Shown one piece after another: positions 1-43,342 of a stretch of 43,342 nt of DNA. Position 1 is the first letter of the stretch. Each line of letters begins with the position of its first letter. The translations under genes and the position numbers were made by a program. The notes under the pieces are model-generated. The model saw nothing but the letters and a program-made list of their open reading frames with translations. It made no database searches and was not told where the DNA came from. Source of the DNA: Desulfovulcanus ferrireducens (lineage in GTDB: Bacteria; Desulfobacterota; Desulfovibrionia; Desulfovibrionales; Desulfonatronovibrionaceae); NCBI RefSeq assembly GCF_018704065.1, contig NZ_JAGUQP010000025.1, forward strand, positions 1 to 43,342, in the 5' to 3' direction.

Positions 1-37
1 CAATCTAGATCACTTAAATTTGCTTGATAACTCTATC

Positions 38-424
38 TTATCTGCTCTTTTGGTTAAATTTAAACCGGACACTAGTGACTTTACATTTTGAGCAGTAGAA
101 TTGTGGAGATTGAAATGATATATTACCAAAGGTAGTAGAGACGGTTTTCTGAGCTTTTCTTTTAAATCTAGTTTTTTTACCGCATTCTGGACATTTATAG
201 ACTGAAAAGTGTGCATCCAACTTAGCCTGGATAATAGCAGATAACATCGCTGGATGACATTGATAAATGTTATTTTCTTTTAACTTTTGTATAACTTGAA
301 ACAGACTCATATTTGGAACATCAATCAGATGAAAAATTGTTTCGAATTGTTGGTCTATGCTACCGTAAAAAACTTCTTTTGCTTTGGTCATAGTAATATT
401 TTGTATTAAAGCTTGAGCAACCAT
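38..424 (-). CDS. Zinc-ribbon protein, probable N-terminal remnant of a transposase
   Basis: A 128-residue protein whose start is well supported by an AAGGAGG Shine-Dalgarno about 6 bases before the ATG. It has an alpha-helical N-terminal half and then a zinc ribbon: CPECGKK near residues 78-84 and YCSKCK near 109-114, with a basic stretch and TTFGNISF between them. That layout (CxxC, a beta segment of the type 'tt.G.i.f', a second CxxC) resembles the N-terminus of ISKra4-type transposases. No DDE catalytic domain follows, because the frame closes with TAA at 38-40. It is probably the surviving 5' part of an insertion sequence whose remainder lies beyond the window or is lost. The region is AT-rich compared with the housekeeping genes. 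A free-standing zinc-ribbon protein is the alternative. The family assignment is inference from pattern. Confidence 0.5.
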   Translation of the reverse strand: MVAQALIQNITMTKAKEVFYGSIDQQFETIFHLIDVPNMSLFQVIQKLKENNIYQCHPAMLSAIIQAKLDAHFSVYKCPECGKKTRFKRKAQKTVSTTFGNISFQSPQFYCSKCKVTSVRFKFNQKSR

Positions 425-554
425 GTATTACCTCCTTAACGAAATAACAGAGATAATACATGAAAATTAAATAAATGTTAAATCTTTAACCACAATTTGT
501 TCAAAGAAATCAATATGTTAAATATAAAAAATTAGATGAAAATTTTCGGTGCAG

Positions 555-966
555 CTATCGGATGCACCCACATTTAACTATCTGTTCAGCCCTCTCCACC
601 AGATACTGTAAATAATGCCAATCAATCTTGACGACAATCACCAGATCAATCACACCATAATCAATGCCTTGCATAATCGCCTATTATATAGGCCGCCTCT
701 ACATTTCCCAGTCGGGAATGAATTTCATCTATAATCTTATCAATACCAAAATACTTGCGCACAATAGTGTTTAATTCGGGAAATAAGGGATGCAAGGTGT
801 TGGCTGAATATTTAATGGTGCGACCATTAACTTTCTTCTTCAGCAGTCCTGTTTTTGTTAAACGCTCCAGTTCAACGCGCACACCATTGGAGGACTCGCT
901 AAACTCTGCTGCCAGTTCCCGCAAATAACTGCTTACATGAGGATTTAAAAAAAAATTTAGAAACAA
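555..966 (-). pseudogene. Frameshifted winged-helix / nucleotidyltransferase-like regulator
   Basis: The first part (from a TTG at 966 to a stop at 661) reads as a winged-helix domain with the motif YLRELAAEFSESSNGVRVEL, then HPLFPELNTIVRKYFGID. It ends ...YIIGDYARH. One frame over, the reading continues as IDYGVIDLVIVVKIDWHYLQ and then YLVERAEQIV up to a stop at 555-557. Joined, the two parts give the usual continuation of this family (GDYARGID.G.IDL), in which a wHTH domain is fused to a minimal nucleotidyltransferase-like domain. A small deletion near position 660 explains the break, and the C-terminus is also short. The start codon is uncertain because homologues begin slightly further upstream. 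Function would have been transcriptional regulation, often near polysaccharide genes; it is now presumably lost. Confidence 0.6.
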
Positions 967-1105
967 GTTTTAGGCGTGTTTTCGATGTAATAAGAACATC
1001 TAACATAAATTCTGAATATTTTTTTTACTCAAAAACTGTCAAGATATTTTTGAACGTCCAACATGGCTTTGGCTTCTAATTTGACTGTCCAAATTTTCCT
1101 CCTCT

Positions 1106-1130
1106 AAAAAAAAACGGCCCTTACGGGCCG
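1106..1130 (-). terminator. Rho-independent terminator of the comEA-like gene
   Basis: On the minus strand a CGGCCC-gtaa-GGGCCG hairpin (plus positions 1115-1130) is followed by nine T residues (1106-1114). It starts 7 bases after the stop codon of the upstream minus-strand gene, which is textbook placement. Confidence 0.85.
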
Positions 1131-1137
1131 CTTAAAG

Positions 1138-1410
1138 TCATTCAACTGTTATCAGACTCTTTAACCTCTCGCATTTAACCGGACCTATGCCTTTGACCTG
1201 CATGATATCTTCTTTTATTCTAAAAGGATATTTCTCCCTGTATTTTATTATCCTCTCAGCGATCACCGGCCCTATACCCGGAAGGCTAATCAACTCCTCT
1301 ACAGTGGCAGTGTTGATATTCACCGGTTCTCCAGCAAGGGCAAAAGACGGAGCAATGCACAAAGTCCAAACTAGAGCTACAACAAACAAAGCTTTTAGAA
1401 AACGAAACAT
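1138..1410 (-). CDS. Secreted ComEA-like helix-hairpin-helix protein
   Basis: A 90-residue protein. The ATG at 1408-1410 is preferred to an upstream in-frame ATG because GGAGG lies about 7 bases before it. Residues 1-26 (MFRFLKALFVVALV... ending FALAG) form a Sec signal peptide. The rest is a tandem helix-hairpin-helix domain: VNINTATVEELISLPGIGP followed by a second hairpin IMQVKGIGP. This is the ComEA / competence HhH family, which binds double-stranded DNA non-specifically through the GIG hairpins. Many small periplasmic ComEA-like proteins have no proven role in DNA uptake, and no other competence gene is nearby. It is a monocistronic unit with its own terminator. The domain call is firm; the role is inferred. 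Confidence 0.85.
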   Translation of the reverse strand: MFRFLKALFVVALVWTLCIAPSFALAGEPVNINTATVEELISLPGIGPVIAERIIKYREKYPFRIKEDIMQVKGIGPVKCERLKSLITVE

Positions 1411-1534
1411 AGGGAACCTCCTTCTGGCCCATGCCCCCCATCGTGGCAGGAGTGCATGAAACATCAAGTTCAAAGTTTATTTATATCAATACGTTGCGTA
1501 TATTTTATTTACGCTAACGGAGTTATGCTCTGAT

Positions 1535-1567
1535 TTTTTTACATAAGGTGATTCCTTATGTAAAAAA
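1535..1567. repeat. Perfect 14-bp inverted repeat between nrdD and comEA-like gene
   Basis: TTTTTTACATAAGG, loop of five bases, then the exact complement. It lies about 60 bases past the nrdD stop. The T run sits in the 5' arm and the 3' arm ends in A residues on both strands, so no unpaired U tail is left. It may be a degenerate bidirectional terminator or a protein-binding palindrome. Confidence 0.55.
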
Positions 1568-1629
1568 GAGGTTCCCAAACATTAACAAAAACAAGCTTCT
1601 AGAACAAGCTGGCAACGATCGAATAATCT

Positions 1630-3678
1630 TTAAACTGCCAATTCAAATACCTGCCGGTCTCTGTATTCTGCCTGCTTACCCTTGTTCCAAAGGTTAACCG
1701 GCCTGTAATAACCCACCACGCGAGTATACACTTCGGTATCCAGACCACATTTCGGGCAGGTAAAATGTTCGCCTTGCAAATAACCGTGTTCCTTACAAAC
1801 AGAAAATGTCGGGGTAATGGATAAATAAGGTAGTTTAGTCTTGGATAATGCCTTGAGGATAAAGCTCCTTAAGGCACCTGTATCTGTTACAGCCTCACCC
1901 AGGAAGGTATGAAAAACAGTGCCGCCAGTATACAAAGGCTGAAGTTTATTCTGGTGTTCCAGAGCAAAAAATACGTCCCTGGTGATGTCCACAGGCAAAG
2001 TTGTGGAGTTGGTGTAATAGGGCACACCATTTCCAGAAGTATAGATAGTATTGTAAAGGGCCTTATCAATCTTGGCCAAGCGATAACTTGTTCCTTCCGC
2101 AGGGGTTGCTTCAAGATTATATAGATTTCCGGTTTCTTCCTGGAATTTTACAGTCAAGTTACGCAAATGTTCAAGAACCCTCTCCATCAGCCTCATGCCG
2201 GCCTCGGTTTCAATACCCTTGCCCAACAGATTCATGCAGGCTTCGTGTCCGCCTACCAAGCCAATAGTACTAAAATGACCTTTAAGGCCATTTTTTAAGT
2301 ACCTTCTAGAAAAGGGGAAAAGACCTTTTTCCATGTTATCGCAAATGAGCTTGCGTTTAAATTCCAGAGAGTCCTTTGCCAGCTCTGCATATTCAGCGAT
2401 TAAATCTAAAAAGTCCTCTTCACCCTGAGCCAAAAAAGCCAGCTTAGGCAGGTTCAAGGTGACTACGCCAATAGACCCGGTCAAATCACCCGCCCCAAAC
2501 AGACCTCCGGTTCTTTTCCTCAGCTCCCTTAAATCCATCTGCAAACGGCAGCACATGGAACGCACATCTTCGGGATTTAAGTCTGAATTGATAAAATTCT
2601 GGAAATAAGGCACACCATATTTTGCTGTAAGCTTGAGCAGCAGTTCGCCGACCTCACTTTCCCAAGGGAAATCAGGCGTCACATTATAGGTGGGAATGGG
2701 GAAAGAAAAGATGCGCCCATGGTAATCACCTTCCAGCATGACCTCTAAAAAGGCCCTGTTAATCATTTCCATTTCCGGGACAAAATCCCCATAGGTCTCA
2801 TTTTGCAGCTTCCCACCAATAATCACTGCTTCTTTGGCAATATGTTTAGGTGGAACCAGATCAAATGTTAAATTGGTGAACGGGCTCTGTCCCCCCCATC
2901 TGGAAGTGGTGTTCAGGTTAAAGACAAATTTCTGCATGGCCTGCTTAACCTGGTGGTAATCAAGGCCATCATAACGGACAAAGGGGGCGAGATAAGTATC
3001 CACATTATTAAAGGCCTGTGCGCCGGCCCATTCATTTTGCAGAGTGCCCAAAAAGTTGACCATCTGCCCCAAAGCAGAATCAAAATGTTTGGCCGGACCG
3101 GAAGAACACCGTCCTTCCAGGTTGAACCCTTCCAGGAGAAGGTCACGCAAACTCCATCCGGCACAGTAACCAGCCAGGCCAAAAGACAGGTCATGGATAT
3201 GAAAATAACCATGTTCATGGGCCAAACGAATCTCTTCCGGATATTTTTCCAAGGCGTACCTGGCCTGCACAGATCCGGACAAATGCAGCATCAGCCCCTG
3301 AAAAGAGTGGGCCATGTTGGCATTCTCATTAACCCGCCAATCAGACTTGTTCATGTAGCTGTCAATGGTATCTTTGATATCTAAAAAGGCCTCTTTCTGG
3401 CTACGAATCTCCCGTCTCTTTTCCCGGTATAAAATATATTTTTTAGCAGCCTGATACAGCCTGGACTCCATGAGGACCAATTCCACCATATCCTGGACCT
3501 GCTCTTGCTCAGGTATGTCCAAATCTGCAAGCTTGTTTTCCACTTTCATGGCCAGTCTTTTGGCCAAAAGAGGATCTTTAATCCCGCTGGCCTTTAAGGC
3601 CTTGAAAATAGCCTGGGCGATCCTATCTACAGACCAGGTTTCCAGCCGGCCGTCTCTCTTTTTGATTTGTTTAGGCAT
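1630..3678 (-). CDS. nrdD: Anaerobic (class III) ribonucleoside-triphosphate reductase
   Basis: 682 residues, close to the usual length for NrdD. It reduces ribonucleoside triphosphates to deoxyribonucleotides in anaerobic cells using a glycyl radical installed by NrdG. Visible parts: an N-terminal ATP-cone (KKRDGRLETWSVDRIAQAI, residues about 5-95) for allosteric control; the catalytic barrel with active-site region around FSFPIPTYNVTPDF and RMCC-type cysteines (SMCCRLQMDLREL); a C-terminal zinc site CKEHG...CPKCG; and the glycyl-radical loop RVVGYYRPVN with Gly at about residue 656. The start at 3678 has GGAGA about 8 bases upstream. It is the last gene of the unit riboswitch-nrdG-S23-nrdD, so the cobalamin switch is expected to control it too. 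Confidence 0.97.
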   Translation of the reverse strand: MPKQIKKRDGRLETWSVDRIAQAIFKALKASGIKDPLLAKRLAMKVENKLADLDIPEQEQVQDMVELVLMESRLYQAAKKYILYREKRREIRSQKEAFLDIKDTIDSYMNKSDWRVNENANMAHSFQGLMLHLSGSVQARYALEKYPEEIRLAHEHGYFHIHDLSFGLAGYCAGWSLRDLLLEGFNLEGRCSSGPAKHFDSALGQMVNFLGTLQNEWAGAQAFNNVDTYLAPFVRYDGLDYHQVKQAMQKFVFNLNTTSRWGGQSPFTNLTFDLVPPKHIAKEAVIIGGKLQNETYGDFVPEMEMINRAFLEVMLEGDYHGRIFSFPIPTYNVTPDFPWESEVGELLLKLTAKYGVPYFQNFINSDLNPEDVRSMCCRLQMDLRELRKRTGGLFGAGDLTGSIGVVTLNLPKLAFLAQGEEDFLDLIAEYAELAKDSLEFKRKLICDNMEKGLFPFSRRYLKNGLKGHFSTIGLVGGHEACMNLLGKGIETEAGMRLMERVLEHLRNLTVKFQEETGNLYNLEATPAEGTSYRLAKIDKALYNTIYTSGNGVPYYTNSTTLPVDITRDVFFALEHQNKLQPLYTGGTVFHTFLGEAVTDTGALRSFILKALSKTKLPYLSITPTFSVCKEHGYLQGEHFTCPKCGLDTEVYTRVVGYYRPVNLWNKGKQAEYRDRQVFELAV

Positions 3679-3714
3679 AAATATATCTCCTTTCAGATAA
3701 TTTTGAATGTTGAA

Positions 3715-4032
3715 TTATTTTTTATTCTGTTGTCCAGTCTTTATTATGCTTGTTAAAATTTTCATAATACTCTCAATTTCATCAAACAGGAGCTTTACTT
3801 TCGGCTTATCAGGATCAATATAGCCACTATCTTTTAATAAGTTTAGCCAATAATGCGTCTCTCTTGCTTCTTTAGCTGAAATAGACATCTTCGCTAAAAA
3901 ATCTTTTTTACTAAATCCTACCTGAGCTTCATTAACATTTGCACCAATTGATGTTCCGCATTCTAACAATTGTTTAGACATCACATATTCTCTTTTATCA
4001 TCTACCAGAAAATTATATAATTCAATAACCAT
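3715..4032 (-). CDS. Four-helix bundle (S23 / intervening-sequence) protein, N-terminus cut by a nonsense codon
   Basis: Recognisable from KREYVMSKQLLECGTSIGAN followed by VNEAQ, then FLAKMSISAKEARETHYWLN, the signature of the 23S rRNA intervening-sequence / four-helix-bundle family (TIGR02436-like, same fold as the diversity-generating-element protein Avd). The molecular role is not settled. The open frame starts at ATG 4032, but translation of the same frame upstream gives VKDNIIV, a TAA at 4054-4056, then KTYKFAS, which matches the usual family N-terminus (M.(E)K.Y.FA...V.LY.FL). A GAA-to-TAA change therefore probably truncated the first helix; the original start may have been GTG at 4075-4077. 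The gene sits between nrdG and nrdD and is flanked by inverted words (TGAATGTTGAAT at 3704-3715, ATTCAACATTAA at 4106-4117), as if inserted as a cassette. Confidence 0.8.
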   Translation of the reverse strand: MVIELYNFLVDDKREYVMSKQLLECGTSIGANVNEAQVGFSKKDFLAKMSISAKEARETHYWLNLLKDSGYIDPDKPKVKLLFDEIESIMKILTSIIKTGQQNKK

Positions 4033-4103
4033 TGAAGCAAATTTATATGTCTTTTAAACTATTATATTATCTTTCACTTCTTTAATTAAACATCCAACAT
4101 TAA

Positions 4104-4736
4104 TCATTCAACATTAACGAACGTCTGCTCTACCAATTCAAATCCTTTGGGCAGGTAGGTTTGAACTTCATGCATATCATCTTCTGTTAAACTCGGTACC
4201 CTGGTACATCGAAAGATAAATCTGTTCGGCCATTTTTTAGCCATATCAAAGATGGCTTCCAGACATTTTTGTGCTTTTTGTGAGCTAACCTTATTTCCAG
4301 TCAGCTGGGGATATTTTCCCCAGGGGCCTTTGACATCCACGGCTACCATCCGGACCAAATCCTTTTCCAGGACCAGCTTGACCACATCTGGCCGCAGACC
4401 ATTGGTATCAAGCTTAACCGGAAGATTAAATACCCTTAAGGTGGTCAGGACTTGTTCAAGCCCCGCCAAGATAGTTGGCTCCCCCCCACTAACCACTAAT
4501 CCATCCAACCAGGTTTTGTCATGATCTATTCTTTCCAGAACCATCCCCCGGTCCAATTGGGGTAAACTTTGCGGTTCCCAGGCAAGCCTGGCATTATGGC
4601 ATGTGGGGCAACGCAGATTGCATCCACCAAAAAACAATACCGCGGTCACCTTGCCCGGCCAGTCACATAAACTTAACGGTTCATATCCGCGCAATGCCAC
4701 CCAGGGCGATACGCAGGAGTTATTCTTATCTGACAT
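4104..4736 (-). CDS. nrdG: Anaerobic ribonucleotide reductase activating protein (radical SAM)
   Basis: About 210 residues from the start chosen here. The radical-SAM cluster motif CNLRCPTC (CxxxCxxC) lies at residues 39-46, preceded by YEPLSLCDWPGKVTAVLFF, typical of the NrdG / PflA-like activases. The AdoMet-binding GGE motif (LVVSGGEPTIL) follows. It abstracts the glycine hydrogen of NrdD to make the glycyl radical. The frame stays open upstream to 4838, but that stretch overlaps a terminator-like hairpin and the end of the cobalamin riboswitch, so the ATG at 4734-4736 (MSDKNN) is chosen, although its Shine-Dalgarno is weak. It is the first gene of the nrdG-S23-nrdD unit. Confidence 0.9.
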   Translation of the reverse strand: MSDKNNSCVSPWVALRGYEPLSLCDWPGKVTAVLFFGGCNLRCPTCHNARLAWEPQSLPQLDRGMVLERIDHDKTWLDGLVVSGGEPTILAGLEQVLTTLRVFNLPVKLDTNGLRPDVVKLVLEKDLVRMVAVDVKGPWGKYPQLTGNKVSSQKAQKCLEAIFDMAKKWPNRFIFRCTRVPSLTEDDMHEVQTYLPKGFELVEQTFVNVE

Positions 4737-4800
4737 TCCGAAAATAAATTTAGGGTACCTTGGTTTAAAATTCAGAATCTTAAGTATTTTGAGGATAAAA

Positions 4801-4835
4801 TAAATATTTCCCCTGCATCCTCGTGCAGAGAAAAT
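4801..4835 (-). terminator. Expression-platform terminator of the cobalamin riboswitch
   Basis: On the minus strand a 12-bp stem (plus positions 4806-4817 pairing with 4824-4835, several G-U pairs) closes a six-base loop and is followed by a T-rich run read ATTTATTTTAT. It lies only about 10 bases after the aptamer's closing helix and before the nrdG start. That is the placement expected for an OFF-switch terminator. Confidence 0.65.
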
Positions 4836-4844
4836 CATGACAAG

Positions 4845-5143
4845 CTCCAGGCAGGTCTTCTGGCTCTTCCCGGTTTTCTGCCGACCTTCCCATCCTTTTT
4901 TAAAAAAAGAAGTTCAGAAGTTGAGAAGATTAGGAGATAGGTTTTTATAAACGAAAGTCCCATCTCCTTTTCCGTGTTCTTCAATCTTCCTAACTTCCCA
5001 ACATCCTATCTGCCTAACTTCTCCTAAGCAGGAATGCAGGACAGTGGTCATGACCTGGAGAAAACCTTCACGGGAATTACAGCGGCGGGACCGCCCCGGA
5101 CTCTCACCGGAGTTCCCTATTAAGGCCGCGCGGCCACCTGGAG
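4845..5143 (-). promoter_or_regulatory. Cobalamin (B12) riboswitch upstream of nrdG-nrdD
   Basis: Reading the minus strand: P1 arm CTCCAGG (5137-5143), TTAATAGGGAACTCCGGTG, then GTCCCGCCGCTGTAA, CCACTG, GGGAAGGTCGGCAG, and the B12 box GCCAGAAGACCTGCC closed by CCTGGAG (4845-4851). These are the conserved blocks of the cobalamin aptamer in the right order, with P1 pairing intact. The aptamer is followed at once by a terminator-like hairpin and then nrdG. The expected behaviour is repression of the B12-independent class III reductase when cobalamin is plentiful. The loop between CCACTGTCC and GGATGGGAAGG is unusually long, 143 bases at 4896-5038. Confidence 0.92.
4909..5024. repeat. Inverted word array inside the riboswitch peripheral loop
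   Basis: Two arms built of degenerate words (GAAGTT, AGAAGTTGAGAAGATTAGGA on one side at 4909-4941; CTTCCTAACTTCCCAACATC and CTATCTGCCTAACTTCTCC on the other at 4983-5024) are imperfect inverted copies of one another. They extend a helix of the cobalamin aptamer without touching its conserved core. Confidence 0.6.
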
Positions 5144-5161
5144 TAAATCATGGCGGCAGAA

Positions 5162-5190
5162 ATTATAATCCCACCAGAGGCAGGATACAA
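5162..5190 (-). promoter_or_regulatory. Sigma70-type promoter for the riboswitch-nrd unit
   Basis: On the minus strand TTGTAT and TATAAT are separated by exactly 17 bases (-35 at 5185-5190, -10 at 5162-5167). The predicted transcript begins about 10 bases before the aptamer's P1 helix. Confidence 0.7.
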
Positions 5191-5272
5191 GAAAAAATAA
5201 AAAAATAAATAATTCGACTAATTAGAGGGCGAGACTTTTTAAATTAAACCCAAAATCCCTGGTCTGGCGTGA

Positions 5273-5953
5273 CTAAAAACCCGGCTCCAGTCCTGGATTG
5301 ACAAAGGCTGGTGCTGTTTCATCCGCTTGCACAAAAACCGGAGGGCAATCCCTCACTTCCACTTTTCTGCCCACAATCTTAAGCCTTCCCTGGGCCAGCC
5401 ACTCAATAGCCTGAGGGTAAATCCGATGCTCCCAATTCAAGATACGCTGCCCGAGGCTCTGGCCATCATCGCTGACATAGGCCGGCACAACAGCCTGGAT
5501 AATAATCGGACCATTATCCATTTTCTCGTCCACAAAATGCACTGTACACCCGGAAAAACGCACCCCATAATCAGCTGCCTGGGCCTGGACACGCACGCCT
5601 GGAAAACTGGGTAAAATTGCAGGATGTATATTTAAAATTTTATTGGGAAAGGCCTGAATGAACGCAGGAGTCAATATCCGCATAAATCCGGCCAGAATTA
5701 CCGCTTCTGCACCTGCTTCCTTGATAACCCGGACCATGGCCTGATCAAAGTCCTCGCGGGAAGAAAAATTTTGATGCTCGATAACTTCCGTGCGCAAATT
5801 ATGCTTTTTGGCTCTTGTTAGTCCGTAGGCATCGGGTTTATTGCTGATAACCACCTTGATTTCGGCATGAAGCACTTTCTGTTCTATTTTATCAATTATG
5901 GATTGCAGATTCGACCCGCTTCCTGAGATTAAAACAGCTATGGGTAAGGCCAT
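5273..5953 (-). CDS. purN: Phosphoribosylglycinamide formyltransferase (PurN)
   Basis: 226 residues. It transfers the formyl group of 10-formyl-tetrahydrofolate to GAR in purine synthesis. The N-terminal loop LISGSGSNLQSIID binds the GAR phosphate; the catalytic block ILNIHPAILPSFPG supplies the Asn and His of the active site, and the later Asp lies in VDEKMDNGPII. The start has GGAGG about 8 bases upstream. The C-terminus is some 20 residues longer than in enteric PurN (ends FVNPGLEPGF). It follows cobA-hemD after an 87-bp gap filled by an inverted word array, and is probably the last gene of the valS unit. Confidence 0.95.
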   Translation of the reverse strand: MALPIAVLISGSGSNLQSIIDKIEQKVLHAEIKVVISNKPDAYGLTRAKKHNLRTEVIEHQNFSSREDFDQAMVRVIKEAGAEAVILAGFMRILTPAFIQAFPNKILNIHPAILPSFPGVRVQAQAADYGVRFSGCTVHFVDEKMDNGPIIIQAVVPAYVSDDGQSLGQRILNWEHRIYPQAIEWLAQGRLKIVGRKVEVRDCPPVFVQADETAPAFVNPGLEPGF

Positions 5954-5970
5954 TGATCCTCCTTTTTTGT

Positions 5971-6053
5971 TTGAGTGGTTAAGTTAATTTATTCTCTTAA
6001 TAATACAAAACAACTAAACCACTCAACTACTTACCTACTCAACTATTCAACTA
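5971..6053. repeat. Inverted word array between purN and cobA-hemD
   Basis: TTGAGTGGTTAAGTT on the left and AACTAAACCACTCAACTAC on the right are inverted copies around a short AT-rich loop. Further words (CTACTCAACTATTCAAC) run into and supply the stop codon region of cobA-hemD. Confidence 0.55.
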
Positions 6054-7572
6054 TAGCTTTCACCAAGCCATCTATAGTAAATTCTTCTGGCTGAATATGG
6101 GCATCAAAACCATACTTCTGTAATGTTCTAGCCGTAATAGGACCTATGCAGGCCAATTTTATACCGTTTCCGCCTTCTGCGGCAGATACATAAGGTTTAA
6201 GTTTCTCAGCATCGAGGAGACTAAAGAAATTCTCAACAGTAGAAGAACTGGTAAAGGTAATATATTGAATTTTTCCTTCATTAATCTGCTCTAAGAGGAC
6301 ATCAGCGTTAGCGTCGCTTTCCTGGCTTAATACTGTTTCGTAAACAGGTAAAATATCTACCTCTGCCCCGGCACGTCTCAGGTTTTCCGGTAGGACCTCC
6401 CGTGCCTTCTTGGCCCTGGGAATGAGCACTTTTTTGCCCTTGATCCCCATTTTTAAAAGCCCTTCCACCACGGATTCCGCCACGTATTTATCAGGAATAA
6501 AGTCAGCAAAAATCCCCCTTTCTCTCAAAGCAGAAGCCGTGGCCGGCCCAATTGCTGCCACCTGCGTCAGCCCGAGAGCGCGGGCATCATAGCCCATGCT
6601 TCTCAGCTGTTGCCAGAAGAATTTGACCCCATTGACAGAGGTAAAAACAATCCATTGGTAAAAATCCAGATTTGTGATGGCCTCTCTTAAATGAGAGTAA
6701 TCATCCAGAGGCTTGATCTTGATGGTTGGGAACTCATAACAGCATGCGCCAAGTGCTTCCAGCTTGCTTACCAAGACGCTGGCTTGTTCCCTGGCCCGAG
6801 TCACAACCACGCCTTTACCCAAAAGTGGCAGCTTTTCGAACCAATCCAGCTTATCTTTTAATTTAACCACTTCCCCGACCACCAAAAGAGATGGAGGTCT
6901 AAACCCCTTCGCTCTGGCCTGGTCAGCTATTTCAGCAATAGTGGACACCAGTGTTCTTTGGCGACAGGTTGTTCCCCAATGGATGAGGCTTGCCGGCATA
7001 TCCGGACGCATGCCAGCCTGGATAAGGTTGGTACTAATATATTCCAGATTTTTCACGCCCATAAAAAAGACCAGGGTACTTGTTCCAGAGGCCAGGGCCT
7101 GCCAATTATGAGCGCTCTCGGGCTTGTCCGGGTCTTCGTGACCAGTGATAAACGATACTGAAGAGGCATACCTTCTATGGGTCAAGGGAATACCAGCATA
7201 AGCCGGCGCGGCCACAGCCGAAGTCACCCCCGGAACCACTTCAAAATCAAGACCTGCTTCGATAAGCTCCTCTGCCTCTTCCCCGCCCCGACCAAAAACA
7301 TAGGGATCGCCGCCTTTGAGCCTGGCCACAACCAGCCCCTTTTTGGCCCTGTCCACCAACAAATCATTAATCTTGTCCTGGGGCAGGGTGTGATCTCCGC
7401 CTTTCTTGCCTACATAGATAATTTCTGCATCCTTGCGGCAAAACTTTAAAAACTCCTTATTAGCCAGATAGTCGTAAACAACAACGTCAGCCTTTTCCAA
7501 GATATTTTTGGCCTTTATGGTCAAAAGCCCAGGATCGCCAGGCCCTGCTCCCAATAAATAGACTTTAGACAT
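6043..7572 (-). CDS. cobA-hemD: Fused uroporphyrinogen-III C-methyltransferase / uroporphyrinogen-III synthase
   Basis: 509 residues. Residues 1-245 are a SUMT: VYLLGAGPGDPGLLTIKA, VARLKGGDPYVFGRGGEEAE, the latter being the conserved GDPxxFGRGGEE block. This domain uses SAM to make precorrin-2 from uroporphyrinogen III. Residues about 250-509 are a HemD domain (GKGVVVTRAREQASVL, IVFTSVNGVKFF, ITFTSSSTVENF), which closes the tetrapyrrole ring. The fusion is common in clostridia and sulfate reducers and channels hydroxymethylbilane toward sirohaem and cobalamin. SD AGGAGG lies about 10 bases before the ATG. It follows valS by 15 bp and is presumably co-transcribed. The last codons and the TAG stop lie in a word array. 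Confidence 0.95.
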   Translation of the reverse strand: MSKVYLLGAGPGDPGLLTIKAKNILEKADVVVYDYLANKEFLKFCRKDAEIIYVGKKGGDHTLPQDKINDLLVDRAKKGLVVARLKGGDPYVFGRGGEEAEELIEAGLDFEVVPGVTSAVAAPAYAGIPLTHRRYASSVSFITGHEDPDKPESAHNWQALASGTSTLVFFMGVKNLEYISTNLIQAGMRPDMPASLIHWGTTCRQRTLVSTIAEIADQARAKGFRPPSLLVVGEVVKLKDKLDWFEKLPLLGKGVVVTRAREQASVLVSKLEALGACCYEFPTIKIKPLDDYSHLREAITNLDFYQWIVFTSVNGVKFFWQQLRSMGYDARALGLTQVAAIGPATASALRERGIFADFIPDKYVAESVVEGLLKMGIKGKKVLIPRAKKAREVLPENLRRAGAEVDILPVYETVLSQESDANADVLLEQINEGKIQYITFTSSSTVENFFSLLDAEKLKPYVSAAEGGNGIKLACIGPITARTLQKYGFDAHIQPEEFTIDGLVKAIVE

Positions 7573-7587
7573 CGCTTAATGTGCCTC

Positions 7588-10251
7588 CTATTTCAGTCCA
7601 GCAAGCCGCTCTCTTAATTTTTCTAGCTTTACTTTTTTTTCCTCAAATTCATTCAGTTTACGCTTTTCTTTGTCCACCACATGAGCTGGGGCCTTGTTCA
7701 CAAATCCCTCGTTGGACAGTTTGCGGCTGACAAATTCCAGCTCCTTGTTGATTTTCTTTAGTTCCTTATCAAGCCTTGCAAGTTCACTTTCTATATCCAC
7801 CAGGTCTTTGACCGGCACATAGAGCTCATGCCCCTTAACCACATTAGAAGCTGCACCAGGCGGCGGAGTCAAATCAGGTTCGGCCTGCATCGATTCCAAG
7901 CGGGCCAAATGCATAATTAAACTTTTTTGGCCAAGCAAAAAGTCTCTGTCCTCTCCTTCGACGCGTACATAAAGTTTAAGTTTCTGCGAAGGTCCAATAC
8001 CAAGCTCCGAACGAATGTTTCGCACACTAACTACAACTTGTTGTAAAAACTCCATCCTCTCTACCACATCTGGCTGCAAACATTCCGGCCGACTCTCTGG
8101 AAATGGCTCCCGGGCCAAATTTGGATTTTCCTGTCCAGGGATATAGCTCCATACTTCCTGAGTAACAAAAGGAATAATGGGATGTAAAAGAACCAAAATT
8201 TCACTTAAAACCTGTTTCAAACAGCCCCTGGCCAGGGATTTGACTTCTTCGTCCTGACCATAGAGCTCTGGCTTGATCATCTCCAGGTACCAGTCACAAA
8301 ACTCATGCCAGACAAATTGATATAGTACCCCGGCTGCATCGTTAAACCGGTAAGCTTCTAAAGCCTTGCGCACCTCCTCTTTCACTTCTTCAAGGCGATG
8401 CAAGATCCATTGGTGAGTCAAGCCACCGCTTTCACTAATTTTGGCCGGCTCAAACTCAATTTTTTCTTCCTCTGTTAAGTGCATCAGCGCAAATCTGGCT
8501 GCGTTCCAGATCTTATTGATAAAATGGCGGTAGCCCTCAATGCGCTCTTCGCTCATCTTGATGTCCCGGCCCATGGCAGCAAAGGCAGTCAGTGTAAATC
8601 TGAAGGCATCAGTGCCAAATTTATCCATCATGAGCAGCGGATCAATAACATTGCCCTTGGATTTACTCATTTTCTGGCCCTGGGCGTCGCGAACCAGAGC
8701 ATGAATATAGACATGCCGAAACGGGACATCCTTCATAAAATGCAGGCCCATCATCATCATTCGAGCCACCCAGAAAAATAAGATATCAAATCCTGTGACC
8801 AGGACGGAGGTGGGATAAAACTTTTTAAGCTCCTCGGTCTGATCTGGCCAACCCAGGGTGGAAAATGGCCACAAGGCAGAGGAAAACCAGGTATCCAGCA
8901 CATCTTCATCCTGACTTAATTTGTCACTCTTGCATTCCGGGCAAGCTGTTGGATCTTCTCTGGCCACAATCAAATGCCCGCAGTCTTCGCAGGTCCAGGC
9001 CGGAATCCGGTGTCCCCACCAGATCTGCCGGGAGATACACCAATCTCTAATATTATCCAACCATTCAAAATAAGTCTTGGTCCAGTGATCTGGAAAAATT
9101 TTGGTTCGGCTATCTACTACAGCCTGTCTGGCTTCCTTGGCCAGCGGACCAATTTTTACAAACCATTGCCTGGAAACATACGGTTCAATAACTGCTCTAC
9201 AACGATAACAATGGCCCACACTATGTTGCAGATCTTCTTTTTTGACCAGAAAGCCCTGTTCCTCAAGCATCTGAACGACTTTTTTCCGGCACTCAAACCT
9301 GTCCAGACCAGCAAACTCAGGACCGGCCTGCTCATTCATCCTGCCTTCATCGTCAATAACCTGAATAACATCCAGATTATGCTTCTTGCCCAGTTCAAAG
9401 TCGTTCATGTCATGGGCAGGGGTAATCTTCAGGCAACCTGTGCCAAACTCTCTGTCCACATAACTATCAGCAATAATAGGGATTTTCCTCTGAACCAAAG
9501 GCAAGATAACTTCCTTACCAATTAAGTGACTATATCTTTCATCTTCGGGATGCACAGCCACACCAGTGTCGCCGAGCATGGTCTCCGGCCTGGTGGTAGC
9601 CACGATTACTTCTCCCTGGCCATCAGCCAAAGGATACTTAATATGGTAAAGTGCACCCAAAGCCTCTTCATGTTCAACTTCCAGATCTGCCAAAGCAGTA
9701 TGACATCTGGGACACCAATTGATAATATAATCGCCCTGGTAAATTAAACCCTCTTCATAAAGACGGACAAAGACTTCGCGCACGGCCCTGGATAATCCTT
9801 CATCCATGGTAAAGCGCAGCCTTGACCAGTCCACAGAGGCACCAATACGCCGAATCTGATTTAAAATCTTATTTCCATACTCCTCTTTCCACTCCCACAC
9901 ACGTTCAATAAACTTTTCCCGTCCTAAGGACTGTCTGGTCTTACCCTCGGCGGCCAGGGCCCTTTCCACCACGTTCTGCGTGGCGATTCCAGCATGGTCG
10001 GTGCCTGGCACCCAAAGTACATCATAACCAAGCTGGCGGTGAAAACGGCACAATATATCCTGCAAAGTCAGGTTCAGGGCATGGCCCATGTGCAGGGTCC
10101 CGGTTACATTTGGCGGAGGAATAACTATGGCATAAGGCTTTTTAACCTTGTCAACATCCGGACTAAAACTCTTATTCTCTTCCCAAAACTCAAGCCACTT
10201 TTCTTCCACACCTTTTGGATCGTATCCTTTAGGCAATTCTTGTGCACCCAT
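7588..10251 (-). CDS. valS: Valyl-tRNA synthetase
   Basis: About 887 residues, the normal length for ValRS. Class I signatures are present: PPPNVTGTLHMGHALN with HMGH at residues 54-57 and KMSKSKGNVIDP near residue 527. The editing (CP1) domain lies between them and a C-terminal coiled coil (roughly 820-887, ELARLDKELKKINKELEFV) is intact. The zinc-type cysteine pairs CEDCG and CPECK are visible in the middle. The ATG at 10249-10251 (MGAQELPKG) is preferred because GGAG lies 7 bases upstream; an in-frame ATG four codons earlier has none. It heads a unit with cobA-hemD and purN. Confidence 0.97.
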   Translation of the reverse strand: MGAQELPKGYDPKGVEEKWLEFWEENKSFSPDVDKVKKPYAIVIPPPNVTGTLHMGHALNLTLQDILCRFHRQLGYDVLWVPGTDHAGIATQNVVERALAAEGKTRQSLGREKFIERVWEWKEEYGNKILNQIRRIGASVDWSRLRFTMDEGLSRAVREVFVRLYEEGLIYQGDYIINWCPRCHTALADLEVEHEEALGALYHIKYPLADGQGEVIVATTRPETMLGDTGVAVHPEDERYSHLIGKEVILPLVQRKIPIIADSYVDREFGTGCLKITPAHDMNDFELGKKHNLDVIQVIDDEGRMNEQAGPEFAGLDRFECRKKVVQMLEEQGFLVKKEDLQHSVGHCYRCRAVIEPYVSRQWFVKIGPLAKEARQAVVDSRTKIFPDHWTKTYFEWLDNIRDWCISRQIWWGHRIPAWTCEDCGHLIVAREDPTACPECKSDKLSQDEDVLDTWFSSALWPFSTLGWPDQTEELKKFYPTSVLVTGFDILFFWVARMMMMGLHFMKDVPFRHVYIHALVRDAQGQKMSKSKGNVIDPLLMMDKFGTDAFRFTLTAFAAMGRDIKMSEERIEGYRHFINKIWNAARFALMHLTEEEKIEFEPAKISESGGLTHQWILHRLEEVKEEVRKALEAYRFNDAAGVLYQFVWHEFCDWYLEMIKPELYGQDEEVKSLARGCLKQVLSEILVLLHPIIPFVTQEVWSYIPGQENPNLAREPFPESRPECLQPDVVERMEFLQQVVVSVRNIRSELGIGPSQKLKLYVRVEGEDRDFLLGQKSLIMHLARLESMQAEPDLTPPPGAASNVVKGHELYVPVKDLVDIESELARLDKELKKINKELEFVSRKLSNEGFVNKAPAHVVDKEKRKLNEFEEKKVKLEKLRERLAGLK

Positions 10252-10420
10252 ATCTATCTCCATGGAATAGTTAACTGGTGGAATGATTGATTAATTATTT
10301 ATTTTGTTTACTTAAGCGATTGGTGGTTGAGAGTTAACCAGTCAAACAGTAAACTAATAAACCAATTTACAAACTATACAAATCCAATATTGCCCTGTCC
10401 ATAAAAAATCAAGCCTGCTA

Positions 10421-10749
10421 CAGGGCAAACGCATCTGATTTTTAAGAGAAAACCTCGCGCCAAGCCGCCAAGTCGCCAAGGAAAATAAAGGCTTTTGTTC
10501 GGCTTAAGGGCACAAGCCGAACAAAAGCTTCCCGGCCCTTTGGGCCGATGTTTGATGTGCACTAAGGATCTGTTAGATATATAAATTTTTGAATTCAGCC
10601 TAGGTTAATCCATTTATCCTGGCCTAAAAGGCCAGTAAGTCAGGTCTGTCAGCGTCTTGCTGACAGACCTGACGCTTTCGCTATTTCTACCCTTGGCGTC
10701 TTTGCGTCTTGGCGCGAGAATTTTTTGCGATTTAAGTGCGTTTGCCCTG
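10421..10749. repeat. Large palindromic intergenic element with two internal perfect hairpins
   Basis: Outer arms begin CAGGGCAAACGCA (10421-10433) and end with its complement (10737-10749). Further in, CTCGCGCCAAG...CGCCAAGG on the left (10454-10481) mirrors CCTTGGCGTC...TTGGCGCGAG on the right (10691-10718). Between them sit two exact stem-loops: 10491-10505 with 10514-10528 (15 bp) and 10639-10653 with 10659-10673 (15 bp, five-base loop). No gene is credible here. The stretch 10264-10420 before it holds only AT-rich word-like sequence. Confidence 0.7.
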
Positions 10750-10794
10750 AAACCAGATAAGCTACAGGTTTACAGGTTGAATGAATCACGGTTA

Positions 10795-12144
10795 ATGGAT
10801 AACGAATCTCCAATGAAACATAGAACAGAAAAACTTTTCATCCTCTGGGATGAATCCCATTTATGGGGGATTCTTCTCTGGCGCGCCTTAAACTTCTGGC
10901 GAGTGCCCATCCAGGTTGTAACCGCCTGCCAGATTCAAAGAGGAATTTTGGCTCAAGAAAATCCCCTGGCTCTTCTCGTCCCAGGCGGATGGGCCAGGCT
11001 AAAATCCCAAAACCTAGGAGTTGATGGAAGAAAAAATATCCGCAAATTTATTCAAAACGGAGGGAAATACCTGGGTTTTTGTGGAGGAGCAGGGTTGGCA
11101 CTCAAATCAAGTGGCCCAGATCCAGCCAATAAAGGCAAAAGACGCGCTGTGCCCCTGCTTGATCTCTGTTCATGGGGCCGCAAACCAATGTCTAAGAGAC
11201 TGCCGAATTTTAGCGGTCATATTTTGTGTCAGGTAGAATTAAAGAACAATAACCTTATTTCCCAAATGGCTTTGCCTGTCTGGTGGCCGTCACAATTTGC
11301 ACCGAATGACGATCCCACGGTGCAAATCTTGGCCTCATATCTTGAACCGGAAAAAGATTTCTGGGTAACTGACCTCAATTTAAGTGCCCTTGAACCACAG
11401 GAACTTCGTAAATGGGAGAAAGTCTATAAAATCAGTTTAAATCCCGCCCTTATCCAGGGTGAACCATGCCTCATCCAAGGCAGATTCGGCCAAGGAGAGT
11501 ATATTTTAAGCTATGCGCACCTTGAAACTCCTAACTCTCCGTCTGCCAACAAGCTTCTTTGGACCATTCTCTCCACCTGGCTGAAGAAAAAAGAAGATGG
11601 AAAGTTAAGAAGATGGGGAGATAAGAAGAAGGTAAAAGGTTGGGGCAATTATGTTCAACCAGCTCTCCCAGAGTGGGATGTGCAGAATCCAGCCATTGTC
11701 TGGGAAGACAAGGACCTTTTTGAGCTATGGAAAAGGGTAGAAAGCATAATTGACTTTGGCCAAAAGCATTTTCTTCTTTCCTGGCGCAGACCCTGGCTTC
11801 TTTCATGGCGTAGAGGTATCCCCGGTTCCCACATCAATTTTATTTACGCCATGCTTTCCTTTATCTTAAGCGTAAGACCTAAATCAAAAACGCTTGCTTT
11901 GTGGAAAAAAAATAAAGACCAGCTTACTTATCTAACAGATAAATTCTGCATACGCCTCAAACCTTATCTTCTGGCAGAAAGGTTGGCCCTAACCAGCAGC
12001 CCATCCTCACCTGAAACAAGCTCGAAAGCCGGTCTTCAACAAGACAAAATCGAACTCTTTGGCACCTTTCCTGGCTATGGCGGCCTTTATGGCCAGATTA
12101 TAAATATTCTGGACCAGCTTATCTTGAGCAGCCTAAGGGAGTAG
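10795..12144 (+). CDS. BPL_N-domain (biotin-protein-ligase N-terminal-like) protein
   Basis: About 449 residues. The recognisable part is the first 260: a class I glutamine-amidotransferase-like fold with LLVPGGWARL and KYLGFCGGAGLAL, the latter carrying the nucleophile-elbow Cys, and later VWWPSQFAP and GRFGQGEYILSYAHLETP. This is the BPL_N family first described at the N-terminus of eukaryotic biotin-protein ligases; bacterial members lack the ligase domain and have no established substrate. The C-terminal 190 residues are basic, rich in Trp and Lys, and unrecognised. The start is uncertain: ATG 10795 or ATG 10813, neither with a good Shine-Dalgarno; codons further upstream fall in a palindromic repeat and are excluded. 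It is divergent from valS. Confidence 0.7.
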   Translation: MDNESPMKHRTEKLFILWDESHLWGILLWRALNFWRVPIQVVTACQIQRGILAQENPLALLVPGGWARLKSQNLGVDGRKNIRKFIQNGGKYLGFCGGAGLALKSSGPDPANKGKRRAVPLLDLCSWGRKPMSKRLPNFSGHILCQVELKNNNLISQMALPVWWPSQFAPNDDPTVQILASYLEPEKDFWVTDLNLSALEPQELRKWEKVYKISLNPALIQGEPCLIQGRFGQGEYILSYAHLETPNSPSANKLLWTILSTWLKKKEDGKLRRWGDKKKVKGWGNYVQPALPEWDVQNPAIVWEDKDLFELWKRVESIIDFGQKHFLLSWRRPWLLSWRRGIPGSHINFIYAMLSFILSVRPKSKTLALWKKNKDQLTYLTDKFCIRLKPYLLAERLALTSSPSSPETSSKAGLQQDKIELFGTFPGYGGLYGQIINILDQLILSSLRE

Positions 12145-12197
12145 GTGAGTAGTTAAATAGTTGAGTGGTTGAGTAGGGAAGTGGTTAAGTAGGTGAG

Positions 12198-12345
12198 GCT
12201 TGCGGACCAGCAGGGCATCGAAGCCACCCCAAAATTTTCACGACGCACAAGCTGAATATCGATAAGCAAAATGTCCAGTTGTCCAAAGAGCCCGCAAACA
12301 AGCTATAGATGGGGCAAGTCTTTGTGCGCACCGCCAGAAAAGAAC
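12198..12345 (+). repeat. Degenerate remnant of the MITE-like element
   Basis: Recognised by the order of blocks GGCTTGCGGA, CAGGGCATCG, ATATCGATAAG, CCCGCAAACAAGC, TATAGATGGG and AAGTCTTTGTGC, which match the family consensus at the same spacing. Terminal repeats are not recognisable. It fills the gap between the BPL_N gene and the DUF3568 gene, together with the word array at 12147-12197. Confidence 0.6.
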
Positions 12346-12386
12346 CCCCGAAATATTTATATTTGTTATGGATTGTAACCTTTCAG

Positions 12387-12770
12387 CTAAATTCTGGAGA
12401 GAATCTCTTTTAAAATCTGCCTGGCTCGCTGCTCATCCCCCAATACGCCGACCCGGATAGTTATTTCACAAGAATATTGGGTTAAGGCCTCTATGGTGAT
12501 CCAAACATTGGTGTCGTCCAAATATCTGGACCTAAGTTGAGCAGCGTCCTTGCCTCTTTCGGCCTTTAGTATAGGCAGTCCCATCTTTTTCATGGCCGTG
12601 ATACTGGCCTGATAGACTTTGTCCATGTCCTTATTCAAATGCTGAGTAAGCTTTCCTTTATACCAGATGGCCGCCCCGGCTCCGAGTCCACTTCCAACTA
12701 CAAACAAGCAACTAAGCTGAGTCATCATTAAAAAAACACAGAAAAAACCTAAAATAAACTTTTTGAGCAT
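12387..12770 (-). CDS. DUF3568-family lipoprotein
   Basis: 127 residues. The signal peptide MLKKFILGFFCVFLMMTQLSC carries a lipobox (LLSC-like QLSC, Cys 21), so the mature protein is probably membrane-anchored. A short glycine-rich hydrophobic stretch (VVGSGLGAGAAIWY) follows, then an alpha/beta domain with the pattern VYQASITAMKKMGLPI...ITIEALTQYSCEITIRVG..GDEQRARQIL. That combination matches the DUF3568 / YceB-like small lipoproteins common in sulfate reducers. No function is known. It is a monocistronic minus-strand gene framed by repeats on both sides. Confidence 0.8.
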   Translation of the reverse strand: MLKKFILGFFCVFLMMTQLSCLFVVGSGLGAGAAIWYKGKLTQHLNKDMDKVYQASITAMKKMGLPILKAERGKDAAQLRSRYLDDTNVWITIEALTQYSCEITIRVGVLGDEQRARQILKEILSRI

Positions 12771-12856
12771 AAGACAATCCTTTATTATTTTAAGTTTAAT
12801 TCAAAGTTGTCAATAATTCCAAGTAGATATCAAATTTAACGGGCGCATCCGCTATT

Positions 12857-13334
12857 GAGTCTGTGGCCAAACCTCATTTTGACTGCTGATAGAAGGTCTT
12901 GGTTTCTGCAATGCATTACAAACGGCTTGGGTAACCCAATCTTGACGCAGCTTGCGGAAGAACAGAGCATCGGGATGAATGGACTAAATATTTTGCGATA
13001 CTGACCATAACTATCGACAGTTTAAATTGAACGATTTTTTTGCAGTTCAAACTTTGAGATTGCTTCGCTACACTTTGTTCCACTCGCAATGACAGGGGCG
13101 AGATTGTCATTGCGAGGGCAGCGAAGCTGTCCGTGGCAATCTCTCACCCATTCACTGAAAATCGCTCAACTTAGGTATAATTAAAAGAATATTTCTTTAC
13201 CCAAAATATCCCTTTATGCTCTGTCCGCGAGCAAGTTTTGAGAACAGGTCCAAGTCTTTGTACCAGCATGAAAGAAACCAAGACTAGAATAAACCATGAA
13301 AATTAAGTTGATAAAAAAGTACGGCCACAGGCTC
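12857..13334 (+). mobile_element. MITE-like element, copy B (long form with nested palindrome), TSD TATT
   Basis: Starts GAGTCTGTGGCCAAACC and ends ACGGCCACAGGCTC, imperfect inverted termini. TATT is duplicated at 12853-12856 and 13335-13338. Inside are the family blocks GGTCTTGGTTTCTG, AATGCATTACAAACGGCTTG, AGCTTGCGGAAGAACAGAGC, CCATAACTATCGA and TCCAAGTCTTTGTACCAGCA. It is 478 bp long because a 160-bp palindromic insert (13018-13177) lies in the centre. Restoring the empty site gives a sequence that exists uninterrupted near 42650. Confidence 0.85.
13018..13177. repeat. Nested palindromic insert in MITE copy B
   Basis: Bounded by TTAAATTGAACGATTTTTTT and AAAATCGCTCAACTTAG (imperfect inverted ends), with a core of the type GAGATTGCTTCGCT...TCATTGCGAGGGCAGCGAAG. 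The left arm is partly changed (CACTTTGTTCC). Absent from the short-form copies at exactly this point. Confidence 0.75.
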
Positions 13335-13435
13335 TATTTGCACTGATTCTTCCATATCCACTCTACTCCGTCTGGATTGGCCAAGCTTCTAAAGTCTCAA
13401 AAGTATTTTCATATCATCCATCTCTACCCTATTCA

Positions 13436-13473
13436 CCTTACTCTCCCCACTCAACCACTCAACTACTCAACTA
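13436..13473. repeat. Word array (ACTCAACC / ACTCAACT)
   Basis: CTCAACCACTCAACT at 13450-13464 is the exact complement of the array at 12159-12173, so a pair of inverted arrays frames the DUF3568 gene and MITE copy B. The rest of the gap up to 13590 holds only a half-copy of a GAGATTCTTCGCTTCGCTCA type repeat near 13550. Confidence 0.5.
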
Positions 13474-13590
13474 AATTATTGCTTAATTTCTCGTTATTCT
13501 AAGGGAGCGTAAAACCGACCAACTAAATAATCTCAGAGCGGCTGCACGAGATTCTTCGCTTCGCTCAGAATGACGTGATCAGAACACCAA

Positions 13591-14385
13591 CTAACAGATG
13601 CATTCGGTTTTAGCCTTTATTTTCCCTGATAAATAGCTAATCAAATCTTCCTTTAAGCGAGTAATTAGGTCAGTCTGAGGCAAAAGTTCGATCAAACTAT
13701 GCACATAGCCTTTAGCCAGTACCTCCCGGCACGTAAAGGCAAAGTTTAAATCAAACACCCAGGAGAGAAGAAGAAGCTTAAAATCATTAATATAGACCAT
13801 ATCCGTGTAATTGGCCAATCTTCCTTGCTGGACCTGCTCTAATACCTTTACACTAAAGGCCTCTGGTTCATCTCTCAACCCCAAGGTGACCACCCTGTTT
13901 TCTTTCCCCCCCGGCTGAACATAGGAAAGTACAACCGGGAAAATATCTAGTTTGTCTGCATCCCGGACTATCTGTGAGATCGTCAATAGGTTAGGCGGCA
14001 ATTTTAGCGGAAGACTTAGGCGGTTGTGCAAAAGCACTGCAATGAGGACATTGCGTGCTTCTTTAAAAGACAAGTTATTTAAGATTTCTTCTCTTTTTAG
14101 GATCTCATTACCGAGGCGGGCATGATCAACGGACAATTTGTCGTTAAAGGTCTTGAATCGGGAGTACTGCTCAAACCGACCTATATCGTGAAACAGGGCA
14201 GCCAAACTAGTCAAAAAATAAAGTCTGGAATTTAAGCCCTCATCATGTGCAATAGCCTGAGCATTTTTAAGCACCCTATATGAGTGCTCTTCTTTTAAGC
14301 GGATATTTTCCTGATCCTGTTCATTTTTACTGTAAAACTTATGCACATACTCCTTAAACCACAGCTTATATTTAGCAAACTCCAT
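13591..14385 (-). CDS. HD-domain metal-dependent phosphohydrolase
   Basis: About 264 residues. The HD motif is complete: His at residue 34 (EEHSYRVLKNA), HD at 66-67 (LFHDIGRFEQ), VLLHN near 128, and RDADKLDIF near 150. Such proteins cleave phosphate esters, often of nucleotides, but the substrate cannot be read from the sequence. The start is ATG 14383-14385 (MEFAKYK), with AAAGAG upstream; an in-frame TTG nine codons earlier lies in the end of MITE copy C and is rejected. The promoter must lie in or beyond the mobile element, which begins 13 bp upstream. Monocistronic. Confidence 0.8.
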   Translation of the reverse strand: MEFAKYKLWFKEYVHKFYSKNEQDQENIRLKEEHSYRVLKNAQAIAHDEGLNSRLYFLTSLAALFHDIGRFEQYSRFKTFNDKLSVDHARLGNEILKREEILNNLSFKEARNVLIAVLLHNRLSLPLKLPPNLLTISQIVRDADKLDIFPVVLSYVQPGGKENRVVTLGLRDEPEAFSVKVLEQVQQGRLANYTDMVYINDFKLLLLSWVFDLNFAFTCREVLAKGYVHSLIELLPQTDLITRLKEDLISYLSGKIKAKTECIC

Positions 14386-14398
14386 CACTATCTCTTTT

Positions 14399-14834
14399 GA
14401 GTCTGTAGCCAAACCCTATTTTATAAGCGCTGATTGAAAGTCTTGGTTTCTCAAATGCATTACAAATGGCTTAGGTAACCCATCTTAGAGAAGCTTGCGG
14501 AAGAACAGAGCATAGGGGTGAAAACTAAATATTTTGCGAGATTGACCATAACTATCGACAGTTTAAATTGAGTGATTTTTTTGCAGTTCAAACTTTGAGA
14601 TTGCTTCGCTGCCCTCGCAATGACAGGGGCGAGTTCGTCATTGCGAGGGCAGCGAAGCTGTCCGTGGCAATCTCACCCATTGACTGAAAATCGCTCAACT
14701 TAGGTATAATTAAAAGAATATTTGGTTACCCCAAATATCCCATTATGCTCTGTCCGCAAGCAAGTTTTGAGAACAGGTCCAAGTCTTTGTACCAACATGA
14801 TAGAAACCAGGAGTGAAAAATAATCATGAAAACT
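14399..14834 (+). mobile_element. MITE-like element, copy C (long form, right end lost)
   Basis: Starts GAGTCTGTAGCCAAACCCTA and carries all family blocks plus the nested palindrome (14559-14706) at the same internal position as copy B. The right part reads through GTCTTTGTACCAACATGATAG and fades around 14834 without a terminal repeat, so the right end and target duplication are gone. Confidence 0.8.
14559..14706. repeat. Nested palindromic insert in MITE copy C
   Basis: The core is a clean hairpin: GCTTCGCTGCCCTCGCAATG, TGAC, a 12-base loop, then the exact complement GTCATTGCGAGGGCAGCGAA. The ends (AAATTGAGTGATTTTT and AAAATCGCTCAACTTAG) are again inverted. Confidence 0.8.
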
Positions 14835-14871
14835 TGCCATCTTAAGTATGCTGCTTCTCCGTTTCCCCATG

Positions 14872-15192
14872 TCAGCGCTCCAAATACCACTTCTTGCGCT
14901 CAAATTCCTCCTCAGTTATCTCACCTTTGGCCAGCCTTTTGCGCAAAATATCCACAGCTTCCTGAGTCCTTTTGCGCTCTTCCTCAGCCTCGCGCTCCAT
15001 TTCTTTATCCCTGAGAGGGCCTCCGGGACCAAATAAAAAACGCAAAAAGCCCATTATAAGGGCAAGAATTACCCCAATAAAGACAAATTTTGACAGAGTT
15101 AATAACCACCCTCCGGTAAACCCCTCTCCAAATGGCCAGTACTGCCAGGGGTCTGCTTGGGTACAAATAAAATCCAGGTTAAACATCTGCAT
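14872..15192 (-). CDS. SHOCT-domain small membrane protein
   Basis: 106 residues. One transmembrane helix (LSKFVFIGVILALIMGFLRFL, about 33-53) follows a short N-terminal part rich in Trp and Gly. A charged coiled-coil-like linker leads to the C-terminal SHOCT motif ILRKRLAKGEITEEEFERKK. SHOCT tails are short oligomerisation or recruitment motifs on many unrelated proteins, so the function is unknown. The start may be ATG 15192 or the ATG two codons later; no clear Shine-Dalgarno favours either. It lies 14 bp after the next minus-strand gene and is probably translated from the same message. Confidence 0.7.
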   Translation of the reverse strand: MQMFNLDFICTQADPWQYWPFGEGFTGGWLLTLSKFVFIGVILALIMGFLRFLFGPGGPLRDKEMEREAEEERKRTQEAVDILRKRLAKGEITEEEFERKKWYLER

Positions 15193-15206
15193 TTTTAAAG
15201 TTAGGG

Positions 15207-15392
15207 TTATCCTTGAAAATAATCATAAAATACAGGATGAATCAGAATAGTTAGCTTGTTTTCTTCCTGCACTTTGATTACCTTTTCCGGCATAAGCCCC
15301 ACATCCAAGGCCAACTCCTCAATCCGTTTCTTCTCCATTTCAAATTTACTATCTTCTTTCTCAAAAGTAGCTACCTCTACCCAACCATCCAT
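15207..15392 (-). CDS. Small protein of unknown function (61 aa)
   Basis: Not recognised. A strong Shine-Dalgarno (GGGAGG, 5 bases before ATG) and tight spacing to the SHOCT gene support it as real. The sequence is soluble and acidic-basic mixed, with a predicted helix (EMEKKRIEELALDVGLMP) and a short beta-like end (LTILIHPVFYDYFQG). No metal or catalytic motif is visible. Confidence 0.6.
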   Translation of the reverse strand: MDGWVEVATFEKEDSKFEMEKKRIEELALDVGLMPEKVIKVQEENKLTILIHPVFYDYFQG

Positions 15393-15472
15393 TTTTACCT
15401 CCCGGGGTTTTACGTTAAATATTTCACACGGACTCCGCGCAAAATTTAGAGTTTAATAACTTAACCTGTAGT

Positions 15473-15511
15473 TGAGTTTAATAATTAAAACGAGTTCTCA
15501 AACTCAACCAG
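15473..15511. repeat. Short inverted word pair
   Basis: AGTTGAGTTT and AAACTCAACC form a hairpin around an AT-rich loop between two minus-strand genes. It belongs to the word-array class and may also act as a weak terminator. Confidence 0.4.
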
Positions 15512-15523
15512 TTAGCAATTACA

Positions 15524-16198
15524 TCACTTTTCCATAGGCCATGGCGTACAGGTTCGACAAGGGGCAAAACCAGCATAAAATGCCTCTTTTAAACTAGAAA
15601 ATAAAATCTTATTTTTGGAAGAAACTCTCTGACCAAAATCACAGCTCAGTCTATGAAAGCGCTTAGACCTTTTATTGCCGAGATATGCTTTCCTGGCCGC
15701 ATCCATAGTCAAAATCCTGGCCCAAAATCCTTGTCTGGCATCCATGGCTCGCCTTTGCGCAGCCAAAAGGTGAGGAAATTTGTGCTCATTCTGACCTTTG
15801 TAAAAAAAACAAAAAGCCAGCCCCTTCTCAACCAGCAAATAATTTAAACTTTCCTTGGTAGGCAAGTAAACATGGGCCAGAATTCGCCCATATCTGTCAA
15901 CAGAAATTTCCTCGGTTTTAATTATCAGTGTCTGCCCTTGAACCAAACGGAGCAACTCTCTTTTAGCTTCACGAGCAAAGTATTGGCTAGGTGCACCACC
16001 ATGCCCGATTTCCGGAGCATCAATTCCTTGAAGACGTACCTTCTCTCCACTCTCTAGAATCAGAGTATCACCATCCAGAACCCGTTTAACTCTGACCTGC
16101 CAGTCAACAGCATGGACCGAAAAAGCAGAAAGCAAGAAGGCAACAAGAAGACAGCCCAGAAAAATACACCTGAAAATTCGGCTCTGTCCTGTCGACAT
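15524..16198 (-). CDS. Secreted thermonuclease-family (SNase-like) nuclease
   Basis: 224 residues. The N-terminus MSTGQSRIFRCIFLGCLLVA and the following hydrophobic stretch to HAVDW is a signal peptide. The SNase fold follows: VKRVLDGDTLILESGEKVRL, QGIDAPEIGHGGAPSQYF, AKRELLRLVQGQTL, DRYGRILAHVY. The catalytic set (Asp of DGDT, Arg of RLQGID, Glu of APEI, Arg of DRYGR) is present. A C-terminal extension of about 60 residues has spaced cysteines and a histidine (KRFHRLSC...CRTC), resembling the Ada-like small metal-binding tail seen in other bacterial SNase homologues. It probably degrades nucleic acid in the periplasm. Confidence 0.88.
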   Translation of the reverse strand: MSTGQSRIFRCIFLGCLLVAFLLSAFSVHAVDWQVRVKRVLDGDTLILESGEKVRLQGIDAPEIGHGGAPSQYFAREAKRELLRLVQGQTLIIKTEEISVDRYGRILAHVYLPTKESLNYLLVEKGLAFCFFYKGQNEHKFPHLLAAQRRAMDARQGFWARILTMDAARKAYLGNKRSKRFHRLSCDFGQRVSSKNKILFSSLKEAFYAGFAPCRTCTPWPMEK

Positions 16199-16266
16199 GA
16201 ATAACTTCCTGACTCAACTCTGACTTGTTCAACTCATTGACATTACATCATTTTTGAAGAACACAT

Positions 16267-16545
16267 TTTCTGAAATGCATTACAAATGGGTTGGGTAACA
16301 TATCTTGGCGAAGCTTGAGGAAAAACAGAGCATCGGTGTGACAAAGACAGATACCTGGTGCTACTTGCCATAACTATCTATAATTTAAATTGAGCGATTT
16401 TTTTGTAGTTCAAACTTTGAGATTGCTTCGCTGCCCTCGCAATGACAGGAGCGAGTTCGTCATTGCGAGGGCAGCGAAGCTGGGCTGGCTTGCCAGTATT
16501 CAACCGGAGTAGATGTGTCCAAGTCCTTGTTAGCACCCCCAGAAA
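16267..16545 (+). mobile_element. MITE-like element, truncated long-form copy
   Basis: Family blocks run from TTCTGAAATGCATTACAAAT through GAAGCTTGAGGAAAAACAGA and CCATAACTATCTATAAT, then the nested palindrome (about 16385-16480), and finish with GTCCAAGTCCTTGTTAGCA. Both terminal repeats are missing and the right half of the palindrome is replaced. It fills most of the gap between the nuclease gene and rpoD; the remainder (16560-16680) holds a word array (CCACTCAACTACTCAACC) and no gene. Confidence 0.7.
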
Positions 16546-16680
16546 ATGCGTTCGTAAATTAACTCCGAAAGTTGAGTGAAAGGAAAAGGCCTCAAGGCGT
16601 AAGTTTTTTTAACCCTTAGCCCTGTCAAAAACCTTTTAACCTTCCACTCAACTACTCAACCAATCGAACCAATAACCAAA

Positions 16681-18444
16681 TCAGCTTTCATAGTAAGATT
16701 TTAAACAAGCACTACGCACAGGATGTCTTAGTTTACGCAAGGCCTTGGCCTCAATTTGCCTGATTCTTTCCCTGGTTACATTGAATAGTTTACCCACCTC
16801 TTCCAGAGTATGGTCGGATTTTTCACCTAGGCCAAAGCGCTTCCTGAGCACCTGTTCTTCTCTTGGGGTAAGCTCAGAAAGTACCTTATCAATGAGCTCA
16901 GAAAGTTTAGTATTGACCACTTCTTCGGCCGGAGCCACGGCCTTTTTATCTTCAATAAAATCGCCCAGGCTACTATCCTCCTCATCCCCAATAGGAGTCT
17001 CGAGGGATATAGGTTCTTTGGCTATTTTCAGCACCTTTTTCACCTTTTCCAGAGGATAGTCCATCCTCTCGGCAATCTCCTCAGGGGTCGGATCCCGGCC
17101 TAACTCCTGAACTAAGTACCTGGAAGTACGAACCAGTTTGTTTATGGTCTCGATCATATGTACAGGAATACGGATAGTCCGGGCCTGGTCGGCAATGGCC
17201 CTGGTAATTGCCTGTCTGATCCACCAAGTGGCATAGGTTGAAAACTTGTAACCGCGCTGATACTCAAATTTATCCACTGCCTTCATCAGACCAATATTAC
17301 CTTCCTGGATCAAATCCAAAAATTGCAGTCCCCTGTTAGTATATTTCTTAGCAATACTTACCACCAGACGTAAATTTGCTCGAATAAGTTCCTGTTTGGC
17401 CTTCAATGCATCACTATTGCCCTTCTTGATTCTCCACAGCACTTCTTCCAGGTCATTCACATTGTGCATACACTTTTCTTCTAAGCGCTGGAGGATTTCC
17501 ATTTTACCATAAATCATTTCCTTGAAGGAAAAAAGCTCCTCCACGGTCATATTCAATTCATCAGCCACAGCAACAGGGTTGATCTCCCGCCTTTCCAACT
17601 TCTGGAATAAATCAAAAATCTCATCCTGACTCTTGCCTAGAGAAAGAATATACGCACTAACATCACGCTGACAATTATGCATCTGTCGTACATAATCTTC
17701 CACATTCTCAATAAGCCTATCGATCAGGGTCTTTTCCAGCTTGATACTCCGCAACCGCTGAACGATTTCGTCCTTATACTCTAAAATTCTTTTCTGAACA
17801 CCATAGACGCGGCGATCAAGACGAGCGCATTCATCTAGTTTAGTATAGATATTCTTTTTCTTCTTGTAGATGGCCTTTACTTCTTCTAACAACCTGATGA
17901 CCCTCTGCTTTTGATTCATCTCTTCTTCAGTAGGATCATCCTCTTCAATAGTCTTAACTACGTCTTTAAGCTTAATCTTATCTTTCTTTAAATCCTCACC
18001 CACTTTTATCAATTCTTCTACTACCACTGGAACTTCTACCAAAGCATAAAGTACTTCCAACTCACCGGCTTCAATTTTTTTAGCAATAAATACTTCTCCA
18101 TCGCGGTCCAAAAGACCAACCGCGCCCATCTCACGCAGGTACATTCGTACAGGATCACTACTCCTTGTAGTGGTATCCAAGACGTCTTCCGTTTCACTTA
18201 TATCAACTGGCCCCTCAGCAATATCGCTGGTATCTTCCGGTACTACCGATATGGGCTTGCCAGCCTTGGCATCAACAATAGTTATATCCAATTGGTCAAA
18301 GATAGTGATAATCTCTTCTATCTGTTCAGGACTATTCACCTCTGCCGGCAAAGCCTTGTTTAACTCATCAAAGGTCAAAAATCCCTTTTTCTTACCTTCA
18401 GCTATAAGCGCTTTAATTTGTTGTACATCTTTTATACTACTCAT
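16681..18444 (-). CDS. rpoD: Primary sigma factor RpoD
   Basis: 587 residues. Region 1.1 lies at the N-terminus ([20 protein letters not shown]), region 1.2 at [20 protein letters not shown], a non-conserved insert in the middle, then the core: [20 protein letters not shown] and [20 protein letters not shown] (2.1-2.2), [20 protein letters not shown] (2.3-2.4), and region 4.2 [20 protein letters not shown]. All are typical of group 1 sigma70, which directs housekeeping transcription. The start has GGAGAGGGGG upstream. It is the last gene of the rpsU-yqeY-mutS2-dnaG-rpoD operon, 74 bp after dnaG. Confidence 0.97.
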
Positions 18445-18518
18445 TTGCCCCCTCTCCTATGCGGGTGTATTTTGATACGGCTTGGTTAAACAAAATTACA
18501 CACATTACCTCTCACAAA

Positions 18519-20225
18519 TTACGAGTGGATTTCCCCTCGCAAAAGAGTTAAAATCCGGCGGATCTCTTGCTGATCACCATTTTTTTGGGCCCGCTCCAGA
18601 GCTAGTGTAAGGTTTTTTTTAGTGAGTCTTTTATTTTCCCTGCTTAAAAAATCCAAATACTCTTGCAGTATAACCTCTTTGCTTTCAGCTAGGAGATCTT
18701 GCTGCATTTTGCTGTGTACAAAAAAAGTTTTTTGCTCCTCATCAAGCTGGGACAATATCTGATCGGTATCATAGCGAACCAATTTTTCCCACAAATCTCT
18801 GGCCCAGTCTGATTTAAAATAATGTGGCATATTCTTTTCATCTAAAATGGGGACATACTCAGGAAAACAAATAGCAAAAGTCAAAATCTCTTTATCTCTT
18901 GAGTTTCGCCCCACCTTTAACTTCTGGCCTACACCCGATGTTTGTGCCTTGTGCTTGTTACCTTGCACCTCCGGTATACTTTGGCGCAGTTCCGTCTCCG
19001 AGAGCTTCAAGCTCTGGGCAATCTTGGGAATATAATAGGCTCGCCATGAAATATCTCTTAAGTTCAAAAGAAAATCTCTGGCCCAGGCCAGAATTTCTTT
19101 GGGAGACTTGTGCAAACTAATCATTGTTAAGCAAAAATCAAGACCATCGCGAGCTTTACCTAGCAATTCATCAAGACTTTTTGGACCATACTTTGTGAGC
19201 AAACTATCCGCATCCTCGCCCGCCGGGAACTGGACCACCTTACATCTTAGGCCCTGACTTAAAACCATTTGCGCACTACGCAAGGCTGCCTGGGCTCCGG
19301 CCTGATCACCATCAAACAAGAGCACAACGCTCCCGGTCAATCCTCCCAGCCTTTTGACCTGCGTCTCAGTGAGTGCAGTGCCCAAGACTGCACAGGAATT
19401 GGTAAACCCATATTGATGAAGGACTATAACATCCATATAGCCTTCGGTAAGCAATACCTCTTGCTTCTGACTAATAGACCGTCTGGCTTGATATAACCCG
19501 TATAAATGCTCACCTTTCTTATAGATGAGGGTTTCACTACTGTTTAAATATTTCGGGTCTCCTTCCCGAATAACCCGCCCTCCAAAGGCCACTACCTGCC
19601 CGGAGAGATTAAATATGGGGAAAATTAGACGACCACGGAAGCGGTCATAGATACGCCCTTGATTATTTTGGCTCAAAAGTCCGGCATCCACGCCTTGCTC
19701 CGGGGTATAGCCAAGAGATTTAAGATGATTTTCAAGGCCATGCCAGTCATCAGGGCTGAATCCAAGACCGAACTTTTGAATCATATCCTGGCTGACTTGC
19801 CGCTCGACCAAGTAATCTCTGGCCATTTTCCCCTTTTTAGACCATAAATTATCTTTAAAATAAGTATAGGCCAGGGAGTTAAGCTCCAGACAAAGCCTTC
19901 TTTTTGTTTTATCTTTTTGCTTATATGGGGTCCGGCTCTCCTCAAGCCTTATTCCGGCTTCCTGTGCCAGCTCAATAACCGCTTCCTTAAACTCCAGTCC
20001 GTTTATTTTCTGATAAAAATGGATGACATCCCCGGCAGCCTGGCAACCGAAACAATAAAAAAAACCTTCATCAGGGTTTACAGTAAAGGACGGCTTGGTC
20101 TCTTGATGAAAAGGGCACGGGCCCACCCACCTGCTTCCGGCTGGCCGCAAATTGACATAACGCCCAATTAATTCAACAATCTCAAGCTGCTGCTTAATTT
20201 CAGCTATGACCTGGTCATCAATCAT
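18519..20225 (-). CDS. dnaG: DNA primase
   Basis: About 568 residues. The zinc-binding domain is complete: CPFH at 37-40 and CFGC at 58-61 (ligands C37, H40, C58, C61). The catalytic core follows with FGGRVI and the TOPRIM motif LLTEGYMDVIVLHQYG / LLFDGDQAGAQAA. The helicase-interaction C-terminal part is present but shorter than in enterics. It makes the RNA primers for replication. The start is ATG 20223-20225 (MIDDQVIAEIKQ); the frame runs six codons further to a TTG inside a word array, which is rejected. There is no strong Shine-Dalgarno. The gap to mutS2 holds MITE copy A. Confidence 0.95.
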   Translation of the reverse strand: MIDDQVIAEIKQQLEIVELIGRYVNLRPAGSRWVGPCPFHQETKPSFTVNPDEGFFYCFGCQAAGDVIHFYQKINGLEFKEAVIELAQEAGIRLEESRTPYKQKDKTKRRLCLELNSLAYTYFKDNLWSKKGKMARDYLVERQVSQDMIQKFGLGFSPDDWHGLENHLKSLGYTPEQGVDAGLLSQNNQGRIYDRFRGRLIFPIFNLSGQVVAFGGRVIREGDPKYLNSSETLIYKKGEHLYGLYQARRSISQKQEVLLTEGYMDVIVLHQYGFTNSCAVLGTALTETQVKRLGGLTGSVVLLFDGDQAGAQAALRSAQMVLSQGLRCKVVQFPAGEDADSLLTKYGPKSLDELLGKARDGLDFCLTMISLHKSPKEILAWARDFLLNLRDISWRAYYIPKIAQSLKLSETELRQSIPEVQGNKHKAQTSGVGQKLKVGRNSRDKEILTFAICFPEYVPILDEKNMPHYFKSDWARDLWEKLVRYDTDQILSQLDEEQKTFFVHSKMQQDLLAESKEVILQEYLDFLSRENKRLTKKNLTLALERAQKNGDQQEIRRILTLLRGEIHS

Positions 20226-20244
20226 TTTTTGTTCAATGTTCAAA

Positions 20245-20261
20245 GTTCAAGGTTCTACGTT
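20245..20261. repeat. Left word arm framing MITE copy A
   Basis: GTTCAAGGTTCTACGTT here matches, as an inverted copy with one mismatch in 17, the arm at 20683-20699 (AACGTTGAACCTTGAAC). The pair lies immediately outside dnaG and mutS2 and encloses the MITE. Confidence 0.55.
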
Positions 20262-20285
20262 TAAGGGTTTTGTTTTGTTGATAAA

Positions 20286-20600
20286 GAGCCTGTGGCCAAA
20301 CCCTATTTTAACCGCTGAATGAAAGTCTTGGTTTCTGAAATGCATTACAAACGGCTTGGGTAACCCAATCTTAATGAAGCTTGCGGAAAAACAGAGCATC
20401 GGGATGAATGGGGCTAAATACTTTGCGATGTTCACCATCACTATCGATAATAAAAGAATAGTTGTTTACACAAAATATCCCATTATGCTCTGTCCGCAAG
20501 CAAGTTTTAGATGGGTCCAAGTCTTTGTACCAGCATGAAAGAAACCAAGACTAGAATAAAACATGGAAATTAAGTTGATAAAAAGTTTGGCTACAAGCTC
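20286..20600 (+). mobile_element. MITE-like element, copy A (short form), TSD TAAA
   Basis: 315 bp. Ends GAGCCTGTGGCCAAACCC and AGTTTGGCTACAAGCTC are imperfect inverted repeats, with TAAA duplicated at 20282-20285 and 20601-20604. The two halves share further inverted blocks (AGTCTTGGTTTCT, TACAAA, CTTGCGGA, CAGAGCAT, GGGAT), so the whole element can fold into one long hairpin. It lies between mutS2 and dnaG within the macromolecular synthesis operon. No open frame inside is credible. Confidence 0.9.
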
Positions 20601-20702
20601 TAAAGGTAATTTAGTAGCAATAAACACATTAACCTTGATTGCCAGACGCTTATGCTATCACTCCTGAAATAAGCTAACATTGAACGTTGAACCTTGAACG
20701 CT

Positions 20703-22979
20703 TCACACCAACTCTACCAATGTTACCCCTTCGCCACCCTGGTCGGCAGGAGCGAAGGTTACTTTTTTTACCCCGGAAATCCCACGCAAATAATCCTGCA
20801 CTGCCTTCTTTAAAGCTCCTGTCCCCTTGCCGTGGATAATTTCTAACTCTTTGCGCCCGGATAATATGGCTTGATCCAGAAACTTTCCCAATTCAATCAA
20901 GGCATCTTCTACTCTTTTCCCCCGTAGATCCAATTTAATAGGCAGATAAGAGGTTGTTTTTTTAAACTTAAAGCCCACTCCTTGCTGCTTGTCACCAACC
21001 CGTTCCTCTATAGGCCCAAGATCATCAAGTTTAACCCATAAGGCAATCCCGCCCAGATCAATTTTTATCTGCTCTTTTTTGCTGTCTTTAGCATCCACCC
21101 GTCCTTTTTTGCCCCAGGGCAGGTAGATATAATTCTGGCCTACCTCAACATCTTCCCAGGAAAACTTCTTGGTTTCCCGCTCTTCCCTCCTTGGCGCAAG
21201 TCTTTCCCGCAACTTGGCCATCTCTTTCAGGGCCTTTTTGCGGCTAATCTTCTGTTCCTTCCACTGCCTGATAATCTCTTGCGCAGCTTGCTTTAATTCT
21301 AAACTCAACCTCTCTTTTTCCTGCTCAATCCGCTTTAATGCCCTGGCATATTTCTCTTCCAGTTCCTGCTGCCTCTTTTTTAATTTTTCAATTTCCTTTT
21401 CCTTGCTCACTGCCAATTCGTTAAGGCGATCAAAAATCTGGCCCTGATCCCCTCCGGCAACAAGCAGGTATTCTTCTGCCCGGGTTAAAATTTCTTCGGC
21501 CAAGCCATACTCGCGTGCCACTTGCAGGGCCTGGCTAGCGCCCACCTGATCATAAGCCAGCTTAAAAAGAGGTTTGTTGGTCTCTGGGTCAAATAGAACC
21601 GATGCAACCCTGACCCCCTCTCTGGTCAGACCATACATTTTTAAAGCCGGAAAATGTGTGGCCAGGGCCACCCAGGCCTTTTTTTCTAGTAGACCGTCAA
21701 CAACTGCCTGAGCCAGAGCAGCACCCTGCGTCGGATCTGTGCCCACGCCAAACTCATCTAAAATTACCAGGCTCCTGTCATCCACGTGGGGATAAAATCG
21801 GGCAAAGTGCTCGATTTGAGCTGTAAAAGTACTTAGATTGGTCTCCAAGCTTTGCTCATCACCTATAAGAACAAAAATCTTCTCCCAATAAGGAATGAGA
21901 CTCCCCTCTTTTAAAGGCACAGGAAGTCCAGACTTAACCATGAGGGCAATAAGCCCCAAGGTTTTAAGACATACGGTTTTCCCGCCTGAATTGCCTCCGG
22001 TGATAATCAGTGCCTTCTGGTCAGGATTTAATTTAAGATCTACAGGCACAACACGTTGTCCGCGCAGAGCTAAAAGAGGATGTCTGGCCTGGTTCAAGGA
22101 CAATAAACCATCACTATTCATCTCTTGAGCCAGACCTGAAATTTTATCTGCCAACTTGCATTTTGCCAGAAGCACATCCAGCTCGACCAACCAGGCATAT
22201 AAAGTTGAAAGCTGTTCTTGCTCCTGCCGGACAAGACCAGACAAATAAGCAAAAACCTGCTCTTCTTCTTTTTTCTCTTCTTGTTTTAGGCTTTGCAGAC
22301 GATTATTTAGCTCGACCAAAAACAGAGGCTCAAAATAGCAAGTTTCGCCGGTCTGAGAATAATCGTGGATGATCCCCTCAAGCCGTCCCTTGAAGTTGCT
22401 CTTTAAAGCTAGGACATAGCGATCTGAAGAAATAGTTAAAAACTCGTCTTGAAGAAAATGAAGAAGGTCGCTATCTTGCAGATAACGCCCCACTTTTTTG
22501 GTACACTGCTCGTGAATGGAACGGATTTCTTGACGCACGGACAAAAGCCCTGGCGAACTCTCATCACGCAAATTACCATCCTGGCCAAGACAACGGCGCA
22601 AACCAGACCAAAGTTTCTGCGGCCAGGAAATTTTTTCACCTAATTTATACAAATCAGGATATATTTTGGAATTAAGCCCGGAAAAACGTTGCCATGCTTT
22701 GTGACCCGCCCTTAGAGTTTCCAAAACGGCCCACAAGCCTTCCCAGGCTAGAATGGCTTCAGGTCTTTTCAAATAATCAAAAATTGAGTCCAGGTCCGGA
22801 AAAAAATCCAACTCAAACCTGGCTTCTTTCTGCCATTTGATAGCCTGGCCCAAAAGCCTGCTTTGCCTATTTATGTCCTGGATATCATGAAGCGGAGCAA
22901 GTTGCAGGCACTTTTCCTGTCCCGGGACAGAAACAGCTTCCTGACTCAAATGCTGGAGGACTTTGTTTAACTCCAGCAT
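20703..22979 (-). CDS. mutS2: MutS2 family ATPase / Smr endonuclease
   Basis: About 758 residues. The P-loop ITGGNSGGKTVCLKTLGL lies near residue 330, Walker B LVILDEFGVGTDP follows, then a long coiled coil (EKEIEKLKKRQQELEEKYAR) and a C-terminal Smr domain (LDLRGKRVEDALIELGKFLD, IHGKGTGAL). MutS2 lacks the mismatch-recognition domain; members suppress recombination or rescue collided ribosomes. The ATG at 22977-22979 (MLELNKVLQHL) has AGGA upstream and fits the family N-terminus; an in-frame ATG seven codons earlier lacks a ribosome site. It follows yqeY in the rpsU operon. Confidence 0.95.
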   Translation of the reverse strand: MLELNKVLQHLSQEAVSVPGQEKCLQLAPLHDIQDINRQSRLLGQAIKWQKEARFELDFFPDLDSIFDYLKRPEAILAWEGLWAVLETLRAGHKAWQRFSGLNSKIYPDLYKLGEKISWPQKLWSGLRRCLGQDGNLRDESSPGLLSVRQEIRSIHEQCTKKVGRYLQDSDLLHFLQDEFLTISSDRYVLALKSNFKGRLEGIIHDYSQTGETCYFEPLFLVELNNRLQSLKQEEKKEEEQVFAYLSGLVRQEQEQLSTLYAWLVELDVLLAKCKLADKISGLAQEMNSDGLLSLNQARHPLLALRGQRVVPVDLKLNPDQKALIITGGNSGGKTVCLKTLGLIALMVKSGLPVPLKEGSLIPYWEKIFVLIGDEQSLETNLSTFTAQIEHFARFYPHVDDRSLVILDEFGVGTDPTQGAALAQAVVDGLLEKKAWVALATHFPALKMYGLTREGVRVASVLFDPETNKPLFKLAYDQVGASQALQVAREYGLAEEILTRAEEYLLVAGGDQGQIFDRLNELAVSKEKEIEKLKKRQQELEEKYARALKRIEQEKERLSLELKQAAQEIIRQWKEQKISRKKALKEMAKLRERLAPRREERETKKFSWEDVEVGQNYIYLPWGKKGRVDAKDSKKEQIKIDLGGIALWVKLDDLGPIEERVGDKQQGVGFKFKKTTSYLPIKLDLRGKRVEDALIELGKFLDQAILSGRKELEIIHGKGTGALKKAVQDYLRGISGVKKVTFAPADQGGEGVTLVELV

Positions 22980-23017
22980 GTTTATTGTCCTGGATTCCAT
23001 ATTTAAGGAGAGTAATT

Positions 23018-23461
23018 TTACGAAAGTTTTTCACGGACCATTTGACTGAGCTCTTTACCGTCAACACGGCCGGCATATTTGCTCATGATAGTCCGCATTA
23101 CTTGGCCCATATGCTGCATCCCTTGGGCATCAAGCTCTTTTATGGTTTCATCAACAATCGAGGACAACTCTTGAAGAGTTAAGGGCGTAGGTAGATAGTG
23201 TTGAAGAATCTCCAACTCTTTCTTTTCTTTTTCTGTTAAATCTGCACGACCAGCTTTTTGAAATTGGACAATGGCATCCTGACGCTGCTTGGCCTCCTTA
23301 CTCAGAAGAGCATGGACCTCTTCGTCTTTTAACTCTCTGCCCAATTCCACCTGCTTATTCTTAATGGCTGCCTTGACCATACGCAAGACAGCCACTTTAA
23401 TCTCATCTTTGGCCTTATAAGCAGCCACAAAGTCTTGATCTAACTTTTTAACCAGTTTCAT
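23018..23461 (-). CDS. GatB/YqeY-domain protein
   Basis: 147 residues, the usual length for free-standing YqeY. Motifs: AYKAKDEIKVAVLRMVKAAI, DEEVHALLSKEAKQRQDAIV, ILQHYLPTPLT, QGMQHMGQVMRTIMSKYAGRVDG. The domain is related to the tRNA-binding tail of GatB, but the stand-alone protein's role is not established. It starts right after the rpsU stop (ATG at 23459-23461 adjoining the TAA), so translation is probably coupled. The rpsU-yqeY-dnaG-rpoD arrangement is widespread. Confidence 0.93.
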   Translation of the reverse strand: MKLVKKLDQDFVAAYKAKDEIKVAVLRMVKAAIKNKQVELGRELKDEEVHALLSKEAKQRQDAIVQFQKAGRADLTEKEKKELEILQHYLPTPLTLQELSSIVDETIKELDAQGMQHMGQVMRTIMSKYAGRVDGKELSQMVREKLS

Positions 23462-23662
23462 TTAAAGAAGATTCATTTTACGTAATTTTTTCATCAATCT
23501 TTTTCTGGCAGCAGCCTCTTTCTTTTTTCTCTGCACACTAGGCTTTTCATAGTGCTGCCTCTTTTTTAGTTCAGAGAGAATGCCAGCCTTCTCGACTTGT
23601 TTTTTAAACTTACGCAAGGCCAGATCAAAATTATCATTCTCCCCTAAGACAACTCCTGGCAC
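23462..23662 (-). CDS. rpsU: Ribosomal protein bS21
   Basis: 66 residues from a GTG start ([20 protein letters not shown]). The choice rests on a strong AAGGAGGTGAGG ribosome site just before the GTG and on the known length of bS21; an open frame extends 13 codons further but would put the ribosome site inside the gene. The C-terminus is the expected basic helix ([21 protein letters not shown] is the last stretch). The protein sits on the 30S platform near the anti-Shine-Dalgarno and helps initiation. First gene of the macromolecular synthesis operon. Confidence 0.96.
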
Positions 23663-23716
23663 AAACCTCACCTCCTTAAAGAGAATATAAACAATCGCCA
23701 AAGAAGCAAATTATTA

Positions 23717-23745
23717 TCTATAGCCTCTTTTTCTTTTTTTGGCAA
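23717..23745 (-). promoter_or_regulatory. Promoter of the rpsU-yqeY-mutS2-dnaG-rpoD operon
   Basis: On the minus strand TTGCCA (23740-23745) and TATAGA (23717-23722) are separated by 17 bases. It lies just after a terminator and about 55 bases before the rpsU GTG. Confidence 0.6.
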
Positions 23746-23751
23746 GAAAAA

Positions 23752-23776
23752 AAAGAGGGCCCTAGGGCTCCTCTTT
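23752..23776. terminator. Bidirectional-looking terminator between the small membrane gene and rpsU
   Basis: AAAGAGG-GCCC-TA-GGGC-t-CCTCTTT forms a stem with one bulge. On the minus strand it is followed by a T run (23746-23752 region), which would end transcription from the small membrane-protein gene. A T-rich run also follows on the plus strand. Confidence 0.75.
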
Positions 23777-23816
23777 CTTTTTTCTAATTACCTTCAAACT
23801 CCCGTCGTCTATTTTG

Positions 23817-23996
23817 TTATTGACTTTTTCGCTTCTCTGCCAGGGTTTCACACAAAGATTTAAAGAAAACTACTCCCAAGCCACTGCCAATAACCAAGAT
23901 TACAGCGTAAAGAACTCCAAAAAAAATAGCGTGATCAGGCCTCCACCATGGAAGATCCTGGGGAAGCATACTGTGAACAGTTTCGCCATGCAACAT
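23817..23996 (-). CDS. Small single-pass membrane protein (59 aa)
   Basis: An ATG at 23994-23996 preceded by AGGAGG (7 bases) opens a 59-codon frame ending with TAA at 23817-23819. The product starts MLHGETVHSMLPQDLPWWRP, then has one hydrophobic segment (HAIFFGVLYAVILVIGSGLG and VVFF) and a basic tail ending EKRKSQ. That gives a periplasm- or cytoplasm-facing amphipathic start, one membrane helix and a positively charged end, which favours an N-out orientation. The layout is reminiscent of small subunits or anchors of respiratory complexes, but the family is not recognised. It lies 21 bp after the HU gene on the same strand and ahead of a strong terminator, so it is probably co-transcribed with HU. 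Confidence 0.7.
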   Translation of the reverse strand: MLHGETVHSMLPQDLPWWRPDHAIFFGVLYAVILVIGSGLGVVFFKSLCETLAEKRKSQ

Positions 23997-24017
23997 TTTG
24001 GGCCTCCTAAAAAATTT

Positions 24018-24290
24018 TTATTTTACCGCCTCCTTGAGAAGCTTACCGGGCCTAAATTTAACAACTTTACACGCAGGTATCTTAATCTCTTCACCTGTGC
24101 GAGGGTTGCGTCCAGTCCGCTCTTTTCTCTCCTCTACAACAAAAGTTCCAAAACCCGTCAGGGTCAACTTTCCTTCTTTAACCAACGTCTCCTCAACAGC
24201 GCCTAAAAATGCATTCAACGCCTTTTCGGAATCAGCTTTGGTCAACCCTGTTTTCTCCGCAATCTTAGAAACTAATTCAGCTTTTGTCAT
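24018..24290 (-). CDS. hup: HU-family DNA-binding protein
   Basis: 90 residues, the standard HU length: [68 protein letters not shown]. The GRNPRTGE arm that inserts Pro into the minor groove is intact. The start is ATG 24288-24290, with GGAGGAAG upstream; an in-frame start nine codons earlier would swallow this ribosome site. It bends and compacts DNA as a dimer. The intergenic stretch 24291-24504 toward rsmA is AT-rich and shows no other gene. Confidence 0.95.
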
Positions 24291-24504
24291 TACAGTCTTC
24301 CTCCTTAATTTGTCCATTTGGCCAAGTAAATTCTCGAAGCCAAATTTTATAAAAGTTTACCCCAATTTAAAATATATCTACAAATTATGCCCCCCAGGTA
24401 AACTAATGAACTTGTGCTTTATCAATTTTTACAGGCAAACAATAGGCAGAAACAAAATTTCTGGGCTTTAGTCAAGACTATTTATAAAAATTAATGCTTA
24501 AAAA

Positions 24505-25278
24505 TTAAAAAATAACCTGGGCCAAACTTCTAATTTGCTCTGGGGAAAGGTCCTCGGGTCGAAATCTAGGACTTATCTCATGCTCTTCAAACCAAAATTT
24601 TATCCTTTCATTCCAATATGTTCTCAATATCCGACCAAGCTGCTTACGTCTAAATTGAAAGAGTAACTTGACTGTCCGTGACAGTTTTTGGGCCTGGACT
24701 CTACCCATAACCTCTTTTTTGGGCTCAAAGCTAAGAACAGCCGAATCCACCTTGGGTCTGGGGAAAAATACATTAGGGCCAACAAAAAATAAAATTTGCG
24801 GGCGGACAAAATTTTGTACCCACACAGACAATGCTCCATAAGTCTTATTTTTTGGCCTGGCCACAAGTCTTAAGCCCACTTCCTTCTGAACCATAAATAC
24901 GGCCCGCTTAAATGTAGGCAGCTGGCTAAAAAGGTCCCACATTATCGGCGAAGCAACATTATAAGGCAGGTTGCCAATAATTTTGAGTTGCCTTACTTTT
25001 TTAAGTTTGGCCCAATAAAATAAAAGAGCATCTCCATTTATTAGGTCTAGGTCTGGCCACTTCTTTTTCAGTTCTGAAGCCAATTGCCAATCTTTCTCTA
25101 AAGCAATGAACTCCTCTACCTGACCATGAATAAGCTGAGTCAGGGCTCCCTGGCCCGGACCAATTTCCAGCACAGTATCTTCAGGGCGCAGTGCCAATTG
25201 GTGAACTATTTTTCGGGCAGTATTCTTATCTACTAAAAAATTTTGGCCCAAGCTCTTTTTCGGTCTGCACCTGGTCAT
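24505..25278 (-). CDS. rsmA: 16S rRNA dimethyladenosine transferase (KsgA/RsmA)
   Basis: 257 residues. The SAM-dependent methyltransferase core shows KKSLGQNFLVDKN, VLEIGPGQGALTQLI (motif I), the acidic end of beta 2 at IALEKDW, DLINGDALLF and the catalytic NLPYNVASPIMWDL (NLPY). It dimethylates two adjacent adenines near the 3' end of 16S rRNA as a late assembly step. Its ATG overlaps the stop of the DUF2062 gene upstream (ATGA type), so the two are translationally coupled. The C-terminal helical domain is complete. Confidence 0.96.
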   Translation of the reverse strand: MTRCRPKKSLGQNFLVDKNTARKIVHQLALRPEDTVLEIGPGQGALTQLIHGQVEEFIALEKDWQLASELKKKWPDLDLINGDALLFYWAKLKKVRQLKIIGNLPYNVASPIMWDLFSQLPTFKRAVFMVQKEVGLRLVARPKNKTYGALSVWVQNFVRPQILFFVGPNVFFPRPKVDSAVLSFEPKKEVMGRVQAQKLSRTVKLLFQFRRKQLGRILRTYWNERIKFWFEEHEISPRFRPEDLSPEQIRSLAQVIF

Positions 25279-25766
25279 ATTCTCTTTAACCTTTTAAGGC
25301 GCCTTCTCTCTGCACGTCGGTCATGATACATTCTGATAAAGCGCAAAGACATAAAATAGGTGACCAGGCTTGCTGGAATTCCCACAACCACCCCTCCAAC
25401 CATCATAACCACCACTAGGTCCCAGCCCAGTTTGAGCATATCCGCCAGAGCCAGTTGATTTGGGTCATAGCATACATCACTTATGGGCACGAGAAACTTA
25501 CCGACTACATACAGACCATAATAAAAAAAAGGGACATTCACCGGATTGGACACCCAGGTCCCCAGGGCAGCCGCTATTTTATTACACTTGAAAACAAAGG
25601 CCAGGCTTAGAGCCACTACGGTCTGAAAAGGTATAACAGGTAAACAACCTACAAAAACGCCCACGGCTAAGCCTAAAGCAGTTGAATGGGGTGGGGCCTT
25701 GATCCTAACAATTTTTAAATACCAGTACCTGAGATATCTTTTTAATTTTACCCACAAACGATTCAA
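25275..25766 (-). CDS. DUF2062 membrane protein
   Basis: 163 residues. Family signature: TALGLAVGVFVGCLPVIPFQ, FKCNKIAAALGTWVSNPVNV, PFFYYGLYVVGKFL. Two to three hydrophobic segments (around 27-55, 80-100 and 125-148) make it an inner-membrane protein; the tail is strongly basic (RAERRRLKRLKRI). DUF2062 proteins have no proven function. It overlaps the start of rsmA by 4 bp. The 145 bp between it and the ferritin gene show nothing convincing beyond AT-rich DNA. Confidence 0.85.
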   Translation of the reverse strand: MNRLWVKLKRYLRYWYLKIVRIKAPPHSTALGLAVGVFVGCLPVIPFQTVVALSLAFVFKCNKIAAALGTWVSNPVNVPFFYYGLYVVGKFLVPISDVCYDPNQLALADMLKLGWDLVVVMMVGGVVVGIPASLVTYFMSLRFIRMYHDRRAERRRLKRLKRI

Positions 25767-25911
25767 CTTCGATCCTCGTGTAGACAGTGTAGATAAAATG
25801 TAAATCAGAAAAAATCCAACTCAAAACAGTCAATGACATTTAGGACAGACAAAGTTAAACATTTCATACACAAGCAAGTTTGGCAAAGTCCGACGGCCTC
25901 CGGGATTTGTT

Positions 25912-26430
25912 CTACTTCTTCTCATTATCCTGTGGCATGGTAAAGGTCCTCTGAGCTAAATCTCGATCGAGCATAAACAACCCACCGCTGGCTTGGCCAA
26001 TGAGTTTGATCTTATTCACCACCTCACCCACGCTATCTTCTTCCTCTACCTGTTCACTAACAAACCACTGTAAAAAATTATTGGTAGCATGATCTTTCTC
26101 TTCAATAGCTAAATTGACCAAATCATTAATCAAACCAGTAACTTTCTGCTCATGAGCCAGAGCTGCTTCAAAGGCAGCCAAAGGGGATTCCCACTCTGTC
26201 GGCGGGGCCGCAATAGCCTGAAGGACCACTTTCCCACCCCGTTCATAGACATAATTATAGAATTTCATGGCATGGAACAGCTCTTCCTGGGCCTGGGCCT
26301 TCATCCATGATGCAAATCCGCTCAAATTAAGGTTTTGAAAGTAGGCTGACATGGAAAGATAGAGATAGCTAGAGTACAATTCAGCATTGACTTGTTCGTT
26401 CAAAGCCTTTTCCATGGTTTTGGACAGCAT
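25912..26430 (-). CDS. ftn: Ferritin (non-haem, FtnA type)
   Basis: 172 residues. A four-helix bundle with the ferroxidase ligands in place: [11 protein letters not shown] (Glu about 17), [12 protein letters not shown] (Glu and His about 50-53), [10 protein letters not shown] (Glu about 94) and [13 protein letters not shown] (Gln/Glu about 127-130). It stores iron as a 24-mer and lowers Fenton chemistry. SD GGAGG is 8 bases before ATG. The gene stands alone on the minus strand. No Fur box was recognised with certainty upstream, and the upstream DNA is partly mobile element. Confidence 0.95.
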
Positions 26431-26493
26431 TTCATTCTCCTCCTTTTTATAGGTAAAAACCTAAATCCGTGAAACATATGATCTAAAAAATAA

Positions 26494-26797
26494 GATAGCC
26501 TGTAGCCAAAAACCATTTTGACTACCAGATTAAAAATCCTTGTTTTCTGAATGCATTGCAAAGGACTGGGAAACCCATCTTGAGCTTAGCTTGCGGATAA
26601 GCAGAACATCGGGATGACAAAGCTAAATATATGGGACTGTTTACCATAACTATCGACAATAAAAAGAATATCCATTTACCCTAAATGCCCCATGATGCTC
26701 TGCCCGCAAGCAAGCTATAGATGGGTCCAGCGTGAAAGAAATCAGAATTGAAAAAAAATTATAAAACTCGACCTCGAAAAAGGGTTTGATCATAGAC
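26494..26797 (+). mobile_element. MITE-like element, copy D (diverged)
   Basis: Starts GATAGCCTGTAGCCAAAAACC and ends GGGTTTGATCATAGAC. Internal blocks TTAGCTTGCGGATAAGCAGA, ACCATAACTATCGACAATAA, TGATGCTCTGCCCGCAAGC and TAGATGGGTCC match. It shares several sequence variants with copy H (for example GCATTGCAAAG, GACAATAAAAAGAAT), forming a second subfamily. The target duplication has decayed. Confidence 0.8.
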
Positions 26798-26858
26798 GCA
26801 AAGTAGACAGCCCTTTTTCTTCGTCAGAATAGTTACAGGCAATCTATCACGCAAAAAT

Positions 26859-26881
26859 AAAGGCCGAGAATTCCGGCCTTT
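26859..26881 (-). terminator. Terminator of lon
   Basis: On the minus strand AAAGGCCG-gaattct-CGGCCTTT is followed by ATTTTTG. It begins 28 bases after the lon stop codon. Confidence 0.8.
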
Positions 26882-26908
26882 ACCAAAAAACCGTATAATT
26901 GCTATCCC

Positions 26909-29356
26909 CTATTGTGCCTGGGTTCTAAATTCCTCTTTGAGCAGCTTCTGTGCCAGGGGGAAAATATTCTCCCGACCGCAAAACAGGTGGTCAGGTGTCG
27001 TACCCAGCAGGGCTTGCGGAAGAACTTCGTCCATATGCCTTACTTTGGTAATTTTTAGCCCCTTGAGCACATTTTCTGGTACTTCTTTCAGTTCACGCTC
27101 ATTGTCTTCCGGAATTATGACTTCAGAAATCATAGCCCGTCGCGCGGCCAACAGTTTTTCTCTTAGTCCACCTATAGGTAGTACCCGCCCGCGAAGAGTA
27201 ATCTCGCCGGTCATGGCCAAATCGTTGCGCACCGGTAAATTCAAAAGGGCTGAAACCAGACTGGTAGCCAAGGTTATACCAGCTGACGGACCGTCTTTAG
27301 GAGTTGCACCTTCCGGTACATGGACATGGATATCTATCTCCTTGTAAAAGTCAGGTCTAAGTCCGAACATATCCGATCTTGAACGGACATAACTGAGGGC
27401 TGCCCTGGCGCTTTCTTGCATCACCTCGCCAAGTTTCCCGGTAATCTCAACCTTACCTGTACCCGGCATCAAGGCCACTTCCACAAGGAGAAGTTCCCCG
27501 CCGACCTCTGTCCAGGCCAATCCAGTGGTCACGCCGACCAAAGGCTTTTCTTCCCTTTCTCCATGGCGCACCTTGGGCACCCCGAGATAAGTGCCTATAT
27601 TAGATTTGCTGACCTGAACCTTTTTGCTCACATCCCCACCCTGCACTAATCTTTTTGCTACCTTGCGGCAGATGGAAGCAATTTCCCGCTCCAGGTTCCG
27701 CACCCCTGCCTCTCTGGTATAACGACGAATAATCTCCAGGATAGCTCCGTCTGAAATAAAAACATTGTCTTTGGTTAATCCGTGCTGCTTTAACTGCTTC
27801 GGCCACAAGAAATGCCTGGCTATTTCCTTTTTTTCCGTCTCCAGATATCCTGGAAGTTTTATTATTTCCATTCTATCCTGCAAAGGCAGAGGTATGGAAT
27901 GAAGGCTGTTGGCCGTGGTTATAAAAAAGATATTGGAGAGATCGTAATCCAAATCCAGATAATGATCATTAAAGGCATAGTTTTGCTCCGGGTCCAGAAC
28001 CTCAAGCAGGGCAGCAGATGGATCGCCCCGAAAATCAGTGCTCATCTTATCTATTTCGTCCAGGCAGAAGACTGGATTGTTGTATTTGGTGCGTTTAAGG
28101 CTTTGAATAATCTTGCCTGGCAAAGCACCAACATAGGTCCGGCGGTGTCCTCTTATTTCTGCCTCGTCGCGCACCCCTCCCAACGACAAACGGACAAAAT
28201 CCCTTTGCATGGCACGGGCCACGGACTTGGCCAAAGATGTTTTACCTACTCCCGGCGGTCCCACAAGACAAAGAATAGGTCCTTTGATCTTGTCCACTAG
28301 GCTTTGTACTGCTAGATATTCCAGGATCCTCTCCTTGGGCTTTTCCAGGCCAAAATGATCTTCATTGAGAACCTTTTCTGCTGACCTAATATCGATTTCT
28401 GTTTTTTTCAGCTCGTTCCAGGGCAAGGCCAGAATCCAGTCCACATAATTGTGTACAACTGTATATTCGGCCGAATTGGAGGGCATCATACGGAGTTTCT
28501 TGATCTCCTCGAGGGCCTTTTCCTTGGCAGCCTCTGGCATATTCTTCTTCTTAACCTTCTCTTCCAGTTCATCCAATTCAGCCTTAGGATCGGTTTCTCG
28601 ACCCATTTCTTTGTGAATGGCCTTTAACTGCTCAGAAAGATAATATTCTCTCTGATTTTTCTCCATCTGCTTTTTGACCCTGGTCTTGATCTTTTTCTCA
28701 AGAGAAAAGACCTCTATTTCCCCTTGTAAATAAGCATAGGCCTTTTCCAAACGTTTGTTAGGGTCTATCTCTTCAAGGACCTCTTGTTTTTTCTGAAAAT
28801 CCAGCTTCAAGTGAGGCATCAAAGCATCGGCCAATGGCCCCGGCTGATTGATGGAAGACATGGACAATATTGTTTCTTTGGCCATTTTGGCATTAATCCT
28901 GCCATATTCTTCAATGGCCTCATGCGTGGCCCGCACCAGGGCCTCAGCCTCTAAATCGTCCACCTCTATATCCTGAAGAGCAATAACCCGCACCAGGGGA
29001 ACTCGGGATGAGAAATCTACTTCTTCAAGCTCTATGCGTGCCCTGTACAACCCCTCGAACAAGACTTTGATTGTTCCATCCGGGAGCCTGAACATCTGGA
29101 GAACCCTGCTCACACACCCGCAGGCAAAAAGATCATCCTTGCTGGGTTTCTCAATTTTAGGATCTTTTTGAGCGACTAAAAAAATCTTCTTATCATAATC
29201 AGCCAGAGCTGACTCAATGGCCTTAATAGACTTCTCACGCCCCACAAACAAGGGAACAATGCTCCCCGGGAACATGACAACTTCTCTAAGGGTCATCAAC
29301 GGCAAAAAAATTTCTTCGGGACTATTATCTTGATCAAAATTATTAACTTGATCCAT
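26909..29356 (-). CDS. lon: ATP-dependent protease Lon
   Basis: 815 residues. The N-terminal substrate domain starts at [19 protein letters not shown]; a coiled coil ([20 protein letters not shown]) leads to the AAA+ module with Walker [10 protein letters not shown] near residue 365 and Walker [10 protein letters not shown]; the protease domain carries the catalytic Ser in [12 protein letters not shown] near 688 and the Lys about 43 residues later. It degrades damaged and regulatory proteins in the cytoplasm. SD GGAGGG precedes the ATG closely. It is the last gene of the tig-clpP-clpX-lon group and has its own terminator. The 107-bp gap to clpX contains a GC-rich hairpin (GCGGGTATTGCCCGC) that may attenuate read-through. 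Confidence 0.97.
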
Positions 29357-29463
29357 TCTCCCTCCATTTGGAGCTTAAAATTTTATAGTGGATTCAAAGG
29401 AGATGAAACAGGAGTGGTAAACAAATAAACGGTTAGAGAGGAGCGGGCAATACCCGCCCCCTT

Positions 29464-30714
29464 CTAGGCTGATTTTACTTCCTGGTCATAGAAAATCAAA
29501 GGTTCCAGGTTATTCTCTACAACGGCTTTGTTGACCAAACATTCACGCACACCTTTCATGGATGGTATCTTATACATGATATCAAGCATGATTGTTTCCA
29601 TAACATTTCTTAAACCGCGGGCTCCTGTTTTTCTCTCCAAGGCCTTTCTGGCAATAGCTTTTAATGCGTTTTTAGTAAACTTTAACCGCACATTGTCAAG
29701 TTCAAACATTTTTTTATACTGTTTAACCAATGCATTTTTGGGCTCAGTCAGAATGCGAACCAGATCCTCTTCTGAAAGTTCCTGCAAAGAGGTAATCACA
29801 GGAATACGGCCTATAAATTCGGGAATAAGGCCAAACTTGACTAAATCTTCCGGATGAACCTGTTTTAAAAGCTCATCCGAGCTCATCTTCTTTTTATTGC
29901 TGATCTTGGCGCCAAAGCCCATGGCGCTTCCTTGCAAGCGCTGCTGGATAATATTTTCCAAGCCAATAAAAGCTCCTCCGAGGATAAACAGGATATTGGA
30001 GGTATCTATCCGAATATATTCCTGTTGAGGATGCTTACGCCCTCCCTTGGGTGGGATATTGGCTTCGGTACCCTCAATGATCTTCAACAAGGCCTGCTGG
30101 ACACCTTCTCCTGAGACATCCCTGGTAATGGATGGACTATCGGCCTTACGCGCAATCTTGTCTATTTCATCTATATATATGATACCTTTCGAGGCTGCCT
30201 CCAGGTCATAGTCGGCATTTTGGACCAATTGGACCAAAATGTTTTCCACGTCTTCACCCACATAACCGGCCTCAGTCAAAGTGGTAGCATCGGCAATGGC
30301 AAAGGGAACCTTGAGAATCCTGGCCAGAGTCTGGGCCAAGAGGGTTTTTCCCGAACCAGTAGGCCCGACTAGAAGTATATTACTCTTGTCCAGTTCCACG
30401 TCATCGCTTTTAAGACTGGCATATTGAATCCTCTTATAATGGTTATAAACAGCAACAGAAAGAACCTTTTTGGCTTCATCCTGGCCAATAACGTAATCAT
30501 CAAGTGCCTTTTTGATTTCAGCCGGAGGCAGAATTTCTCCGTCCTCCAGGTCTTCCTTAATGTTGTCCTGGGCAATAATTTCCTCGCACAGGGCCACACA
30601 CTCATTGCAAATATATACATCAGGCCCGGCAATTAAACGCTCTACTTCTTCCTGGCCTTTCCCGCAAAATGAACAACATAAATCATAAAGATAAGGCTTT
30701 TTCTCGTCCGCCAT
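29464..30714 (-). CDS. clpX: ATP-dependent Clp protease ATPase subunit ClpX
   Basis: 416 residues. The N-terminal zinc-binding domain has C14, C17, C36 and C39 (CSFCGKG...CNECV). Walker A GPTGSGKT lies near residue 117 and Walker [11 protein letters not shown] follows; the pore loop GYVGED and the IGF loop for ClpP docking ([10 protein letters not shown] region with the adjoining sequence) are recognisable. It unfolds tagged proteins and feeds them to ClpP. SD GAGGTGA lies upstream. The order tig-clpP-clpX-lon matches the standard cluster. Confidence 0.97.
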
Positions 30715-30802
30715 AACTCACCTCGTTAAGATTTAAAAACATCACACCTGCCCCTGTTTGCCTTACGGACAGGACAATCAAAAGGGACAGCATTATATAG
30801 TC

Positions 30803-30826
30803 CAGAAACCAAGACTTTCAATCAGC
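30803..30826 (-). repeat. Short MITE fragment in reverse orientation
   Basis: A 24-bp stretch between clpP and clpX reads, on the minus strand, GCTGATTGAAAGTCTTGG then TTTCTG, exactly as in copy G and close to the other copies. No further family sequence surrounds it. It is the only piece pointing the other way. Confidence 0.55.
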
Positions 30827-30838
30827 CACATTGAGCCC

Positions 30839-31465
30839 TTAGCTTTTTGACTTTTGAGTGTCTAAATTCTCTATCTCGGCCCTCGAAGTCAGGACATGAT
30901 CCACGATTCCATACTCTTTGGCCTCGGTAGCGCTCATAAAATAATCACGTTCGGTATCCTTTTCCACCTTGGCCACATCCATCCCCGTATGCTTGGACAA
31001 GATATTATTCAAGATAGCTTTAAGACGAATAATCTCTCTGGCCTGAATATCAATATCTGTGGCTTGACCTTGAAATCCACCCATGGGTTGATGAATCAAA
31101 ATACGGCTATTGGGCAGAGCGTAACGCATCCCTTTTTCTCCGGCCGCCAAAAGCAGGGCAGCCATACTCGCTGCCTGGCCCAGACACAACGTAGCTACCG
31201 GGGATGAAATATACTGCATGGTATCATAAATAGCCATCCCCGCCGTGACAGACCCACCAGGGGAATTGATATAAAAATTTATTTCCTTTTCCGGATTGTC
31301 TGATTCTAAAAATAAAAGCTGGGCACAGATGAGATTGGCTACATTGTCATCGATTTGAGAACCCAAAAGGATAATCCTGTCTTTAAGCAGCCTTGAGTAA
31401 ATATCGTAGGCCCGCTCACCTCTGCCAGTTGTTTCAATAACCATAGGGATATTATAATATGACAT
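30839..31465 (-). CDS. clpP: ATP-dependent Clp protease proteolytic subunit
   Basis: 208 residues. The catalytic triad is visible: Ser100 in [10 protein letters not shown], His125 in LIHQPMGG and Asp near 174 in the segment after [16 protein letters not shown]. The [14 protein letters not shown] substrate loop and the N-terminal [18 protein letters not shown] are typical, so the propeptide is very short. It forms the double heptamer that ClpX docks onto. SD AGGAGA is upstream. It follows tig after 245 bp. Confidence 0.97.
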
Positions 31466-31677
31466 ATTTTCTCCTTTTTTGTTCGACTCTCTTTTGAGAT
31501 CTAGAGGAATCTCTCTAGCTTTTTAACTTTATGTCAAGAAATTAACATCATTTTAGCTCAAATGCCAGAATAAAAAACACCCAAATCATAACAGAAAAAA
31601 TCCTGATTTTAAAGCTGGTATGAAGGAAATCAAAAGGCTGGGAACTGAGGAAAAAGGAGGTATCAGAAGAGGTTAAT

Positions 31678-31704
31678 CCGGACAGGGCAAAAGACCCTGC
31701 CCGG
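31678..31704 (-). terminator. GC-rich hairpin after tig
   Basis: On the minus strand CCGGGCAGGG and CCCTGTCCGG pair (one G-U) around TCTTTTG, starting 6 bases after the tig stop. No T run follows, so it may be a Rho-dependent or partial terminator, or an mRNA-stabilising end, between tig and clpP. Confidence 0.5.
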
Positions 31705-31710
31705 TTGATA

Positions 31711-33051
31711 TTATTCTTCAGATTCACTTTCTTTAGAGGGCTCTTCCCCCTCTTCATCCTTGACTGGCGGAACCAATTTTATTTTGGCGTTCTCGTAAAT
31801 CAGCTCCATGGCCTTATCAGCCAAAACCTTATCTTTCAAAGCAATCATAAGATTGTTCTGCTCATAGAAATTTTTCAGGGTCGCAAAATCCTGCCCGGTA
31901 GCATAAGCTATTTTTTGTAATTGAGCATCCAGCTCCTCGGGCTTTACAGTCAACTCTTCTTTTTGGGCCACTGCCAACAAAAATATTTGAGATTTTACGA
32001 TCTCTTCAGCTTCGGGGCGAAATTCCTTCTCCAGCTCTTCCATACTCTTGCCCAGGGAATCGAAGCTTTTGCCCTGGCGCTCAAGTTTATCCCTAAGCTC
32101 GGCAATCTTTTGGTCAATATGGCTTTTCACCATTGACTCAGGCAATTCGAAATCAACCTTTGCCTTCAACTCATCCAGAAGCTTCTTCTGGGCCACGCTC
32201 TTGGTCAACTCCTTCCTGGTAGCCACATAAGACTTTTCAATTGCCTCTCTAAGCTTCTCAATAGAATCATAACCGCCAGCCTTCTGAGCCAATTCATCAT
32301 CTATGTCCGGGAGCTTCTTTTCTTTTATATTATGCAGAGTAACTTTCATCAGCACTTTCTGGCCGGCCAATTCTTTATTGATAAAATCTTCTGGCAACTG
32401 GACCTCGCCCTCGCCGCTCTGGCCCGGCTTCAAGCCCATGACTATCTCTTCAAATTCAGGCAGGGCACCACCCTCGCCCAAAGTCATTTGAAAATTTTCA
32501 GCCTTGACTCCCTCTATTGGCTCCCCGTCTTTATAGGCCTCAAAATCAATCACCACTGCATCGCCTTCTTTCGGATGACGGTCTTCTTCAACAATAATAA
32601 ATTCGGCGAGTCTTTCTCTCAAACGTTGAATAACTGCCTCTACCTCTTCCTTATTTACCTCAACCTCTTCTTCCTCTACTTCCAGACCCTTATATTCAGG
32701 AAGCTCAAATTCCGGGGCAACTTCAAAACTAAAAGAATAATTAAACTCCTGGCCCTTTACCAGCTCTTTGGCATCAACATCGATCCTGGACAAAGGGACC
32801 AGTTTCATCTCATTTAAGATCTCATTGATGTGTAAATTGATTAAATCAGTTGTCGCTTCATTATAGATTTGCTTTTTGAAACGACCTTCAATAATTGAGG
32901 AGGGCACTTTACCTTTGCGAAAGCCTTTAATATCAGCATCCTTGCGGTACAAGGCAACAGTAGCAGCAATGGCAGCGTTCACTTCCTCAATTGGCACCTG
33001 TACATTAACTTTTCTCTTGACTGAGGATAACTCCTCAACTTTATAATCCAT
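31711..33051 (-). CDS. tig: Trigger factor
   Basis: About 446 residues. The ribosome-binding N-domain contains the signature GFRKGKVPSSII (family GFRxGKxP). The FKBP-like isomerase domain spans roughly 150-245 (EGDAVVIDFEAYKDGEPIEG) and the C-terminal chaperone arms follow; the acidic tail (EEGEEPSKESESEE) is normal. It binds near the ribosomal exit tunnel and protects nascent chains. The ATG at 33049-33051 (MDYKVEEL) has AGGAGG upstream; an in-frame ATG 11 codons earlier would overlap that site. First gene of the tig-clpP-clpX-lon group. Confidence 0.96.
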   Translation of the reverse strand: MDYKVEELSSVKRKVNVQVPIEEVNAAIAATVALYRKDADIKGFRKGKVPSSIIEGRFKKQIYNEATTDLINLHINEILNEMKLVPLSRIDVDAKELVKGQEFNYSFSFEVAPEFELPEYKGLEVEEEEVEVNKEEVEAVIQRLRERLAEFIIVEEDRHPKEGDAVVIDFEAYKDGEPIEGVKAENFQMTLGEGGALPEFEEIVMGLKPGQSGEGEVQLPEDFINKELAGQKVLMKVTLHNIKEKKLPDIDDELAQKAGGYDSIEKLREAIEKSYVATRKELTKSVAQKKLLDELKAKVDFELPESMVKSHIDQKIAELRDKLERQGKSFDSLGKSMEELEKEFRPEAEEIVKSQIFLLAVAQKEELTVKPEELDAQLQKIAYATGQDFATLKNFYEQNNLMIALKDKVLADKAMELIYENAKIKLVPPVKDEEGEEPSKESESEE

Positions 33052-33170
33052 GGAAAACCTATCCTCCTTTTTAATTTGCCACAAAGCTGGCTATAGGGTT
33101 GTTTGTACGCAAAAGGCAATGCCACTCACAAGCGAGACCATGGCTAATTCACGGCAAAAAATATTGTTAG

Positions 33171-33255
33171 TGGTGCGAGAGGGGGGAGTCGAACCCCCAC
33201 GGACCAAGCCGCTGGATCCTAAGTCCAGTGCGTCTACCAATTCCGCCACTCTCGC
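33171..33255 (-). tRNA. tRNA-Leu (anticodon UAG)
   Basis: Class II tRNA. Acceptor arm GCGAGAG pairs with CTCTCGC; anticodon stem CTGGA / TCCAG encloses CTTAGGA, giving anticodon TAG (reads CUA and, by wobble, CUG). A variable arm (GCGGCTTGGTCCGT region) and the T arm GGGGGTTCGACTCCCCC are complete, and CCA is encoded at the 3' end (33171-33173). Confidence 0.96.
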
Positions 33256-33271
33256 TTTTTGGAAAAAAGCT

Positions 33272-33300
33272 AACTAATCTTTTAACACACAAATTGTCAA
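33272..33300 (-). promoter_or_regulatory. Candidate tRNA-Leu promoter
   Basis: TTGACA (33295-33300) lies 17 bases from TTAGTT (33272-33277) on the minus strand, about 16 bases before the tRNA. The -10 element is poor. From here to 33675 there is no gene: only word-like arms (AAGGATTAAGGGATAAG near 33371, CCTTAATCCTTAATTC near 33589) that are inverted to each other. Confidence 0.4.
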
Positions 33301-33675
33301 TAGAACAAGTTTAAAGCTTCAGGGTAATATTTTAACCGCAGACACGCGCGGATTTTTGAGGGATAAGGTTTAAGGATTAAGGGATAAGTGAAATGTATGA
33401 GCAAAATTTGAGGGCATTGATATTATTAATATTAAGCAGAAGTTAGCAAAATGTTAAACTTTTAGAGAGTGGTTCAAGTAGGCTACCCTCGTATGTTTAC
33501 ACCGGCCTTTTTGAAGTCTAATTTATTTAGACAGCGATAAAGCTAATTATGGCATGGAAGACCGTTATTTCCCTTGATGGTCGTACACCTTAATCCTTAA
33601 TTCTTAATTCTTAATCCGTAATTTTTACCCTTTAATTAGAAACGATTATCCTGAAAATCTGTCCAGGAGGAAAAA

Positions 33676-34443
33676 ATGAAAGTCATCTTTTGCGGAGTAG
33701 GCGAGGCCTTTGATGAAAACTTGGCCAATACTTCAATTTTGGTCCAATCCGAAGATAATACCTACAGCCTGTTACTCGACCTGGGCTTTACTGCTGCTTC
33801 TGCTTACTGGCAGGTTAATCCGAACCCGCTTACTCTGGACGCAATCTGGATTTCTCATTTTCATGGCGACCATTTTTTTGGGCTGCCTGCACTTTTGCTA
33901 AGATTTTATGAGCACAAAAGGACTAAGCCCCTGACCATCATCGGCCAACCCGGCATTGATGACCTGGTCACAGCTTCCGTAGGCCTTGCCTATCCATCTC
34001 TATGGCCAAAACTTACTTACCCAGTACTTTTCATAGAGGCAAAGGTCGACAAAAACGTTGATTTGGCTTTATTTTCTCTGGCTTTTGCCCCTACCAAACA
34101 TCCCCAAGACTGTCTCGGGATAAAAATAACATCCGGCAATGGGAGTATTTTTTACTCTGGAGACGGCAGACCTACAAAAGAGTGCCTTTGCCTGGCCCAA
34201 AAGTGTGACCTGGTTATTTGCGAAGCATATACCCTGGAGGACATGGTGCCTGGACACAACAACGTGCATGACGCCATGGACTTTGCCCGTGAGGCCTGTG
34301 CCAAATCCCTGGCACTTGTCCACCTGCAACGTGATGTTCGCCGAAAACATAGCCAAAAAATCAAAAAAATTCTGCAGGCCAACAATGATATACGTGTTTT
34401 TTTACCTGAACCAGGAGACAAAATCATTGTGCCCGGCTCGTGA
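33676..34443 (+). CDS. MBL-fold (RNase Z-like) metallohydrolase
   Basis: 255 residues. The first metal motif is HFHGDH at residues 61-66 (HxHxDH). Later ligands are at HPQDCLGIKI (His near 138), SGDGRPTKE (Asp near 159) and LVHLQRD (His near 215). The layout is that of the tRNase Z / arylsulfatase-like branch of the metallo-beta-lactamase fold, but the long exosite arm of genuine RNase Z is missing, so the substrate is open. SD CCAGGAGG is 6 bases before ATG. It is the first plus-strand gene after the tRNA and is followed 85 bp later by the gamma-glutamylcyclotransferase-like gene. Confidence 0.85.
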   Translation: MKVIFCGVGEAFDENLANTSILVQSEDNTYSLLLDLGFTAASAYWQVNPNPLTLDAIWISHFHGDHFFGLPALLLRFYEHKRTKPLTIIGQPGIDDLVTASVGLAYPSLWPKLTYPVLFIEAKVDKNVDLALFSLAFAPTKHPQDCLGIKITSGNGSIFYSGDGRPTKECLCLAQKCDLVICEAYTLEDMVPGHNNVHDAMDFAREACAKSLALVHLQRDVRRKHSQKIKKILQANNDIRVFLPEPGDKIIVPGS

Positions 34444-34528
34444 CTTGCCCTGCATCACGCCTATCTGACAATGTTGAGTGGAATTTCATTTAAGCTTACC
34501 CCCAAACCCCAGTCGACCAATAAAGCAA

Positions 34529-34981
34529 ATGGAATATCTTTTTGTATATGGAACCTTGCGGCAAAAGGTAGCGCATCCTCTGCATACTTTTCTGCTTAAT
34601 AATGCAGATTTTATTGGTCTTGGCTATGTGCAGGCCAAGCTATATGCGGTTAAACACTATCCTGGAGCGGTATTAACTGAAGACCCAGCAAGTAGAGTCC
34701 TTGGGGAAGTGTACTTCTTGCGAAGGCCAGAAAAAGTTTTAAACAAGCTTGATGCTTACGAGGGGTGTACCAAAGATTACCCTCAACCACATGAATATAA
34801 AAGAAAAAAAGTTAGCGTTAAACTTGAGAACGGCCCAAATATTACGGCATGGATGTATGAGTACAACCTCCCTACAAAAAACCTGAAACTAATCCCCTCC
34901 GGAGATTATCTCGATTTTATTAACTTAAAAACTCAATGGCTCAAGAGCCTATGGCCAAACCCTATTTTAACCGCTGAATGA
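34529..34981 (+). CDS. Gamma-glutamylcyclotransferase-like protein with a 3' end rewritten by a MITE
   Basis: About 150 residues. MEYLFVYGTLRQ contains the YGTLR motif of the GGCT/AIG2 fold; VLGEVYFLRRPEKVLNKLDAYEG holds the presumed acid/base Glu (DAYEG). The family includes gamma-glutamylcyclotransferases and gamma-glutamylamine cyclotransferases, with the exact substrate unknown here. The start at 34529 fits the family; an earlier in-frame ATG at 34478 would add 17 unmatched residues. The last 12 codons (SLWPNPILTAE and stop) are encoded by MITE copy F, whose target duplication TCAA lies at codon WLK. Removing the element and one TCAA restores a frame ending ...QWLNFPSCLTP then TAA at 35286-35288. 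Confidence 0.8.
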   Translation: MEYLFVYGTLRQKVAHPLHTFLLNNADFIGLGYVQAKLYAVKHYPGAVLTEDPASRVLGEVYFLRRPEKVLNKLDAYEGCTKDYPQPHEYKRKKVSVKLENGPNITAWMYEYNLPTKNLKLIPSGDYLDFINLKTQWLKSLWPNPILTAE

Positions 34982-35260
34982 AAGTCCTGGTTTCTGAAAT
35001 GCATTACAAACGGCTTGGGTAACTCAATCTTAATGAAGCTTGCGGAAAAACAGAGCATCGGGATGAATGGGCTAAATACTTTGCGATGTTGACCATAACC
35101 ATCGGTAATAAAAGAATATTTGCTTACCCAAAGTATCCCATTATGCTCTATCCGCAAGCAAGTTTTAGATGGGTCCTAGTCTTTGTACCAGCATGAAAGA
35201 AACCAAGACTGAAATAAAACCAGGACAATTAAGTTGATAAAAAGGTTAGAGCCCAGGCTC
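34945..35260 (+). mobile_element. MITE-like element, copy F (short form), TSD TCAA
   Basis: 316 bp. Starts GAGCCTATGGCCAAACCC, ends GGTTAGAGCCCAGGCTC, with TCAA at 34941-34944 and 35261-35264. Very close to copy A along its length (for example GGCTTGGGTAACTCAATCTT, ATGAAGCTTGCGGAAAAACA). It is inserted in the coding 3' end of the gene at 34529. Confidence 0.9.
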
Positions 35261-35264
35261 TCAA

Positions 35265-35560
35265 CTTCCCTAGCTGTCTAACACCATAACTTCTACGCTT
35301 TTGGAAAGCACTTTTTCTAAAATGCATTACAATTGAAAAAATGTGCTCTCCATTTAACCCGGAAAGTTGAGTCAATGATATCAGTTATTGGTACGGGACT
35401 TATTATTGAATCCTGGATCTATCTCAAAGTACAAAGGAAAGGGCAAACAGGCAGGGGAAAGAATCTATCTTTAACAAACTTTAACAAAATCGCGATGCAG
35501 AAAAACGCCCTTTGGTTCAGACAACTAGTCCTCCCCTCAGGCTGCTCTATTTGAATAAAA
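35265..35560. other. Non-coding stretch after MITE F
   Basis: No credible gene. It holds the ancestral 3' end of the cyclotransferase-like gene (to 35288), a scrap of MITE sequence (TTCTAAAATGCATTACAA, 35313-35330) and, at 35506-35513, AAAAGGGC-type sequence complementary to the hydB stop region (35561-35569), followed on the minus strand by a short T run. That could form a long-looped hydB terminator. Confidence 0.4.
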
Positions 35561-35905
35561 TTAAAGGGCCAACTCAATACCCTTCTCTTTCAAGGCCTTA
35601 ACCCTGGCGCTACGATCATAGTAATTGGTATGCAAAAGGCGGTGAGACATATGTCCGCATGGTCCTTCATGCAAAAAGCCATGCTTTTTATCGTAGAGCT
35701 TTTTAACCATGGGATTATCCTGTGACTTTCTGATCTTATAGATTTTGGCATCAGCTTCATAAACAGATTTCTGACGCAAGGCCACGAACTCCATGGCTGC
35801 GGCTACGGCCTCTTTGGTCATGTTAAACCCCAAGACCATATAGCCGGTAGCAATGCCTGCAGCCTTAAGAAAACTGCGTCTGGTCATCTTTATCATTTTT
35901 TTCAT
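35561..35905 (-). CDS. hydB: Periplasmic [FeFe] hydrogenase small subunit
   Basis: 114 residues. The N-terminus has a Tat signal: TRRSFLKAAGIATGYMVLG, with cleavage expected after the AVAAA region. The mature part (MEFVALRQKSVYEADAKIYK, GPCGHMSHRLLHTNYYDRS) matches the small subunit that wraps the H-cluster domain of Desulfovibrio-type HydA. The large subunit has no signal of its own and is carried across by this subunit. SD GGAGGG is 7 bases before ATG. It follows hydA by 15 bp. Confidence 0.95.
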   Translation of the reverse strand: MKKMIKMTRRSFLKAAGIATGYMVLGFNMTKEAVAAAMEFVALRQKSVYEADAKIYKIRKSQDNPMVKKLYDKKHGFLHEGPCGHMSHRLLHTNYYDRSARVKALKEKGIELAL

Positions 35906-35920
35906 GGTTTACCCTCCTTC

Positions 35921-37261
35921 CTAACAACAAACTTTTCGCATTCTGTATCTCTTATTTATCTTCGCAATCATGCACTTAAACAGTGAAGCTTCTTCGCGAA
36001 TATCCGGATCCAAAGGCTGTCCTCCACCGTTTACGCAACCGCCAGGGCAGGTCATAATCTCAATAAAGTGATAGGGAGACTTGCCAGCCCGAACTTCTTC
36101 GCAGAGTTTGGCGGCATTCTGAAGTCCACTGGCAACAGCCACTTTGACTGTTCCGAAATTCGGAACCTTAATGTCAGCGGTGTTAATGCCCTCATGGGTA
36201 CGCACAATTTTTATGTCAGGGTTAGCAAGTTTTTGACCGGATAAAACCTCGTAAGCCAAGCGAAGAGCTGCTTCCATAACTCCGCCACTGGTGCCGAAGA
36301 TTGTCGCAGCACCCGTGGACATACCTAGTGCAGGGTCAGGTTCCTGGTCGGGCAAACTTTTAAAGTCAATTCCTGCCTTTTTGATCATGTAGGCCAGTTC
36401 CCTGGTATTTATAGTGGCATCAATATCTTTAAAGCCACTATCGGCCATCTCTGGTCGGAGCCCCTCGTACTTCTTGGCGATACATGGCATGATAGATACG
36501 GTGTAAATCTTCTGGCCAGGGATATGCGTCTCGTGGGCGCCATATGTTTTGGCCAGAGCGCCAAGCATCCCTATGGGGGATTTACATGTGGAAAGATGGG
36601 GCAAGAGATCAGGATAAAAAGTCTCACAAAACTTGACCCACCCCGGACAACATGACGTAAACTGTGGTAATGGCTTGTCCTTGCTTGGATGCTTAACCCG
36701 CTCGATAAGCTCTGTACCTTCCTCCATGATGGTTACGTCTGCGGTCCATTCGTTGTCCCAGATGTAATCAAAACCAAGTTTCCTCAGGGCAGCATGCATC
36801 TTGCCCCCTACATACGTGCCTGTCGGATAGCCAAAACACTCTCCAAGGCCATAGCGAACAGCCGGGGCAGGCATAGACACAACTATCGTGTCCGGATCTT
36901 TCAACTTTTCAAAAATCTCGTCCACATAAGAAACGCCTTCATAGATAGCGCCGTAAGGACAATTGAGCAAACATTGCCCGCAATTCATGCACGCTGCCGG
37001 ACTGACTACCTGGTGAATGCCATCATCATTAATGGCCTGAATAGCGCCGGTGGGGCAATGCTCCTCACACACTCCACACCCCTGACACTTGGTGAGATCC
37101 ACCTGGACAAAATAAATATTGTCCGGGTCCTCACTTCTCGGGGCATTGGTCAGATACATCACATCTTCCATTTTTTTCATGGTCCCCTCCTCCTCTGGTA
37201 TTATCGCCGATAAATCTACCGGCGTAAGTTTAGGTGCCGTTTTGGCTCTGCATCCGGACAT
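35921..37261 (-). CDS. hydA: Periplasmic [FeFe] hydrogenase large subunit
   Basis: 446 residues. Two 4Fe-4S ferredoxin motifs (C59, C62, C65, C69 and C91, C94, C97, C101) feed the H-cluster domain. Its motifs are FTSCCPGW (C204 proton relay, C205 ligand), IMPCIAKKYE (C260) and MTCPGGCVNGGG (C405, C409). The enzyme oxidises H2 in the periplasm. It is about 25 residues longer at the N-terminus than D. vulgaris HydA. Two starts are possible: 37261 (MSGCRAK, GGAGGG upstream) and 37180 (MKKMEDV, GGAGGGG upstream). The C-terminus ends RMRKVCC; in D. desulfuricans the large subunit is C-terminally processed. It transcribes away from the HycI-like gene. Confidence 0.96.
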   Translation of the reverse strand: MSGCRAKTAPKLTPVDLSAIIPEEEGTMKKMEDVMYLTNAPRSEDPDNIYFVQVDLTKCQGCGVCEEHCPTGAIQAINDDGIHQVVSPAACMNCGQCLLNCPYGAIYEGVSYVDEIFEKLKDPDTIVVSMPAPAVRYGLGECFGYPTGTYVGGKMHAALRKLGFDYIWDNEWTADVTIMEEGTELIERVKHPSKDKPLPQFTSCCPGWVKFCETFYPDLLPHLSTCKSPIGMLGALAKTYGAHETHIPGQKIYTVSIMPCIAKKYEGLRPEMADSGFKDIDATINTRELAYMIKKAGIDFKSLPDQEPDPALGMSTGAATIFGTSGGVMEAALRLAYEVLSGQKLANPDIKIVRTHEGINTADIKVPNFGTVKVAVASGLQNAAKLCEEVRAGKSPYHFIEIMTCPGGCVNGGGQPLDPDIREEASLFKCMIAKINKRYRMRKVCC

Positions 37262-37273
37262 GATACCCTCCTC

Positions 37274-37360
37274 CGTTAGGATGCGTCCTAAAAATAAAAA
37301 ATGCCCTTACCAAATTTGAGTTTAGAGCCTGAAGGTTGGCTCTCGAAGCTCTCAATTTAC
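37274..37360 (-). promoter_or_regulatory. Structured 5' leader of hydA
   Basis: On the minus strand TTGAG...CTCAA encloses AGAGCC-aaccttca-GGCTCT, and just before the Shine-Dalgarno a second hairpin TTAGGA-cgca-TCCTAA is formed. The second one adjoins GGAGGAGGG and could affect ribosome access. No known riboswitch is recognised. Confidence 0.35.
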
Positions 37361-37459
37361 ACCCCCTTGACCCTCAGTAATCTTAAATTAGCCCCAAACT
37401 CGTTTGCCTGGATTAAAACCAAAAAAAAATTAAATCATTTATAAAATTTTATAATTTTG

Positions 37460-37488
37460 CGCATAAAAAATAAAAATTTATCTGTCAA
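37460..37488 (-). promoter_or_regulatory. Candidate hydAB promoter
   Basis: TTGACA (37483-37488) and TATGCG (37460-37465) with 17 bases between them on the minus strand. The whole region 37400-37560 is very AT-rich, as usual for a divergent promoter area. Confidence 0.4.
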
Positions 37489-37581
37489 GAAGGTCAACAA
37501 AAATTTATAGAAAGAAAACAAAAAAAATATTTTTTTAAAAAAAGCTTGCCAAGTTCGTTTCCTTTACCTAAGGTCGAAGCA

Positions 37582-37596
37582 AATCGTAATACGATT
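37582..37596. promoter_or_regulatory. Palindromic operator-like site in the divergent hyd promoter region
   Basis: AATCGTA-A-TACGATT is a perfect inverted repeat, 26 bases before the HycI-like start codon and about 95 bases upstream of the hydA -35. It may bind a dimeric regulator; none is identified. Confidence 0.35.
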
Positions 37597-37621
37597 ATGA
37601 TTTTTATATGCAATATCGAAT

Positions 37622-38161
37622 ATGTGCGAAATATCTATAATCGGTCTCGGCAACATTTTAGACGGAGATATGGGGGTTGGATGCTATATTCTGGAAGCCC
37701 TCGCACAGGATAACTTGGGCGACAACATCCGCCTCGCCTACCTGGCTGAAGAGGCAATAAAAGCGGACGTCTGGTTCTACAAAGCAAGTTTGGCCATTAT
37801 TGTCCAGGGGCTCTGCCTGGGGGCAAATCCGGGGCGCATCCTTTGCTGGAACTATAAGACCTTCCGGCAAAACCTCACCTGGTTAACAGAGCAATCAAAA
37901 ACGATCAGACCCCTGACTCAAGCCCTGGCCAGGACTGAACTGGCTAATGGATTCCCTGAAAAGCTTCTTTTTATCTTCATCCAGCCCAAGGAGACAGGCA
38001 GACCCTCTATCTCTAAAGAAATGTGCAAGGCCATGCGCAGAGCAATAAAAATAATAAAAAGGCAGCTACAGGAAAACGGTTTTCTATCAACAACAACTAG
38101 CAGTAAGCTTGAGCCGATTTATCGGCTCAAGCTGCTGCAAGGGAGCATGTTAATGTTCTAG
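37622..38161 (+). CDS. HycI/HupD-like hydrogenase maturation protease homologue with altered metal site
   Basis: 179 residues. IIGLGNILDGDMGVGCYILE matches the start of [NiFe]-hydrogenase endopeptidases (G.GN.L..D.G.G), and ASLAIIVQGLCLGANPGRIL matches the second conserved strand. However the residue after the first Asp (normally Glu/Asp, a nickel ligand) is Met, the Asp of the 'VDA' strand is replaced by Gln (VQG), and no clear third His is seen. It may therefore not be an ordinary nickel-dependent peptidase. Its neighbours are an [FeFe] hydrogenase, which is not a known substrate of this family. No good Shine-Dalgarno precedes the ATG. The 3' end contains a perfect 13-bp palindrome that encodes the last residues. 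Confidence 0.7.
   Translation: MCEISIIGLGNILDGDMGVGCYILEALAQDNLGDNIRLAYLAEEAIKADVWFYKASLAIIVQGLCLGANPGRILCWNYKTFRQNLTWLTEQSKTIRPLTQALARTELANGFPEKLLFIFIQPKETGRPSISKEMCKAMRRAIKIIKRQLQENGFLSTTTSSKLEPIYRLKLLQGSMLMF
38106..38133 (+). repeat. Perfect 13-bp palindrome in the 3' end of the HycI-like gene
   Basis: AGCTTGAGCCGAT, TT, ATCGGCTCAAGCT. No T run follows. It is inside the reading frame and ends 25 bases before the stop codon. Confidence 0.6.
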
Positions 38162-38182
38162 GGTTATCGAAAAGTAAACCTT

Positions 38183-38284
38183 TGCCTGCGGGAAGGGTGC
38201 AAGCCTGAACCCAAGGGTTAGTGTGAATAAATCTCGCTTTCTACCCGGCCTGCAGGCATTTGCTTTGGTCGGGTTTTATTTTTT
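38183..38284 (+). promoter_or_regulatory. Candidate transcription attenuator ahead of the TM1266-family gene
   Basis: A terminator stem ACCCGGCC / GGTCGGGT (38243-38250 with 38267-38274) followed by TTTTATTTTTT ends directly at the Shine-Dalgarno GGAGGG of the next gene. In its loop GCAGGCA (38252-38258) is complementary to TGCCTGC at 38183-38189. The upstream sequence GCGGGAAGGGTGCAAGCCTG is somewhat like the cobalamin-aptamer core, but the B12 box and the CCGCNACTGT block are absent. Pairing of the two distant segments would break the terminator. Confidence 0.5.
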
Positions 38285-38295
38285 GGAGGGTTAAA

Positions 38296-38544
38296 ATGAA
38301 CAAAAGAATGGGCGTAATAGCCATCATCGTCAAGGACAGGAAATCTTCCAGTTCTAAAGTCAACGAGATTTTAACTGAATACGGCGAAATGATTATTGGG
38401 CGTATGGGAGTGCCTTATCGCGAGAAAAAGGTAAATGTAATTTCCTTAATCGTTGAAGCCAATACAGATCAAATAGGTGCCCTCACCGGCAAACTAGGCA
38501 TGATTCCTCAGGTAGAAGTCAAATCCATTTTAATAACAAAGTAA
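38296..38544 (+). CDS. TM1266-family iron-only hydrogenase system regulator-like protein
   Basis: 82 residues. GVIAIIVKDRKSSSSKVNEI, YGEMIIGRMGVPYREKKVNV, ISLIVEANTDQIGALTGKLG match the small ACT-like proteins (TM1266 family) often found in [FeFe]-hydrogenase gene clusters. The family is annotated as a putative regulator and its ligand is unknown. The start is ATG 38296 with GGAGGG directly upstream; an in-frame ATG 12 codons earlier lies in the terminator stem and is rejected. It is separated from hydG by MITE copy G. Confidence 0.88.
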   Translation: MNKRMGVIAIIVKDRKSSSSKVNEILTEYGEMIIGRMGVPYREKKVNVISLIVEANTDQIGALTGKLGMIPQVEVKSILITK

Positions 38545-38615
38545 CAGTGATAATGTTGAAAGGGTTGTAGTTGTTGTTGCTGGCCTAGCTGCCTGCTCAA
38601 CCATACAACCCTTAA

Positions 38616-38931
38616 GATTCTGTGACCAACGCCTATTTAAACCGCTGATTGAAAGTCTTGGTTTCTGAAATGCATTACAAACGGCTTGGGTAACCCAATC
38701 TTAATGAAGCTTGCGGGAAAACAGAGCATCGGGATGAATGGGCTAAACACTTTGCGATGTTAACCATGGTTATCGATAATAAAAAGAGTGTCTGCTTATT
38801 TACAATATCCCATTATGCTCTATCCGCAAGCAAGTTTTAGATGGGTCCAAGTCTTTGTGCCAGCATGAAAGAAACTAAGACTGGAATAAACCATGGAAAT
38901 TAATCTGATAAACAGGTTCGACCACAGGCAC
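38616..38931 (+). mobile_element. MITE-like element, copy G (short form)
   Basis: 316 bp. Left end GATTCTGTGACCAACGCC, right end GGTTCGACCACAGGCAC, flanked by TTAA (38612-38615) and ATAA (38932-38935), a decayed 4-bp duplication. Internal blocks agree closely with copies A and F. It lies between the TM1266-family gene and hydG and must be crossed by any transcript joining them. Confidence 0.85.
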
Positions 38932-38984
38932 ATAAATACTTTCGGCCTTGAGCTAATATTTTTCACTTTTAAGGAGGTTTCTAT

Positions 38985-40478
38985 ATGCTGAGCGCAAAAG
39001 AAAAGGAATGGCGAGAAGAACGGTTGGCCAGAATCAAGAAATGGGAAGAAGATTGTCCCTGGGAGGATTTCATCGATGATGATAACATATCGAAAATCAT
39101 TGAAGAGAAAAAAAATCCGGATAAAAAAGAAATCCTGGAAATAGTTTCCAAGGCAAAAGAAAATGCCCTAACCGGGGCCATGCTTTCTCCCGAAGAAGTA
39201 GGTGCTCTCACCAACGTGCAAGATCCAGAGCTATGGGAGGCTATTTTCGAAGCTGCCAACTGGATCAAGTGCAAAGTCTATGGCAACAGGATTGTGCTTT
39301 TTTCGCCCCTTTATATTTCCAGCCCTTGTGTAAATAATTGCGCCTATTGCGGATTCAGGCACAGCAACAAGGAAGTTCACACAAAAACATTAACCATGGA
39401 AGAGTTGGAAGAGGAAATAAAAGTCCTCACCGGCATGGGCCAGAAACGGCTTATTGTCGTTTACGGAGAACACCCTGCAAGTGACTACAAATTCATGTGT
39501 AAAACCATAGAAAAAATATACAGTATAAAAAATGGAAAAGGAGAGATTAGACGGGTCAATGTCAATGCTCCACCTTTGTTTGTCGATGAATACGAGGCAG
39601 TAAAGGCTGTGGGCATTGGCACGTATCAAGTCTTTCAGGAAACGTATCATCATCCGACTTATCATAAAATGCATCCTGCCAACACTCTCAAGGGCCAGTA
39701 TAAGTGGCGACAATTCGCCCTGCACCGGGCCCTGCAGGCAGGCATTGATGATGTGGCTATCGGGGCTTTGTTCGGGCTCTATGACTGGCGTTTTGAGTTA
39801 TTGGGGCTACTTTATCATGCCATGTCTCTGGAAAAAGAATTCGGCGTAGGCTCTCATACCATTTCTTACCCACGCCTGGAACACGCAGTAAACACTCCTA
39901 TCACCTCAAACTCTCCCTATCTTGTGGATGATGAAGACTTTAAAAAAATAGTCGCTATTATCCGCCTGATGTGCCCATATACAGGGTCAATTTTAACCGC
40001 GAGAGAAGCTCCTGCCCTGCGAAGGGACCTTATACAAAAAGGCGGAATTTCCCAGATGGATGCCGGTACCAGAATTGCCGTTGGTGGATATGCTGAGATG
40101 AAAAAAGAGCATATTCCTGACAAGCAGCAATTTCTTATTCAGGACACTCGTAGCCTGGACGACTTCATCTATGATTTGTGCAAAGATGGATATTTACCTT
40201 CTTTTTGTACTGCCTGTTACCGTGAAGGCCGCACAGGTGACAATTTTATGCCATTGGCCAAGCATGCAACTGTTAAAAACTTTTGTATTGGCAATGGCAT
40301 CCTTACTTTTAAAGAATACCTCCTGGATTATGCCTCGCCCAGAGTAAAAGAAATCGGGGAAAAAGTGATTATCCCCAACTACTTAAAATGGCTGGATGAA
40401 CACGTGCCCCAGGCAGCGAAGCAGGTCAAAGAGCTACTGCAAAAAGAAGAGGCCGGGGAAAGAGATCAGCATTTGTAG
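38985..40478 (+). CDS. hydG: [FeFe] hydrogenase H-cluster radical SAM maturase HydG
   Basis: 497 residues. The radical-SAM motif CVNNCAYC (C115, C119, C122) opens the barrel, and the C-terminal cluster motif CTACYREG...NFC is exactly CX2CX22C, which distinguishes HydG from ThiH and HydE. It cleaves tyrosine to p-cresol and forms the CO and CN- ligands as an organometallic iron synthon for the H-cluster. SD AAGGAGG is 9 bases before ATG. The unknown small gene and aspA follow on the same strand. hydE and hydF are not within the window. Confidence 0.97.
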   Translation: MLSAKEKEWREERLARIKKWEEDCPWEDFIDDDNISKIIEEKKNPDKKEILEIVSKAKENALTGAMLSPEEVGALTNVQDPELWEAIFEAANWIKCKVYGNRIVLFSPLYISSPCVNNCAYCGFRHSNKEVHTKTLTMEELEEEIKVLTGMGQKRLIVVYGEHPASDYKFMCKTIEKIYSIKNGKGEIRRVNVNAPPLFVDEYEAVKAVGIGTYQVFQETYHHPTYHKMHPANTLKGQYKWRQFALHRALQAGIDDVAIGALFGLYDWRFELLGLLYHAMSLEKEFGVGSHTISYPRLEHAVNTPITSNSPYLVDDEDFKKIVAIIRLMCPYTGSILTAREAPALRRDLIQKGGISQMDAGTRIAVGGYAEMKKEHIPDKQQFLIQDTRSLDDFIYDLCKDGYLPSFCTACYREGRTGDNFMPLAKHATVKNFCIGNGILTFKEYLLDYASPRVKEIGEKVIIPNYLKWLDEHVPQAAKQVKELLQKEEAGERDQHL

Positions 40479-40480
40479 TT

Positions 40481-40561
40481 TAGTTGAGTGGTTGAGTGTG
40501 TAAGTAGTTGAATAGGTTGAGTAAGGCATTATTGATACCCTCCTTACTCACCTTACTCAAC
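40481..40561. repeat. Inverted word array after hydG
   Basis: A run of AGTTGAGTGGTTGAGTG-like words leads into a hairpin GTTGAGTAAGG (40516-40526) / CCTTACTCAAC (40551-40561), perfect over 11 bp. Confidence 0.55.
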
Positions 40562-40566
40562 TTAAA

Positions 40567-40629
40567 AGTGTACCAGCATAAAATAAACCACGAAACTTAA
40601 ATTTAGTTAAAGGGTTTGGCCACAGGCTC
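40567..40629 (+). repeat. Right-end fragment of the MITE-like element
   Basis: Blocks GTGTACCAGCATAAAATAAA and GGTTTGGCCACAGGCTC match the right 63 bp of the family. The left part is missing. It ends 7 bases before the start codon of the following small gene. Confidence 0.75.
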
Positions 40630-40636
40630 TCAAGAG

Positions 40637-40912
40637 ATGCAGGATATGAACGAAATCAAAAAACTATTAGAGGAAAAGGCCAAAGAGGTGTGTGCGCGGT
40701 TTGGTCTGAGCAGGGTATATTTTGCTCAAGTGCTGGGCAGGCGCAACCACTTTCTGGCTGGCCATGGAGAAGAGATGTTCGTGCGACCTGAAAAGAGAAC
40801 TTTGACCGAAAAAATCACTGTTTTCTGGGAAGGTGATATCTCGGAAGAAAAAAGGCGGGCTTTGCTGGACGAGCTAATTCCCTTTGCAAAAAAAGTTTCA
40901 AAGGTGCTTTAA
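40637..40912 (+). CDS. Small protein of unknown function between hydG and aspA
   Basis: About 91 residues from ATG 40637 (an ATG three codons later is also possible). Not recognised. It looks like a compact alpha/beta protein: a helix (MNEIKKLLEEKAKEVCARFG), a strand segment (LSRVYFAQVLGRRNHFLAGHGEEMFV), another (TLTEKITVFWEG) and a C-terminal helix (EEKRRALLDELIPFAKKVSK). There are no cysteine pairs or transmembrane segments. Its stop codon adjoins the ATG of aspA, so translation is probably coupled. The position inside a hydrogenase-maturation group hints at a linked role, but nothing in the sequence proves it. Confidence 0.7.
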   Translation: MQDMNEIKKLLEEKAKEVCARFGLSRVYFAQVLGRRNHFLAGHGEEMFVRPEKRTLTEKITVFWEGDISEEKRRALLDELIPFAKKVSKVL

Positions 40913-42301
40913 ATGATACGCATTGAACACGATCTCTTAGGCGAAAAAAAGATACCCCGAGATGCTTATTTTGGGATTCATTCTCTTCGGGCAAAAGAAA
41001 ACTTTCCCTTATCCGGCCTAAATGTTCACCCGGAACTGATCCGGGCCATGGGCCTGGTTAAACAGGCCTGTGCCAGGGCCAATCTGGAACTGGGCTACCT
41101 GAAACCAGAAACAGGCGAGGCTATAATTTCTGCCTGCGAGGATGTCTGCTCTGGAAAACTGAATGAGGAGATCGTGGTCGATGCCCTGCAGGGCGGCGCA
41201 GGAACTTCTACCAATATGAACATCAATGAAGTTATTGCCAACCGGGCAATTGAAATCCTGGAAGGTGAAAAAGGCGACTATAAACTCGTTCACCCCATTA
41301 ACCAGGTCAATTTACATCAATCAACCAACGATGTTTATCCCACTGCAATTAAAATAGCTGCCATTAGCCTTCTGCGAGACCTGGAAAAAAAGATTGCCAA
41401 GTTACAGGCCGCCTTACAAGACAAAGAAAACGAATTTCGTGATGTTATCAAGATTGGGCGCACTGAACTGCAGGATGCTGTTCCCATGACCCTGGGGGCA
41501 GAGTTTTCCGCGTTTTCCGAGGCCATTGCCAGGGATAGATGGAGAGTATTTAAATGCGAAGAAAGACTGCGGGTAGTGAATATAGGAGGGACAGCTATTG
41601 GTACCGGCCTTACAGCGCCAAGAAAATACATATTTCTGGTAATTGAAAAGTTGCGTGAACAAACAGGCTTTGGCCTTGCACGTGCTGAAAACATGGTTGA
41701 CGCCACCCAGAATATGGATGCCTTTGTAGAAGTCTCTGGCATTTTAAAAGCCCATGCTGTCAACTTGTTTAAAATTAGCTCTGACCTGCGGTTAATGTCT
41801 TCTGGCCCTTTAGCAGGCTTGCGGGAGATAAAACAGCCAGAGGTCCAGGCCGGTTCTTCCATCATGCCAGGCAAAGTCAATCCGGTTATTTGCGAAGCAG
41901 TGGGCCAGGTAGCCATCAAGGTCATGGCCAATGATTTTATTGTGACTCAAGTATGTCAGAATGGACAATTTGAATTAAATCCATTTCTGCCACTTCTAGC
42001 CCATGCCCTCCTTGAGTCTTTAAGCCTGCTGATTCAGGCCAATAAAATTTTCCGGGAAAAGTGTATTCAGGGAATTTCTGCCAACAAAGAAATTTGCGCC
42101 CACTATGCTCATCACAGCCCAGGCCTAATAACCGCGCTTTTACCCTACATCGGCTACGAGCAGGCAACATCAGTAGCCAAAGAAGCACAAAAAACGGGCA
42201 AGAGCGTGCTAGAAATAGTCCGGGAAAAAAATCTTATCCCCAAAGATCAATTGGAATATATTCTCTCCCCGGAAGCAATGACAGCTCTAGGTTACAGATA
42301 A
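40913..42301 (+). CDS. aspA: Aspartate ammonia-lyase family enzyme
   Basis: 462 residues, full length. It belongs to the fumarase/aspartase superfamily: GGAGTSTNMNINEVIANRA, HQSTNDVYPTAIKIA, and the signature loop GSSIMPGKVNP that carries the catalytic Ser. Fumarase class II and aspartase share these motifs; the N-terminus (RIEHDLLGEKKIPRDAYFGI) and length favour aspartase, which releases ammonia and fumarate from aspartate. In clostridia and Thermotogales a related gene lies with hydE-hydG-hydF, and the present position after hydG repeats that pattern. No intergenic gap to the preceding gene. The stop codon overlaps the target duplication of MITE copy H. Confidence 0.88.
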   Translation: MIRIEHDLLGEKKIPRDAYFGIHSLRAKENFPLSGLNVHPELIRAMGLVKQACARANLELGYLKPETGEAIISACEDVCSGKLNEEIVVDALQGGAGTSTNMNINEVIANRAIEILEGEKGDYKLVHPINQVNLHQSTNDVYPTAIKIAAISLLRDLEKKIAKLQAALQDKENEFRDVIKIGRTELQDAVPMTLGAEFSAFSEAIARDRWRVFKCEERLRVVNIGGTAIGTGLTAPRKYIFLVIEKLREQTGFGLARAENMVDATQNMDAFVEVSGILKAHAVNLFKISSDLRLMSSGPLAGLREIKQPEVQAGSSIMPGKVNPVICEAVGQVAIKVMANDFIVTQVCQNGQFELNPFLPLLAHALLESLSLLIQANKIFREKCIQGISANKEICAHYAHHSPGLITALLPYIGYEQATSVAKEAQKTGKSVLEIVREKNLIPKDQLEYILSPEAMTALGYR

Positions 42302-42303
42302 TA

Positions 42304-42619
42304 GAGTCTGTGGCCAAACCCCATCCTGACCACCAGATTGAAAATCCTGGTTTCTTGAAAGCATTGCAAAGGGCTGGGTAAGCTATCTTGGCGAAGCTTG
42401 CGGATAAGCAGAGCATCGGGGCGACAAAGCTAAATATCTTGGGACTATTTGTCATAGCTAGCGACAATAAAAAGAATATTCGCTTACCCTAAATGCCCCA
42501 TTATGCTCTGCCCGTAAGCAAGCCTTAGATGGGTCCAGGCATTTGCACCAGCATGAAAGAAATCAGGATTGAAAAAAATATGAAAAATTGTCCTCTGAGT
42601 AAGGTTTGGCCACAGACTC
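42304..42619 (+). mobile_element. MITE-like element, copy H, TSD AATA
   Basis: 316 bp. Ends GAGTCTGTGGCCAAACCCC and GGTTTGGCCACAGACTC are the best preserved inverted termini of the window (17 bp, exact). AATA is duplicated at 42300-42303 and 42620-42623; the left copy includes the last two bases of the aspA stop codon. Internal sequence groups with copy D. Confidence 0.92.
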
Positions 42620-42647
42620 AATAGCACTGTAGAGTCGTTATCCCATA

Positions 42648-42685
42648 CGATCGGACGCACCCGCTATTTGCACTAATTTTTGAGA
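42648..42685 (+). repeat. Second dispersed repeat: natural empty site of MITE copy B
   Basis: GGACGCACCCGCTATTTGCA followed by CTAATTTTTG corresponds to GGGCGCATCCGCTATT (12841-12856) joined to TGCACTGATTCTTC (13339 onward), with only one TATT. It is an uninterrupted relative of the site into which copy B inserted. Confidence 0.6.
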
Positions 42686-43062
42686 AGCCTTAATTTTGGT
42701 ATTCCATCTGCTGATTGTTTTCTCTTTTTTTGTTCATGTTTAGCAAAATTTTGTCATAATTTAGGAACCAAACCTGTTCAGAAACTCTGTGCAGTGGTAA
42801 TAATCCAGAATCTGGCGGCAATCAGGGGAAAATTCTACTATGGAATCCCATATCCACTGACCATCCTACCTACTCATCTCACTCACCTAACCAACCCACC
42901 CCACCTAACTTCTCATTTTCTCTACTTCAGAGCTTCCTCTTCAATACGCCCTTTTCTCTTCTTTTTCATTCAACATTAAGCATTAAACATCCAACATTAA
43001 AATAACCCCATCATCCCATCCACCCATCCACCGTTACACGAAAAAAAATAATTGATTTTTAT
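42686..43062. other. Non-coding region before the hdrA-like gene
   Basis: No credible gene. It contains two word-rich stretches: CTACTCATCTCACTCACCT-type words (about 42869-42925) and CATTCAACATTAAGCATTAA / CATCCAACATTAAAA (about 42968-43002), the latter resembling the words that flank the four-helix-bundle gene at 3.7-4.1 kb. Confidence 0.5.
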
Positions 43063-43091
43063 TTGACACTAAAATTATTTTAACGTAATAA
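43063..43091 (+). promoter_or_regulatory. Promoter of the hdrA-like gene
   Basis: TTGACA (43063-43068), 17-base spacer, TAATAA (43086-43091). The leader of about 180 bases contains two small hairpins (CAGGA/TCCTG near 43142, GTGTGT/ACACAC at 43192-43205). Confidence 0.6.
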
Positions 43092-43245
43092 TAATTCAGA
43101 AAGAGTAACACAGCTTTTATTTCGTATGCCTATGGCTACAGCAGGATCGTTCCTGAACCAAAAAAGGCTTTGATTGAAAACTTTCCATGGGGTGTGTCTA
43201 CACACTGACAAAAATACTTGAAGGTATCCGGTCTGACGGAAACTT

Positions 43246-43264
43246 TTGTGAACTTACTTCACAT
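43246..43264 (+). promoter_or_regulatory. Operator-like palindrome before the hdrA-like gene
   Basis: TTGTGAA-cttac-TTCACAT, an inverted repeat of six to seven bases 15 bases before the start codon. It resembles Rex (TTGTGAA-N4-TTCACAA) and CRP/FNR-type half sites, but the spacing of five is off by one for Rex. Confidence 0.35.
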
Positions 43265-43279
43265 CTTAAGGAGGTAAAG

Positions 43280-43342
43280 ATGGCCAAGGTAGGAGTGTAT
43301 GTATGTCATTGCGGCACGAACATCGCTGGAGTGGTTGATGTT
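43280..43342 (+). CDS. hdrA: HdrA-like flavoprotein (N-terminus only; runs off the window)
   Basis: The 21 codons present give MAKVGVYVCHCGTNIAGVVD plus V, the typical start of heterodisulfide reductase subunit A / QmoA-type proteins (GVYVCHCGTNI). SD AAGGAGG is 6 bases before ATG. In sulfate reducers such proteins take part in electron bifurcation or quinone-linked electron transfer to APS reductase. Hdr versus Qmo cannot be decided from this fragment. Confidence 0.75.
   Translation, partial: MAKVGVYVCHCGTNIAGVVDV

Follow-up and report, generated by a model that had tools for sequence, protein, structure and literature searches.

Our results indicate that the 43,342-nucleotide stretch of Desulfovulcanus ferrireducens DNA analysed here (the window) encodes, beside a two-subunit [FeFe] hydrogenase, a dead relative of the HybD/HycI proteases that would serve the split-subunit, Tat-exported HydAB enzyme, and we consider it slightly better than an even bet that it does so as a binding partner during assembly. 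The protein, for which we use the name PROT, is the product of an intact open reading frame with an ATG start, which begins 360 nt from the divergently oriented hydA gene and ends 134 nt 5' of a TM1266-family gene. The features of the locus are as follows.

35501-35546, - strand: second copy of an RNA element, ~15 nt past the hydB stop
35561-35905, - strand: hydB, small subunit with twin-arginine signal (Fe_hyd_SSU, 68 bits; TIGR01409 TAT signal, 21.3 bits, cut-off 16.7)
35921-37261, - strand: hydA, group A [FeFe] hydrogenase catalytic subunit (TIGR02512, 480 bits, cut-off 405.95; N-terminus MSGCRAKTAP)
37622-38161, + strand: PROT, predicted HybD/HycI-fold pseudo-protease (179 aa; M17, Q62 and T94 at the ligand positions)
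38180-38224, + strand: RNA element, TM1266 leader, 18 nt past the PROT stop and not part of the protein
38296-38544, + strand: TM1266-family putative regulator of the [FeFe] hydrogenase system (TIGR03959, 116.9 bits, cut-off 60.8)
38985-40478, + strand: hydG, H-cluster radical SAM maturase (TIGR03955, 446.6 bits, cut-off 312.15)
40637-40912, + strand: ORF91, a 91-aa open reading frame 3' of hydG without family match
40913-42301, + strand: aspA-like aspartate ammonia-lyase gene of the hyd operon (NF008909, 677 bits, cut-off 510)

A previous sequence-only reading of this DNA had stated that the window holds no [NiFe] hydrogenase gene; this was borne out, as the large-subunit motifs RxCGxC and DPCxxCxxH are absent from all its open frames of at least 60 aa. 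Two further features of the locus were recorded. ORF91 also follows hydG in genomes G004 and G010, with a weak counterpart (33% identity) in G824; and a dispersed repeat of ~266 bp occurs at 20305-20570, 34964-35218 and 38635-38900, with a weaker copy within ~42385-42585, and has 40 near-full matches (84-100% identity, query included) in the 2.6-Mb genome.

Its fold assigns PROT to the HycI/HybD superfamily; of two family profiles, one narrowly agrees and the other does not. It scored 48.1 bits against TIGR00072, the hydrogenase maturation protease superfamily, just above the curated cut-off of 47.45, and 16.6 bits against the Pfam HycI family (PF01750), under the cut-off of 23; it also fell far below the cut-offs of the more specific protease models among those listed. 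A sequence search of the Protein Data Bank linked PROT to E. coli HybD only over the initial 30-odd residues of the latter (E 0.85). Profile-profile comparison (hhalign) of 12 PROT relatives with 18 protease-type sequences gave a probability of 99.5% and an E-value of 2.4e-23; the alignment of relatives took in one frame of the disrupted copy from G719, and the protease set included L157, a locus with no [NiFe] large subunit seen nearby. Some members carry long N-terminal extensions, which were removed before the alignments, the ligand table and the tree were made. Further, an AlphaFold model of PROT obtained from a two-row alignment was of middling confidence (mean pLDDT 69.6, pTM 0.74), with its last 21 residues under pLDDT 50, and in a Foldseek search with this model ranks 1-10 were all HybD/HycI structures, with TM values of 0.68/0.74 for 1cfz and 0.71/0.78 for 2kml. 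PROT thus has the HybD/HycI fold, and the observation of a protease homologue is sound given the open reading frame, the TIGR00072 score, the structure matches and the profile-profile comparison.

The residues that bind metal in this fold are lost. We take E/D16, D62 and H93 of E. coli HybD to be the metal ligands; in an alignment guided by one of the host's own intact proteases (L042), which aligns with HybD over nearly its full length, positions E16, D62 and H93 of HybD correspond to M17, Q62 and T94 of PROT, and the Asp adjoining the first ligand (HybD D15, PROT D16) is retained. The earlier reading had described a HycI-like homologue with lost ligands beside an [FeFe] hydrogenase, naming a Met and a Gln; these are M17 and Q62, and the third ligand is lost as well. 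None of the three is kept in any of the 15 intact members of the PROT group, in agreement with the earlier suggestion of a repurposed or non-catalytic protein; the ligand table and the tree cover 15 of the 17 members, without the disrupted ones from G614 and G719. Among 23 comparators, E/D16 and D62 are kept throughout and an aligned His93 in 20, the other three having His one column away (two) or Arg (one). These comparators include L157 and L037, neither with a [NiFe] large subunit seen nearby. The L037 protein (8182-8691, - strand) is HycI-like, keeps Asp16 and Asp62, has Arg in the His93 column and sits on a very long branch; no [NiFe] large-subunit motif was found in the fetched stretch of that locus. 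Across 12 aligned rows of the PROT group no Asp, His, Cys or Ser is conserved that could form an alternative active site, P112 alone being invariant and G10, G71, R139 and L149 nearly so. With all three ligands lost and no other such residue conserved, hydrolysis by the known mechanism is very unlikely, and PROT, lacking the ligands, would not be a functional member of the protease group.

Phylogenetic analysis placed all 15 members on one side of a branch of length 1.25 with support 100/99, apart from the 23 comparators. The tree program flagged a long comparator adjoining the PROT group; without the three longest comparators, the split was recovered with support 100/100. The members likely form one clade, a conclusion kept short of proof by the unusual amino-acid make-up of several of them and by a root that is not known.

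Within the order, a profile of six members was searched against 348 genomes, yielding nine matches of at least 87 bits followed by a gap to 60 bits. All nine PROT genes adjoin hydAB or TM1266-hydG-aspA genes, lying before TM1266 in the window, G004, G046, G056, G069 and G211, and before hydA in G094, G324 and G282, whereas the seven next-best matches (60.4-54.4 bits) are all found in loci with [NiFe] large subunits. Over the order and the rest of the phylum searched, 12 of 17 members are linked in this manner, and no [NiFe] large subunit was found near PROT in the other 11 linked loci (motif scan in 5, BLAST in 6); the motif scan of L035 gave two short antisense-like frames only, taken as chance matches. 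The association with periplasmic hydAB that had been proposed is therefore upheld in one direction, but the converse does not follow: taking HydB-profile hits at E <= 6.3e-23 as standalone hydB, 139 genomes of the order hold 145 copies (179 genomes had any HydB-profile match, and four of the five weaker rows among the matches listed lie in open frames of >460 residues), and PROT is present in 9 of these 139 genomes and missing from 130. A nine-member profile was run against 20 fetched hydAB loci considered to lack PROT and, with an E-value limit as loose as 10, matched none of them; four of the 20 are truncated by contig ends, and one is an additional hydAB copy in a member genome. Genome G010 has the divergent layout of the window without PROT, the gap between hydA and TM1266 being 579 nt there and 1,034 nt in the window. 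These counts show that PROT is dispensable for HydAB in general, and we rejected the idea of an exclusive one-to-one partner, since most hydAB genomes of the order lack it. In a scan of a genome collection, the single PROT protein found no relative; the alignment found one PROT copy, in a Desulfovibrionaceae MAG.

Outside the order, sampling comprised 395 genomes across the phylum, 241 from one other class and 41 of a third class; the query alignment for the 241 and the 41 included one frame of the G719 copy, and the 41 held none beyond the member already known. Eight more members were obtained, and since the genomes searched were samples, the true number is probably higher. Three of the eight are linked to hydAB. 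In G824 the genes run hydA-hydB-TM1266-hydG-ORF91-hydE-hydF-PROT on one strand (hydE and hydF were identified by their position and starts and by a weak HydG-like match). PROT is also on the hydB strand in G905 and G923, where ~4.5 and ~2.2 kb containing other ORFs separate it from the upstream hydB. Homologues without a hydAB link, which the sequence-only reading had named as evidence against the association, thus do exist (5 of 17). Two have disrupted reading frames (G614 and G719), in genomes that gave no standalone HydB; as both assemblies are drafts, sequencing error is possible. G703, which belongs to the same genus as G824, retains the final third of hydF (residues 287-428, 84% identical) ~200 nt upstream of PROT, but a search of its genome found no [FeFe] hydrogenase domain, so that the hyd operon seems to have been deleted around the gene. 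The flanks of PROT in G936, where no standalone HydB was found, share segments in rearranged order with the hydAB-carrying locus of its congener G905. The fifth genome, G587, has PROT apart from a divergent periplasmic-type HydB that carries a twin-arginine motif (by eye) near a HydA C-terminal frame. These cases look like the outcome, for the most part, of loss of hydAB, and where hydAB is gone PROT is often broken or stranded. PROT is nevertheless intact in G703 and G936, on branches not longer than those of their sisters, which leaves room for another or an additional target. A link to FmdE and the Wood-Ljungdahl pathway, suggested by neighbours in G703, G719 and G587, was dropped, as these are isolated loci only and the one in G703 goes with the hyd operon deletion. 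Weaker HycI-type matches outside the order were examined in part: the G366, G565, G461 and G742 matches each have a [NiFe] large subunit encoded in their locus, and the G408 match (L157) has none in the fetched stretch, yet keeps the ligands.

How such a protein might act is suggested by its relatives. HybD-type proteins bind the [NiFe] large subunit and cut its C-terminus before export. Profile searches found a Tat signal in HydB and none in HydA, so that HydA is presumably matured and joined to HydB before export. Most simply, a dead HybD-like protein would keep the binding and timing role and drop the cut: PROT would bind the cytoplasmic HydA precursor, or the HydA/HydB interface, during assembly; it would hold HydA open and ready for insertion, or keep it from Tat export, until HydF delivers the 2Fe subcluster and HydB docks; and it would then leave without cutting. 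We infer the binding to HydA or HydB, its timing and the chaperone or checkpoint role. According to the accessible text of PMC12933642, wild-type heterodimeric DdHydAB matures unusually slowly in vitro, which is attributed there to an inter-subunit gap at a "lock" element. Loaded HydF does not remedy it, and its authors allow that periplasmic enzymes may depend on specific conditions in vivo. An accessory protein at the HydA/HydB interface would fit this slow maturation, only in the lineages that carry PROT. It is conceivable, though on balance we doubt it, that two-subunit, Tat-exported [FeFe] hydrogenases took over a dead [NiFe]-protease fold as an assembly checkpoint of their own; PROT would then keep the HydA/HydB "lock" open for H-cluster insertion or hold HydA from export, supplying in carrier lineages a missing in vivo factor, and the same maturation protein fold would be used by two hydrogenase classes that are unrelated. 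Proteins of the HycI/HybD type are known as [NiFe]-specific proteases, and a ligand-less group tied to [FeFe] operons would represent an enzyme fold that switched hydrogenase class and lost catalysis. PROT is a testable candidate accessory factor for heterodimeric HydAB, slow to mature in vitro, and automatic annotation of this group as "hydrogenase maturation protease" would be misleading. The literature on [FeFe] operons and maturation proteases, searched mostly outside subscription journals, yielded nothing on PROT.

The N-terminus of HydA in the window (~37200-37261, - strand) resembles the starts MSGCRAKQAP and MSGCRAKKAP of two [NiFe] large subunits that this genome also encodes (L135, L136). 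In D. vulgaris, the [NiFeSe] large subunit is a lipoprotein without the usual signal peptide; from this precedent and the MSGC-type start, the [FeFe] hydrogenase of the window may likewise be lipid-anchored. As a correlate of PROT the MSGC start was dropped, being found in 1 of 9 HydA proteins with PROT and 2 of 18 without.

An alternative that we regard as unlikely is that PROT is a regulatory partner, sensing unassembled HydA or subunit stoichiometry and acting with TM1266 on hyd expression instead of on assembly. Its position directly before TM1266 in 6 of the 12 linked loci would suit this role, as would the annotation of TM1266 as a putative regulator, but the arrangement breaks down elsewhere: in G094 and G324, where PROT precedes hydA, no TM1266 match was obtained in the fetched 18 kb, in G282 it lies on the strand opposite TM1266, and in G824 it follows hydF. 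Furthermore, Pfam beyond HycI returned a sub-threshold match only, to a family of unknown function, and thus no DNA- or RNA-binding domain.

Quite improbable, in our estimation, is that PROT is a drifting, near-functionless paralogue carried along with the operon, a view to which its fast evolution (25-32% identity between the window protein and the family f5 members compared), its rarity among the hydAB genomes of the order and the broken copies in G614 and G719 lend some weight. The rates of substitution speak otherwise: three pairs from a single genus gave dN/dS (Nei-Gojobori) of 0.28, 0.34 and 0.45, and the pairs G703-G824 and G936-G905 gave 0.38 and 0.17, the last value being rough because dS is 1.9. 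Between the window host and G004, for which synonymous sites are saturated, PROT is 56% identical, close to the 60% of a [NiFe]-linked protease, with HydA and HydG at 86%. Intact copies are present in 15 genomes of six families, and PROT accompanies hydAB in differing gene orders. PROT is therefore a maintained, fast-evolving gene under purifying selection.

The sequence-only reading had also proposed a part for PROT in the C-terminal processing of HydA. The large subunit HydA of Desulfovibrio is reported to be C-terminally processed, and together with the fold and the neighbourhood this could be read as the work of an active protease with a rebuilt active site; we consider it highly improbable, given the loss of the three ligands in every intact member with no conserved replacement, the 130 hydB genomes of the order that do without PROT, and the HydA tails, which by eye are alike in 9 loci with PROT and 18 without. 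A search of the literature on HydA tail processing, again mostly outside subscription journals, found nothing on point. As for a true maturation protease of a [NiFe] hydrogenase encoded elsewhere, superfamily membership and the presence of at least two [NiFe] large subunits in the genome would allow it, but we rejected it as having almost no chance of being right, since PROT has none of the ligands and the host's two other HycI homologues, on other contigs, adjoin those large subunits with their ligands complete.

An RNA element near hydB and TM1266 is a lead separate from the PROT finding. It spans 43 nt and consists of the core CCTGCGGSRAGG, a short spacer, CTGAMCC and AGGG; after the window copy, a hairpin-like stretch and a T run extend up to ~38278 (by eye). 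A covariance model from 14 copies (E <= 0.01) gave 107 hits in 72 of the 348 genomes, and copies may have been missed owing to the stricter filters used in the search. Of these hits, 96 follow a standalone hydB by up to 700 nt in the same orientation (57 at 0-48 nt and 39 at 129-421 nt past the end of the profile match), and half of the hydB genes (72/145) carry the element; five lie ~2-2.7 kb off on the other strand, corresponding to the TM1266 leader in the window and G010; and six fall outside this placement rule, one overlapping the end of a hydB match. Among 58 distinct copies, 95.5% of cells pair, and covariation score, paired cells and double-change cells exceed those of all 500 shuffles, while the number of pairs with double changes was reached by 3 and that of further pair types by 50; these values come from an alignment fitted to the model, in which large parts of the stem are nearly invariant. 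The covariation supports nested helices. A strong reading is tempered by the window leader: folded singly, its sequence does not stand out from shuffles (z -1.24; 25 of 200 do as well), and its best fold does not show the consensus stem. No Rfam family matched the element, either in 10 kb of the window (E <= 1) or in four loci with copies (E <= 5), and our literature search on the element found nothing. Where TM1266 does not follow, the copy lies in the apparent hydB 3' UTR, which would be odd for a riboswitch; a protein-binding site is equally likely, and the element may be a riboswitch or a binding site of TM1266.

Among known systems, the [NiFe] accessory chaperones of the HyaE/HybE/HupG/HupH type are non-catalytic helpers of Tat-exported hydrogenases, and resemble PROT only by proposed function, their folds being unrelated and the enzyme class another. 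HydE, HydF, HydG and aspartate ammonia-lyase are encoded in the same operons as PROT, but are enzymes acting on the cofactor. AspA is proposed in PMC11736057 as an accessory of H-cluster synthesis with a role in DTMA ligand synthesis; in the accessible text of that paper no HybD-like protein turned up, and both mentions of "protease" refer to inhibitor tablets. With the HybD/HyaD and HycI endopeptidases (1cfz, 2kml, 5ija, 2e85) PROT shares the fold, the length, the GxGNxLxxD start motif, the PG motif and a position beside a hydrogenase operon. It differs from them in lacking the three metal ligands, in accompanying [FeFe] instead of [NiFe] genes, in falling into a separate group of the tree and in having a partly conserved C-terminal tail past the last helix of the fold.
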